Under the pieces are notes generated by a model. It made no database searches. It was not told where the DNA came from and was given only the letters and a program-made list of their open reading frames with translations. A stretch of DNA of 48,259 bases from Bacteroidota bacterium. GTDB taxonomy: Bacteria; Bacteroidota; Bacteroidia; Bacteroidales; JACABE01. Positions within the stretch are counted from its first letter, which is position 1; each line of letters begins with the position of its first letter. The translations under genes and the position numbers were made by a program. Below, one piece after another: positions 1 to 48,259 of the stretch. The stretch is taken from contig JACABE010000031.1 of the NCBI GenBank assembly GCA_013377005.1, positions 1 through 48,259 of the forward strand, written 5' to 3'.

Positions 1-46
1 AGTGAGGTGTAACAGATTCCTCACTCCGTTCGGAATGACAAAAATA
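1..46. repeat. Dispersed hairpin-forming repeat, copy 1 (window edge)
   Basis: Bases 1-7 (AGTGAGG) are the inverted complement of 19-25, and ATTCC at 16-20 is mirrored by GGAAT at 32-36. The segment 15-43 returns in a diverged form at 1707-1736, on the other side of sufD, with the same GATTCCTC start and CGGAATGACAAAA end. Two copies in gene-free DNA suggest a genome-wide intergenic repeat; it may be cut by the window edge. Confidence 0.5.
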
Positions 47-98
47 CAATTATTTTACAATTGTATGCTTATGCAATACTATTTCCCTACAATTACAA

Positions 99-133
99 TA
101 GTCGGGATGCGACTCCAAGTCGCACCCCGACTA
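99..133. repeat. Long inverted repeat (16-base arms)
   Basis: Bases 99-114 and 118-133 are inverted complements of 16 bases with one mismatch, separated by CCA. The arms are GC-rich in an AT-rich background. There is no T-run on the side that would follow sufD transcription, so a dispersed repeat is more likely than a Rho-independent terminator. No gene is seen in 1-265. Confidence 0.6.
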
Positions 134-265
134 TGTCTTTATTGAGAAAGCCCATAATGTAAGTGATTTAAAAGTAAAATCAATTATTTATGATTGCTGT
201 AAATTTAAAACGTGGATAAGATGAATACATTCAATAAAACAAGTCAGAAGATTTGATACTTCGGT

Positions 266-1678
266 TTAAATCTTCGTCAAATCTATTTCAAAATTATAAT
301 CTTTTTCGGGTGTACTGCAATGCAAAACACACTGATCACATACCGATAGTTCGCCTCTCAATCGTCTTTTTACCATATCTTCCGTACGATAACGAAGAGG
401 TTCAATACTAATTTTCTGAATAATTTCGTCGGCAAAAGCGTACATCAACAACATTTTGGCATTGTGCTCCGAAATACCGCGCGAACGGATGTAAAACATG
501 GCTTCGTTGTCCAGTTGTCCTACTGTGGCTCCATGGCTGCACTTAACATCATCTGCATAAATTTCCAAAAATGGCTTGGTATTTACCTTGGCTTTATCGG
601 TTAGCAAAATATTTTTATTGCTTTGCGAAGCATTGGTTTTTTGTGCGTCTTTCGAAACAATAACATGACCATTAAATACTGCCGTTGCCGAATCGTCTAA
701 TATTCCTTTAAACAGCTCACTGCTGGTGCAATTGGGCTTTAAATGTTCAACAAATACCATATTGTCGATATGCTGCTTTTCATCCATCAGGTACAAACCG
801 TAAATATTGGTGTCGCAGCCTTGACCGTCCATTTTTACATAGTTATTGTTTTTGAGAATACCACCGTTCAAACTCATTCCATTGCTGCATAATCGAGCGT
901 TATCGGCAAGGTTAAAATAGGTGGAATTGATAATGGTAGAAGCATTGTTTACATTTTGCATTTTGTAATGATCCAGGCTCGCATTTTCGCCCAATACAAT
1001 TTCGGAAACGGTATTGCTTAAGCTTTTCTGATGATTGTATGAATCGTCGCAATGAATAAGCGAAAGCTTGCTATTCTTGCCAAGTACAATCAAATTACGT
1101 GTTTGTAAACAAATATTTTGGTCGTGATGGATGACATTTACAATTTGAAATGGTTTTTCAACCTCAACGCCATCAGGGACAAAAATAAAAAAACCATCCT
1201 GAGCCATGGCTGTATTGATAGCCGTGAATGCATTCTTTGAAGAATCGGCATACTGAGCAAAATATTTTTCGATAATGTGAGGAAATTGCTGTAAAGCAGC
1301 TGCAAAACTTCCGTAGATTACACCATTCTCAAGTTTTACCAAAACTTTATCTTTACTTACATATCTTCCGTTAAGCATAGCAAGCATGATGGTATCGAGA
1401 TGAGGAACATTGCATTGAAAAACTTTGTCGATATCCTCAATTATTTCATGATTTTGGTAATAATGATTGTATTCTTCCTGGTAAACTTCAGTAAGATTGG
1501 TATTTCTCCATTCTTCCAGTTGCTGTGTTGGCAATCCTAATTGCAAAAACTGATCAAAAGCTTCTTTTCTTCTGGTAAATATTTTTTCAGTATCATTTCT
1601 TTTAATATCAGACTGATAAACCTCAAAATCATGGATGAGCTTATCGCTTAAAGGAAATGTTGTTTTTTCTATTCTCAT
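266..1678 (-). CDS. sufD: Fe-S cluster assembly protein SufD
   Basis: Scaffold component of the SUF system, which with SufB and SufC forms the SufBC2D complex that builds Fe-S clusters in the cytoplasm. The 470-residue length and the beta-helix core with a C-terminal SufBD signature region (about residues 340-445, including a CSHGATVGQLD stretch) fit the family. It is the last gene of the minus-strand series sufB, small membrane gene, sufC, sufD. No sufS follows in the remaining 265 bases, so the cysteine desulfurase is not adjacent. The C-terminus carries three cysteines spaced CX2CX3C (447, 450, 454), absent from the textbook enterobacterial protein. The ATG start is clear. Confidence 0.93.
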   Translation of the reverse strand: MRIEKTTFPLSDKLIHDFEVYQSDIKRNDTEKIFTRRKEAFDQFLQLGLPTQQLEEWRNTNLTEVYQEEYNHYYQNHEIIEDIDKVFQCNVPHLDTIMLAMLNGRYVSKDKVLVKLENGVIYGSFAAALQQFPHIIEKYFAQYADSSKNAFTAINTAMAQDGFFIFVPDGVEVEKPFQIVNVIHHDQNICLQTRNLIVLGKNSKLSLIHCDDSYNHQKSLSNTVSEIVLGENASLDHYKMQNVNNASTIINSTYFNLADNARLCSNGMSLNGGILKNNNYVKMDGQGCDTNIYGLYLMDEKQHIDNMVFVEHLKPNCTSSELFKGILDDSATAVFNGHVIVSKDAQKTNASQSNKNILLTDKAKVNTKPFLEIYADDVKCSHGATVGQLDNEAMFYIRSRGISEHNAKMLLMYAFADEIIQKISIEPLRYRTEDMVKRRLRGELSVCDQCVLHCSTPEKDYNFEIDLTKI

Positions 1679-1706
1679 TATTAAATATGTATTTTAATTT
1701 TATTGA

Positions 1707-1736
1707 GATTCCTCGTTATTCCTCGGAATGACAAAA
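1707..1736. repeat. Dispersed repeat, copy 2
   Basis: This 30-base stretch between sufC and sufD matches 15-43 apart from its centre: both start GATTCCTC and end CGGAATGACAAAA. It contains the small palindrome ATTCCTCGGAAT. It lies inside an operon, so it would be transcribed. Confidence 0.45.
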
Positions 1737-1758
1737 CAATCAAACTTTATGAACTAAG

Positions 1759-2508
1759 TTATAAAATATCTTTAATCCATTCGTATCCTTTGCTTTCCAA
1801 TTCCAACGCCAGTTCTTTACCACCCGATTTTACAATACGTCCTTCAAACAACACATGTACAAAATCAGGAACAATATAATCAAGCAATCGTTGATAATGA
1901 GTAATCACCACAGTCGCATTTTCGGGACTACGCAATTTGTTAACACCGTTGGCAACAATACGCAACGCATCAATATCCAAGCCCGAATCTGTTTCATCCA
2001 ATATTGATAATGTTGGATTGAGCATGGCCATTTGGAAGATTTCATTCTTCTTTTTTTCGCCACCCGAAAAGCCTTCATTAACAGAACGATTGGTTAGCTT
2101 AGCGGTAATTTCAACCATCTTTTTCTTTTCTTCCATCAGGCGAAGAAATTCACCCGAAGGTAATGGATCCAATCCGTGATATTTGCGTTGTTCGTTTACC
2201 GCTGTTCGCATAAAATTGGTCATACTTACACCCGGAATCTCCACAGGATATTGAAATCCAAGGAAAATACCTTCGCTGGCACGAGCCTCAACAGGCATAT
2301 CTAATAAGTTTTTTCCTTTGTAAAGAATTTCTCCTTCGGTAACATCAAAAACTTCACGTCCGGCAATTACCGATGCCAACGTACTTTTACCGGTTCCATT
2401 GGGTCCCATAATTGCATGAACTTCGCCTTTGTTTACTTTCAGATTAACACCCTTTAATATTTCTTTTCCATTAATGGATGCGTGTAAATTTTTTATATTG
2501 AGTAACAT
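1759..2508 (-). CDS. sufC: Fe-S cluster assembly ATPase SufC
   Basis: ABC-type ATPase that drives conformational change in the SufBCD scaffold; cytoplasmic and not a transporter subunit. Visible motifs are Walker A (GPNGTGKST, about residues 35-43), the ABC signature [10 protein letters not shown] (about 148-157) and Walker B with the catalytic carboxylate ([12 protein letters not shown]). The 249-residue length is normal. It lies 80 bases upstream of sufD on the same strand. It is separated from sufB by a small membrane-protein gene, whereas sufB and sufC are usually direct neighbours. Confidence 0.96.
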
Positions 2509-2556
2509 ATATATAGTTTTTAAAGTTATAAAGCAGAAATTTTTATAAAGTTATTT

Positions 2557-2583
2557 CATTTATTATTTATAACTCATCATTCA
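2557..2583. repeat. Imperfect 27-base direct repeat, left copy
   Basis: Bases 2557-2583 match 2877-2903 at 23 of 27 positions (both start CATTTAT and contain AACTCATC). The two copies bracket the small membrane-protein gene between sufC and sufB. A related ATGAATGATGAATA string occurs at 40786-40800 after manA. Confidence 0.5.
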
Positions 2584-2589
2584 TAATTA

Positions 2590-2862
2590 TTATAAGTCTT
2601 TATATTTTTGATACAATTCTTCTTTTGATTTCCATTGCCACCTTCCGATGAAAAATCCAATTAATAGCCAATAACCAAAACGAATAAACAACCATTTTAA
2701 ACTAAAATTATTGTCAAATATGAATTCAAAAAGAGTAGCCAAAGGACCCATTAAACCACCCCAAAGAAAAGAGCCATAAATTAAACAATATCTCCATTTA
2801 CCTTTTGCACGAATTTTCTCCCATCTTTCGATAGTTTTATCAATTTTGCCTTTTTTTTCCAT
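2590..2862 (-). CDS. Small hypothetical membrane protein within the suf operon
   Basis: A 90-residue protein not recognised beyond its topology. A basic N-terminal segment (residues 1-24, rich in K and R) is followed by two hydrophobic stretches at about 26-48 and 57-73 and a charged C-terminal tail, as in small two-helix inner-membrane proteins. It lies between sufB and sufC on the same strand and is flanked by imperfect 27-base direct repeats, suggesting it was inserted into an older sufBC pair. Its clear ATG start, lack of a competing frame and position in an operon support it being real. No role in Fe-S assembly can be claimed. Confidence 0.7.
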   Translation of the reverse strand: MEKKGKIDKTIERWEKIRAKGKWRYCLIYGSFLWGGLMGPLATLFEFIFDNNFSLKWLFIRFGYWLLIGFFIGRWQWKSKEELYQKYKDL

Positions 2863-2876
2863 GATTTTTTATTCAT

Positions 2877-2903
2877 CATTTATAATTCACAACTCATCGT
2901 TCA
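2877..2903. repeat. Imperfect 27-base direct repeat, right copy
   Basis: Right-hand partner of 2557-2583 (23 of 27 bases identical). It ends three bases before the sufB stop codon. Confidence 0.5.
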
Positions 2904-2905
2904 AT

Positions 2906-4354
2906 CTATCCAACACTTCCCTCTAAGCTGATTGAAAGCAATTTCTGCGCTTCCACTGCAAATTCCATTGGAAGTTTGTTCAGTACTTCTTTGGCATAAC
3001 CATTTACAATCAATCCGATTGCACTTTCAGTTGAAATTCCTCTTTGTTGACAATAAAACAACTGATCTTCAGATATTTTGGATGTGGTTGCTTCATGTTC
3101 AACTATAGATGAACTATTTTCAGTTTTGATATAAGGCCAGGTATGTGCACCGCATTTATCGCCCATCAATAGAGAATCGCACTGGGAATAATTACGTGAA
3201 TTGATTGCATTCTTAGAAATTTTTACCAATCCACGATAGCTATTGTTGCTATAACCTGCGGAAATACCCTTTGATATGATGGTGCTTTTGGTATTTTTTC
3301 CCAAATGTATCATTTTACTTCCGGTATCCGCTTGCTGATGATTATTGGTAATAGCAACAGAATAAAATTCACCTACCGAATTATCGCCTAACAATATACA
3401 ACTTGGATATTTCCAGGTAATGGCAGAACCAGTCTCTACCTGAGTCCATGATATTTTAGAATTACTTCCCTTGCAAATTCCACGTTTAGTAACGAAATTA
3501 AAAATTCCTCCCAATCCGTTTTTATCACCCGGATACCAGTTTTGTACGGTAGAATATTTTACTTCCGCATCTTTCATGGCAACAATTTCAACAATAGCAG
3601 CATGCAATTGATTTTCATCTCTCTGCGGAGCTGTACAACCTTCCATATAACTTACATACGAACCTTCGTCGGCAACAATCAGTGTTCGCTCAAACTGACC
3701 GGTATTGGCAGCATTAATTCTGAAGTAGGTTGATAATTCTATAGGACAACGAACTCCTTTAGGAATATAGCAAAATGATCCGTCGCTGAATACCGCAGAA
3801 TTCAACGCTGCAAAATAATTATCACCATAAGGAACAACAGAACCCATGTACTGTTTCACCAAATCAGGATGATTTTGAACAGCATCGCTGAAAGAACAAA
3901 AGATAATTCCCTGTTTGGCTAAGGTTTCTGTAAAAGTAGTTTTTACTGAAACACTATCAATTACGGCATCTACTGCAACTCCTGATAACTTTTTCTGTTC
4001 ATCAAGCGAGATACCTAATTTCTTAAATGTTTCCAATAGCGTAGGATCCACCTCATCCAAACTCGTTAATTCTTTTTTCTTTTTTGGAGCAGCGTAGTAT
4101 ATAATATTTTGATAATCAATAAATGGAATTTTAAGATGTGCCCATTGGGGTTGTTCCATTTCCTGCCATTTTTTAAAAGCTTTTAAGCGGTATTCCAATA
4201 AGAATTCAGGTTCGTTTTTTTTTGCTGAAATAAATCGTACAGTATCTTCGGTAAGCCCTTTTAGAGAAGTGTCCATCTCAATATCTGTAACAAAACCATA
4301 TTTGTATTCGCTATTCGTTACTTCTTCTATTATATCGTTTTTATTGTAAGCCAT
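2906..4354 (-). CDS. sufB: Fe-S cluster assembly protein SufB
   Basis: Core scaffold subunit of SufBC2D on which the nascent Fe-S cluster is assembled. The 482 residues match the family length, and typical SufB stretches are visible: [24 protein letters not shown], the QNWYPGD region and the C-terminal FYCQQRGIS segment with its conserved tail. It is the first gene of the minus-strand suf operon and follows a good Bacteroidetes promoter at 4399-4429. Divergent thiL starts 168 bases away. Confidence 0.96.
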
Positions 4355-4398
4355 TTATGAATCCCATCTCTTAATTTAGATTTAATATAAATAAAATG

Positions 4399-4429
4399 CA
4401 AAAATATCATTTTTGAAATTCTCTTGCAA
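4399..4429 (-). promoter_or_regulatory. Promoter of the suf operon
   Basis: On the minus strand TATTTTTG (4399-4406) matches the Bacteroidetes -7 consensus TAnnTTTG. A TTG (4427-4429) lies 20 bases upstream as the -33 element. Predicted transcription starts about 35-40 bases before sufB. Confidence 0.6.
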
Positions 4430-4484
4430 TTAAATAAGGAGTTTTTTCTGGGAAATAAACAAAACTTATGTTGAAAAGTTTTGG

Positions 4485-4492
4485 TAAATTTG
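4485..4492 (+). promoter_or_regulatory. Promoter -7 element of thiL
   Basis: TAAATTTG matches TAnnTTTG; no well-spaced -33 element was found. It lies inside the codons that would follow the upstream TTG at 4481, so transcription would begin after that TTG. This favours the ATG at 4523. Confidence 0.5.
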
Positions 4493-4522
4493 CCGTTGAA
4501 AAAATCATTATTGCAACAGTAT

Positions 4523-5575
4523 ATGTTTGAAGACAGAACAAAAAAAAGAACAGAATTAGGCGAATTGGGTGAGTTTGGATTAATTGATTATTTAACCAGA
4601 GATATCGTCTATAAGAACGAAAGCACCATTAAAGGTGTTGGAGATGATGCTGCAGTAATCAATAATGCCAATATAAACACTTTGGTTTCCACTGATTTGT
4701 TAGTCGAAGGTATTCATTTTGATTTATCATATTCTCCATTAAAACATTTGGGGTACAAAGCTGCTGTAGTAAATTTTTCGGATATTATAGCAATGAATGG
4801 CACACCTAGGCAATTGGTGGTAGGCATTGCTGTTTCTAATCGTTATTCTGTAGAAGCACTGGACGAATTATACAATGGCATTAAGCTAGCCTGCGATAAA
4901 TATAAGGTTGATTTGGTAGGGGGTGATACTACATCGAGTATTTCCGGTTTATTTATTTCGTTGACCATTATTGGAGAAGCTGCAACTGAAGAAATCACCT
5001 ATCGCAATGGTGCCAAAGAAGGTAATTTGTTATGTGTAAGCGGTAATCTGGGTGGTGCATATATGGGATTATTATTACTCGAACGTGAGAAAGAAGTTTA
5101 TAAAGCCAATCCAGCTTCTCAACCTGAATTGGAAGGCTACGACTATATATTGCAACGCCAGTTAAAACCTGAAGCAAGAATAGATATTATCAAGTTATTA
5201 AAAGAAAAGAATATTAAACCCACTTCAATGATTGATATTTCTGATGGTTTAGCTTCTGAAATACTTCATATTTGTAAACAATCGGACAAAGGTTGTAATT
5301 TGTATGAGGAAAAGATTCCTATTGATGCTACAACTATTCTACTTGCTGAAGAATTTAAAATTATACCGACAATAGCTGCATTAAGTGGTGGTGAGGATTA
5401 TGAACTACTTTTCACCATTGAACAATCCGATTTTGAAATAGTAAAAAGTTTAGAAGACATTCATATCATTGGGCATATTACGGATAAAAACAGTGGCGCA
5501 AATCTTATAACCTCATCCGGTGCAGCCATTCCTTTAAAAGCTCAGGGATGGGATGCTTTAAAGGAAAATGAATAG
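4523..5575 (+). CDS. thiL: Thiamine-monophosphate kinase
   Basis: ATP-dependent phosphorylation of thiamine monophosphate to thiamine diphosphate, the last step of the cofactor pathway, in the cytoplasm. The AIRS-type fold shows in the conserved GVGDDAAVI metal- and ATP-binding motif near the N-terminus, STDLLVEGIHFD, VGGDTT, the MIDISDGLASE segment and the GGEDYELLF motif. From the chosen ATG it has 350 residues, slightly above the usual 320-340. A TTG 14 codons upstream is rejected because a promoter element overlaps it. It is divergent from sufB and convergent with ogt. Thiamine diphosphate is also the cofactor of the 2-oxoacid oxidoreductase encoded at 36103-36888. Confidence 0.93.
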   Translation: MFEDRTKKRTELGELGEFGLIDYLTRDIVYKNESTIKGVGDDAAVINNANINTLVSTDLLVEGIHFDLSYSPLKHLGYKAAVVNFSDIIAMNGTPRQLVVGIAVSNRYSVEALDELYNGIKLACDKYKVDLVGGDTTSSISGLFISLTIIGEAATEEITYRNGAKEGNLLCVSGNLGGAYMGLLLLEREKEVYKANPASQPELEGYDYILQRQLKPEARIDIIKLLKEKNIKPTSMIDISDGLASEILHICKQSDKGCNLYEEKIPIDATTILLAEEFKIIPTIAALSGGEDYELLFTIEQSDFEIVKSLEDIHIIGHITDKNSGANLITSSGAAIPLKAQGWDALKENE

Positions 5576-5639
5576 TTTTTGTTTTGCTTGATGCCGCTGA
5601 CTAATAGGCTTAATGAATAGCTTATATATTGCACTTGGC

Positions 5640-6185
5640 TTAAAAATCAAAACTAAACTGCAAATCCAAAGAAGAATTTGTCAATTTTTTCTCTAATGAT
5701 AGTAATTTCCCCTTTGTTTGTAATCCTCCGGCATAGCCAACAAGTTTGCCATTGCTACCAATAATTCGGTGACAAGGAATAATAATAGAAATGGCATTGG
5801 CTCCGTTTGCATTTGCTACAGCTCTTACAGCATTTGCATTTTCAATTTTTTCGGACAACCTAAGATAAGTGGAAGTTTCTCCATAACTGATATTTAGCAG
5901 CTCTTTCCATACTTTTTGCTGAAAATCACTGCCTACCATAAGCAATGGAATGTCAAACTGTTTTCTTTCGGAAGCGAAATATTCACCTAACTGTAAGCAC
6001 GTGTTGTTTAGTAGTTCATCCTCTTTTTCTAAAAATGTAGCTTTTAAACCTTTTATTAATCTTTCGTCGATAGTGGTTCTCATTTTTCTGTAACGCCAAT
6101 CGCATAAGCAAAGTTTATTTTCATAACTTCCTAATATTAAATCACCATAAGACGTTTTGAGGTAATGTATATGGATGTGATTCAT
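5640..6185 (-). CDS. ogt: Methylated-DNA--protein-cysteine methyltransferase
   Basis: Suicide repair enzyme that moves methyl groups from O6-methylguanine (and O4-methylthymine) to its own cysteine. The active-site PCHR motif is at residues 137-140 with acceptor Cys138, preceded by the helix-turn-helix region (VWKELLNISYGETSTYLRL) and followed by the GKLVGYAGGLQTK element. The 181-residue length fits an Ogt-type protein without an Ada transcription-factor domain. It is convergent with thiL. No clear promoter was recognised in the 261 bases upstream. Confidence 0.93.
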   Translation of the reverse strand: MNHIHIHYLKTSYGDLILGSYENKLCLCDWRYRKMRTTIDERLIKGLKATFLEKEDELLNNTCLQLGEYFASERKQFDIPLLMVGSDFQQKVWKELLNISYGETSTYLRLSEKIENANAVRAVANANGANAISIIIPCHRIIGSNGKLVGYAGGLQTKGKLLSLEKKLTNSSLDLQFSFDF

Positions 6186-6304
6186 AGAAATGTTATAAAT
6201 TAATTTAGGTTATTGAAACAAACACACATATTTTGAGCTTGTTTTTTTATTTACAAAAAGTGTGGTAAAAGAAATACTTATGAACTAATTTTTAATATAA
6301 CTTC

Positions 6305-6325
6305 CTGAATTTTAACAAAATTCAG
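6305..6325. repeat. Perfect 9-base inverted repeat downstream of rsmI
   Basis: CTGAATTTT (6305-6313) and AAAATTCAG (6317-6325) pair perfectly around AAC. It lies between the 3' end of rsmI and the 5' end of ogt. No T-run follows on the minus strand, so it could be a weak rsmI transcript-end structure or an ogt operator. The rest of 6186-6446 holds no recognisable gene. Confidence 0.4.
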
Positions 6326-6446
6326 TGCAAAGAAGAACTCCAGCCTTCAATAAACCACAAGACGTTGATATTCTCAAAAATAATATATTGTATAAATGAG
6401 ATTATTAATCCGTTTTTTGTAATATCTGCTAATTATTAAAAATAGT

Positions 6447-7121
6447 TTATGCCTGTTTTCCTTCTACTATTATAACAATTTCACCTTTTATAGATTTGTC
6501 TTTAAAATAGTTTAAAATTTCTGACAAGCAACCTCTTTGAGTTTCTTCGTATATTTTTGTCAACTCACGCGAAACGCTAGCTTGTCTTTCAGCACCAAAA
6601 GTTTCAATAAACTGTTCCAAGGTTTTGATTAATCGATGCGGTGATTCATAAAAAATCATGGTTACATCTATTTCCGATAGATCTTTTAGCTTAGTTTGAC
6701 GACCTTTTTTTACAGGTAAAAATCCTTCAAATAAAAATCTGTCACAAGGCAAGCCGGAATTTACAATAGCAGGAACAAAGGCTGTAGCACCAGGAAGACA
6801 TTCAATATCAATATTATTTCGTAAACATTCACGAATCAATAAAAATCCGGGGTCTGATATTCCCGGTGTGCCTGCATCTGTGACCAATGCAATGGTTTCT
6901 CCTGTTTGCAATCTGCTAATAATTTGATTCAGTGTTTTATGCTCATTGAACTGATGATGTGAAAACATTCGTGTTTCAATTTCAAAATGTCTGAGTAATA
7001 TACTTGTTTTGCGTGTATCTTCTGCCAAAATTACAGATACCTCCTTCAATACTTTAATTGCGCGCAAGGTAATATCCTCTAAATTTCCGATAGGTGTGGG
7101 AACCAAATATAATTTTGACAT
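6447..7121 (-). CDS. rsmI: 16S rRNA 2'-O-ribose C1402 methyltransferase RsmI
   Basis: SAM-dependent methyltransferase of the tetrapyrrole-methylase fold that modifies C1402 in the ribosomal decoding centre. Visible motifs are the N-terminal LVPTPIGNLEDITLRA, AEDTRKTSILLRHF, the SAM-binding VTDAGTPGISDPG (about residues 80-92), LPGATAFVPAIVNSGLP, and YESPHRL. The 224 residues are close to the usual length. It is monocistronic on the minus strand, with an AT-rich upstream stretch lacking a clear promoter. Confidence 0.94.
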   Translation of the reverse strand: MSKLYLVPTPIGNLEDITLRAIKVLKEVSVILAEDTRKTSILLRHFEIETRMFSHHQFNEHKTLNQIISRLQTGETIALVTDAGTPGISDPGFLLIRECLRNNIDIECLPGATAFVPAIVNSGLPCDRFLFEGFLPVKKGRQTKLKDLSEIDVTMIFYESPHRLIKTLEQFIETFGAERQASVSRELTKIYEETQRGCLSEILNYFKDKSIKGEIVIIVEGKQA

Positions 7122-7314
7122 AGTGATAGCGAATAGTAAGTAAATAAAAAATAATAAAGAAAAATACTATTATACAATTATTTATATAGAAAAATAGAAC
7201 AATAAAATAATGAAGTTAATGAACTATAATTATAGTATTTCAATAAAAATTCAGAGCATAAAATTAGTAAAATAAAATTTATTATTGTAATGTAGTTTTT
7301 CAAAAAAAAATGTT

Positions 7315-7322
7315 TAATTTTG
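7315..7322 (+). promoter_or_regulatory. Promoter -7 element of the small lipoprotein gene
   Basis: TAATTTTG matches TAnnTTTG and lies 31 bases before the ATG at 7354. A -33 element is not clear. Confidence 0.45.
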
Positions 7323-7353
7323 AGTTTCAATTAAACATAAAATTTCATTCAAT

Positions 7354-7743
7354 ATGAATAAGTATAAGACAGTATTATTTATTGCAGTGATTACGCTTTT
7401 AATATATGCTTGCAGTAAAACTGAAGATCCCATTAACAATGATAATAATGTTATTATTCCTACTTGGTTTTCTCCAAACAATGATGGAATTAAAGATGAA
7501 TGGAAAGTAGAAGATCCTTTTAATTTAATTGATATAAGTCAGTTTAGTGCAAAAATATATGATACTGCTCATAAGTTAGTATTTTTGGCAGTTGATAAAA
7601 CTAAACCTTGGCTTGGAAACAAATCAGATAGCGTTACGCCTTGTGATACGGGAAGTTATTATTATGCAGTTCAATACAGATCTTGGACTGGGATTAGTCG
7701 ATTCAGAGCTGGTACTGTTTTTCTTTCAAGAAAGAAGCCATAA
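7354..7743 (+). CDS. Small lipoprotein consisting almost only of a T9SS type-B-like C-terminal domain
   Basis: A 129-residue protein with a signal sequence and lipobox (Cys20 in LIYAC), a short polar linker (to about residue 34), then about 95 residues resembling the gliding-motility-associated C-terminal (type-B sorting) domain. The cues are IPTWFSPNNDGIKDEW (family pattern: P-x-x-FTPN-x-DG-x-ND), a W-x-GN turn, CDTGSYYYAVQY and the terminal GTVFLSR. Normally this domain ends a large secreted protein; here no cargo domain lies between lipobox and sorting domain. It has its own promoter and a strong terminator. It could be a surface lipoprotein or the surviving tail of a larger gene, but its intact signal peptide argues against decay. 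Confidence 0.75.
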   Translation: MNKYKTVLFIAVITLLIYACSKTEDPINNDNNVIIPTWFSPNNDGIKDEWKVEDPFNLIDISQFSAKIYDTAHKLVFLAVDKTKPWLGNKSDSVTPCDTGSYYYAVQYRSWTGISRFRAGTVFLSRKKP

Positions 7744-7806
7744 TCACAGCTTACTATTTTTCTGAATTTCAGTTAAATCTCTGAATTTTTGATTATAAAA
7801 CTATAA

Positions 7807-7842
7807 AAAAAGGGATAAAGTTGTAAAACTTTATCCCTTTTT
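7807..7842. terminator. Bidirectional Rho-independent terminator
   Basis: Perfect 15-base inverted repeat (7807-7821 with 7828-7842) around a six-base loop. A-rich and T-rich ends supply a T-run on both strands. It separates the convergent small lipoprotein gene and rplY and would end both transcripts. Confidence 0.9.
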
Positions 7843-7862
7843 AGTAATAAATTTCAGTGTAA

Positions 7863-8447
7863 TTATTTTTTCGCTGCTTCTTCAGTAGCTGTAGGATCTT
7901 CTACACCACGAGTTGCTTTAATCATTACCACGACAGAAGTTGGAACATTTAAAAATTCAACACCTTCTACTGTTAAGGTATTAACCTTTACAAAATCAGC
8001 AATATCTAATGTAGATATGTCAACTTTGATAGTATCTGGTAATGCTACTGGAAGTGCTTTTACTTTTAACTTTCTCATTTTCACAACCAGTTTACCACCT
8101 CTTAAAACACCAGGAGATGTCCCAACAACTTTAATTGGAATGCTCATGATGATTGGTTTATCATCAGTAATCTGAAGAAAATCAACATGTAAAATATTAT
8201 CACTAACCGGATGATATTGAACATCTTGTAAAGTAGCTTTGTATTGTTTTCCATTGATATCTAAATCAATAAAACAAACTTCAGGTGTAAAGATGATGTC
8301 TTTAAAATCTTTTTCATTTGCAATAAAGTGAATTTGATCTTTTCCACCATACAAAACACAAGGCACTTTTCCGTTTCTTCTGTTCATTTTTGCATCTTTT
8401 TTCCCTACGTTCTCTCTTAGAGAACCGCTCATAGATACTGTTTTCAT
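7863..8447 (-). CDS. rplY: 50S ribosomal protein L25/Ctc
   Basis: 5S rRNA-binding ribosomal protein of the long, two-domain Ctc type (194 residues). The N-terminal L25 domain (about 1-90; GKVPCVLYGG, KQYKATLQDVQYHPVSDNILHVDF) is followed by the C-terminal TL5/Ctc domain (about 95-180). The C-terminus ends in a short acidic/Ala tail. It lies 82 bases downstream of prs on the same strand, a common neighbour pair, and ends at the strong terminator at 7807-7842. Confidence 0.95.
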   Translation of the reverse strand: MKTVSMSGSLRENVGKKDAKMNRRNGKVPCVLYGGKDQIHFIANEKDFKDIIFTPEVCFIDLDINGKQYKATLQDVQYHPVSDNILHVDFLQITDDKPIIMSIPIKVVGTSPGVLRGGKLVVKMRKLKVKALPVALPDTIKVDISTLDIADFVKVNTLTVEGVEFLNVPTSVVVMIKATRGVEDPTATEEAAKK

Positions 8448-8478
8448 TTTAATTTATGTTATTTGTGAGATTAAAACT

Positions 8479-8529
8479 TTCGCCTTTTAAGTTTCTCTCC
8501 CGAATTATTAATATATTTAATAAGGCGAA
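8479..8529 (-). terminator. Possible hairpin at the 3' end of prs
   Basis: TTCGCCTT (8479-8486) pairs with AAGGCGAA (8522-8529), which touches the prs stop codon. A second inverted pair, TTATTAA/TTAATAA (8505-8511 with 8517-8523), lies within and overlaps it. On the minus strand the structure is followed by AGTTTTAA. It could attenuate transcription between prs and rplY; the long loop makes this weak. Confidence 0.35.
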
Positions 8530-9474
8530 TTATTTTAAATCAAAAGTATTGTATAAATTTGAAATAGACTCATTGTTTTCAACTCTTCGGATAACATCTG
8601 AAATAAGTTTTGCTACAGTAATAACGTGAATTTTATTACTTTTACTCCGTATAGGAATAGTATCGCTAACAACTACTTCCGTAAAAGGTGAATTTTCAAT
8701 TAATTCATATGCATGACCTGTTAGTAAAGGATGTGTAATAACAGCTCTTACACTTGCAGCACCATTTTCCATCATCAAATAAGCTGCTTTAACAATCGTA
8801 TTTCCAGTATCAATAATGTCGTCGAGTAATATTACATTTTTACCTTTTACATCACCAATTAATTCCATTTTTCCTACTTCATTAGGTTTGTTTCTTTGTT
8901 TATAGCAAATAACAAAACCTGTGCCTAAGGTTTTTGCATACATTCCAGCTCTACGAGTACCACCTGTATCGGGCGAAGCAAATGTAAGATTAGGTAAATT
9001 AAGGCTTTTAATATAGGAAATAAACACTGAAGAACCATACAAATGATCAACAGGAACATCAAAAAAACCCTGAATTTGGTCAGCATGTAAATCCATTGTA
9101 ATAACCCTTTGAACACCAGCAGCTGTTAAAAGATTAGCTACTAATTTAGCTGCAATGGAAACCCTTGGTTTATCTTTTCTGTCCTGACGGGCAAATCCAA
9201 AGTAAGGAATTACTGCAATAATACGGCGAGCAGAAGCTCTTTTAGCAGCATCTATCATCATTAAAAGCTCAAGCAAATTTTCGGAAGGAGCAAAAGTTGA
9301 TTGTATAATAAATACATCATTACCTCTGATATTTTGCTCAAAAGATGGTTGAAATTCACCATCTGAAAATTCTACAACTATTGATTTACCGAGCTCTTTG
9401 CCATAGTTTTCAGCAATTTTTTCCGCTAAATAACGTGTTGCTCTTCCTGAGAAAATATTAACAAGATTTGACAT
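8530..9474 (-). CDS. prs: Ribose-phosphate pyrophosphokinase
   Basis: Makes PRPP from ribose 5-phosphate and ATP for nucleotide, histidine and tryptophan synthesis. Recognisable motifs are FSGRATRYLAEKIA near the start, the flexible catalytic segment YFGFARQDRKDKPR, DLHADQIQGFFDVPVDHL and the PRPP-binding loop LLDDIIDTGNTI. From the ATG at 9474 the protein has 314 residues, the normal length. The open frame extends nine codons further to a TTG, but a promoter -7 element at 9499-9506 overlaps that TTG. rplY follows on the same strand. Confidence 0.95.
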   Translation of the reverse strand: MSNLVNIFSGRATRYLAEKIAENYGKELGKSIVVEFSDGEFQPSFEQNIRGNDVFIIQSTFAPSENLLELLMMIDAAKRASARRIIAVIPYFGFARQDRKDKPRVSIAAKLVANLLTAAGVQRVITMDLHADQIQGFFDVPVDHLYGSSVFISYIKSLNLPNLTFASPDTGGTRRAGMYAKTLGTGFVICYKQRNKPNEVGKMELIGDVKGKNVILLDDIIDTGNTIVKAAYLMMENGAASVRAVITHPLLTGHAYELIENSPFTEVVVSDTIPIRSKSNKIHVITVAKLISDVIRRVENNESISNLYNTFDLK

Positions 9475-9498
9475 TGTGTAGCTTTTTACTTTGGGCTG

Positions 9499-9506
9499 CA
9501 AAAATA
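9499..9506 (-). promoter_or_regulatory. Promoter -7 element of prs
   Basis: On the minus strand TATTTTTG is followed by CAG. It overlaps the upstream TTG codon of the prs frame, placing the transcription start just before the ATG at 9474. Confidence 0.5.
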
Positions 9507-9562
9507 ACTATTTTATTTGAAAAAGAAATCTAAAATCTACTAAATAAAATTATTAAAGTTTT

Positions 9563-9596
9563 TTTGCTATAATTTAATAAAAATGTATTAATTTTG
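9563..9596 (+). promoter_or_regulatory. Promoter of tRNA-Leu
   Basis: TTTG (9563-9566) and TAATTTTG (9589-9596) are 22 bases apart, a near-consensus Bacteroidetes promoter. It lies 26 bases before the tRNA. Confidence 0.6.
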
Positions 9597-9622
9597 CAAA
9601 CCTTTAAAAAGTTCTTGTAAAT

Positions 9623-9706
9623 GCCCAGATGGCGGAATTGGTAGACGCGTCGGTCTCAAAAACCGATGAGGTTACACTCGTGCCGGTTCGATCCCGGCTC
9701 CGGGTA
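9623..9706 (+). tRNA. tRNA-Leu (anticodon CAA)
   Basis: An 84-base class II tRNA with a long variable arm (GAG/CTC stem). The anticodon stem TCGGT/ACCGA encloses the loop CTCAAAA, giving anticodon CAA at 9657-9659. The T arm is GCCGG-TTCGATC-CCGGC. CCA is not encoded. The acceptor stem has an A5-C68 mismatch and a G1-U72 wobble. A promoter lies upstream and a terminator directly downstream, so it is a single-gene unit. Confidence 0.95.
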
Positions 9707-9713
9707 CTTTTTG

Positions 9714-9743
9714 AAAGCTCTGATTTGTCAGAGCTTTTTTTTT
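9714..9743 (+). terminator. Rho-independent terminator of tRNA-Leu
   Basis: AAAGCTCTGA (9714-9723) pairs perfectly with TCAGAGCTTT (9728-9737) around TTTG, followed by T's to 9743. Confidence 0.9.
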
Positions 9744-9752
9744 GTACTTTTG
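9724..9752 (+). promoter_or_regulatory. Promoter of ctpA
   Basis: TACTTTTG (9745-9752) matches TAnnTTTG, with TTTG (9724-9727) 17 bases upstream. The -33 element would be the loop of the preceding terminator, so the two signals overlap. The predicted leader before ctpA is about 77 bases. Confidence 0.45.
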
Positions 9753-9835
9753 CGTAAAATTTTACATGGTTGCAATAAAATCTTTGATTATTGCATAGAC
9801 AATTAATAATATTATAACTTTACTGTATTCGTAAA

Positions 9836-11452
9836 ATGGATGAAAATATAAAATCTAATAATAAATACCTTCCAATTATCTTTTCCTTTGTACTGATAAT
9901 AGGTATTTTACTAGGTATATTGCTATCAGGAACTTTGCAAAATAAAAATTTATTCTCTGCAAAAAACAAGCAATATGACAAAATAAATGATGTAATAAAT
10001 TTTGCCTTACAAGATTATGTTGATACTATTTCTAAAGATAAATTACAAGAAAAAGCAATCACAGGAATGCTTGAAAGTTTAGATCCTCACTCTGTTTATA
10101 TTTCATCCGAAGAATTTAATGAAGTCAACGATCCTTTAATGGGAAATTTCGAAGGTATTGGAGTTCAATTCCGTATTCAAAATGATTCAATAATGGTTGT
10201 TAATACTGTGTCGGGTGGTCCTTCTGAAAAAGTTGGACTCAGAGCTGGTGACAGAATAGTGAAAGTTGACGGAAAAAATGTTGCAAGGATTGGGATTAAA
10301 GATACAGACGTTATAAAAAAACTGAAAGGCAAGAAAGGCTCAACTGTAAATGTAAGTATTTATAGACGAGATGTTAAACATTTACTGGATTTTAATATTA
10401 TAAGAGATGTTATTCCTACTTACAGTATTGATATTTCATATATGGTTGATAAACAAATTGCATATATCAAGCTGAGTAAATTTTCTGCAACTACAATACA
10501 AGAGTTTTCAAAAGCATTGGAAGAATTAAATCAACAAGGAATGCAAAAATTGATTCTTGACTTAAGAGGTAATGGTGGTGGTTATCTTCAAGCAGCTGTT
10601 GTTTTAGCTGATGAATTTCTCTCGAAAGGAAAACTTATTGTTTATACTGAAGGGAAAAACAGACCTATAGAAAATTATTATGCCACCAGCAAAGGTATTG
10701 CTGAATCCAAAGATTTAGTTATTTTAATTGATGAGTGGTCAGCATCGGCTAGTGAAATTATTGCTGGTGCAATTCAGGATAATGATAGGGGTTGTATTAT
10801 TGGAAGACGTTCATTTGGAAAAGGTTTGGTACAAGAACAGTTTAGTTTATCGGATGGTTCGGCCGTACGACTTACTGTGGCAAGATATCATACTCCTACA
10901 GGAAGATGCATACAAAAATCATATAAAAAAGGGATGAATGATTATATGAACGATCTCAACCAAAGATATATGAATGGTGAACTTGAAAGCGCTGACAGTA
11001 CAAAGTTTGTTGATTCTTTAAAATATACAACTCCAAAGGGAAAAGTTGTTTATGGCGGTGGAGGTATTATGCCGGACATTTATATTCCTTTACATCTTGA
11101 TAAAAATCTTGAGTATTATAATCAATTACTTAATAAAGGCTTGGTGTATCAATTTGCATTTGAATATACCGATAAAAACAGAAAATTGTTTGCTTCTTAC
11201 AGAAATGCTAATGATTTTATTTTAAAATTTGATATCAATAATGCCATTTTTGAGGAGTTTACAGAATATGTTGAAAAAAATGGTGTCAGTAAAAATCTGA
11301 AAGGGTATGCATTGTCTCTTGATAAAGTAAAAATATTACTTAAAGCTTTTATTGGGAGAAACTTATTTGACGACAAAGGTTTTTACCCTATTTATCTTCA
11401 AACAGATAATGCATTTTTAAAGGCAATTGAACAGTTGAAGCATAAAAAATAG
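9836..11452 (+). CDS. S41-family C-terminal processing peptidase (CtpA/Prc-like)
   Basis: Periplasmic serine protease that cleaves near protein C-termini. A membrane anchor (residues 11-32) is followed by an N-terminal S41 helper region (LDPHSVYIS), a PDZ domain (about 105-185; GIGVQF, GPSEKVGLRAGDRI) and the S41 catalytic domain (about 200-385). The catalytic Ser-Lys dyad is Ser304 in SASASE and Lys329 in FGKG, 25 residues apart as in E. coli Prc. A C-terminal extension of about 150 residues follows GGGIMPDIYIP. The 538 residues fit Bacteroidetes paralogues. It has its own promoter, and sodB follows after 69 bases. Confidence 0.93.
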   Translation: MDENIKSNNKYLPIIFSFVLIIGILLGILLSGTLQNKNLFSAKNKQYDKINDVINFALQDYVDTISKDKLQEKAITGMLESLDPHSVYISSEEFNEVNDPLMGNFEGIGVQFRIQNDSIMVVNTVSGGPSEKVGLRAGDRIVKVDGKNVARIGIKDTDVIKKLKGKKGSTVNVSIYRRDVKHLLDFNIIRDVIPTYSIDISYMVDKQIAYIKLSKFSATTIQEFSKALEELNQQGMQKLILDLRGNGGGYLQAAVVLADEFLSKGKLIVYTEGKNRPIENYYATSKGIAESKDLVILIDEWSASASEIIAGAIQDNDRGCIIGRRSFGKGLVQEQFSLSDGSAVRLTVARYHTPTGRCIQKSYKKGMNDYMNDLNQRYMNGELESADSTKFVDSLKYTTPKGKVVYGGGGIMPDIYIPLHLDKNLEYYNQLLNKGLVYQFAFEYTDKNRKLFASYRNANDFILKFDINNAIFEEFTEYVEKNGVSKNLKGYALSLDKVKILLKAFIGRNLFDDKGFYPIYLQTDNAFLKAIEQLKHKK

Positions 11453-11521
11453 ATTTGAACATAATGTTTTTCTCTTTGTTTACTTAACAAAAATATTATA
11501 AAACCTTTAAAAATAAAAATC

Positions 11522-12097
11522 ATGGCTTTCGAATTACCAAAATTACCTTATGTAATGGATGCTTTAGAACCATATATTTCAAAACAAACTATTGAATTTC
11601 ATTATGGTAAACATCATCAAGCGTATGTAAATAACTTAAATACCTTAGTTCTCGGTAGCGAATTTGAAAATACTAACTTAGAAGATATTGTTAAAAAAGC
11701 TACAGGTGGCATTTTTAACAATGGCGCTCAAATTTGGAATCATACTTTCTATTGGAATTGCTTGAAACCTAATGGTGGTGGGCTTCCAACAGGTAGATTA
11801 TTAGATGCTATTAATAAATCATTCGGTTCATTTGATGATTTTAAACAAAAATTTTCTACAGCAGCGGCAACATTATTTGGTTCAGGCTGGGCATGGTTGG
11901 TTAAAAATAGTGATGGCTCCCTTGCCATTGTTCAGGAAAGTAATGCAGGAAATCCCTTAAGAAACGGACTTACACCTTTGTTAACTTGTGATGTTTGGGA
12001 ACATGCTTATTATATTGATCAACAAAACAAAAGACCTGATTATATCTCAGCATTCTGGAATTTAGTGGATTGGGATGCTGTAAGTTCTCGTTTGTAA
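11522..12097 (+). CDS. sodB: Superoxide dismutase, Fe type
   Basis: Converts superoxide to oxygen and hydrogen peroxide. Metal ligands are His27, His74 (WNHTFYW), Asp157 and His161 (DVWEHAYY). Gln70 in the AQIWNHTF segment and the absence of a Gln in the NAGNPL loop are the iron-type pattern; a cambialistic Fe/Mn enzyme, known in Bacteroidetes, cannot be excluded. The length of 191 is normal and there is no signal peptide, so it is cytoplasmic. It lies 69 bases after ctpA, possibly on the same transcript, and ends at a hairpin terminator. Confidence 0.96.
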
Positions 12098-12119
12098 GTA
12101 CTTTTTAAATATAAATGCT

Positions 12120-12150
12120 AAAGCCAGTTTTGTAAAAAGCTGGCTTTTCT
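12120..12150 (+). terminator. Rho-independent terminator of sodB
   Basis: AAAGCCAG (12120-12127) pairs with CTGGCTTT (12140-12147) around a 12-base loop, followed by a short T-rich tail. Confidence 0.75.
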
Positions 12151-12210
12151 TGTTTCATCATTTAAATTTTCCATTTCAGGATACGTTTTTCCAGTTTCGT
12201 CGGAAAATGA

Positions 12211-12241
12211 TTTGTAATGGATTGAAAGCATTGTTATTTTG
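12211..12241 (+). promoter_or_regulatory. Probable promoter of the TonB-dependent receptor gene
   Basis: TTTG (12211-12214) and TTATTTTG (12234-12241; one mismatch to TAnnTTTG) are 19 bases apart. The start codon follows 27 bases later. Confidence 0.45.
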
Positions 12242-12268
12242 CAGTGTAAAATTTAAAAAAATAATCAG

Positions 12269-14677
12269 ATGAAAAAAATAGTATTAATTGTTGTTTATAT
12301 TCTTGTCAGTATTTCTATTGTTTCTGCTTCCAATGCTCCAATAGGAACAATACGTGGTGTAATTTCCGATCGTATCACTAAAACTTTGTTACCAGGTGCA
12401 AGTATTGTATTGTTAAACTCTTCACCTCTTATTGGAACAATAAGCAATGCTGATGGAAAGTTCAGGCTCGAGAATGTTAATGTGGGAAGGGTTTCTTTGA
12501 AAGTTATATTTATGGGATACAAAGATGTATACCTTAATAATCTTACACTAAATACCGGTAAAGAACTAGTACTCGAAATTGAAATGGATGAAAATGTAAT
12601 TACCCAGCAAACTGTCGAAATTAAAGCCAGTTCGGATAAATCGAACACTTTAAATAAGATGACTTCAGTATCCGGAAGATCTTTTACTGTCGAAGAAACA
12701 GGACGTTATGCAGGTTCACGCAACGATGTTGCCCGTATGGCTTCTAATTATGCAGGTATTGTTGGAAGTAATGATGCCCGAAATGATATTATTATCCGTG
12801 GCAATACACCTTCTGGTTTATTATGGCGTTTGGAAGGCGTTGATATTCCAAATCCTAATCATTGGGGAGCACTATCTGCTACAGGTGGTCCTGTCTGTAT
12901 TTTGAATAATAATGTTTTATCGAATTCTGATTTTCTGACAGGAGCTTTCTCTGCTGAATATGGTAATGCTGTTTCAGGCGTTTTTGATTTAAAAATGCGA
13001 AATGGAAACAACGAAAAACATGAATTTTTAGGTCAAATTGGTTTCAATGGATTTGAATTAGGTGCCGAAGGACCGATTAATAAGAAAAATGGTTCTTCTT
13101 ACCTGATAAATGCAAGGTATTCTACACTAGAAGTGATGGAAAAAATGGGTGCCGATTTTGGTACAGGTACAGGCATTCCTAAATACAAAGATTTTTCGAT
13201 GAAGTTGAATTTTCCCAAAACCAAACTCGGAAGTTTTTCACTATTTGCCATGGGAGGGATTAGTGACATTGAAATGTGGGACTCACGTAAGGATTCAACC
13301 AAAACTAAAGTTGATTTTTATGGGGGTGAAGGTTATGACTTAACCAATGGTTCTAATATGATAGCAGGTGGTATTACACATACTTTATTTTTTGGAACGA
13401 ATACGTATACAAAATTAATAATATCGGCAGCCAGCCATAAATTTGAAACAGTTGTAGACTCATTGTCGCCTGTAAGCAAAATTAAAATACCAAACTTCAG
13501 AAACAATTTTGTGGAAAATTATCTGACAGCTTCCTTTTTTGTAAATCATAAGATAAACAGCCGAAGTTTTGTTAAATCGGGTTTCTTTCTTAAAGGATTG
13601 GGCTTTAGTTTAAGCGAAAGCATTTATAACAATGATGATAAAGCATTGCGCACTGCAACCGATTTTAACGGTAATACATGGTTATTACAACCTTATGCCG
13701 AATATCAATACAAATTCAGCGATGTTTTAACCTTGAATACTGGTTTGCATGCAATGTATTATGGCTTAAATAAAGATTATTCTATAGAACCTAGAGCTGG
13801 ATTAAAGTGGAATTTATCCTGTAATCAGACGTTGAGTTTCGGATATGGTATGCACAGCATGTTGAATTCAGTGAGTGTTTATTTCCGTCAGGCAAAAATG
13901 TCCGATGGTAGTTTTAAACGTCTGAACGAAGATTTGACCATGATGAAGAGTCAACATTTTATATTAGGCTATGATAGAAATTTGTCCGAATATGTCCGTA
14001 TTAAAGCAGAAGCCTATTATCAGTATTTAAGCCATGCTGCAGTAAATGGCGGTGAAAATAATTATTATTCGCTTTTAAATGAAGGAGCCAATTTTGGGTA
14101 TTTTACGCCTGATACTCTGAAAGCAACAGGTACTGGCTATAATTACGGGTTGGAATTTACATTGGAGCATTTTCTGAACAAAGGCTTTTATTATTTAATG
14201 ACAGCTTCTGTATTTCAATCGAAATATAAAGGAAGTGATGAAATTGAGCATAATACTGCATTTAACGGAAACTATGTATTGAATGTTTTAATAGGAAAAG
14301 AATTTGTGTTAGGACACAATTTGAAGGATAAAAAAGTGAGAAACATCTTAGGTTTTGATTTAAAAACTACTTATGCTGGCGGACAACGCTATACACCAAG
14401 TACAGTATTATATGATGCAATAAATAGCAGGTATTATAGAGATTATGACGAAAGTAAGGCATACTCACTGCAATATAAAGATTATTCACGTACCGATTTA
14501 AAAATAGTTTTTCGCAGAAATGGTAAAAAAATAACACAGGAGTTTGGCATAGACATCCAAAATTTATTTAATCAAACGAATGTATATTCTGAAAAATTAA
14601 ATCAAAAAACAGGAGAAACGTCTTATATAAACCAAATGGGGATATTAATAATACCACAATATAGAATTATTTTTTAA
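12269..14677 (+). CDS. TonB-dependent receptor with N-terminal carboxypeptidase-regulatory-like domain
   Basis: Outer-membrane, TonB-energised uptake receptor with unknown substrate. Signal peptide (residues 1-20), a carboxypeptidase-regulatory-like Ig-fold domain (about 27-112; GTIRGVISDRITKTLLPGASI, GTISNADGKFRLENV), a plug domain (about 140-245; DIIIRGNTPSGLLWRLEGVDIPNP, AFSAEYGNAVSGVFDL), then a beta-barrel ending in aromatic YRIIF. The 802 residues are shorter than SusC proteins, and no SusD partner follows, so it is not a glycan-utilisation SusCD pair. A membrane sensor kinase gene follows 134 bases later. Confidence 0.9.
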   Translation: MKKIVLIVVYILVSISIVSASNAPIGTIRGVISDRITKTLLPGASIVLLNSSPLIGTISNADGKFRLENVNVGRVSLKVIFMGYKDVYLNNLTLNTGKELVLEIEMDENVITQQTVEIKASSDKSNTLNKMTSVSGRSFTVEETGRYAGSRNDVARMASNYAGIVGSNDARNDIIIRGNTPSGLLWRLEGVDIPNPNHWGALSATGGPVCILNNNVLSNSDFLTGAFSAEYGNAVSGVFDLKMRNGNNEKHEFLGQIGFNGFELGAEGPINKKNGSSYLINARYSTLEVMEKMGADFGTGTGIPKYKDFSMKLNFPKTKLGSFSLFAMGGISDIEMWDSRKDSTKTKVDFYGGEGYDLTNGSNMIAGGITHTLFFGTNTYTKLIISAASHKFETVVDSLSPVSKIKIPNFRNNFVENYLTASFFVNHKINSRSFVKSGFFLKGLGFSLSESIYNNDDKALRTATDFNGNTWLLQPYAEYQYKFSDVLTLNTGLHAMYYGLNKDYSIEPRAGLKWNLSCNQTLSFGYGMHSMLNSVSVYFRQAKMSDGSFKRLNEDLTMMKSQHFILGYDRNLSEYVRIKAEAYYQYLSHAAVNGGENNYYSLLNEGANFGYFTPDTLKATGTGYNYGLEFTLEHFLNKGFYYLMTASVFQSKYKGSDEIEHNTAFNGNYVLNVLIGKEFVLGHNLKDKKVRNILGFDLKTTYAGGQRYTPSTVLYDAINSRYYRDYDESKAYSLQYKDYSRTDLKIVFRRNGKKITQEFGIDIQNLFNQTNVYSEKLNQKTGETSYINQMGILIIPQYRIIF

Positions 14678-14721
14678 TAATAAAAGGTGTAAGATTCAGA
14701 TACATTGAATAGAGATTTTAG

Positions 14722-14729
14722 TATATTTG
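14722..14729 (+). promoter_or_regulatory. Promoter -7 element of the sensor kinase gene
   Basis: TATATTTG matches TAnnTTTG. A TTG (14705-14707) lies 14 bases upstream, closer than usual. It suggests the kinase has its own transcript. Confidence 0.4.
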
Positions 14730-14811
14730 TCCAAAATCAGTTATCTTAGACCAGTGCATTAGTTTCAAGTATTTAATATATAATCAGTGTTTTATAAAAA
14801 ATTAATTTAAA

Positions 14812-15867
14812 ATGAAAGAGAAGCAAAGAAAAAGTGTTGATATTCAAGATAAATGGGTGATTACTATTGGTGTTTTGGTAATGGGAGTTGTTTTTCCGCT
14901 ACTTAATGGTATGATTTTGAATACAAATATGAGCATTGTGTTTTTAAATATCATTTTCTCTACTTTTAGCACAACAGCTATGTGGTTAGGGTGTAGATTT
15001 ATTATTTTCAGAATCTGGAAATATTTTCCTTGGGATAAAAAACCTGTTAAACATCTGGTTTATGAAGTAATAGGTATTGCAATTTATTCATTAGTTATTG
15101 TAAAGCTGGTATTTATTATTGCATCCATTTTTTTAACTGAAAAAACAGGTAAAGAATATAACTTTTGGAGTATCTATTTATGTTGTTTAATTATCTCACT
15201 GATAATTTCTTTTGTACATGAAGCTGTTTTTTTCTATATGCTTTGGATCAAAACTATAAAACGAACTGAACAGCTGGAAAAAGAAGGTATATTATCGCAA
15301 TTCGAAACACTTAAAAATCAGGTGAATCCTCATTTTTTGTTCAATAGTTTTAATACCCTCATCACTTTGATAGAAGAAGATAAGGACGTTGCAGTGGAGT
15401 ATGTGCAAAAATTATCGGATTTTTTCCGAACCATATTACAATTGCGAGATAAGTCCATAATAAGCATTCATGAAGAGCTGGAATTGATTAAAACCTTTAG
15501 TTTTCTGCAAAAGAAACGTTATGGAGAAAATCTTATTTTGAAAAATATGATACCTTCCACAATGTTGTTAAAAGGTGTTGCTCCTTTAACATTGCAAATG
15601 CTTGTTGAAAATGCCATTAAGCACAATATAATTTCCAGCGGAAAGCCTCTTAATATCGAAATTTCAGTTATTAATAATGATTATATTCAGGTAAAGAACA
15701 ATCTGCAAAAAAGAATGGATGAAGAACCTTCGGCTGGACTGGGCTTGCAAAACATCAGTAATCGATACAAGTTTTTATGTGAAAAAGAAGTAGAAATTGT
15801 TGTTTCATCCCAGTATTTTGCGGTAGCTATTCCATTATTGGAAGACGTAAGCTCAACAGAATTCTAA
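14812..15867 (+). CDS. LytS/YehU-type sensor histidine kinase (orphan)
   Basis: Membrane histidine kinase of 351 residues. Four hydrophobic segments (about 14-37, 41-67, 82-108, 118-146) precede the His_kinase domain, whose phosphoacceptor is His174 in NQVNPHFLFNSFNTL. A GHKL ATPase domain follows, with the N box LVENAIKHN and the G box GLGLQNI. Kinases of this family normally pair with a LytTR response regulator, but no regulator gene is adjacent; the next gene, gcvH, is convergent. The TonB-dependent receptor gene lies upstream on the same strand. Confidence 0.92.
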   Translation: MKEKQRKSVDIQDKWVITIGVLVMGVVFPLLNGMILNTNMSIVFLNIIFSTFSTTAMWLGCRFIIFRIWKYFPWDKKPVKHLVYEVIGIAIYSLVIVKLVFIIASIFLTEKTGKEYNFWSIYLCCLIISLIISFVHEAVFFYMLWIKTIKRTEQLEKEGILSQFETLKNQVNPHFLFNSFNTLITLIEEDKDVAVEYVQKLSDFFRTILQLRDKSIISIHEELELIKTFSFLQKKRYGENLILKNMIPSTMLLKGVAPLTLQMLVENAIKHNIISSGKPLNIEISVINNDYIQVKNNLQKRMDEEPSAGLGLQNISNRYKFLCEKEVEIVVSSQYFAVAIPLLEDVSSTEF

Positions 15868-15918
15868 TAGAGGAAATTATATAATAGTATGATTTTATGA
15901 ACTATTTATTTTAATCAA

Positions 15919-15953
15919 AAAAAGCTTCAACTTGTTAAGGGTTGAAGCTTTTT
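15919..15953. terminator. Bidirectional Rho-independent terminator
   Basis: Perfect 13-base inverted repeat (15919-15931 with 15941-15953) around a nine-base loop, with A/T runs on both ends. It separates the convergent kinase and gcvH genes. Confidence 0.9.
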
Positions 15954-15972
15954 AAATAAAACATTAGATTCT

Positions 15973-16353
15973 TTATGCACCAATTAGCATTTTGTAGGCA
16001 GCTGCATCAAGTAATTCCGCAACTTGATTATTATTGGTCATTTTAATTTTCACGATCCATCCTTTTCCGTAAGGATCCTGATTAATTAATTCAGGTGTTG
16101 CTTCTAATTCTTCGTTAAATTCAAGAACTTCTCCTGCAACAGGCATAAACATATCAGAAACTGTTTTTACAGCTTCAATTGTTCCAAAAGTTTCTTCTTT
16201 TTCAAGGGTTTCACCTACGGTTTCCACTTCAATAAAAACGATATCGCCTAATTCGCCCTGAGCATATTCAGTAACGCCAATAAAAGCTTCATTACCTTCT
16301 ACTCTTAACCATTCGTGGTCTTTAGTGTACTTTAAATTTTCTGGTATTTTCAT
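15973..16353 (-). CDS. gcvH: Glycine cleavage system H protein
   Basis: Lipoyl carrier that shuttles the aminomethyl group between the P, T and L proteins of glycine cleavage. The lipoylated lysine lies in the [17 protein letters not shown] segment (about residue 63). Typical flanking motifs are [12 protein letters not shown] at the N-terminus, GDIVFIE and [11 protein letters not shown]. The 126 residues are normal. It is 69 bases downstream of sprA on the same strand; ruvA-sprA-gcvH is a known Bacteroidetes gene order. No other gcv gene is in the window. Confidence 0.96.
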
Positions 16354-16422
16354 GATATTATTGATTTTTTAATTGTCAAAATTACATTATTTTTATTAAA
16401 ATTTTCATTTATTTTCAAAATA

Positions 16423-19400
16423 TTATTGGGCTAATGAGAATCTAATACTTATTCCTGCGTTGGTTGTTGAATTTGGGAATGAGGAAGAAATAAAAGGATT
16501 ATTAATTACTTTATCAAAGAACGCCCTTAAAGTAAATCGTTCGTTAAGCATATAATCTGCAGAAAAATTTAAAGATATAACTTGTTGTCCGGCAGAAATT
16601 TGATTGATATTTTGGTCAACTCTTCTTAAAACAGTTTTATTTGAACGAATAGAAAAATCGCATTTTAATGTAATATCACTTTTTAATAATTTTCCTATAA
16701 TAATTTCAACATCTTTAATGCGATAGCCCAAGCCAATGATAAATTCATTGCTGGTAAGTTCTGTTAATTGATTGTTTGTAAAGCTAAGTGATAAATTTCT
16801 TGATTTTTTAAATTCGATATTAGTCAACAAACTATTTACCCATGATAATTCAATTTTAATTAATGGACTAAATTGTTCACTAATAGTTACCTGATCTATT
16901 TGTTTATTAGAAACATAGTTACCCAACATGTTTTTTACAGTTTCATTCCCATTTGCATCTGGATGCGATAGAATATTGTTAGTAAAAGATCCAACACTAT
17001 AGCTTGATCGATAAGCATTTGAAATAGAAATTGTCCTGAATATTTTTTTCAATGCCTTTATTTTACTTAATCCTGTGTAATTTAAAGTCCAGTTAGGTAT
17101 TGGAACTTTTGGAAATGGAGTAAGTCCAATACCACCAGGGTCTCTTCCAGAATAAGCAGCCAAAAAAGCAGGTATTAAAACCTGTTGCGAAGTAGCACCA
17201 TATCCTTCAGGGAAAAGTTGTCCCGTTATTGAATCGGCGGTATAATGTCCATTCCAGTTAGGATTAGCATTTGCAAGACGAGTGGCAATAATTTGACGAT
17301 TATCTAAGAACTTCTGGAAAGTAGCATTTGAATAATCTGCATTATCACCACTAAACGATGTTAAAATAGTCATATATGACATACTGAAACTACCTGTTGT
17401 TGTTGGAGGTGTTGATGGAGGTATTGTTTTAGTTAAAGGATCTATTTTATAGTATTCAGTAGTATTTTCAGAATAAGTTCTATTGGCGGTAAATTCTATT
17501 TTCAAATCAGGAATAGGTTCAAAACTAGCTCGTGCATTGATACCTGTAGTAAATTTAGTTAAATATGGTTTATTACTCAATGAGTCAGTAGAAAGCCATC
17601 CATTTTTTGCAGCACTTGCTCTAATATCTTCCTGAGAACCCAAGATAAAACCAAGTCCTGGAGCATTTCTGTTCCAATCATTTCCTAAAGCCACTGGTGA
17701 TGGCATAAATCCAGGTAATAGTATTCCATTGTTTTCAGTAAAACTAATAGATGCGGTTTTAAATCCCATGATAAACTTCAATACTCCATCACCAATTTGT
17801 TTGAAGTAATTAGTTTTCTTCTTTATGCTATCATTTTCAGCGAGTGTCTCATCTTGCTTTTCATCTTGTAAATTAGCTTTACCTCTTCTATTCGGCATCA
17901 TTGGAGTACGACTTGCTGTGGGTTGACTGCTTTTATTTAAATTTTCCAAGTATTTAATTTTATTAAACAAAGAAGTCATAGCAACACTAAAATTTAATTG
18001 TTTAGAGTTATTGTTTTCGATGCTGTTACCCATTCTCTCTTGTAATGAGCGAGGAGATGCTTCCCATTTATAATCAGCACCATAGCGAGCTTGAGCTGTT
18101 AAAAAATTAAATGCAGGAATTTTATTAATTGGTACTGAATAATTGACGTTAATATTCTGACTGAATCTTTGAGGGCGTCCTAAATCAAGAATGTTACTCC
18201 AGACAGAATCTCTTTTCTCTTTAGTATCAATTCGTCCCTGAGGTTCGTCAATAGTAGCATTAGCAGTGGCAGTGTATTCAAATTGTAAAGATGCAGCGGG
18301 ATCATATTTAAAACCATAAATACGATTCCATTCAAATTTTTTATAAAAAGTAGGTTCAAGAATAATAATACCAGCACTTTTATTGCGAAGTTTGTTTTCG
18401 TTAAATTCTCGATTCATTTCTGTTCTAAACGACAACATTTTAGGTTCATAATTAAAATTAAAAGCTTTAATAAGCGAAAAGGCTTTGTATGTGCTTATAA
18501 ATTTAATTCTTTCGAAAGGTCTTACGTTTTTGGGCGTTTTTGAATAATTATAACCGAGACCTCCTCTATAAGTTTTTTTGATATCATATTCGATATCAAT
18601 ATTTCTTTTGTAAATTTCAGAATATGAGTAAGAAACGTCAAAATTTTCAATATCATAAACTCTATTTTTAGTCGAAGTTCCTGTTCTTTCTTTCCGGACA
18701 TTCATGAAATTAATATTCTTTCGGGTAGTATAATCCTGAACCAATTGTCGAATTGAATCTCGTTGATTTTCTGTTTGATAAGTAGCTAAATCATCTGCAA
18801 GTTTCACATCAGGATCTAATGGATTATATTCAGGATTACTTATTGATTTTGAATAATCATAATGCATTGGAATTTTAAGACCAACTTTTTCTGAAAAAAA
18901 CTTGCCAAGTTCTAAATTTGTAGCAATATCATAAGAAGTAATATTTTCTTTTTGCGTTTCATTTACTTTTTTCTCGAGACTACCAAATCCTGCTGTAGAG
19001 TAAGTTCCGGAAACAGCAACATCTCCCAAATCAGCAAGATTAGCTCTTATTCTAGAAGTGGCTGCCCAACCCGTACGATCGTTAAAGTCAGTTAAGCGTA
19101 ACTCATTAACCCATACTTCAGCTGATTTTGGCAGCATATCATCCATATCATTTAGATTGCGTTTTTTAGGGTTTCTTATACCAATCATTAATGTGTTAAC
19201 ATTGCTGATACTTGGTGTTCCAACAACTGTATATCTATATTTACCATCTGTTTCAACATAATAACTACTTGCAGCAGTATTTCCTGCTCGAACTAATTGA
19301 TTTCTGCGTTCTTTTACAGCAACTAATTTTTCAAGATCAAGGATCATTTCATTAGCATCTGGCCATATAGCTGATGGTTCTAAAGAAGTTGTTCCCCATG

Positions 19401-22400
19401 GGGTATAAGTAAGAGGGATTTCAACTTCGTAGTAATTTTGTGTAAAATCGGATCCAATACGGATAAAAGTATTTAAATCGCCGTATTTCAGTTCTTCATC
19501 TACTTTTGCTTTTTCAGCATGTACATACATTTTTAAGTATTTAAACTGCCTAAAGTCGAAATCTGTAGTTTTGTAAATAGCTCTTGCATCTCCATCCACC
19601 AAATTAATGACTTTCATACTTAGCGATTGTTCATTCAATTTTTGAAGATTAGTCGTTGATTGATCTTGTTCTCTGGTAATTCCTGGTGGAATTACATAGG
19701 GAACTGGTGTTCTCTTTCCATTTTCTTCAATGTTAACAGCTGATACATTAAATGTAGTCCCCGACTGATCTCCTGTAATATAATCACCAGGCGTTAATAA
19801 TTGACTATTATATTTTCTCCATTCTCCCCTAACTAAGTCAAGCGTGGCAAAACGACAAATAATAGGTTGTGAAAAGTTTTTTAAGAACATTCTCATAAAA
19901 CGTATTGATTGGAAGTTTTGTATTTTTCCAATGGTTTTGTCAGGTGTGCGAATCGGGATTTTAAACTGATACCATTTTACATTGGTTGTATTTCCATTAG
20001 GCAATCTGACACCCTGTGCAAAATTTATATCTGTAATATAGTTTTGACCAACTTCCATTTTGCCTGGTTTTAAATCAATGAGATATTGATAATAATTTTC
20101 AGACTCACTTAATGTATTGTCAGCATTAATATCTTCAACATTTGGCATTGTTGTAGCATTTGTAGGATAGCTTTCTGAACTTTGATTAGATGTTGGTGAG
20201 TTGCCATCAGGTCCATTATACTTTTTATATCTTTCAGCTACATTTGCAAATAAAGGATTTTGATCGAAATCACTACCTCTAAAGTAGTGAAAATTATCGG
20301 CGGATGGGTCAGCTATAGCGTTATTATATGCTTGAGATGAAGTTCCATATAAATTTACAATTTTTTGAATATAATTAGTGTCAAAAAATGAAATTTCATC
20401 AATAGTTTTTAATCCATCGTAACCAACGTCCTGAAATTCGCGAGACGTTGGATTATTGTCAAATGAATTTACCAAAGCCTGTAGTTTAGGCACACGACCC
20501 CAAATAGTTGTATCAACATTGGTAACAATCGCAGTTGTTGGTAGCCCATTTTCAAAACTTTTTCTGCCATCTCTCAAAATATCTTCAGAAATATCACCTA
20601 AGTTGAAATATAATTGACCTCCTGAGTGTGTTGGGTTATCTATAAAAGGGTCCATCATCCAAAATTCAATATACTCAACGTTAGTAGCTTCAAAATCTGT
20701 AGTTTCTATTTTTCGCATTATCCCGCCCCATCTTTGCTCTGGATTTTTTAAAGTACCATCAGCATTTAATCCCGAAGAAATACCTGTAATTCCATTTACG
20801 TCATAATTATAAGGGCCTCTTTCTGTGGGGTAATAAGCTAAGTTTAATACTGAGATATTAGTTGGTTGTCCATTTGGAAGTTCTTTATTCGGGAAAACTT
20901 CTGTTTCGTAAACCTCTCTTACATAAGGTAATGAGACGTCATTTTTTGAAACATTAGAAGGTTTAGTATCTGTACTATAAAATATAGGATCAATTACATA
21001 CCAAGCAAGTTTAGCACGATTGAAACCATAGGATAATCCAGTGTTTTGGGCTGCTTCTGGGAACATTTTTCCGTAAACTGGATCATTTTGAATTTGTTTT
21101 TGTGGAGTACTAGCTAAAAACCAAGTACCCATATTTTTTAAATCGATAGAAGATTTACTTCCTTCAAAATCATCTATATATGATGTTCCTGTGGATCCGA
21201 TTGCACTAGAATGACCTGGTATAAATTGTGCAAATTCTCCATAGAAATTTATTTTTGAAGGTGTTTTTGTTTGATAAAAAGGTAAAGCATCAATCATTTT
21301 TGTTAAAAACCTTGATTCTGTCTGATAAGCAATGTCAACGCCCCATATTGTATTGCTAATAGGTTCATCTCCATAATTAACTTTTTGTGTAAGTGGGCTT
21401 TGGTGAAGATTCATTATAGTGCCACCTACATTAAAATCTTTATTAAATTCGTAATTCACATGCATTCCCATCATACGCTTGGTCATGATATTAAACATGG
21501 AATTACTTTCCATTGAAACATTAATAGGAGCTCCTGAGTTTAAAATACCTTCGTTGATTATTCTCACTCTACCTAGTGTATAGTCAACAGTATAATCAAC
21601 ATTTTCAGTAAGAGGAATTCCTCCTGAGGTAACTTTTACCGAACCTTGAGGAATGTTAAATCCACCCAATGAAATTTCTGAACCGGAGGCTGATTTGTAA
21701 AACCCTTCAAGTAAAAACTTATTTTTGTCAGGATATTGTTGTGCTTCGGTTTTCGTTAATGTGTATAAGGAATCGAAACAATGCTTATCTGCATATTCTT
21801 TGTCGTTCAATATGTTTCTTAAATCTTTTCCGAAAGGCTCAATTAATGGAAAATAAATTCTTCCGTTATTGGCTTGAACAGTTCCTCCTGCAGTAGCAGC
21901 ATTATCAATAAAATCAAAAACTCCATCAGGAGTAGGATTCATTTGTGCATCCAGCGTATCAAGATGTAGTAATCTGATTAATGGAATCCCTTTCTTTGGC
22001 CCATCGTTAAAAAATCCTGTAGGAACGCCACCTTTATCTCCTGAATATAAAATATTTAATCTAAAATCTTGTTTGTTAACCTGATAAGCTCCTAACGAAT
22101 ACACATTTTTCATCATTAACTTCCATAATGAACCATGAGTATTAAGAGTAGTGCTTTTTAGTAATTTTACAATTAACGCTTTAGGATCGCTGATTCCCTG
22201 ATCGGAAAATTCACCAACCTGATAAATTGTTGTATCACCGATAATGGTATACTGATAGGCTATTGCTAATACCTGATCTGCATTTAGAGCTGAGTTAAGC
22301 GAAATGAAACCTAATTTGCTATTGAAATAATATTCGGTAGGAGCTAATTTTTTTGCACTTTCTACTTTTTCAAAGTCTTGTCCTGAATTATATCCTAAAA

Positions 22401-23667
22401 CAGGCCCTTTTAAATAATCACTTACGGTATTAATATTTCTTACCTTAGCAGTATCCGTTAATATTGAAGTGAGATTATTTGAATTGTTTGAAGGTAAAAC
22501 TTTACCAGCGCTTCCACTTACAATATTGGAGTTTGAAGGGTTGTTTTCTCCTAAATCAGTGAATGCTACAATATTTCTATTATTAGTTGTTGGTGCTCCT
22601 ATATTAGTACGCCAAACTTCAATTTTTGTGATATTAATATTAGATCCAATAATCGGTAAAGACGAAAGTGCGTTATTATAATGATCCCTGAAATAGTGTG
22701 CTATAAAAAAATGTTTATTTTCTTCGTATTGGTCGGCTTTAAATTTAAAAGTATTGGTTTCGGCACCACCCTGAACTGTAATATTTTTTGTTTCTGATTT
22801 TTGTTCCGAAAAAACGCCTGTAACAGTTGTCCTTCCAAACTTTAGTTTGGTTTTTACCCCAAACAAACTTTGACTCCCTTGTATTAAGGTTGTGTTCAAT
22901 GGTAGATTTACATCTCCTGCTTCTAATAATTGAAGTATTTCATCTTCTTTGCCTTCATAACGTAATTTAAGCTTGTTTTCAAAAGAAAACATTGACTCGG
23001 TATTATAATTAGTCTTAAATTCAATCTTATCACCAATTTTGGCAATAACACTCATTTGAATTTTCTCCTGAAAATCAAAATTAGTTGTACTTCGCTGATT
23101 TATATCAATTGAAGGATCATCACGTTTATTACCGATAACAGAAAATATAAGTTCTGCAGAACCTTGAGGACGAATATCAATAGTGTTACTCCCAAATATT
23201 TTTTCAAAAATTTCGCTACCAACTTTTAATTGTGGGATTAAACCACCACCACGATTCCCTGCATTGGCTGCTTTTGATCTTTCTCGCCAATAATTTTGCA
23301 ATGATTGATCAATATCATATTGTTGATATTCTTCAAAACTCATATTATTGGGCGTTTTATAATCCAAATCGCCCATTTTACTGTTAAAATTATATTCATT
23401 TGTGCTTGGATCATAAATGATTGAATCCTTCACATTAGAAGGATCTTTCATATACATCGGGTGATTAGACTGATTTCCAGTAAAAGGATAAGATTGATTG
23501 GGGATAGGGTAATGCAAACTATCAGGGGGATTTACTGTAATATTCTCAGGGTAATATCTGAGAGAATTAGCACCTACAGGTCTGCCACTTAACATTGGCA
23601 CCTGAAAGATGAAAGCAGTAAAAGTAGTAACAAACAGTAAACTAATTATATATTTTAATATCCGCAC
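16423..23667 (-). CDS. sprA: SprA (SovA) outer-membrane translocon of the type IX secretion system
   Basis: Giant beta-barrel channel (2414 residues) through which folded T9SS cargo crosses the outer membrane. Length, position between ruvA and gcvH, and family segments such as GSAELIFSVIGNKRDDPSI, YIDDFEGSKS and the repeated aromatic/Asn-rich barrel strands identify it; Flavobacterium johnsoniae SprA is about 2400 residues. The N-terminus has a hydrophobic signal sequence (about residues 4-22). The start is GTG at 23667: the in-frame codon immediately upstream is TAG, and the next internal Met would cut into the signal peptide. Its likely cargo in this window are the proteins at 29142, 30513 and 42508. 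Confidence 0.96.
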   Translation of the reverse strand: MRILKYIISLLFVTTFTAFIFQVPMLSGRPVGANSLRYYPENITVNPPDSLHYPIPNQSYPFTGNQSNHPMYMKDPSNVKDSIIYDPSTNEYNFNSKMGDLDYKTPNNMSFEEYQQYDIDQSLQNYWRERSKAANAGNRGGGLIPQLKVGSEIFEKIFGSNTIDIRPQGSAELIFSVIGNKRDDPSIDINQRSTTNFDFQEKIQMSVIAKIGDKIEFKTNYNTESMFSFENKLKLRYEGKEDEILQLLEAGDVNLPLNTTLIQGSQSLFGVKTKLKFGRTTVTGVFSEQKSETKNITVQGGAETNTFKFKADQYEENKHFFIAHYFRDHYNNALSSLPIIGSNINITKIEVWRTNIGAPTTNNRNIVAFTDLGENNPSNSNIVSGSAGKVLPSNNSNNLTSILTDTAKVRNINTVSDYLKGPVLGYNSGQDFEKVESAKKLAPTEYYFNSKLGFISLNSALNADQVLAIAYQYTIIGDTTIYQVGEFSDQGISDPKALIVKLLKSTTLNTHGSLWKLMMKNVYSLGAYQVNKQDFRLNILYSGDKGGVPTGFFNDGPKKGIPLIRLLHLDTLDAQMNPTPDGVFDFIDNAATAGGTVQANNGRIYFPLIEPFGKDLRNILNDKEYADKHCFDSLYTLTKTEAQQYPDKNKFLLEGFYKSASGSEISLGGFNIPQGSVKVTSGGIPLTENVDYTVDYTLGRVRIINEGILNSGAPINVSMESNSMFNIMTKRMMGMHVNYEFNKDFNVGGTIMNLHQSPLTQKVNYGDEPISNTIWGVDIAYQTESRFLTKMIDALPFYQTKTPSKINFYGEFAQFIPGHSSAIGSTGTSYIDDFEGSKSSIDLKNMGTWFLASTPQKQIQNDPVYGKMFPEAAQNTGLSYGFNRAKLAWYVIDPIFYSTDTKPSNVSKNDVSLPYVREVYETEVFPNKELPNGQPTNISVLNLAYYPTERGPYNYDVNGITGISSGLNADGTLKNPEQRWGGIMRKIETTDFEATNVEYIEFWMMDPFIDNPTHSGGQLYFNLGDISEDILRDGRKSFENGLPTTAIVTNVDTTIWGRVPKLQALVNSFDNNPTSREFQDVGYDGLKTIDEISFFDTNYIQKIVNLYGTSSQAYNNAIADPSADNFHYFRGSDFDQNPLFANVAERYKKYNGPDGNSPTSNQSSESYPTNATTMPNVEDINADNTLSESENYYQYLIDLKPGKMEVGQNYITDINFAQGVRLPNGNTTNVKWYQFKIPIRTPDKTIGKIQNFQSIRFMRMFLKNFSQPIICRFATLDLVRGEWRKYNSQLLTPGDYITGDQSGTTFNVSAVNIEENGKRTPVPYVIPPGITREQDQSTTNLQKLNEQSLSMKVINLVDGDARAIYKTTDFDFRQFKYLKMYVHAEKAKVDEELKYGDLNTFIRIGSDFTQNYYEVEIPLTYTPWGTTSLEPSAIWPDANEMILDLEKLVAVKERRNQLVRAGNTAASSYYVETDGKYRYTVVGTPSISNVNTLMIGIRNPKKRNLNDMDDMLPKSAEVWVNELRLTDFNDRTGWAATSRIRANLADLGDVAVSGTYSTAGFGSLEKKVNETQKENITSYDIATNLELGKFFSEKVGLKIPMHYDYSKSISNPEYNPLDPDVKLADDLATYQTENQRDSIRQLVQDYTTRKNINFMNVRKERTGTSTKNRVYDIENFDVSYSYSEIYKRNIDIEYDIKKTYRGGLGYNYSKTPKNVRPFERIKFISTYKAFSLIKAFNFNYEPKMLSFRTEMNREFNENKLRNKSAGIIILEPTFYKKFEWNRIYGFKYDPAASLQFEYTATANATIDEPQGRIDTKEKRDSVWSNILDLGRPQRFSQNINVNYSVPINKIPAFNFLTAQARYGADYKWEASPRSLQERMGNSIENNNSKQLNFSVAMTSLFNKIKYLENLNKSSQPTASRTPMMPNRRGKANLQDEKQDETLAENDSIKKKTNYFKQIGDGVLKFIMGFKTASISFTENNGILLPGFMPSPVALGNDWNRNAPGLGFILGSQEDIRASAAKNGWLSTDSLSNKPYLTKFTTGINARASFEPIPDLKIEFTANRTYSENTTEYYKIDPLTKTIPPSTPPTTTGSFSMSYMTILTSFSGDNADYSNATFQKFLDNRQIIATRLANANPNWNGHYTADSITGQLFPEGYGATSQQVLIPAFLAAYSGRDPGGIGLTPFPKVPIPNWTLNYTGLSKIKALKKIFRTISISNAYRSSYSVGSFTNNILSHPDANGNETVKNMLGNYVSNKQIDQVTISEQFSPLIKIELSWVNSLLTNIEFKKSRNLSLSFTNNQLTELTSNEFIIGLGYRIKDVEIIIGKLLKSDITLKCDFSIRSNKTVLRRVDQNINQISAGQQVISLNFSADYMLNERFTLRAFFDKVINNPFISSSFPNSTTNAGISIRFSLAQ

Positions 23668-23725
23668 CTAAATTTCTTAGTTTTGTATAGTAAACGAGTA
23701 AAATATTATTTTACAAGCAACCTAT

Positions 23726-24310
23726 TTATAAATTTTTTAAAGCACTCTTAATTAATTGTTCTACAGTAATATTTGTTGGTTCAGAACGTATAATTTTATC
23801 CAGCATTTTCTCAACTAGATTTTTATTAAAGCCAAGCATAATTAAAGCAGATAACGCTTCTTCTCTTTTTGTATTGTGTTCAACAAATAAAATTTCTTTA
23901 TCTCCACCCAATTTTCCCAATTTATCTTTTAAATCAAGTATTATTCGCTGAGCTGTTTTAGTCCCAATACCTTTAATAGATTGTAAAACAGATACATTAT
24001 TTGCTATAATAGCTTGAAAAATTTCTTCAGGAGATAATGATGAAAGCATCATACGAGCTGTATTGGCACCAACTCCCGACACACTTATTAAATGGCGAAA
24101 TAAGGTTCTTTCTTCCTTATCTGCAAAGCCATACAGCGTATGTGCATCTTCTTTTATAGCTAAATGTGTGTATAATTTACATTTCTCTTCATCTTTTATT
24201 TTAGAAAAAGTATGTAGTGATATGTTGATCATATAACCTATTCCATTACAATCAATAATGGCATAGGTAGGTGTTTTTTCATATAATTTACCCTCAAAAT
24301 ATGAATACAT
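23726..24310 (-). CDS. ruvA: Holliday junction branch migration protein RuvA
   Basis: DNA-binding subunit of the RuvAB branch-migration motor. It has the N-terminal OB-fold (MYSYFEGKLYEKTPTYAIID), two helix-hairpin-helix motifs (LISVSGVGANTARMMLS and LQSIKGIGTKTAQRIIL) and a C-terminal domain III that contacts RuvB (about 145-194). The 194 residues are standard. It is first in the ruvA-sprA-gcvH series, 58 bases upstream of sprA. Confidence 0.97.
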   Translation of the reverse strand: MYSYFEGKLYEKTPTYAIIDCNGIGYMINISLHTFSKIKDEEKCKLYTHLAIKEDAHTLYGFADKEERTLFRHLISVSGVGANTARMMLSSLSPEEIFQAIIANNVSVLQSIKGIGTKTAQRIILDLKDKLGKLGGDKEILFVEHNTKREEALSALIMLGFNKNLVEKMLDKIIRSEPTNITVEQLIKSALKNL

Positions 24311-24358
24311 ATCGAGATTTTAGTTGTTAAATATTCTTCCCCAAAAAATAGAAGTATG

Positions 24359-24366
24359 CAAAAATA
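24359..24366 (-). promoter_or_regulatory. Promoter -7 element of ruvA
   Basis: Minus-strand TATTTTTG matches TAnnTTTG and lies about 50 bases before the ruvA ATG. A -33 element is not evident. It may drive ruvA-sprA-gcvH. Confidence 0.45.
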
Positions 24367-24451
24367 CAAATTTTGTATTAAAATAATGATGTGTTTTTGA
24401 AAATGTGTAGAAAAGTGTAATAAAATATATAAATTATTAATTTATATGGAG

Positions 24452-24524
<73 letters not shown>

Positions 24525-24528
24525 TTGT

Positions 24529-24555
24529 AAAAAAAGACCAAAAAAGGATGGTCTT
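24529..24555 (-). terminator. Terminator-like hairpin between tRNA-Pro and tRNA-Thr
   Basis: On the minus strand AAGACCA (24555-24549) pairs with TGGTCTT (24540-24534) around eight bases and is followed by five more T's. It has the form of an intrinsic terminator but lies inside the tRNA cluster, with no room for a separate promoter before tRNA-Thr. It may act as an attenuator or a processing site. Confidence 0.5.
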
Positions 24556-24563
24556 ATTTCTTG

Positions 24564-24636
24564 TCGGGATGAGAAGATTCGAACTTCCGACCCCCACGTC
24601 CCGAACGTGGTACGCTACCAACTGCGCTACATCCCG
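24564..24636 (-). tRNA. tRNA-Pro (anticodon CGG)
   Basis: A 73-base cloverleaf. The acceptor stem is CGGGATG/CATCCCG; the anticodon stem CCACG/CGTGG encloses TTCGGGA, anticodon CGG; the T loop is TTCGAAT. The discriminator is A73 and CCA is not encoded. Middle gene of the Lys-Pro-Thr cluster. Confidence 0.95.
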
Positions 24637-24662
24637 AAACTTTATTTTATAAATTTATTATG

Positions 24663-24735
24663 TCTCCCCGGCGGGATTCGAACCCACGACCCATTGATTA
24701 AGAGTCAATTGCTCTACCAGCTGAGCTACGGAGAG
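24663..24735 (-). tRNA. tRNA-Lys (anticodon CTT)
   Basis: A 73-base cloverleaf. The acceptor stem is CTCTCCG/CGGGGAG with one T-G pair; the anticodon stem ATTGA/TCAAT encloses CTCTTAA, anticodon CTT; the T arm contains GGTTCGAATCC. The discriminator is A73 and CCA is not encoded. First gene of the cluster. Confidence 0.94.
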
Positions 24736-24736
24736 T

Positions 24737-24752
24737 CCTTTTTCTAAAAAGG
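24737..24752. repeat. Short hairpin in the leader of the tRNA cluster
   Basis: CCTTTTT (24737-24743) and AAAAAGG (24746-24752) pair perfectly around two bases. It lies between the promoter and the 5' end of tRNA-Lys and may form in the precursor. Confidence 0.35.
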
Positions 24753-24756
24753 ATTG

Positions 24757-24764
24757 CAAAAATA
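24757..24764 (-). promoter_or_regulatory. Promoter -7 element of the Lys-Pro-Thr tRNA cluster
   Basis: Minus-strand TATTTTTG followed by C matches TAnnTTTG, 22 bases before tRNA-Lys. No well-spaced -33 element was found. Confidence 0.45.
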
Positions 24765-24842
24765 TAAAAACTTTATTTGATTCTGTATTTTTTTTGCAAA
24801 TACTTTTTGTTACACAATATTAATTATAATGATAGTGTAAAA

Positions 24843-26111
24843 TTATTTTGAATAAAAATCTATCATCCATTGGATTGCTCTTTTACAAACAGGACAAAAT
24901 AAATTTGCATGGGCCGATTTCATTGTACAATCTATAAATGGTCGGTAAACGCCTTTGCTAATATAACCGCCACCTTCATAAACACCTGTTATTTTATTAT
25001 TTTCATTCACAGCTGGAGTTGGAACAGGTGTATTCTTGTCAAGCATATTTTTCCATTTACTTTCAAAATTCACCAAAGTGGTGATATTGGGTTCCCAGGG
25101 TTCTATTGTTAAGGGATAAAAATCTTCAACACTTACTTCGGAAGTGTAATATTCATCTGCCAAACCCGCAAATGCATGTCCGAATTCATGTTGTAATAAA
25201 AATTCGGATTGAGCATTACCAGCGGCTGCGGTGCAATAAAAATTATAAATACCGCCACCACCGTATTTTTTCGTATTACACATAATAATAATTTGATCAT
25301 AAGCCACATTGGATAATTGATCGTGCAATGTTTTGTTTTCTAACGTCATCAAATAACGGTCGGAATTAATTGTATTAAAGCTTGTACCTAATATGGTTTT
25401 TGCAACAAAAGTATCAACAGGATTTGTAATACCTGATTCAGCAGATATTGCAGCATCTCCCCAAATATTTATTTTGTCGATATTTTTATCAAAGGGTTTA
25501 GATTTTAATAGGTAATCTTTAAAATTCTCAAAATCTTTCTTCATCTTCTCAATATCTTTTTTTGTATAACCATCGGCTATAATTGCAATATCTAATTTTT
25601 GAGTTACATCTCCTGAATAATGAAGTGGGATTATTTCATTTGAACTTTTCTTAGGTTTCAAAATAAATTCGTTTTTAGTGTCAATTACCTGTGATGCTAT
25701 ATTTTGCCATTTACTTAGCGAATCACGACTTTGAAAAACTACATTAATAACTTTTTTTGGAAAAGGAATCAACATGGTTTCCGAAAAATTTCCACAACTC
25801 CCTTTTCCTTCTGCAGTTGTTCGCCATTCAGCAAAAAGAGTAGAATAAGCCCTTGAATAAATTAATTTACCAGAAAGCGTATCATAAACCATAATCCTGA
25901 ATTTTCCATAGTCAAAAGTATCAACCAGATTTATTTTAGACCCTGCCCATATATCTTTCTCAATTAACTCGTCAGGACGGTAATACTCATGTTCATAATT
26001 GCCTGAGTGAAAATAATCTATCCTCAATGTTTTGTTTTCAAAATAGTTGTCAAACTGAGAATATCCTTTTAATGAAATGAATAATAATAAAATAAATAAT
26101 ATTTTTTTCAT
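24843..26111 (-). CDS. M64-family (IgA peptidase-like) zinc metallopeptidase, secreted
   Basis: A 422-residue protein with a signal peptide (residues 1-18) and an N-terminal beta-rich M64 domain (about 20-140). The catalytic domain contains LDIAIIADGYT (about residue 170) and the zinc motif HEFGHAFAGLADEYY, an HEXXH with a downstream Asp as in family M64, whose type member cleaves IgA. A C-terminal CPVCKRAI segment gives paired cysteines. There is no T9SS sorting domain, so it is probably periplasmic or exported another way. The physiological substrate cannot be told. It is divergent from tnaA. Confidence 0.9.
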   Translation of the reverse strand: MKKILFILLLFISLKGYSQFDNYFENKTLRIDYFHSGNYEHEYYRPDELIEKDIWAGSKINLVDTFDYGKFRIMVYDTLSGKLIYSRAYSTLFAEWRTTAEGKGSCGNFSETMLIPFPKKVINVVFQSRDSLSKWQNIASQVIDTKNEFILKPKKSSNEIIPLHYSGDVTQKLDIAIIADGYTKKDIEKMKKDFENFKDYLLKSKPFDKNIDKINIWGDAAISAESGITNPVDTFVAKTILGTSFNTINSDRYLMTLENKTLHDQLSNVAYDQIIIMCNTKKYGGGGIYNFYCTAAAGNAQSEFLLQHEFGHAFAGLADEYYTSEVSVEDFYPLTIEPWEPNITTLVNFESKWKNMLDKNTPVPTPAVNENNKITGVYEGGGYISKGVYRPFIDCTMKSAHANLFCPVCKRAIQWMIDFYSK

Positions 26112-26272
26112 TTTATATATTTTTAAGTTTTAATAAGAGAAAAGTTCTAAACTTCAGGTAAAAAAGAGTAATCATCATAAATTACTAAATTTCTACATCT
26201 TATGAAATTTAAGCTAAATATCTTATCTGGATTTTATGAACTATTAATTCTGCGAAAATAAGTGATTTTTAT

Positions 26273-26280
26273 CAAAAATA
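26273..26280 (-). promoter_or_regulatory. Promoter -7 element for the M64 peptidase
   Basis: Minus-strand TATTTTTG matches TAnnTTTG. A second candidate, TATTTTCG at 26253-26260 (one mismatch), is closer to the gene; both leave a leader of 130-150 bases. Confidence 0.35.
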
Positions 26281-26284
26281 GTGT

Positions 26285-26311
26285 TTTGTATTGATAATTT
26301 ATTTATTTTTG
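26285..26311 (+). promoter_or_regulatory. Promoter of tnaA
   Basis: TATTTTTG (26304-26311) matches TAnnTTTG, with TTTG (26285-26288) 15 bases upstream, slightly close. The predicted start near 26318 leaves a long leader of about 155 bases. Confidence 0.45.
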
Positions 26312-26334
26312 TAAACATTAATAATTCTATCTTT

Positions 26335-26415
26335 ATGTATAGTATAGATTCAATCCATCAACCTAAAAAGCAATGCTTTTTAAACATCAAGAACAGAGAT
26401 TGTTTTGTTCTGTAA
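26335..26415 (+). CDS. Possible 26-codon leader peptide upstream of tnaA
   Basis: An ATG-to-TAA frame of 26 codons lies wholly inside the predicted tnaA leader and ends 60 bases before tnaA. The N-terminus reads MYSIDSIHQP and the C-terminus NRDCFVL. It spans two hairpins: AAAAAGC/GCTTTTT (26365-26381) and AGAACA/TGTTCT (26390-26411). E. coli tna is controlled by the TnaC peptide, whose Trp is essential; this frame has no Trp, so a TnaC-like mechanism is not supported. It may be chance. Confidence 0.25.
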   Translation: MYSIDSIHQPKKQCFLNIKNRDCFVL

Positions 26416-26475
26416 ATCCTTTCGTTATCATTTTAAATAATCCCAATCAATTTACAAACAAAAAAACTATACAAT

Positions 26476-27852
26476 ATGAATTTACCATTTGCAGAATCAT
26501 ATAAAATAAAGATGGTTGAACCCATCAGAAGAAGTACAAGAGAAGAAAGAGAACAATGGATTAAAGAAGCTAAATATAATCTTTTTAACTTAAGAAGTGA
26601 TCATGTTTATATTGATTTACTCACAGATTCCGGAACAGGTGCGATGAGCGATCGTCAATGGAGTGAGATGATGCTCGGTGATGAAAGCTATGCTGGAGCT
26701 TCTTCTTATTTCAAAATGAAAGATGCCATAAAGAAAATTTTTGGATATGAATATTTTTTACCCACTCATCAGGGTAGAGCTGCCGAAAACGTGTTGTTTT
26801 CGGTATTGGTAAAAGAAGGAGATGTTGTTCCTGGCAATTCTCATTTCGATACAACCAAAGGTCACATTGAATTCCGCAAAGCTAAAGCTGTGGATTGCAC
26901 AATTGACGAAGCTTTTGATACTGAAATTTTACATCCTTATAAAGGAAATGTTGATCTCACAAAATTAGAAAACGTTTTAAAAACAGTACCTTCAGAAAAA
27001 ATTCCATTTATCATTATTACTATTACTTGTAATTCTTCAGGTGGGCAACCTGTTTCTATGGAGAATATGAGAGCTATCAGGAAAATGGCAGACCAATATG
27101 GAAAAATGGTAATTTTTGATTCTGCTCGCTTTGCTGAAAATGCTTACTTTATTAAAATGCGTGAAAAGGGGTATGAAAACAAAACAATTAAAGAAATTGT
27201 AGCTGAGATGTTTTCCTATGCTGATGCCATGACCATGAGCAGCAAAAAAGATGCAATTGTGAATATGGGCGGTTTTATTGCTATGCGTAGTGAAGAATTG
27301 TTCCGTAAAGCCAGTGTTTTCAATATTATGTTTGAAGGTTATATCACCTATGGCGGCATGTCAGGTCGCGACATGAATGCTTTAGCACAAGGACTGGATG
27401 AAGGAACCGAATTTGAAACTCTTGAAACCCGTATCAAACAAGTAGAATATTTAGGCGGCAGATTAGAGGAATTTGGGATTCCATTCCAAAAACCAGTTGG
27501 AGGACATGCTATTTTTGTTGATGCTAAAAGAATCCTCCCTAATCTTCCACAAGAGCAATTTATTGCTCAAACTTTAGGTGTTGAATTATATATTGAAGCA
27601 GGTATTCGTGGAGTTGAAATCGGAACGATATTAGCTGATAGGGATCCTGTTACCCGTGAAAACCGTTATCCTGCTTTAGAATTCTTACGTTTGGCAATTC
27701 CTCGACGAGTATATACTAATAACCATATGGATGTAATTGCCGTTGCGCTGAAAAATGTATTTGACCGCCGCAATGAGATTACTAAGGGCTTTGAAATAAT
27801 TTATGAAGCACCTATTATGCGACATTTCACGGTTGAATTAAAAAAAATATAA
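26476..27852 (+). CDS. tnaA: Tryptophanase
   Basis: PLP-dependent beta-eliminating lyase that splits tryptophan to indole, pyruvate and ammonia. Family motifs are IDLLTDSGTGAMSD (about 46-59), PTHQGRAAEN (96-105), FDTTKGH (124-130), DSARFAENAYFIK (215-227) and the PLP-lysine segment MSSKKD (Lys258 aligns with tyrosine phenol-lyase Lys257). The close relative tyrosine phenol-lyase has DATRCVENAY and MSGKKD at these places. DSARFAENAY and the EAFDTE segment favour tryptophanase, though specificity is inferred. The 458 residues are normal. It ends at a terminator and has a long leader. Confidence 0.9.
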   Translation: MNLPFAESYKIKMVEPIRRSTREEREQWIKEAKYNLFNLRSDHVYIDLLTDSGTGAMSDRQWSEMMLGDESYAGASSYFKMKDAIKKIFGYEYFLPTHQGRAAENVLFSVLVKEGDVVPGNSHFDTTKGHIEFRKAKAVDCTIDEAFDTEILHPYKGNVDLTKLENVLKTVPSEKIPFIIITITCNSSGGQPVSMENMRAIRKMADQYGKMVIFDSARFAENAYFIKMREKGYENKTIKEIVAEMFSYADAMTMSSKKDAIVNMGGFIAMRSEELFRKASVFNIMFEGYITYGGMSGRDMNALAQGLDEGTEFETLETRIKQVEYLGGRLEEFGIPFQKPVGGHAIFVDAKRILPNLPQEQFIAQTLGVELYIEAGIRGVEIGTILADRDPVTRENRYPALEFLRLAIPRRVYTNNHMDVIAVALKNVFDRRNEITKGFEIIYEAPIMRHFTVELKKI

Positions 27853-27874
27853 ACTTCACAAAATCGAATTATAT

Positions 27875-27910
27875 AAGACGATGCTGATTTAGTTTGGTAT
27901 CGTCTTTTTT
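27875..27910 (+). terminator. Rho-independent terminator of tnaA
   Basis: AAGACGAT (27875-27882) pairs with ATCGTCTT (27899-27906), followed by T's to 27910. It ends ten bases before the msrC start codon. Confidence 0.8.
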
Positions 27911-27919
27911 ACAATTATT

Positions 27920-28366
27920 ATGGGAAAATTAAAAAGATATGAACGAGTATATGATCAATTACAGCAATTATTGCTAAAAAGCGATGATAAAGAAGCTCGT
28001 ATGTGTACTATTACTGCGCTGCTTCATCATAAAATGGATCATTTTTTTTGGACAGGTTTTTATTGCTTACAGAATGAAAAATTAATAGTCAGAACATATC
28101 AAGGTTCGATTGCATGTATGGAACTACAAAAAGATATTGGGGTTTGTTGGGCGAGTATCAATAGCAATAAAACTATTGTAGTTCAGGATGTTGAGCAGTT
28201 TTCTGGTCATATTTCCTGCGATTCGCGTTCAAAGTCGGAAATTGTAGTCCCTTTACATGATAAAATCGGTAAAATAATTGGAGTTCTGGATGTTGATAGC
28301 AAAGAATTGAATTCCTTTGATCAATTAGATGCGTTTTGGTTGGAAAAAATAGTTAGCTTAATCTAA
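27920..28366 (+). CDS. msrC: Free methionine-(R)-sulfoxide reductase (GAF-domain MsrC)
   Basis: A single GAF domain of 148 residues that reduces free Met-(R)-sulfoxide using thioredoxin. The family's three redox cysteines are present: Cys66 in YQGSIACMEL, Cys76 in IGVCWAS and Cys100 in GHISCDSRSKSEIV, the diagnostic block. This separates it from cyclic-nucleotide-sensing GAF domains. The family usually has GVCG; here it is GVCW. It directly follows the tnaA terminator, and no promoter motif was seen in the short gap, so it may rely on readthrough. mntP lies 139 bases downstream. Confidence 0.88.
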   Translation: MGKLKRYERVYDQLQQLLLKSDDKEARMCTITALLHHKMDHFFWTGFYCLQNEKLIVRTYQGSIACMELQKDIGVCWASINSNKTIVVQDVEQFSGHISCDSRSKSEIVVPLHDKIGKIIGVLDVDSKELNSFDQLDAFWLEKIVSLI

Positions 28367-28478
28367 AAAATAGCAGAAACTACAAATCTGTAAGATTAAT
28401 TACTGTATTTGAAAAGTTAAGGTATGTTAAGTGTTTCTTCTTTTTTTTAATAAAAGTCTTTTAATTCTTATATTTAAT

Positions 28479-28486
28479 TAATTTTG
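28479..28486 (+). promoter_or_regulatory. Promoter -7 element of mntP
   Basis: TAATTTTG followed by CAG matches TAnnTTTG. The distance to the start (14-20 bases) implies a very short leader, too short for the manganese riboswitch that precedes mntP in some Proteobacteria. Confidence 0.5.
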
Positions 28487-28505
28487 CAGCCCAAAATTTT
28501 TGACC

Positions 28506-29063
28506 TTGAGTTTTTTAGAATTAATTTTAATTGCAATAGGCTTATCCATGGATAGCTTTGCAGTTTCGCTCACCAGCGGAACTTTACATTGTGTAACCCC
28601 TAAAAAAGGCTTGAAAATTGCATTGGTTTTTGCCTTATTTCAAGCTTTAATGCCTGTTCTCGGATGGTTACTTGGTAATATATTCAAAGACTTGATAGAA
28701 AAAGTTGATCATTGGATTGCCTTTTCACTACTATCTATTATCGGGTTAAAAATGATTATAGAAACATTCAAAAAGCCAGAAGAACGAAAATTTAATATTA
28801 ATAAAAACGCTGTATTGATTATGCTGGCAATTGCCACTACCATAGATGCTTTTGTTATAGGTATTAGTTTCGGTTTTTTAGAAGTTTCTATCTTAAAAGC
28901 CTCTATTATAATTGGTATAGTTACTTTTATTATTTCTTACGGCGGGATTTGTTTAGGAAAATTAAATCGCTTTATCAAACCTCGCACTGCTGAATTAATT
29001 GGTGGATTGGTGTTGATTATTATAGGATTAAAAATATTAATAGAACACAATAAATTAATATAA
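28506..29063 (+). CDS. mntP: Manganese efflux pump MntP
   Basis: Inner-membrane Mn(II) exporter with six transmembrane helices. The family's conserved acidic motifs are visible: GLSMDSFAVSLTSG near the N-terminus and TTIDAFVIGISFG in the second half, reflecting an internal repeat. Length is 185 residues. There is no ATG; I chose TTG at 28506 because the product then starts MSFLEL, as family members do, and because the promoter at 28479-28486 leaves more leader than for TTG at 28500. Confidence 0.92.
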   Translation: MSFLELILIAIGLSMDSFAVSLTSGTLHCVTPKKGLKIALVFALFQALMPVLGWLLGNIFKDLIEKVDHWIAFSLLSIIGLKMIIETFKKPEERKFNINKNAVLIMLAIATTIDAFVIGISFGFLEVSILKASIIIGIVTFIISYGGICLGKLNRFIKPRTAELIGGLVLIIIGLKILIEHNKLI

Positions 29064-29141
29064 ACAAACACTTTGGTAAACTTATAATCATAGATATTGT
29101 TATAATTGTCCAAAGATTTATCAATAGAAAAAAATATCATT

Positions 29142-30506
29142 ATGTTTAAAAGATTTTTTAGCTTTCTTGCTATCATTTTTATCATTCAATATTTAGTAAT
29201 CGCCCAAATCCCAACAGGATACTATAATTCTGCAACTGGAACTGGAGCAACACTTAAAACACAATTATACAATATAATAAAAGGTCATACAGATATGGGG
29301 TATGGGGGTCTATATACCTGTTATACAACTACTGATAATTTACCTTCAGGCAAAGTTTGGGATATGTATTCCTTAAAAGCTGATGGAACTGCAAATTATT
29401 GGTTTACAAATTCAGCTAGTAGTTCTAATCAATGTGGAAATTACAATAGTGAAGGTGATTGTTATAACAGAGAACATTCATTTTGCGACAGTTGGCTTGG
29501 ACAGGCATCTCCACAAAGATCGGATTTATTTCATGTATACCCAACGGATGGATATGTAAACAATCGTAGAAATAATTACCCTCATGGTAAAGTAGGAACT
29601 GTAACTTGGACATCTTCCAATGGCAGCAAACTTGGTAGTTCTGATCCAACGACAGGCTATTCAGGGACTGTTTTTGAACCTATTGATAGTTTTAAAGGTG
29701 ATTTTGCAAGAAGTTATTTTTATGTAGCCACTCGTTATGAAAATTTAATTGCCGGATGGGCTAGTAATACAGGTGCCGGAGAACTTTTAGCAGGAAATTC
29801 TTTTCCTGCTTTTAAAACATGGTTTATTAATTTAATGATGCAATGGCATACACAAGACCCTGTTAGTGCAAAAGAAATTAATCGAAACAATGCCGTTTAT
29901 GCATATCAACACAATCGAAATCCGTATATTGACCATCCTGAATATGTTAGTTTGGTTTGGGGTAGTGGAACTTTAATTTTAGTTAATTCTATTACAGTTC
30001 AAGGTCAAGGTGGGGCTACTTCTATTTCTGCTCAAGGTGGAACTTTGCAAATGTCGGCAACTGTTTTGCCTTCTAATGCTTCAAACAGCACTTTTACCTG
30101 GTCGGTAAAAAACCCAAAAGCTACAATTAATACCAGTGGAATTCTCACGGCTGTGAGCGATGGTATTGATACTGTACTTGCCACTGCTAATGATGGTTCA
30201 GGTATTGTTGGAATGAAAGCAATTAATATTTCTAACCAAGGCAATGGAATTAGCAACTTTATTTATCAAACAAATAATGTTAGCATTTTCCCAAACCCAG
30301 CTAATGATGACTTGAATATTGAAATTAAAAATGGAGCTTTAATTCCTGAAAAATTAAGTATTTTTGATATTAGAGGGCGTGTTATTTTTCAATTATATGA
30401 TTTAAAATCGTTTAATAAAATTGATATTTCTAATTTGGATAAAGGGTTGTATTTTGTTGTTTTAAGTAAATATAACCAACAAATTACGTATAAAATAATA
30501 AAATAA
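29142..30506 (+). CDS. Secreted endonuclease I with Ig-like (BIG2) and T9SS type-A sorting domains, copy 1
   Basis: Extracellular DNA/RNA endonuclease of the EndA/Vvn family. From the ATG at 29142 it has 454 residues. A signal peptide (1-21, ending IAQ) is followed by the endonuclease I domain (about 25-270) with the catalytic-region motif CYNREHSF and DLFHVYPTDGYVNNRR, a BIG2-like Ig domain (about 285-365), and a type-A T9SS C-terminal domain (from SIFPNPANDDLNI to the end). The open frame extends 12 codons upstream to a TTG, rejected because the signal peptide would be displaced. The paralogue at 30513 starts six bases after its stop. Confidence 0.92.
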   Translation: MFKRFFSFLAIIFIIQYLVIAQIPTGYYNSATGTGATLKTQLYNIIKGHTDMGYGGLYTCYTTTDNLPSGKVWDMYSLKADGTANYWFTNSASSSNQCGNYNSEGDCYNREHSFCDSWLGQASPQRSDLFHVYPTDGYVNNRRNNYPHGKVGTVTWTSSNGSKLGSSDPTTGYSGTVFEPIDSFKGDFARSYFYVATRYENLIAGWASNTGAGELLAGNSFPAFKTWFINLMMQWHTQDPVSAKEINRNNAVYAYQHNRNPYIDHPEYVSLVWGSGTLILVNSITVQGQGGATSISAQGGTLQMSATVLPSNASNSTFTWSVKNPKATINTSGILTAVSDGIDTVLATANDGSGIVGMKAINISNQGNGISNFIYQTNNVSIFPNPANDDLNIEIKNGALIPEKLSIFDIRGRVIFQLYDLKSFNKIDISNLDKGLYFVVLSKYNQQITYKIIK

Positions 30507-30512
30507 ATTATC

Positions 30513-31838
30513 ATGGTAAAAAGATTTTACAGCTTTCTTGCAATCATATTTATCATTCAATATGTTGCAATTGCTCAAATCCCTACGGGATACTATAATT
30601 CAGCCAATGGTTTAACAGGTGCTCAACTTAAAACGGCACTACATTTAATAATAAGAAATCATACCCAAAGAACTTACGCTAATTTATGGACAGATTTTCA
30701 AACAACAGACAAAAAATCTAATGGTAAAGTTTGGGATATGTATTCCAATTGTGATTTTACATTTGTTACCCAACAGGATGGAGGTTCTGGCGGAACTGTT
30801 GAATGTCAGTTTTATAATAGAGAACATTCAATGCCAAACAGTTGGTGGGGTGGAACTCAGGATACTATGTATACAGATTTATTTCATTTAGTTCCTACCG
30901 ACAAATATGTTAATAATGCAAGAGGAAATTCATGTTTTGGGCAAGTAACAGTTCCAAGTCAAACATTTTTAAACGGTGGAAAAATTGGACCATGTTCATT
31001 TCCGGGATATACAGGAACCGTGTTCGAGCCAACTGATAGTTTTAAAGGCGATTTTGCCAGAAATTATTTTTATTTGGCTACTCGTTACGAAAATAAAATT
31101 GGTTCGTGGAGTTCGGATATGCTTGCAGGAAATTCATTTCCTGTTTTTACAACTTGGGCTAAAAATTTATTATTATCATGGAATACAATAGATCCAGTTA
31201 GCCAAAAAGAAATTGATAGAAATAATGCCGTATATGGGATTCAACACAACAGGAATCCATTCATTGATCATCCTGAGTATGTTAATTTAATCTGGGGTGG
31301 AGGAACTTTAATCTTAGTGAATTCTATTACTATTCAAGGTCAAGGTGGGATTACTTCTATATCTTCACAAGGTGGAACTTTACAAATGTCTGCATCAGTT
31401 TTGCCTTCCAACGCAACCAATAGCACTTATACGTGGTCGGTAAAGAATTCAACTGCTACTATTAATTCTACGGGATTACTCACTGCAATCAGCGATGGTA
31501 TTGATACTGTAGTTGCTACAGCTAATGATAGTTCAGGGGTAAAAGGTATTTTAGCCATCAGTATTTCTAATCAGGGCAGTGGAATCAATTACATTGATTT
31601 GTCAGACAAAGTGGCTGTTTACCCAAATCCTGCTGTTGATGAATTAAATGTTGATATCAAAAAAATGCAACTACTCCCTGACAATATAACTATTACCGAT
31701 ATTAGAGGGAAAATGATTTATCAACTAACAAAAGTATCCAATCACCAAAAAATTGGTGTCGCTGAACTTGAAAAAGGAATGTATTTCATTACGATTAGTG
31801 GGAAAAATTGTAAATCAGTATTTAAGTTTATACGATAA
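30513..31838 (+). CDS. Secreted endonuclease I with Ig-like (BIG2) and T9SS type-A sorting domains, copy 2
   Basis: Tandem paralogue of the preceding gene with the same architecture over 441 residues: signal peptide (1-21), endonuclease I domain (FYNREHSMPNSWWGG, DLFHLVPTDKYVNNARGN), BIG2-like domain and T9SS C-terminal domain (from AVYPNPAVDELNV to the end). The N-terminal signal, the Ig linker and the ITSISSQGGTLQMSA region are nearly identical between copies, whereas the nuclease domain has diverged. Copy 2 has a Trp-rich active-site loop. Both would exit through SprA. Its stop codon overlaps the queD start by one base. Confidence 0.92.
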   Translation: MVKRFYSFLAIIFIIQYVAIAQIPTGYYNSANGLTGAQLKTALHLIIRNHTQRTYANLWTDFQTTDKKSNGKVWDMYSNCDFTFVTQQDGGSGGTVECQFYNREHSMPNSWWGGTQDTMYTDLFHLVPTDKYVNNARGNSCFGQVTVPSQTFLNGGKIGPCSFPGYTGTVFEPTDSFKGDFARNYFYLATRYENKIGSWSSDMLAGNSFPVFTTWAKNLLLSWNTIDPVSQKEIDRNNAVYGIQHNRNPFIDHPEYVNLIWGGGTLILVNSITIQGQGGITSISSQGGTLQMSASVLPSNATNSTYTWSVKNSTATINSTGLLTAISDGIDTVVATANDSSGVKGILAISISNQGSGINYIDLSDKVAVYPNPAVDELNVDIKKMQLLPDNITITDIRGKMIYQLTKVSNHQKIGVAELEKGMYFITISGKNCKSVFKFIR

Positions 31839-32293
31839 TGTCAAAAATAAGAATTACCAAAGAATTCAAATTTGAAAGTGCCCATGCTTTATTAGGTTAT
31901 GATGGTCCATGTAAAAATATACATGGACATTCATATAATATGGCTGTAACTGTAATCGGGCAACCTATTGAAGATCCTACTTCGCCTAAAAACGGTATGG
32001 TTTTGGATTTTGGTATTTTGAAACAAATTGTAAATGATTGTATTGTAAAACCATTCGATCATGCGCTGGTATTGAATGCAGAAACCAAGAATGTGAATAC
32101 TATAGAAGTTAAATCATTGTCCGAAAAATTAATTCTGGTTAATTACCAACCAAGCTGTGAAAACTTTTTAATTGACTTTGCAAAAAGAATTAAAGAGAGA
32201 TTACCTGAGAATATTCAACTTTTTTGCATTCGATTAAATGAAACATCTAATTCTTATGCAGAATGGCATGCTTCTGATAATGAATTAAAATAA
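31838..32293 (+). CDS. queD: 6-carboxytetrahydropterin synthase (QueD)
   Basis: Converts dihydroneopterin triphosphate to 6-carboxytetrahydropterin in queuosine biosynthesis. Zinc ligands are His15 (ESAHAL) and His29/His31 (NIHGHSY). Catalytic Cys25 precedes the HGH with the CX3HGH spacing of QueD. The PSCENFLIDFAKRI stretch matches the family PTxEN motif, and RLNETSNSYAEW the C-terminal Glu motif. The 151 residues are normal or slightly long. Its ATG shares one base with the stop of the secreted nuclease gene, implying translational coupling to an unrelated gene. No other queuosine gene is in the window. Confidence 0.9.
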   Translation: MSKIRITKEFKFESAHALLGYDGPCKNIHGHSYNMAVTVIGQPIEDPTSPKNGMVLDFGILKQIVNDCIVKPFDHALVLNAETKNVNTIEVKSLSEKLILVNYQPSCENFLIDFAKRIKERLPENIQLFCIRLNETSNSYAEWHASDNELK

Positions 32294-32386
32294 CTTTTGT
32301 TATGGATTTCTATATTTATATCATTACTTGATAAGATATTCAAACAACTTAACTCTATATCAAAGAAGTGTTCTGAATAATTTTCC

Positions 32387-32905
32387 TTAAACGGGCTTGT
32401 TTAAGATATCCAATAAATCTTTTTCCAAACTATTCATTGGAGCTTCTACTATTCTTCCAATTTCTTTATTTTTTCGATAAATGATAAAAGTGGGAACTTT
32501 TTGAATATTGTTTTTGCCTTTTTCGAAATTTTCTGCATTAAAGAAATGATCTAAGCATAAAATATTTATTTTCTTAGTTTTGTATTTAAGGACATCCAGA
32601 ATTTTAATAAACCTTGAAACCTGTTCTTTGCTGTCACCACACCATGTTCCCATTACAATTTCAAATTTTATTTTCTTTATTTTTGAACGAAGTAAAGTAA
32701 TAGTAATGCTATCAGGTATATAATATTTATATTCATCTTTAAAAACAAGCCCAAAAGAATCAGTTTTTAATCCTTCTATATTACAATACCCAATTAAAAT
32801 TTCTTTATTTGTTTTTGTATCAATGATTTTTTTATTCAGTGTCTGAGCCTGCAAATTTAATGTCATACAAAAACACAGAATAATATTGATTAATATTTTT
32901 TTCAT
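32387..32905 (-). CDS. Secreted thioredoxin-like protein with a single-cysteine active site
   Basis: From the ATG at 32905 the protein has 172 residues with a signal peptide (1-21, ending QAQ). A thioredoxin fold is indicated by the active-site-like segment GTWCGDSKEQ and the cis-Pro motif KVPTFIIYR. The usual second cysteine of CXXC is replaced (WCGDS), so it may be a monothiol protein or act in thiol binding rather than dithiol exchange. The open frame extends 15 codons upstream, but those codons overlap a promoter -7 element and the murA terminator, so the internal ATG is chosen. It is convergent with queD. Confidence 0.75.
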   Translation of the reverse strand: MKKILINIILCFCMTLNLQAQTLNKKIIDTKTNKEILIGYCNIEGLKTDSFGLVFKDEYKYYIPDSITITLLRSKIKKIKFEIVMGTWCGDSKEQVSRFIKILDVLKYKTKKINILCLDHFFNAENFEKGKNNIQKVPTFIIYRKNKEIGRIVEAPMNSLEKDLLDILNKPV

Positions 32906-32926
32906 AAAGTTTAGAATTAAACAGCA

Positions 32927-32934
32927 CAAAATTA
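32927..32934 (-). promoter_or_regulatory. Promoter -7 element of the thioredoxin-like gene
   Basis: Minus-strand TAATTTTG followed by TGC matches TAnnTTTG. It lies directly after the murA terminator and 22 bases before the ATG at 32905, which fixes the start. Confidence 0.5.
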
Positions 32935-32935
32935 T

Positions 32936-32964
32936 AAAAGCTTCTTTCAAATGAAGAAGCTTTT
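32936..32964 (-). terminator. Rho-independent terminator of murA
   Basis: An 11-base inverted repeat (32936-32946 with 32954-32964; AAAAGCTTCTT arms) with a seven-base loop. On the minus strand it is followed by a T-rich tail. It lies about 40 bases past the murA stop. Confidence 0.8.
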
Positions 32965-33005
32965 AAGTTAATAATTTCATAAATAACTATTTGTTGAATA
33001 AAGTA

Positions 33006-34310
33006 TTATACACGTTTAATATCAGCGCCCAAAAGTCTCAAGCGTTCATCTATTTGTTGATAACCACGATCAATTTGCTCAATGTTGTGAATGATACTTT
33101 TACCTTGAGCAGAAAGAGCTGCAATTAATAATGCAACACCGGCTCTAATATCTGGCGAAATCATTTCGATACCACGTAATGGGTATTGATGATCTAAACC
33201 AATAACAGTGGCACGGTGTGGGTCGCAAAGGATAATCTGAGCACCCATATCAATTAGTTTGTCAACAAAAAACAAACGACTCTCAAACATTTTTTGATGA
33301 ATTAAAACACTGCCTTTGGCTTGTGTGGCTACTACCAATGCGATACTTATTAAGTCAGGAGTAAACCCTGGCCAAGGTGCATCAGAAACAGTCATAATAG
33401 AACCATCCATAAAGTGTTCAATTTCATAGTGATCTTGTTGTTGTACAATGATATCATCGTTTTCATTAAGAATAGATATACCTAATCTGCGAAATACTTC
33501 TGGAATAACGCCAAGAAATTGATAATTTACATTTTTAATTGTAATTTGAGAATGAGTCATTGCAGCTAATCCAATAAAACTGCCTACTTCAATCATATCA
33601 GGAAGGAGTGTATGAACACAACTATGCATTTCTCTAACGCCTTCAATAGTCAAAAGATTAGAACCAACGCCTTCAATCTTTGCACCCATACGGTTGAGCA
33701 TATTGCAGAGTTGTAATAAATAGGGTTCGCATGCAGCATTAAAAATAGTGGTTTTCCCTTTAGCCATCACTGCAGCCATCACAATATTAGCAGTTCCTGT
33801 TACAGAAGCTTCATCAAGCAACATATAACAACCTTCAAGTTTTGAAGCATCAATCTGATAAGATTTACTAAAATTATCATAATTAAATTTTGCTCCTAAT
33901 TTTTCAAATCCGATAAAATGGGTATCTAAGCGACGGCGGCCTATCTTATCGCCTCCTGGTTGTGGAATATAAGCTTTCCCAAATCTGGCAAGTAAGGGAC
34001 CTACTATCATTACAGATCCTCTTAATGAGGCTGCTTTAATTTTGAATTCGTCAGTCTTTAGGTATTCTAGATTAACTTGATCGGCTTGAAATGTATATTG
34101 CTCTTTGGATGTTTTTTCTATTTTTACTCCCATTTCGCCTAACAACTCAATGAGTTTGTTAACATCTCTAATGTCAGGAATATTGCTGATAATAACTTTT
34201 TCTGAAGTAAGTAATACTGCACAAATTACTTGAAGAGCTTCATTTTTAGCACCCTGAGGCGTAATCTCTCCATGCAACCTATTACCACCTATAATTTCAA
34301 ATGAACTCAT
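33006..34310 (-). CDS. murA: UDP-N-acetylglucosamine 1-carboxyvinyltransferase (MurA)
   Basis: First committed step of peptidoglycan synthesis: transfers enolpyruvate from PEP to UDP-GlcNAc. EPSP-synthase-like fold of 434 residues. Motifs include GAKNEALQ (Lys22, Asn23), AASLRGSVM, PGGDKIGRRRLDTHF (118-132), DEASVTGTANI and DIRAGVALLIAA. The residue matching E. coli Cys115 (PGGCTIG) is Asp121. Asp at this place is known in naturally fosfomycin-insensitive MurA, for example from mycobacteria and Chlamydia, so this enzyme is probably fosfomycin-insensitive. It lies 20 bases downstream of the DUF4290 gene and probably shares its transcript. Confidence 0.95.
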   Translation of the reverse strand: MSSFEIIGGNRLHGEITPQGAKNEALQVICAVLLTSEKVIISNIPDIRDVNKLIELLGEMGVKIEKTSKEQYTFQADQVNLEYLKTDEFKIKAASLRGSVMIVGPLLARFGKAYIPQPGGDKIGRRRLDTHFIGFEKLGAKFNYDNFSKSYQIDASKLEGCYMLLDEASVTGTANIVMAAVMAKGKTTIFNAACEPYLLQLCNMLNRMGAKIEGVGSNLLTIEGVREMHSCVHTLLPDMIEVGSFIGLAAMTHSQITIKNVNYQFLGVIPEVFRRLGISILNENDDIIVQQQDHYEIEHFMDGSIMTVSDAPWPGFTPDLISIALVVATQAKGSVLIHQKMFESRLFFVDKLIDMGAQIILCDPHRATVIGLDHQYPLRGIEMISPDIRAGVALLIAALSAQGKSIIHNIEQIDRGYQQIDERLRLLGADIKRV

Positions 34311-34330
34311 TTCTGAAATAGTTTTAAACG

Positions 34331-34996
34331 TTAATTTTCTTTTCTTTTTGCTTGTGGAAAGTTATTGTTTTTTTTTATGGGATTATTCCTTTTTATAGGA
34401 TTGTTATTACCAGGTTTATTTTTGGAAATTGGTGGTTTGGTTTTTGCCAGTATATCAAATGAACTATTAAACTTAAAATTTTCATTAAGTTTTAATTGCC
34501 CTTTCGACATAATATTCAGGTGCTCAACAATAACCTCATCGTCAACGCTATCGCGATTCCAAGTTAAATAGGATTTTTTTAGATGATTGGCTATAAGTTG
34601 GATAATTCTTTCTTTGGCTGGACCTTCCTCCATTGTAGTAGCTTTGTCAATCATTAACTCAATATTTCTTCCATAATGACGGAAAGCAAACTTTTTATCG
34701 GTATAAGGAACTTGTTCAGGTTTGATATTTAAAATTTCTTCTGTTGGAATAGGATATGGAGAGTTAACGTCTAATTTGAATTCAGAAATAATAAACAGAT
34801 GGTCCCAAAGTTTGTGTGTAAAATCCGCAACATCACGCAAGTGAGGGTTGATTTGCCCCATTACTCTTATGATCCCTTTTGCAAGTTGATTGCGTTTTTC
34901 TCTATCTTCAACGCTTACTGCATGTTCTATCATTTTTTGGACATTACGTCCATATTCAGCGATAATAAGTTTATTTCGCGTTGAATTGTATTCCAT
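34331..34996 (-). CDS. DUF4290-family protein, upstream of murA
   Basis: A 221-residue protein of a conserved Bacteroidetes family without known function. The conserved part (about 1-175) is helical and contains twin YGRNV/YGRNI motifs (EYGRNVQKMIEHAV and HYGRNIELMIDKAT), suggesting an internal repeat. The C-terminus (about 185-221) is a low-complexity, Lys/Asn/Pro-rich basic tail with repeated NPIKRN/NPIKKN, perhaps nucleic-acid binding. There is no signal peptide. It precedes murA by 20 bases, a common arrangement in the phylum, so a cell-envelope link is possible but unproven. Confidence 0.85.
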   Translation of the reverse strand: MEYNSTRNKLIIAEYGRNVQKMIEHAVSVEDREKRNQLAKGIIRVMGQINPHLRDVADFTHKLWDHLFIISEFKLDVNSPYPIPTEEILNIKPEQVPYTDKKFAFRHYGRNIELMIDKATTMEEGPAKERIIQLIANHLKKSYLTWNRDSVDDEVIVEHLNIMSKGQLKLNENFKFNSSFDILAKTKPPISKNKPGNNNPIKRNNPIKKNNNFPQAKRKEN

Positions 34997-35013
34997 TTTT
35001 TTTTTTTAAATAA

Positions 35014-35397
35014 TTATTGCTTTTTTCCTATATAATCTAATATTGTGTGACAGCCCAAACCTCCTTGATACGTATTAAAAATTATACTATCTTTGATAAA
35101 ATAGCCTCCAATTCCGCGATAATTTAAAACAGGAATTGTAGTTGAAAAATTGCCATCAACTTCAATTTTTATTGCTACGTCAAGAATTTTTATCGCAGAA
35201 TCATCACATTTGCTAATATTTACATTTACAATACTATCATATCTAATAATATTAGTATCAAGCATGCATCCATAAGCACCAGTCATCCGGCATATATAGT
35301 TTCCTGTGAATTTTTCTCTATAATCTTTCGTATTATCCACAACATCTTTACGACAAGCTACTAAAATCAAAAAGATTAATAATAAATAAAATTTCAT
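35014..35397 (-). CDS. Small hypothetical lipoprotein
   Basis: From the ATG at 35397 the product has 127 residues with a lipoprotein signal peptide: hydrophobic residues 3-14 and Cys15 in LVAC. The mature part is beta-rich and contains four cysteines (CRMTGAYGC, SKCDDS, GLGCH) that could form disulfides. No family was recognised. The frame extends 26 codons upstream, but a promoter element at 35435-35442 overlaps that extension. It lies between korC and the DUF4290-murA pair, with the kor terminator just upstream. Confidence 0.75.
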   Translation of the reverse strand: MKFYLLLIFLILVACRKDVVDNTKDYREKFTGNYICRMTGAYGCMLDTNIIRYDSIVNVNISKCDDSAIKILDVAIKIEVDGNFSTTIPVLNYRGIGGYFIKDSIIFNTYQGGLGCHTILDYIGKKQ

Positions 35398-35434
35398 ATC
35401 AAATTTTCTTATTACATGAATTCTTAATGTTTTG

Positions 35435-35442
35435 CAAAGATA
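35435..35442 (-). promoter_or_regulatory. Promoter -7 element of the small lipoprotein gene
   Basis: Minus-strand TATCTTTG followed by C matches TAnnTTTG, 37 bases before the ATG at 35397. It supports the shorter start. Confidence 0.5.
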
Positions 35443-35470
35443 AGTAATATATTTATTAGTCAGTAAAGAA

Positions 35471-35506
35471 AACACCCTTTACCGACCAAAGCCAATAAAG
35501 GGTGTT
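35471..35506 (-). terminator. Rho-independent terminator of the kor operon
   Basis: AACACCCTTTA (35471-35481) and TAAAGGGTGTT (35496-35506) pair perfectly, with a T-rich tail on the minus strand. It lies 17 bases past the korC stop. Confidence 0.85.
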
Positions 35507-35523
35507 ATTACGGTATTAAATAC

Positions 35524-36075
35524 TTAAACTAATTGAACAGCTTTTATTAATTCTTTACCAACTTCAATTGCTTTTTCATTTTCAGGGATCAACTTATGAT
35601 GACGTGCTGGTAATGATTTTTCTAAGCCTTTGTGAATAAATTCAGGTTGAATTAGCGGTTTAAGTTTTAAGAAACCACCCAAAACAATCATGTTGAAAGT
35701 TTTCATTAATCCTTGCTTTCCAGCTTCTTCCGAAGCTTCAATGGTATAGATATTAATATCTTTACGTTCGGGATGATGAGTAATTCCGTTTGGATCATAA
35801 ATAAGTAAACCTCCTGGTTTAACTGTATCTACAAATTTGTCCATAGATTGCTGGTTTAAAATAATAGCAGTATCGTAGCTATTAATAACCGGAGAGCTGA
35901 TACGTTCGTCGCTAAGTACAACTGTTACATTTGCAGTACCACCACGCATTTCTGGACCATAAGAAGGCATCCAGCTAACTTCCTGATTTTGCATTATGCC
36001 GGAATATGCAAGAATTTTACCCATTGATAAAACACCTTGTCCTCCAAAACCGGCTATGATTATTTCTTCTGTCAT
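35524..36075 (-). CDS. korC: 2-oxoacid:ferredoxin oxidoreductase, gamma subunit
   Basis: Gamma subunit (183 residues) of the CoA-acylating 2-oxoacid:ferredoxin oxidoreductase, the domain that helps bind CoA. Typical motifs are IIAGFGGQGVLSMGKILA at the N-terminus, SWMPSYGPEMRGGTANVTV and SSPVI. It is last in the korD-A-B-C series on the minus strand (28 bases from korB) and is followed by a terminator. The enzyme may act on 2-oxoglutarate or on branched-chain 2-oxoacids (annotated VorABC in some relatives); the sequence alone does not settle this. Confidence 0.92.
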   Translation of the reverse strand: MTEEIIIAGFGGQGVLSMGKILAYSGIMQNQEVSWMPSYGPEMRGGTANVTVVLSDERISSPVINSYDTAIILNQQSMDKFVDTVKPGGLLIYDPNGITHHPERKDINIYTIEASEEAGKQGLMKTFNMIVLGGFLKLKPLIQPEFIHKGLEKSLPARHHKLIPENEKAIEVGKELIKAVQLV

Positions 36076-36102
36076 AATTTCAATTTTTTTATAATTAAAA
36101 AA

Positions 36103-36888
36103 TTATTTAACCAATTGACCATCTACTTTAATATCTCCTAATGGATAAAATGGAAACATATTTTCTTCCATCCATTTATTAGATTGAATAGGGGTCATCT
36201 TCCAACCTGAATTGCAATTAGAAACGATTTCAACAAAAGTTAAACCTTTATTTTCTTTTTGCATATCAAAAGCTTTACGAATTGCTTTCTTGGTTTTACG
36301 AACGTTTCCTGGCGTATGAACTGACTGACGAGTTACGTAACGAACACCTGGAAGTTGAGCTACAAGTTCTGTCATTTTAAGCGGATTGCCCATTGTAACA
36401 ACGTCACGACCATAGGGACAAGTAGATGCTTTCATATTTGGCAATGTAGTTGGAGCCATTTGACCTCCGGTCATTCCATAAATGCCGTTGTTGATAAATA
36501 TAATGGTAATATTTTCGCCACGATTACAAGCATGGATTGTTTCAGCGGTTCCAATTGCAGCTAAATCTCCATCACCCTGATAAGTAAATACTAACTTTTC
36601 AGGCATTAATCTTTTAACAGCAGTAGCCAAAGCAGGAGCTCTGCCATGTGCAGCTTGCTGCATATCAATATTCATAAATTCGTAAGCTAATACTGAACAT
36701 CCAACAGGAGCTATACCAATGGTTTCGCTTTGAGCATTCAATTCTTCAATCACTTCCATCACAATTCTGTGTGCAGTTCCATGACCACAACCCGGGCAAT
36801 AGCTTAAAGCTTTGTCTGTAAGTAATTTCGTTTTTGTATAAACTAAATTTTCAGGTTGTCTGATTTGTTCTTTTGTTATTTCTGACAT
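36103..36888 (-). CDS. korB: 2-oxoacid:ferredoxin oxidoreductase, beta (thiamine-diphosphate) subunit
   Basis: A 261-residue subunit carrying the thiamine-diphosphate site: GDGDLAAIGTAETIHA with NNGIYGMTGGQ about 30 residues later. The N-terminal YCPGCGHGTAH and IAPVGCSVLA supply cysteines for the [4Fe-4S] cluster typical of the family. Only four bases separate it from korA upstream. Its cofactor is the product of ThiL, encoded at 4523-5575. The substrate is a 2-oxoacid, probably 2-oxoglutarate. Confidence 0.93.
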   Translation of the reverse strand: MSEITKEQIRQPENLVYTKTKLLTDKALSYCPGCGHGTAHRIVMEVIEELNAQSETIGIAPVGCSVLAYEFMNIDMQQAAHGRAPALATAVKRLMPEKLVFTYQGDGDLAAIGTAETIHACNRGENITIIFINNGIYGMTGGQMAPTTLPNMKASTCPYGRDVVTMGNPLKMTELVAQLPGVRYVTRQSVHTPGNVRKTKKAIRKAFDMQKENKGLTFVEIVSNCNSGWKMTPIQSNKWMEENMFPFYPLGDIKVDGQLVK

Positions 36889-36892
36889 TGTA

Positions 36893-37975
36893 TTAACCTC
36901 CTATGATTTTTTGTTCTAAAGCTGCTACTACTTCATCCGGTGTAGGAATAATTCCGCCATAACGTCCGAAATGTTCAACTTTTATTTTACATTCAACTGC
37001 TAATTTTACATCTTCCACCATTTGCCCTAAGCTCATTTCTACAGAAAGAATACCTTTAACCTGAGTTGCTAATTTTGCCAATGGTTTTTTAGGAAATGGA
37101 AATAAAGTAATCGGACGTAACAAACCAACTTTGATACCTTTGGCTCTGGCTATGTCAACAGCTTTTTGACTGATACGTGCACTTGAACCGTAAGCAACAA
37201 TTAGATATTCAGCATCTTCAGTTTGAAACTCTTCGTATCTAACTTCATTTTCTTCCATAGCTTGATATTTTTCAGCTAAATGGGTTACATGTTTTTCCTG
37301 TTTATGAGAATCAAGATCTAAAGAAGTTATGATATTTCTTCCTCTGTCATCAGTTTTTCCATAAGTTGCCCATGGTGTATTGGCTTTGATTTCTTCTTTA
37401 GTGAAACGAGGTTGATGTGGCTGAAGTTCTACTTTTTCCATCATTTGTCCGATAACACCATCAGAAAGGATTAAAACCGGATTGCGATATTTGAAAGCTA
37501 ATTCAAAGCCTAAGCCTGCAAAGTCAGCCATTTCCTGAACAGATGCAGGAGCTAATACTAATAATCTATAATCGCCATGTCCACCTCCTTTGGTAGATTG
37601 GAAATAATCAGATTGAGCGGGTTGAATAGTGCCTAAACCAGGACCTCCACGAACAACATTTACAATTAAACAGGGAAGTTCAGCTCCTGCAATGTAAGAA
37701 ATTCCTTCTTGTTTTAAACTTATACCGGGGCTTGAAGAGGATGTCATCACTCTTTTTCCACAGCTAGCGCCACCATATACCATATTGATAGCTGCTACTT
37801 CACTTTCTGCTTGCAAAACAACCATTCCAGTTGTTTTGTGAGGTTCTTGGTACATCAAATATTCCATTACCTCGGATTGAGGAGTAATAGGATATCCGAA
37901 ATAACCATCACAACCGGCACGAATAGCAGCTTCTGCCACTGCTTCATTACCTTTCATTAATCTCAGTTCTTTCAT
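36893..37975 (-). CDS. korA: 2-oxoacid:ferredoxin oxidoreductase, alpha subunit
   Basis: Alpha subunit (360 residues) with the pyrimidine-binding half of the thiamine site and the transketolase-C-like domain. Visible are GYPITPQSEVMEYL, QAESEVAAINMVYGGASCG, TSSSSPGISLKQEGISY and, in the C-terminal domain, VAYGSSARISQKAV. There is no N-terminal gamma fusion, consistent with a separate korC. It is the second gene of the operon, 31 bases after the ferredoxin gene. Many relatives are annotated 3-methyl-2-oxobutanoate dehydrogenase subunit VorB, so the exact 2-oxoacid is uncertain. Confidence 0.93.
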   Translation of the reverse strand: MKELRLMKGNEAVAEAAIRAGCDGYFGYPITPQSEVMEYLMYQEPHKTTGMVVLQAESEVAAINMVYGGASCGKRVMTSSSSPGISLKQEGISYIAGAELPCLIVNVVRGGPGLGTIQPAQSDYFQSTKGGGHGDYRLLVLAPASVQEMADFAGLGFELAFKYRNPVLILSDGVIGQMMEKVELQPHQPRFTKEEIKANTPWATYGKTDDRGRNIITSLDLDSHKQEKHVTHLAEKYQAMEENEVRYEEFQTEDAEYLIVAYGSSARISQKAVDIARAKGIKVGLLRPITLFPFPKKPLAKLATQVKGILSVEMSLGQMVEDVKLAVECKIKVEHFGRYGGIIPTPDEVVAALEQKIIGG

Positions 37976-38006
37976 TCCTTTGTATTTAAAACTGTTAAAA
38001 ACGTTT

Positions 38007-38228
38007 TTATAACTTTATTTTATAGACAGTGATTACACCATCAGGACATACGATTGCACAATTGGCACAACCAATACATTCCTCATTAATGGATTCAGCA
38101 TAATGATAACCTTTTCCATTTACATTTTTTGCCATTGCAATAACATCGTTCGGACAGGCAGTTATACATACTTCACAGCCCTTACACTTCTCAATATCAA
38201 TTACAATGTCCCCTTTAACTTTTGCCAT
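38007..38228 (-). CDS. korD: 4Fe-4S ferredoxin subunit of 2-oxoacid oxidoreductase
   Basis: A 73-residue delta subunit with two [4Fe-4S] binding motifs, CKGCEVCITACP and CIGCANCAIVCP, each CX2CX2CX3CP. It passes electrons from the oxidoreductase to soluble ferredoxin. It is first in the kor operon. A near-consensus -7 element (TAATTTCG on the minus strand, 38284-38291) lies about 60 bases upstream. Confidence 0.95.
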   Translation of the reverse strand: MAKVKGDIVIDIEKCKGCEVCITACPNDVIAMAKNVNGKGYHYAESINEECIGCANCAIVCPDGVITVYKIKL

Positions 38229-38621
38229 TTTTAAAATGAATTAAGTTGAATACTTATAAAAATAATACTATTTTTTAATGCAACGAAATTAGAGAAAATA
38301 TCTGAATTGGAGGTTTATTTTTTAATTTATTTTAAACTTTCAAAAAGAGAACGCTGCTCAAAAGATTAGTTATAAATTAAGTATATTGAATATTAATTTA
38401 AATGATCGCATGTTATTTTAATTAAAATTTAGTTGAAAAATCATTCAAGAAACTCACGTAAATTATAATTAATCAAAATTTTTCAGTGGAAGTATAAATC
38501 ATTTTTATAGGTAAGAATTATCTGATAATTCGGAATATTTGAATTGGTTTTAAATTATCATTTTCTTGATAATTAGTGTTTTCTAATTAATGATGAAGAA
38601 TAATTGAAATTTAAAGCTTAA
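38229..38621. other. Gene-free AT-rich region with two inverted GATAATT pairs
   Basis: These 393 bases separate korD from the dCMP deaminase gene; no open frame of note was found. They hold a near-perfect palindrome, GAATTATC-T-GATAATTC (38515-38531), and a second pair AATTATC/GATAATT (38553-38559 with 38568-38574). A possible korD promoter lies at 38284-38291. The palindromes could be an operator or end structures of the deaminase transcript. Confidence 0.4.
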
Positions 38622-39113
38622 TTATTGTTTCTCATACTGTTGAATTTCATCAAATACAAATTCAATACTGATGCCTGCCTGACGGAACATTTCTTCCGAT
38701 TCTAATCCACTATGGTATTTACGTTCGCAAACTACACGCTGGATACCACAATTAATAATTAGCATGGCACAGGTACGACAGGGGGTCATACGGCAATACA
38801 ATGTAGCACCATCAAGAGAAATACCAAGCTTTGCTGCTTGACAGATGGCATTTTGTTCAGCATGTACTGTTCTTACACAATGATTAGTGACTTTACCATC
38901 TTCGTGAGTTACCTGTTTAAACAAATGACCTACATCGTCGCAATGTGGCAATCCCATTGGAGAGCCCACGTAACCAGTCACCAATATTTGTTTGTTACGG
39001 GCAATCACACATCCGCTTCTTCCTCTGTCGCAGCTGGCACGTTTTGCAATAGTATTGGCTACTTCTATAAAATATTCGTCCCAAGTAGGGCGTATGTATT
39101 TTTCTTCGCTCAT
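38622..39113 (-). CDS. dCMP deaminase
   Basis: Zinc enzyme deaminating dCMP to dUMP for dTMP synthesis. Zinc-site motifs are HAEQNAI (His and catalytic Glu) and PCRTCA (PCXXC); RPTWDEYFIEVANTIAKRASC and GCVIARNKQILVTGYVGSP are typical of the ComEB/DCD1 family. From the ATG at 39113 it has 163 residues; the frame extends four codons to a TTG inside the upstream gene. The ATG is chosen because it lies one base after the neighbouring stop codon. The upstream gene encodes a P-loop kinase-like protein; together they mirror the two-domain layout of yeast Dcd1. Confidence 0.92.
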   Translation of the reverse strand: MSEEKYIRPTWDEYFIEVANTIAKRASCDRGRSGCVIARNKQILVTGYVGSPMGLPHCDDVGHLFKQVTHEDGKVTNHCVRTVHAEQNAICQAAKLGISLDGATLYCRMTPCRTCAMLIINCGIQRVVCERKYHSGLESEEMFRQAGISIEFVFDEIQQYEKQ

Positions 39114-39114
39114 A

Positions 39115-39672
39115 TTATTTTTCAATTTGGTTAAGAACTTCTTCTACTTTTAACTGTAAATTTTCAATACTACCAGAGTTTTCGAAAACATAATCGGCCA
39201 TTTCAATACATTTTCTGAGGTTTTGTTTAGTCGGGTCGCTGGTATTCATCTCTCGTTGCTCATTTTGGAGAAAAGTATTGTAGTTAATATTATCTGTTTC
39301 CGAATTTCGGAGAATGATGCGTTCAAATCTCAATGGCGAAGGTGCATCTATAGCAAACAAAAAGAAATTACCTTTTTCCCTGAGCGAATCTATTTCACCG
39401 GGAGTTCTGATACTTTCGATTATACAATTTTCGCCGGAAAGCAATGCTTTAAAATATAACTGATCCGTAACATAAGAAGGTGAATGTTTTGAGCGGAGTT
39501 CGTTGGCAACAATTACCATACTATCACGGTTTACAGGCATTTCTCTTTTTTCAATTTCCTCAATCAAAAAGCTTCGTACCGAATAATGTGTAAATTTTTT
39601 ATGATTGACAAGATATTCAACAATAGTTCCTTTACCTGCACCCAATGTTCCTGTAATTCCTATTATCAGCAT
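39115..39672 (-). CDS. P-loop kinase-like protein coupled to dCMP deaminase
   Basis: A 185-residue P-loop NTPase with Walker A GTLGAGKGT at residues 8-16, related to dephospho-CoA and nucleoside-monophosphate kinases. Other visible parts are ESIRTPGEIDSLRE and FFLFAIDAPSPLRFERI, where a nucleotide kinase has its Asp/Arg lid region. The substrate is unknown: a dNMP, dephospho-CoA or a regulatory nucleotide are all possible. The ATG at 39672 is chosen over a TTG ten codons upstream because the product then starts directly with the first beta-strand. Its stop is one base from the dCMP deaminase start, so the two are translationally coupled. Confidence 0.8.
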   Translation of the reverse strand: MLIIGITGTLGAGKGTIVEYLVNHKKFTHYSVRSFLIEEIEKREMPVNRDSMVIVANELRSKHSPSYVTDQLYFKALLSGENCIIESIRTPGEIDSLREKGNFFLFAIDAPSPLRFERIILRNSETDNINYNTFLQNEQREMNTSDPTKQNLRKCIEMADYVFENSGSIENLQLKVEEVLNQIEK

Positions 39673-39725
39673 AATATTATAAATCTTTGTTTTGTCAAAC
39701 AAACTTATTAATAGTTGTTTGTTTA

Positions 39726-39733
39726 CAAAATTA
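39726..39733 (-). promoter_or_regulatory. Promoter -7 element of the kinase/dCMP deaminase pair
   Basis: Minus-strand TAATTTTG matches TAnnTTTG, leaving a leader of about 45 bases before 39672. A -33 element is not clear. Confidence 0.45.
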
Positions 39734-39766
39734 TTATTTTTAATTTAATTTTAGCTTTATTATTTT

Positions 39767-39774
39767 TAAATTTG
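39767..39774 (+). promoter_or_regulatory. Promoter -7 element of manA
   Basis: TAAATTTG matches TAnnTTTG and lies 29 bases before the ATG at 39804. It is divergent from the kinase promoter. Confidence 0.45.
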
Positions 39775-39803
39775 TAAGAATAAAAACAGAAACACTTTTT
39801 AAA

Positions 39804-40784
39804 ATGAATCAATTATACCCTATGCAATTCAAGCCCGTCTTTAAAGACAAAATCTGGGGCGGTATGAAAATAAAAACCGAATTAGGACTGGATTATGCGC
39901 CTTTGCCTAATTGTGGTGAAGTATGGGCGCTATCTGGCATTGAAGATAATAATTCAGAAGTGGCAAATGGTTTTTTGGAAGGAAATGAACTCAATGAACT
40001 CGTTGAAGTATACATGGGCGATTTGGTAGGAGATGCCGTTTATGAAAAATTTGGTAATGAATTCCCTATTTTGATAAAATTTATAGATGCCAATGATTAT
40101 TTATCCATACAAGTACATCCCGATGATGCATTGGCAGCCAAACGTAAAATAGGTTATGGTAAAAGCGAAATGTGGTACATATTGCAAGCCGATGAAAAAG
40201 CTGAACTGATTACAGGTTTTAATCAGAAAGTCAATAAGGAAAGCTATATAAAACACTTGCAAAATAAAACTTTAAAACAAATACTGAATATTGAGAAAGT
40301 TAAGAAAGATGAAGTATTTTATATTCCTGCCGGACGTGTTCATGCATTGGGACCTGGCTTGTTACTAGCAGAAATTCAACAGACTTCCGATACTACCTAT
40401 CGCATTTACGACTGGGACAGGCTGGATGATAAAGGCAATCCGCGTCAGCTGCATGTGGAAGAAGCCCTGGATGCTATCGATTTTGAGGTATATGACAATT
40501 ATAAAACAAATTATCCACATACCCTGAATAAAACGGTGAATGTAGTTGAAACTCCTTTTTTTACGACCAATGTGTTACAGTTAGATAAAAAACTGGAGAA
40601 AAATTATGAAGAACTGGATTCATTTGTAATCTTTGTATGTATTCATGGAAAGGGGGAACTGCATTATGGAAGCGAAAAACTTGATTTCAAAAAGGGCGAA
40701 GTTGTGCTTTTACCTGCTAATATAAATAAGATTCAATTATTGCCTTTAGAGGAGATTAAGCTGCTGGAGGTGTATATAATATAA
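39804..40784 (+). CDS. manA: Mannose-6-phosphate isomerase, class I
   Basis: Zinc enzyme that interconverts mannose 6-phosphate and fructose 6-phosphate. Cupin-fold metal ligands are visible: Gln and His in SIQVHPDD (about residues 101-108), Glu in GKSEMWYIL and His in AGRVHALG. The 326 residues match the short Bacillus/Bacteroides form. The N-terminal FKDKIWGG motif is typical. It lies 71 bases upstream of the phoH-like gene on the same strand. A short ATGAATGATGAATA-type repeat follows the stop. Confidence 0.93.
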   Translation: MNQLYPMQFKPVFKDKIWGGMKIKTELGLDYAPLPNCGEVWALSGIEDNNSEVANGFLEGNELNELVEVYMGDLVGDAVYEKFGNEFPILIKFIDANDYLSIQVHPDDALAAKRKIGYGKSEMWYILQADEKAELITGFNQKVNKESYIKHLQNKTLKQILNIEKVKKDEVFYIPAGRVHALGPGLLLAEIQQTSDTTYRIYDWDRLDDKGNPRQLHVEEALDAIDFEVYDNYKTNYPHTLNKTVNVVETPFFTTNVLQLDKKLEKNYEELDSFVIFVCIHGKGELHYGSEKLDFKKGEVVLLPANINKIQLLPLEEIKLLEVYII

Positions 40785-40802
40785 TGATGAATGATGAATA
40801 AC
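40783..40802. repeat. Short ATGAATG-type intergenic repeat
   Basis: Two tandem ATGATGA-type units directly after the manA stop. The string resembles, on the opposite strand, the repeats that flank the small gene in the suf operon (2557-2583 and 2877-2903). Confidence 0.35.
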
Positions 40803-40855
40803 GTTGGAAGACAAAGTTTGGATAACCCCAATAACCAATAACTAAATTAACAGCC

Positions 40856-42193
40856 ATGGCAAAGAAATCAATGAAACAGAAAAAGATTTTTGTACTTGAT
40901 ACTTCTGTGATTTTATACAACCACAATGCAATCAATAGTTTTGAGGACAATGATGTTGTGATTCCGATTACTGTACTCGAAGAACTTGATAATTTTAAAA
41001 AAGGCAACGATATCATCAATTTCGAGGCAAGAGAATTCATCAGGATTATGGATAAACTTTCTGAAGAAAATACATTGCAAAACTGGATACAGCTGGATTA
41101 TCCGGGTGCCGGCAAGTTTAAGGTAGCTATGGATGAATTCAGCGAATTAGATGCCCAAAAGATTTTTGGTGAAAACAAACCCGATCATCGGATTTTAAAT
41201 ACTGCTTTGGTTATTAAACACGACTATCCTAATCATAAGGTGATTGTGGTGACCAAAGATATCAATCTTCGTTTGAAAGCTAAGGCTTTGAATATGCCTG
41301 CTGAAGATTATCAAACAGGAAAGATAAAAAACGTTGAAGGCCTTTATTCAGGCAAAACAATCATAGAAGGACTTACCAAAGCTATCATTGATAAAATTTA
41401 CGAAACAGGGGAATGTAATCCTGAAGAGATTGGAATTACAAATACCATCCCTAACCATTATTATATTTTAAAGAACACTAAAAATTCTGTACTTGCTTTT
41501 TATAACCCTATTACCGAAAAAATAGAAAGACTTGAAAAGAAAGCAGCTTATCGTATTATGCCCCGTAATGCTGAACAGGTTTTTGCTTTACATGCCATTA
41601 TGAATCCCGAAGTAAAATTAGTTACCATGCAGGGAGTTGCCGGCACAGGAAAAACTTTATTGGCATTGGCAGGTGCCTTGGAACAAAAACGCATGTTTAA
41701 GCAAATTTATTTGGCACGTCCTATTGTACCGCTGGGGAATAAAGATATTGGATTCTTGCCCGGAGATATTAAATCCAAACTGAATCCTTATATGGAACCC
41801 TTATTTGATAACCTGAAATACATCAAAAATCAGTACAGCGAAAGAGACAAGGAATTTAAAACGATTACTGATGATATAGAAAAGGAAAAATTGGTAATCC
41901 AACCACTGGCTTATATTCGTGGTAGGAGCTTATCGGATATTTGCTTTATTGTTGACGAAGCCCAGAATCTCACACCTCATGAGGTAAAAACTATTATTTC
42001 TCGTGCCGGTGAAAATACCAAAATAATATTAACAGGCGATATATATCAGATAGATACACCTTATCTTGATTCTCAGAGTAATGGATTATCTTATCTGATT
42101 GATAAAATAAAGCATCATCCGATTTATGCCCATATCCGCCTCGAAAAAGGCGAACGTTCTGAATTGGCTAATCTGGCGAATGATTTGTTGTAA
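40856..42193 (+). CDS. PhoH-family ATPase with N-terminal PIN domain
   Basis: A 445-residue two-domain protein. The N-terminal PIN ribonuclease-like domain (about 8-140) has acidic residues in VLDTSVILYN, VLEELD and KDINLRLKA. The C-terminal PhoH ATPase (about 235-445) has Walker A GVAGTGKT, Walker B CFIVDEAQNL and ILTGDIYQID. The PIN-PhoH fusion is the YlaK/PhoH2 type, for which RNA helicase/RNase activity is reported in mycobacteria. It is the second gene after manA. The cellular role here is unknown. Confidence 0.92.
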   Translation: MAKKSMKQKKIFVLDTSVILYNHNAINSFEDNDVVIPITVLEELDNFKKGNDIINFEAREFIRIMDKLSEENTLQNWIQLDYPGAGKFKVAMDEFSELDAQKIFGENKPDHRILNTALVIKHDYPNHKVIVVTKDINLRLKAKALNMPAEDYQTGKIKNVEGLYSGKTIIEGLTKAIIDKIYETGECNPEEIGITNTIPNHYYILKNTKNSVLAFYNPITEKIERLEKKAAYRIMPRNAEQVFALHAIMNPEVKLVTMQGVAGTGKTLLALAGALEQKRMFKQIYLARPIVPLGNKDIGFLPGDIKSKLNPYMEPLFDNLKYIKNQYSERDKEFKTITDDIEKEKLVIQPLAYIRGRSLSDICFIVDEAQNLTPHEVKTIISRAGENTKIILTGDIYQIDTPYLDSQSNGLSYLIDKIKHHPIYAHIRLEKGERSELANLANDLL

Positions 42194-42507
42194 GTATTGT
42201 ATTGATTAACAATGATTTTTGAATTATTATCGTATTTATACTTATAATTTCTATAAATAATTTTTACTTTTGTAAATTAGTACAAAACATTAAAATTTCA
42301 GAAGAATAAATATCTGTTTAACAGTAATATTATTTACATTTACGATTGCTTTTTGTCATCTGATGAAAAAATAAGAACTAAAGGGAAGGTTTGTAAGTAT
42401 TACATTAAAAGAAGCTTATGATAAAAGAGCTTGGGAAATAAGTCAACAATTTAATTTGTAACAATTTAAATAGAATATAAAACATCTATTATCTAATAAA
42501 AAGCAAA
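42194..42507. other. Gene-free region with promoter and possible decayed ORF
   Basis: The 314 bases hold a promoter-like TACTTTTG (42265-42272) far upstream of the next gene. After it, one frame (42294-42461) encodes a hydrophobic, lipoprotein-signal-like stretch (ICLTVILFTFTIAFC), a stop at 42372, then 28 more codons ending in EISQQFNL. There is no ATG start. It may be a decayed small lipoprotein gene, a non-coding leader or chance. A weak second -7 element (TTAATTTG, 42451-42458) lies closer to the gene at 42508. Confidence 0.3.
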
Positions 42508-43245
42508 ATGAAATTATTAAAGTTCATATTTTTTATCTTTTTGGCATGTTTGTTTACTCAAGGAAAAGCCCAGACTCTTCAAATTGACAATGTACAAGCT
42601 AGTTTAGGAGATACTGCAAGTGCTTCTGTAAATTTTTCTAACATTGACAGTGTAGGTTCTATTACTTTATTTATTGGTTATGATACAACAAAACTAAAAT
42701 TTGTTAATTATACCAATCTTAATCCAGTTATTAATGGAGCTGTGATTAATGATATGCATAATTTATCTAATAATGCTCTTCTTGGGAAAATTGCAGTTTC
42801 ATGGGCAGAAATAAATAGTGTAAATTTTCATTCGGAAATATTTGTAAACCTTAATTTTAAAGCACTATCAATAGGAAATTGTCCCATTACTTTTTTCAAT
42901 AACTGTGAACTTGCTAATTCTAATGGTCAAGTTATTACTATAAACTATTTAAGTGGAAGTATAACTGTTACTGGTTTATCTGTAAATGATAATGACCTTT
43001 TAGATTTTAAGATTTATCCAAACCCTTCAAACGGAATTATTTTGATAGAAAAAGATTTTTTGAGTGAAAAATCTGAATTACAACTTTATAGTTTACAAGG
43101 CAAAATTATTTATTCTGAATATATTAATAACATTAACAATCATTTAATTAAAGAAATTAATCTTACTACTTTTCCAAAAGGTATTTATTTTGTGAAAATT
43201 AGTAACAATCAGTTTGTAAAAGTAGAAAAGGTAATAATTCAGTAA
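42508..43245 (+). CDS. Secreted cohesin-like protein with T9SS type-A sorting domain
   Basis: A 245-residue secreted protein. A signal peptide (1-21, ending GKAQ) is followed by a domain resembling cohesin/carbohydrate-binding folds (about 24-150; LQIDNVQASLGDTASASVNF, SITLFIGYDTTKLKF, IFVNLNFKAL) and a type-A T9SS C-terminal domain (about 165-245; FKIYPNPSNG to the end, with FPKGIYFVKIS). In cellulosomes cohesin binds dockerin, but no dockerin is visible here, so it may be only a structural relative of that fold. It would be exported through SprA and attached to the surface or released. It is convergent with dusB. Confidence 0.82.
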   Translation: MKLLKFIFFIFLACLFTQGKAQTLQIDNVQASLGDTASASVNFSNIDSVGSITLFIGYDTTKLKFVNYTNLNPVINGAVINDMHNLSNNALLGKIAVSWAEINSVNFHSEIFVNLNFKALSIGNCPITFFNNCELANSNGQVITINYLSGSITVTGLSVNDNDLLDFKIYPNPSNGIILIEKDFLSEKSELQLYSLQGKIIYSEYINNINNHLIKEINLTTFPKGIYFVKISNNQFVKVEKVIIQ

Positions 43246-43281
43246 ACTGTTTTTGCTGAGGTCTAAAAAATAATTTATAAG

Positions 43282-44250
43282 TTAAAGATTGCTAACTTCT
43301 TCAAGTGTTTCAAATATATCTTCTAATGCTGTGGAAGTAACCAGCCTGATACGATAAGGTTTAAAATCGGGAATATTTTTAAAATAACCTGAATAATGTT
43401 TACGCATTTCAGCTAGGCCTGTTTTTTCACCTTTCCATTCTATGGATTTAATAATGTGCTCTTTACATATGTTTACTTTTTCTGCTATATTGGGTAAAGA
43501 AGGTAAATTCCCTGTTTCAAAAAAGTATTTTACATCTCTAAAAATCCATGGATTACCTATACATGCTCTACCAATCATAAGTCCATCTGTACCATATTTA
43601 AGCATTTCTTTGGCTTTTTGTGGGCTATCAATATCACCATTGCCAAAAACCGGTATTTTCATCCGGGGATTATTTTTAACTTTCCCTATTAAAGTCCAGT
43701 CAGCTTCACCATGATATAGTTGTGCCTTGGTTCTTCCATGAATACTGATTGCCTGAATACCTATGTCTTGTAATCTTTCTGCTATTTCTACTATAGGTTT
43801 GCTATGTTCATCCCAACCCAAACGGGTTTTTACAGTAACGGGTAACTTTGTAGATTTTACAATGGCTTCTGTAATCTGAATCATTTTAGGAATATCATTT
43901 AATATTCCAGAACCTGCACCTTTAGATGCAACTTTTTTTACAGGGCAGCCCCAATTGATATCAATAAAGTCAGGATTAGCTTCTTCTGCAACTTCTGTTG
44001 CTCTGCACATCGCATCCATGTTGTGTCCAAAAATCTGAATGCCAACAGGCCTTTCTGTTTCATCAAAATCTAGTTTCTGAATACTTTTCGAAACATCACG
44101 AATCAAACCTTCAGAAGAAATAAACTCTGTAATCATTATATCTGCACCAAATCTTTTACACAAAGCCCTGAAAGGCGGATCTGTAATATCCTCCATAGGA
44201 GCTAATAAAAGCGGAAAATTGGGAATAAGGATGTTTCCTATTTTTAGCAT
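43282..44250 (-). CDS. dusB: tRNA-dihydrouridine synthase
   Basis: FMN enzyme reducing uridine to dihydrouridine in tRNA D-loops. Motifs are LAPMEDITDPPFRALC, ITEFISSEG, DINWGCPVKKVASKGAGSGIL with the catalytic Cys, ISIHGRTKAQLYHG and the FMN-phosphate segment FGNGDI. The 322 residues match DusB. It is last in the series uncharacterised gene-gmk-nadD-dusB and is only seven bases from nadD, so probably co-transcribed. Confidence 0.94.
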   Translation of the reverse strand: MLKIGNILIPNFPLLLAPMEDITDPPFRALCKRFGADIMITEFISSEGLIRDVSKSIQKLDFDETERPVGIQIFGHNMDAMCRATEVAEEANPDFIDINWGCPVKKVASKGAGSGILNDIPKMIQITEAIVKSTKLPVTVKTRLGWDEHSKPIVEIAERLQDIGIQAISIHGRTKAQLYHGEADWTLIGKVKNNPRMKIPVFGNGDIDSPQKAKEMLKYGTDGLMIGRACIGNPWIFRDVKYFFETGNLPSLPNIAEKVNICKEHIIKSIEWKGEKTGLAEMRKHYSGYFKNIPDFKPYRIRLVTSTALEDIFETLEEVSNL

Positions 44251-44257
44251 TCGTGTT

Positions 44258-44839
44258 TTATTTTTTATAAAAGTGCATTTCTTCGATATAGGTAAGCACT
44301 TTTTCAGGGAGTAAATATTTTACCGATTTGCCATTTTGTATTGCACTACGGATATAACTTGAAGATATTTCCATTAAAGGTGATTCAACCCATTTTACAG
44401 AAGGGTGATTGGCAAATGCGCCACCATCAAAACCCGGACGGGGATATACTAATAGTTGATAACGATTGAGTATTTCCTCGTAATTGAACCATTTATGAAA
44501 ACTGCTGAGGTTGTCGGAACCAATGATCAGACAAAATTGTCGTTGAGGATAGATTTCTTCCAGATTTACCAAAGTGTGTATAGTGAAAGAAGGTTGTGGA
44601 AGTTTAAATTCAATATCACAAGCCTTGAAAAGAGGATTGTCGTCTATGGCAATCTTTACCAAGGCTAAGCGATGATGGTCTTCCAGTAAACTTGCCTTTT
44701 CTTTGAGTGGATTTTGAGGAGATATAACGAACCATATTTCATCCATATCAGAATTTGCAAGCATTTGATTTGCAATTATCAAATGTCCGATATGGATAGG
44801 GTTGAAAGAACCAAAATACAAACCTGTTTTTTTATGCAT
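44258..44839 (-). CDS. nadD: Nicotinate-nucleotide adenylyltransferase
   Basis: Adenylates nicotinate mononucleotide to deamido-NAD. The nucleotidyltransferase motif is GLYFGSFNPIHIGHL near the N-terminus (HIGH-type signature), with the ISSSYIRSAI motif near the C-terminus and the SDNLSSFHKW segment in the middle. The 193 residues are normal. It lies six bases after the gmk stop; gmk-nadD is a frequent pair in Bacteroidetes. Confidence 0.95.
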   Translation of the reverse strand: MHKKTGLYFGSFNPIHIGHLIIANQMLANSDMDEIWFVISPQNPLKEKASLLEDHHRLALVKIAIDDNPLFKACDIEFKLPQPSFTIHTLVNLEEIYPQRQFCLIIGSDNLSSFHKWFNYEEILNRYQLLVYPRPGFDGGAFANHPSVKWVESPLMEISSSYIRSAIQNGKSVKYLLPEKVLTYIEEMHFYKK

Positions 44840-44845
44840 GTTGAA

Positions 44846-45415
44846 TTACTTTTGTATAAAATTCTCTACCATCTCAACAGCTTTTTTTACAGAATCTTCC
44901 AACTTGTCATTTATTAAAACGATGTCGAATTTATCAGCAAACCCAAGTTCCCAATGGGCTTTTTCCAATCTTTTCCTAAGACTATCTTCTGTTTCTGTAC
45001 TTCTGTTTAGCAATCTGTCTTTCAATGTTTCGGGTGTAGGCGGCATTACAAAAACCGATAAAGCTCTTTCGGGATAAGCATTTTTAATATTCAGTCCTCC
45101 AACTACATCTACATCAAAAATAACATGATGGGCTTTAGTCCAGATTCTTTCCAATTCCGACTTTAATGTTCCATAGTATTGGTCTTTATATACTTCTTCC
45201 CATTCCAGAAATTCGTTGTTATTAATTTTTGTCCGGAATTCGTCGGCTGATATAAAATAATAATCTTTCCCGTTCATTTCACCTTTGCGCATAGCACGAC
45301 TGGTTGCAGAAATGGAGAATTCGAGTAAAGGATTAATTGCTAATAAATTTTTTACAATCGTTGTTTTACCTGCTCCCGATGGAGCCGAAAAAATAAATAG
45401 TTTTCCTTCAGGCAT
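44846..45415 (-). CDS. gmk: Guanylate kinase
   Basis: Phosphorylates GMP to GDP. P-loop SAPSGAGKTT at about residues 10-19, the GMP-binding region SATSRAMRKGEMNGKDYYFIS and the WEEVYKDQYYGTLK segment identify it. From the ATG at 45415 it has 189 residues; a TTG eight codons upstream lies inside the neighbouring gene. The ATG is one base after that gene's stop, so the two are coupled. Typically yicC is the upstream neighbour; here it is an uncharacterised gene. Confidence 0.95.
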   Translation of the reverse strand: MPEGKLFIFSAPSGAGKTTIVKNLLAINPLLEFSISATSRAMRKGEMNGKDYYFISADEFRTKINNNEFLEWEEVYKDQYYGTLKSELERIWTKAHHVIFDVDVVGGLNIKNAYPERALSVFVMPPTPETLKDRLLNRSTETEDSLRKRLEKAHWELGFADKFDIVLINDKLEDSVKKAVEMVENFIQK

Positions 45416-45416
45416 T

Positions 45417-46220
45417 TTATATGTGTTTTCTTTCAACAAAATCTTTCAATGTAAGATAAGCAACCATGTCATCAGCCCACTTATATTTTTTCTGGAATTC
45501 TTCTAATAAATTTACTGCTTCGGCTAAAGTTTTAAATTCATTTAGTTTTAATATAGTCTCATTGTATTCTTTCATATTTCCTTTAAACAGTTCATTGATA
45601 AAAAGAAATTTTTCATTAATACCAATTGCAGATTTTAAGTCTTTTATGGCATTATGTTGCATTCTAGAACTATAACTTTTGTCTGTTTTGTTTTTCTGAA
45701 TTCTTTCGTTCAATGATTTTGTATCATCTTTATATTTGTCTGCTATTGTTAAAGTACTTCCGAATAAATCAATAGGAGTTTCGGTTTTAGGTTTTTCTAT
45801 CGGAATTTGTTCTTCTCTGATCTCAAGAGCTTTTTCTTCAATAACAGCTTTAGGTTCAGGCGTAAAGATAACTTCTATATGTTCGTCAACTACAAGTGAT
45901 TGAGGTGTCTCTGCGATTATTGTCTTTTCCTCTATCACGGGCTTTTCATGTACAATTATTAAAGGTTTTTCTTCAGTTTCTTTAAATTCTTCAATTACAA
46001 AAGGAACTTCTTCTTTCCTTTCCTTAAGGTTATCTGTTGATAAAATCAAATTAGTTTTTTCCAAATTGCAATATTGTTCATAGAGTTTACGGATATTTGA
46101 CTTAATAATATCCATATCAATTTGCGGAATTTTTCCGATATACGTTTTGATATTATTGTTTTGTTCAACAATTAACTCGGTCTGTCGAGTAATGTTTTCC
46201 ATAATAATAGCTTTATCCAT
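45417..46220 (-). CDS. Conserved hypothetical protein upstream of gmk
   Basis: A 267-residue protein without a recognised enzyme domain. Residues 1-65 are predicted helical; about 66-150 form an acidic, Glu/Pro/Ile-rich disordered linker with repeated VIEE/PIEKP-type strings. The C-terminus (about 150-267) is a helical module containing DLFGSTLTIADKYKD, AIKDLKSAIGINEKFLFINE and LFKGNMKEYNETI, a pattern I associate with a conserved Bacteroidetes protein family of unknown function. There is no signal peptide or transmembrane segment. It is first in the gmk-nadD-dusB series and takes the place where yicC is often found. A later in-frame Met7 (46202) is an alternative start. Confidence 0.8.
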   Translation of the reverse strand: MDKAIIMENITRQTELIVEQNNNIKTYIGKIPQIDMDIIKSNIRKLYEQYCNLEKTNLILSTDNLKERKEEVPFVIEEFKETEEKPLIIVHEKPVIEEKTIIAETPQSLVVDEHIEVIFTPEPKAVIEEKALEIREEQIPIEKPKTETPIDLFGSTLTIADKYKDDTKSLNERIQKNKTDKSYSSRMQHNAIKDLKSAIGINEKFLFINELFKGNMKEYNETILKLNEFKTLAEAVNLLEEFQKKYKWADDMVAYLTLKDFVERKHI

Positions 46221-46629
46221 AAACTTAAAATATTTAAAATACGAATAGTTGAAAATTCAAGAAAATCGTATCGTTGTGAATTAAAAAATACTTCGATAAA
46301 ATTAATTAAAATATTTTTTTAAATGATAAATTTACAAAATTCTTTTAAACAAAATCAGTCATGGTTAAATACATTGTTCCTGATTAAATGTAAATAATAA
46401 AAAATCAATTTTTTAAGAATATTTTTTTAAGAATCAAATTGTCTTATTTTTTGATGTTCGAGTCATGCATGTTGATATTAAAGCATGTAATTTAAAAAAT
46501 GAATGCGAAATCTAATAAGAATAATCGTTAATTTAGCCGAATATAAAAAGAGATATTATCTTAAGACAATAATCTATATATGCGTAAATATATTGTTTTT
46601 TTATTTTATTGGATTTTAAAAAGAAAAAT
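46221..46629. other. Gene-free divergent region with a short tandem repeat
   Basis: About 410 very AT-rich bases between divergent genes. No open frame is supported. TTTTTTAAGAAT occurs twice in tandem (46409-46420 and 46423-46434). The best minus-strand promoter candidate (TAAATTTA, one mismatch, near 46330-46337) and the plus-strand signals for the pseudouridine synthase are weak. Nothing else is recognised. Confidence 0.4.
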
Positions 46630-47505
46630 ATGAGAATTATTGCAAAAAAAACAGCAGCGATAACTGAAATTTTATTAGATGAGTTTGGAAGTGCATCAAA
46701 AACTAAAATTAAAAAATTGATAACTTCTGGAAGCATTAGTTTGGAGGGAAAAACGATAAAAAAGACAGAAACAATTATCACAGAAGGTCAAACGCTTGAA
46801 TATACTAAATACAAAGATAACTCAAATAAAGTTCAGGCTCCGTTTAAAATAGTTTTTGAAGATGAATATCTTGTGGCAGTTATAAAGCCAGCAGGAGTGC
46901 TTACTCATGGAGATACAGGGAAGAAAAGTGTTTCATTATTAAAAGTAATGAGTGATTACGTAAAAGAAGAATCTAGAGGAAAAAAACGTGCTTTTATAAT
47001 TCATAGGCTCGATAGGGAAGTTTCTGGGATTATATTATTAGCAAAATCAGAAGAAATGATGCAGCTAATGAAAGATAGTTGGCAAGATACAAAAAAACTT
47101 TATTATGCCTTGATTGAAGGCCATCCGGAAGTAAATGAAGGAAGTATTAAAAGCTGGCTCAAAGAAAGTACTCAGCAAAAAATGGTGTCAGTAGAAGAAA
47201 GTGATGATGCCAAGTTTGCCGTTACACATTTTCGTATATTGGAAAAATTGGATGCACATACTTTATTAGAAGTAAATTTAGAAACAGGACGTAAAAACCA
47301 GATTCGAGTTCATTTTTCTGAAATGGGTTGTCCAATAGTTGGCGATCGCCGCTATGGGGCTGATGATACTTTTGTTCGTCAGATTCGTTTGCATGCTTTT
47401 AGTCTGTCGTTTACACATCCTGTTACAAAGGAACTTATTAATTTAGAATCGAAAATGCCTCATAATTTTTTGAAATTAAAAGAAGAAGATGAAAAATATA
47501 AGTAG
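46630..47505 (+). CDS. RluA-family pseudouridine synthase with S4 domain
   Basis: Isomerises uridine to pseudouridine in rRNA or tRNA. From the ATG at 46630 it has 291 residues. An N-terminal S4 RNA-binding domain (about 10-70; KIKKLITSGSISLEGKTI) precedes the synthase domain. Its catalytic Asp lies in IIHRLDREVSGIILLAK, followed by LETGRKNQIRVHF and GDRRYGAD, classic RluA motifs. The frame extends seven codons upstream to a TTG, rejected in favour of ATG. The target RNA site cannot be assigned. rpsP follows from its own promoter. Confidence 0.92.
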   Translation: MRIIAKKTAAITEILLDEFGSASKTKIKKLITSGSISLEGKTIKKTETIITEGQTLEYTKYKDNSNKVQAPFKIVFEDEYLVAVIKPAGVLTHGDTGKKSVSLLKVMSDYVKEESRGKKRAFIIHRLDREVSGIILLAKSEEMMQLMKDSWQDTKKLYYALIEGHPEVNEGSIKSWLKESTQQKMVSVEESDDAKFAVTHFRILEKLDAHTLLEVNLETGRKNQIRVHFSEMGCPIVGDRRYGADDTFVRQIRLHAFSLSFTHPVTKELINLESKMPHNFLKLKEEDEKYK

Positions 47506-47547
47506 AGAGATTTTCTAAAAATAAATAATTAAATTTTGGGCAAAAAG

Positions 47548-47578
47548 TTTGCTATTTCACTAAAAAATAGTAATTTTG
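47548..47578 (+). promoter_or_regulatory. Promoter of rpsP
   Basis: TTTG (47548-47551) and TAATTTTG (47571-47578) are 19 bases apart, the best consensus Bacteroidetes promoter in the window. The ATG follows at 47628, so the leader is about 45 bases. Confidence 0.7.
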
Positions 47579-47627
47579 CACCCTTAAATTTAAATAAATA
47601 CTTTAATAATCTAATAAACAAAAGTTT

Positions 47628-48200
47628 ATGCCAGTAAGAATGAGATTACAAAGACATGGTAAAAAAGGAAATCCTTTTTATCATATTGTAATAGCGGATG
47701 GTCGTGCACCTCGAGATGGTAAATTCATTGAGAAAATTGGCACTTATAACCCTATTACCAAACCAGCAGAAATCGTTTTAAACATTGATAAAGCGATTAA
47801 ATGGCTAAATAACGGAGCTCAACCTAGCGATACAGTGAGAGCCGTATTATCTTTTAAAGGTGTTTTATATAAAAACCATCTTTTGAAAGGTATAACAAAA
47901 GGTGCTTTAACCCAGGAACAAGCAGATGTAAAGTTTAATGAGTGGGTTGCAGCAAAAGAAGCTAAACTTTCTGGTTCAAAAACAGCAGAAATTATAGCAT
48001 CAAAAGAAGATTTAAAAAAACGTTTAGAGGCAGAAGCTAAAGTTAATGAAGCTAAAGCTGCTGCAATTGCAGATAAAAAAGCGAAAGCCATAGCTGCTCT
48101 TAAAAAAGCAGAAGAAAAAGTAGAAGAGGTTGAAGCAACAGAAGATACCGTTGAAGAAACTCCTGCTAACGAAGATAATGCAGATAATACTGCAGAGTAA
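47628..48200 (+). CDS. rpsP: 30S ribosomal protein S16 with C-terminal extension
   Basis: Small-subunit ribosomal protein. The conserved S16 core (residues 1-about 80; [48 protein letters not shown]) is followed by about 110 extra residues, a Lys/Ala/Glu-rich helical, probably coiled-coil segment with an acidic Thr/Asp/Glu tail. Extensions of this kind occur in other Bacteroidetes S16 proteins; their role is unknown. The strong promoter and terminator make it a single-gene unit here. Confidence 0.95.
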
Positions 48201-48228
48201 TTTTTTTCATAATAAATTGTTTAGTTTG

Positions 48229-48259
48229 GAGCCGAGGTAATTATCTCGGCTCTTTTTTT
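48229..48259 (+). terminator. Rho-independent terminator of rpsP
   Basis: GAGCCGAGGT (48229-48238) pairs with ATCTCGGCTC (48243-48252) with one G-T pair around AATT, followed by T's to the window end. Confidence 0.9.

Follow-up and report, generated by a model that had tools for sequence, protein, structure and literature searches.

A P-loop kinase-like protein paired with a dCMP deaminase in Bacteroidales and Nanobdellota, best read as a housekeeping unit

The yeast protein Dcd1 has a housekeeping role in dTTP synthesis and consists of an N-terminal P-loop-like domain followed by a dCMP deaminase; its P-loop is degenerate. The phage-defence protein AvcD (DcdV) likewise has a kinase-like domain in front of a zinc deaminase. 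In the accessible parts of two papers on AvcD the kinase-like half is not discussed (PMC10511110, PMC9455884). A pairing of two proteins of these kinds was not described in the literature search listings, from which these two papers, PMC2765170 and PMC10733785 were consulted.

The DNA analysed here (the window, 48,259 nucleotides) carries such a pair as two genes. Reading both frames confirmed the first-pass annotation of a P-loop gene with an intact GTLGAGKGT motif one base upstream of a deaminase gene with zinc motifs. The features are:

39115..39672, minus strand: P, a P-loop nucleotide-kinase-like protein of 185 aa (ATG at 39672, stop at 39115)
39625..39651, minus strand: Walker A motif of P, GTLGAGKGT, residues 8-16, read from the sequence; its lysine is kept in 106 of 106 aligned P rows
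39292..39330, minus strand: lid-like stretch of P (R115, R118, R122, D127), from alignments and residue counts; called a lid by analogy with NMP kinases
38622..39113, minus strand: D, a dCMP deaminase-type protein of 163 aa (ATG at 39113, stop at 38622), from profile and structure-database matches
38856..38864, minus strand: HAE zinc/catalytic motif of D, residues 84-86, read from the sequence
38769..38783, minus strand: PCRTC zinc motif of D, residues 111-115, read from the sequence

P lies upstream of D, and the single base between them is 39114. A gene on the opposite strand, which we take to be manA following the earlier naming, starts at 39804, 131 bases from the start of P. On the other side the pair adjoins a 2-oxoacid:ferredoxin oxidoreductase-like set (35524-38228; gamma, beta, alpha and ferredoxin, recognised by eye from the translations). 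Beside the pair itself no gene for dNTP synthesis was recognised. The region 37800-40200 gave no Rfam match, in a search that may not cover AvcI, the RNA antitoxin beside AvcD. The pair reads MLIIGITGT, AIDAP and RPTWDEYF, similar but not identical to the patterns that the first-pass annotation gave for Dcd1, MLIGVSGT, SIDAP and RPSWDSYF.

D passed the Pfam cut-off for dCMP_cyt_deam_1 (PF00383; E = 1.3e-24, 86.5 bits against 25). Its best NCBIfam match was ComEB (4.2e-31), and its nearest solved relative was the dCMP deaminase of S. mutans, 2hvv (6.9e-26). The zinc motifs H[AVSC]E and then PCxxC were present in all 86 D rows, copies included. D thus resembles the ComEB/dCMP deaminase family in profile match, zinc motifs and the fold of the deaminase part of a fused model (see below), but differs in scoring under the cut-off of TIGR02571 (107.9 bits against 219.45) and in being about 32-39% identical to the deaminase of 20 other Bacteroidales which lack P. 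Since its nearest solved relatives are dCMP deaminases, D probably deaminates dCMP. Four other PF00383 matches occur in the genome: two TadA-type-like and one cytidine deaminase-like (partial sequences), plus an open frame of 349 aa. P matched AAA_18 (4.4e-9) and AAA_17 (3.8e-7) in Pfam, with CoaE at just 0.014. In NCBIfam its best match was PRK08356, a 'hypothetical protein' (8e-16), followed by an anti-phage deaminase model (9.3e-13); all NCBIfam matches of P and D were below the curated cut-offs.

The AF2 model of P had a pLDDT of 91.8. Its best fold match was 3lw7, an adenylate-kinase-related protein whose entry title describes it as bound to AMP (Z 21.4, rmsd 2.2, 167 aligned residues), followed by adenylate, phosphomevalonate and UMP/CMP kinases (Z about 14-16). 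UPF0200/SSO1041 (3lw7 and 3h0k) and the NMP kinases therefore represent the nearest solved fold, and a profile match to them was found as well (E = 7.5e-9), but identity to 3lw7 was only 19% and those entries are single-domain chains. In its predicted fold, Walker A lysine and lid arginines P has the features that define the NMP-kinase superfamily. Conservation in the 106 P rows was almost complete not only for the Walker lysine but also for E93 (106), R115 (105), R118 (104), R122 (103), R60 (102) and R89 (101). P looks like an active kinase. In a model of the fused form, the deaminase part matched the fold of the 2hvv-type dCMP deaminases; the arrangement of the two domains is unsure, because the pTM was just 0.62.

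P and D matched successive parts of the PADLOC dCTPase (AvcD) profile PDLC02373, namely positions 155-331 (E = 8.2e-20) and 334-484 (1.7e-20) of 630. The AvcD-like domain order noted in the first-pass annotation therefore holds, and natural fusions of P and D share it. In a profile comparison P aligned with the AvcD N-terminal domain over residues 2-184 (probability 97.4, E = 1.5e-11). Against NF041025, a single-chain AvcD model with a cut-off of 400 bits, the two genes scored apart gave 47.8 (P) and 65.7 bits (D). A search of 296 sampled Bacteroidota turned up AvcD proper in seven, with at least 297 bits in each and four above the cut-off. All seven proteins kept R60, E93 and R115 and had K or R at position 89, but R118 was R in only two and R122 in only one. 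The full GxxxxGK[ST] loop was found in none of them. Six lacked the Walker lysine, and the seventh (L111) has a lysine in that column within CSPIGSLKEK, without the preceding glycine. The Walker A loop is thus broken in these AvcD proteins and two of the lid arginines are mostly lost, so that P looks active and the AvcD domain decayed. The pair further differs from AvcD in being encoded by two genes, in occurring as one copy per genome across part of an order, and in the absence of any mobile or defence context in the surroundings inspected. AvcD is best read as a relative of P-D whose kinase part decayed, which would make P the older state. A special relationship between D and the AvcD deaminase was not supported by profiles, since the deaminase of genomes lacking P matched AvcD equally well (3.6e-22 versus 2.7e-21). 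In a quick tree of D, AvcD grouped with some archaeal deaminases that have P as a partner (support 87).

It had been considered that P might be the only dephospho-CoA kinase of the genome. This is not the case: P scored 15.5 bits against a CoaE cut-off of 27, and a separate CoaE (131.3 bits) is encoded on another contig. In the profile comparison that CoaE against AvcD gave a probability of at most 60.8%, over 21 residues. The view that P replaces Tmk found no support either. PF02223 matches occurred in Bacteroidales with and without P (31 of 59 genomes at 1e-6) and no sorting by P was seen; two Tmk-type genes were present in each of the two nanoarchaeal genomes tested. The genome of the window itself has a dTMP-kinase-type gene elsewhere (PF02223 35.3 bits, above the cut-off; TIGR00041 40.7 bits, below it). 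PF02223 reached E < 1e-40 in just three of the 59 Bacteroidales relatives, and the dTMP kinase of many of them is unclear from Pfam. Nor was P supported as the only (d)CMP kinase of the archaea that possess it. TIGR02173 gave some match at 1e-5 in 22 of 30 chosen genomes and exceeded its cut-off in ten, all of them archaeal genomes with P. Because a separate archaeal (d)CMP kinase above the family cut-off thus exists in 10 of the 18 archaeal P genomes searched, the role of P there is not simply that of a sole dCMP kinase. Four archaeal P genomes had no TIGR02173 match and in a fifth P itself was the sole match; these genomes may be incomplete.

The proposal that P and D form one functional unit depended on their adjacency being conserved in relatives. 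We surveyed the neighbourhoods of the 80 best among at least 516 confirmed P relatives, two of the 80 being Nanobdellota. P and D were adjacent or fused at 64 of these 80 loci, which supports the proposal: 29 loci encoded single fusions of 342 aa and 35 had D next on the same strand (gap below 400 bases). At three loci D lay about 3 kb further on, at three it was on the opposite strand, and ten had no D on the fetched stretch. Two additional fusions (L019 and L028) were found, and altogether 31 of 103 P rows, three copies included, had P and D in one chain. In the P tree these 31 rows fell in three places; four changes were needed, two of them forced by well-supported branches. One locus, L053, has unfused P and D nested in the main fused clade, representing either a secondary split or a frameshift or sequencing fault in the assembly. 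Since fused and unfused rows are mixed on the trees, they do not fix whether the separate genes are the unfused ancestor or a split form.

Among 59 Bacteroidales genomes, the window's own included, P was found in 23, and D (at E < 1e-77) in exactly the same 23. Weaker D matches occurred in three further genomes: G054 has a fragment of 66 aa, and the proteins of the two others are 39% identical. In seven of the 23 genomes P and D were on different contigs, and no P was present within roughly 1.5 kb on either side of D. At E 1e-12 a ComEB-type deaminase was matched once in each of 54 of the 59 genomes, this being D in 23 and another protein in 31; five genomes, among them G054 and G056, had no match at this threshold. 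Neither the window's own genome nor any other of the 23 with P has a ComEB-type match at 1e-12 besides D. The 20 of the 31 alternative deaminases that were read, which showed the low identity to D given above, had no P on the stretch fetched. On an rpoB tree made by a quick method for the 55 genomes that carry the gene, the presence of P-D required three changes; well-supported branches forced two of these. A branch with support 100 separated 32 rows which all lack P, and the remaining changes came from G054 and G056, which were placed among genomes with P-D but lack a full deaminase match. The match across 23 genomes is therefore close to one event on this tree and should not be counted as 23 independent cases. 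More weight falls on the fact that D has retained P across deep divergence, and also where the two genes are no longer linked. In a sample of 395 genomes from the phylum, P was found at E 1e-12 in the window's own genome only, five other genomes of the same order being among the misses. P is rare in the phylum beyond its part of the order.

P is also common in the archaeal phylum Nanobdellota, where a profile search found it in 225 of 371 genomes at 1e-12. Seventy archaeal loci were examined, comprising the 30 best and about every third listed row of ranks 31-148, with weaker rows left out. P was fused to a deaminase at 34 of them and adjacent to one at 17; 19 had no deaminase on the fetched stretch. 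The motifs H[AVSC]E and then PCxxC were present in 50 of 51 partner deaminases, the exception (L281) reading HGE. At one nanobdellotal locus, L106, the gene order is nrdR-nrdD-nrdG-P-D-DHH phosphoesterase, and a second, L080, has nrdD-nrdG-P-D-DHH in common with it. This suggests that at both loci the class III reductase set, P, D and the DHH phosphoesterase form one transcription unit for dNTP synthesis. Between the two loci P is 78% identical and D just 51%, which would fit replacement of the deaminase next to a P that was kept. The archaeal partner deaminases fell into several groups, and the fused state required 16 changes on the D tree, seven of them forced; this mixture of fused and unfused rows points to repeated fusion, splitting or re-pairing.

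For the wider gene context we counted Tmk, ThyX, ThyA, DHFR, dUTPase (Dut), dCTP deaminase, NrdD, NrdG and NrdJ-type families, checking one representative of each against Pfam. Among the archaeal loci, such genes were near P at 21 of the 34 with a fusion, at 15 of the 18 with an adjacent deaminase (counting L080) and at 10 of the 19 with no deaminase; a 'Tmk-like' cluster (L225) was counted though it has no Pfam match, and excluding it lowers the adjacent loci to 13 of 18 with the others the same. A dNTP gene was present at 23 of the 40 P loci sampled for comparison (6.2 kb on average) and in 0 of 39 control stretches from the same genomes (mean 6.0 kb). This contrast is partly circular as the families were picked for recurring near P, although the identified ones belong to one pathway. 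Five of the 19 deaminase-less loci had a dCTP deaminase (Dcd) gene on the stretch, and their P rows form one group in the P tree. By contrast, inspection by eye of the 22 largest clusters of neighbours from 78 Bacteroidales loci gave no recognisable dNTP gene, the commonest neighbour being a PurE-like protein. The pathway context is thus archaeal. In the D tree the 15 Bacteroidales rows fell within the range of the archaeal sequences, interspersed with four archaeal rows. Of the 35 Bacteroidales rows in the P tree, 33 formed a group (support 92) that also holds one archaeal row and is part of a wider group of mixed composition; both trees were made by a quick method and have weak deep forks and midpoint roots. 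P-D has probably passed between Bacteroidales and Nanobdellota, in one direction or the other.

An explanation has to accommodate the observed pairing and its conservation, the fusions, the intact motifs, the predicted fold and the genome context. We consider it likely that P-D is a housekeeping unit of dUMP and dTTP supply, composed of a competent NMP kinase, most likely for dCMP, and a dCMP deaminase. This agrees with the first-pass annotation, which had taken one housekeeping unit as the default; the separate CoaE, the conserved adjacency and the natural fusions support it. D would turn dCMP into dUMP for thymidylate synthase. P would be a dedicated nucleoside-monophosphate kinase of this branch point, and the reaction that it would most likely catalyse is dCMP + ATP <-> dCDP + ADP. 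In the forward direction it would save dCMP for dCTP, and in reverse it would feed D with dCMP from the dCDP/dCTP pool made by the reductase. dCMP is our choice as the putative substrate of P because it is the substrate of D at the branch to dTTP, and because P running in reverse would be a source of dCMP wherever di- or triphosphates are the products of the reductase. P and D may be in physical contact, and dCMP may be channelled between them.

The strongest competitor, which we nevertheless regard as unlikely, is that P is a nucleotide-sensing regulatory subunit which switches D on or off without metabolic turnover, the AvcD N-terminal domain doing the same within one chain. The full-length alignment of P with that domain agrees with this, as does the fact that the seven AvcD proteins keep R60, E93, R115 and R or K at position 89 but no full Walker A, as a ligand-binding pseudokinase would. 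A pure sensor, however, need not keep the Walker lysine, R118 and R122, which are nearly invariant in P, and a subunit specific to D leaves unexplained the five archaeal P genes that stand beside a dCTP deaminase with no dCMP deaminase on the stretch. Far less probable still is a nucleotide-depletion module for phage defence, in effect a split AvcD. Both halves do match the PADLOC dCTPase profile and NF041025, but the latter far below its cut-off. No relatives were found in the phages, plasmids or viral contigs searched, none of 10 neighbouring proteins matched PADLOC at 1e-5, and the setting is not that of an accessory, mobile or defence island. Moreover, throughout a large part of the order the pair takes the place of the other dCMP deaminase, and many archaeal copies lie among dNTP genes. 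This alternative, also raised in the first-pass annotation, consequently lacks support. We give equally little credence to P being a kinase of another substrate, CoaE-like or for dTMP, that stands beside D for co-expression only. The weak CoaE matches and the shared P-loop fold might suggest it, but CoaE and a dTMP-kinase-type gene exist elsewhere in the genome, and P is fused with deaminases in several separate cases, which speaks for a direct link between P and D.

The housekeeping reading can be extended, speculatively and with rather more doubt than confidence, to a bifunctional branch-point enzyme in which a dCMP kinase running in reverse hands dCMP, drawn from the dCDP that the reductase makes, straight to D. 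dUMP would then be made without dCTP deaminase in organisms with class II/III reductases, namely in Nanobdellota and, through gene transfer, in Bacteroidales. In this view the active kinase P would be the ancestor of the pseudokinase domain in AvcD and perhaps of that in yeast Dcd1, the nucleotide site having been kept as a sensor.

The P-D unit, common to a large part of Bacteroidales and to Nanobdellota, is best read as housekeeping. The names given to P in the libraries stop at 'hypothetical protein' or 'AAA domain'. Behind them stands a large family with an intact kinase-like half, often encoded by its own gene and in archaea tied to DNA-precursor synthesis, so that its activity can be assayed in isolation. 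The family could explain the origin of a phage-defence domain, and could indicate which dCMP deaminase system many uncultured Bacteroidales and Nanobdellota use.
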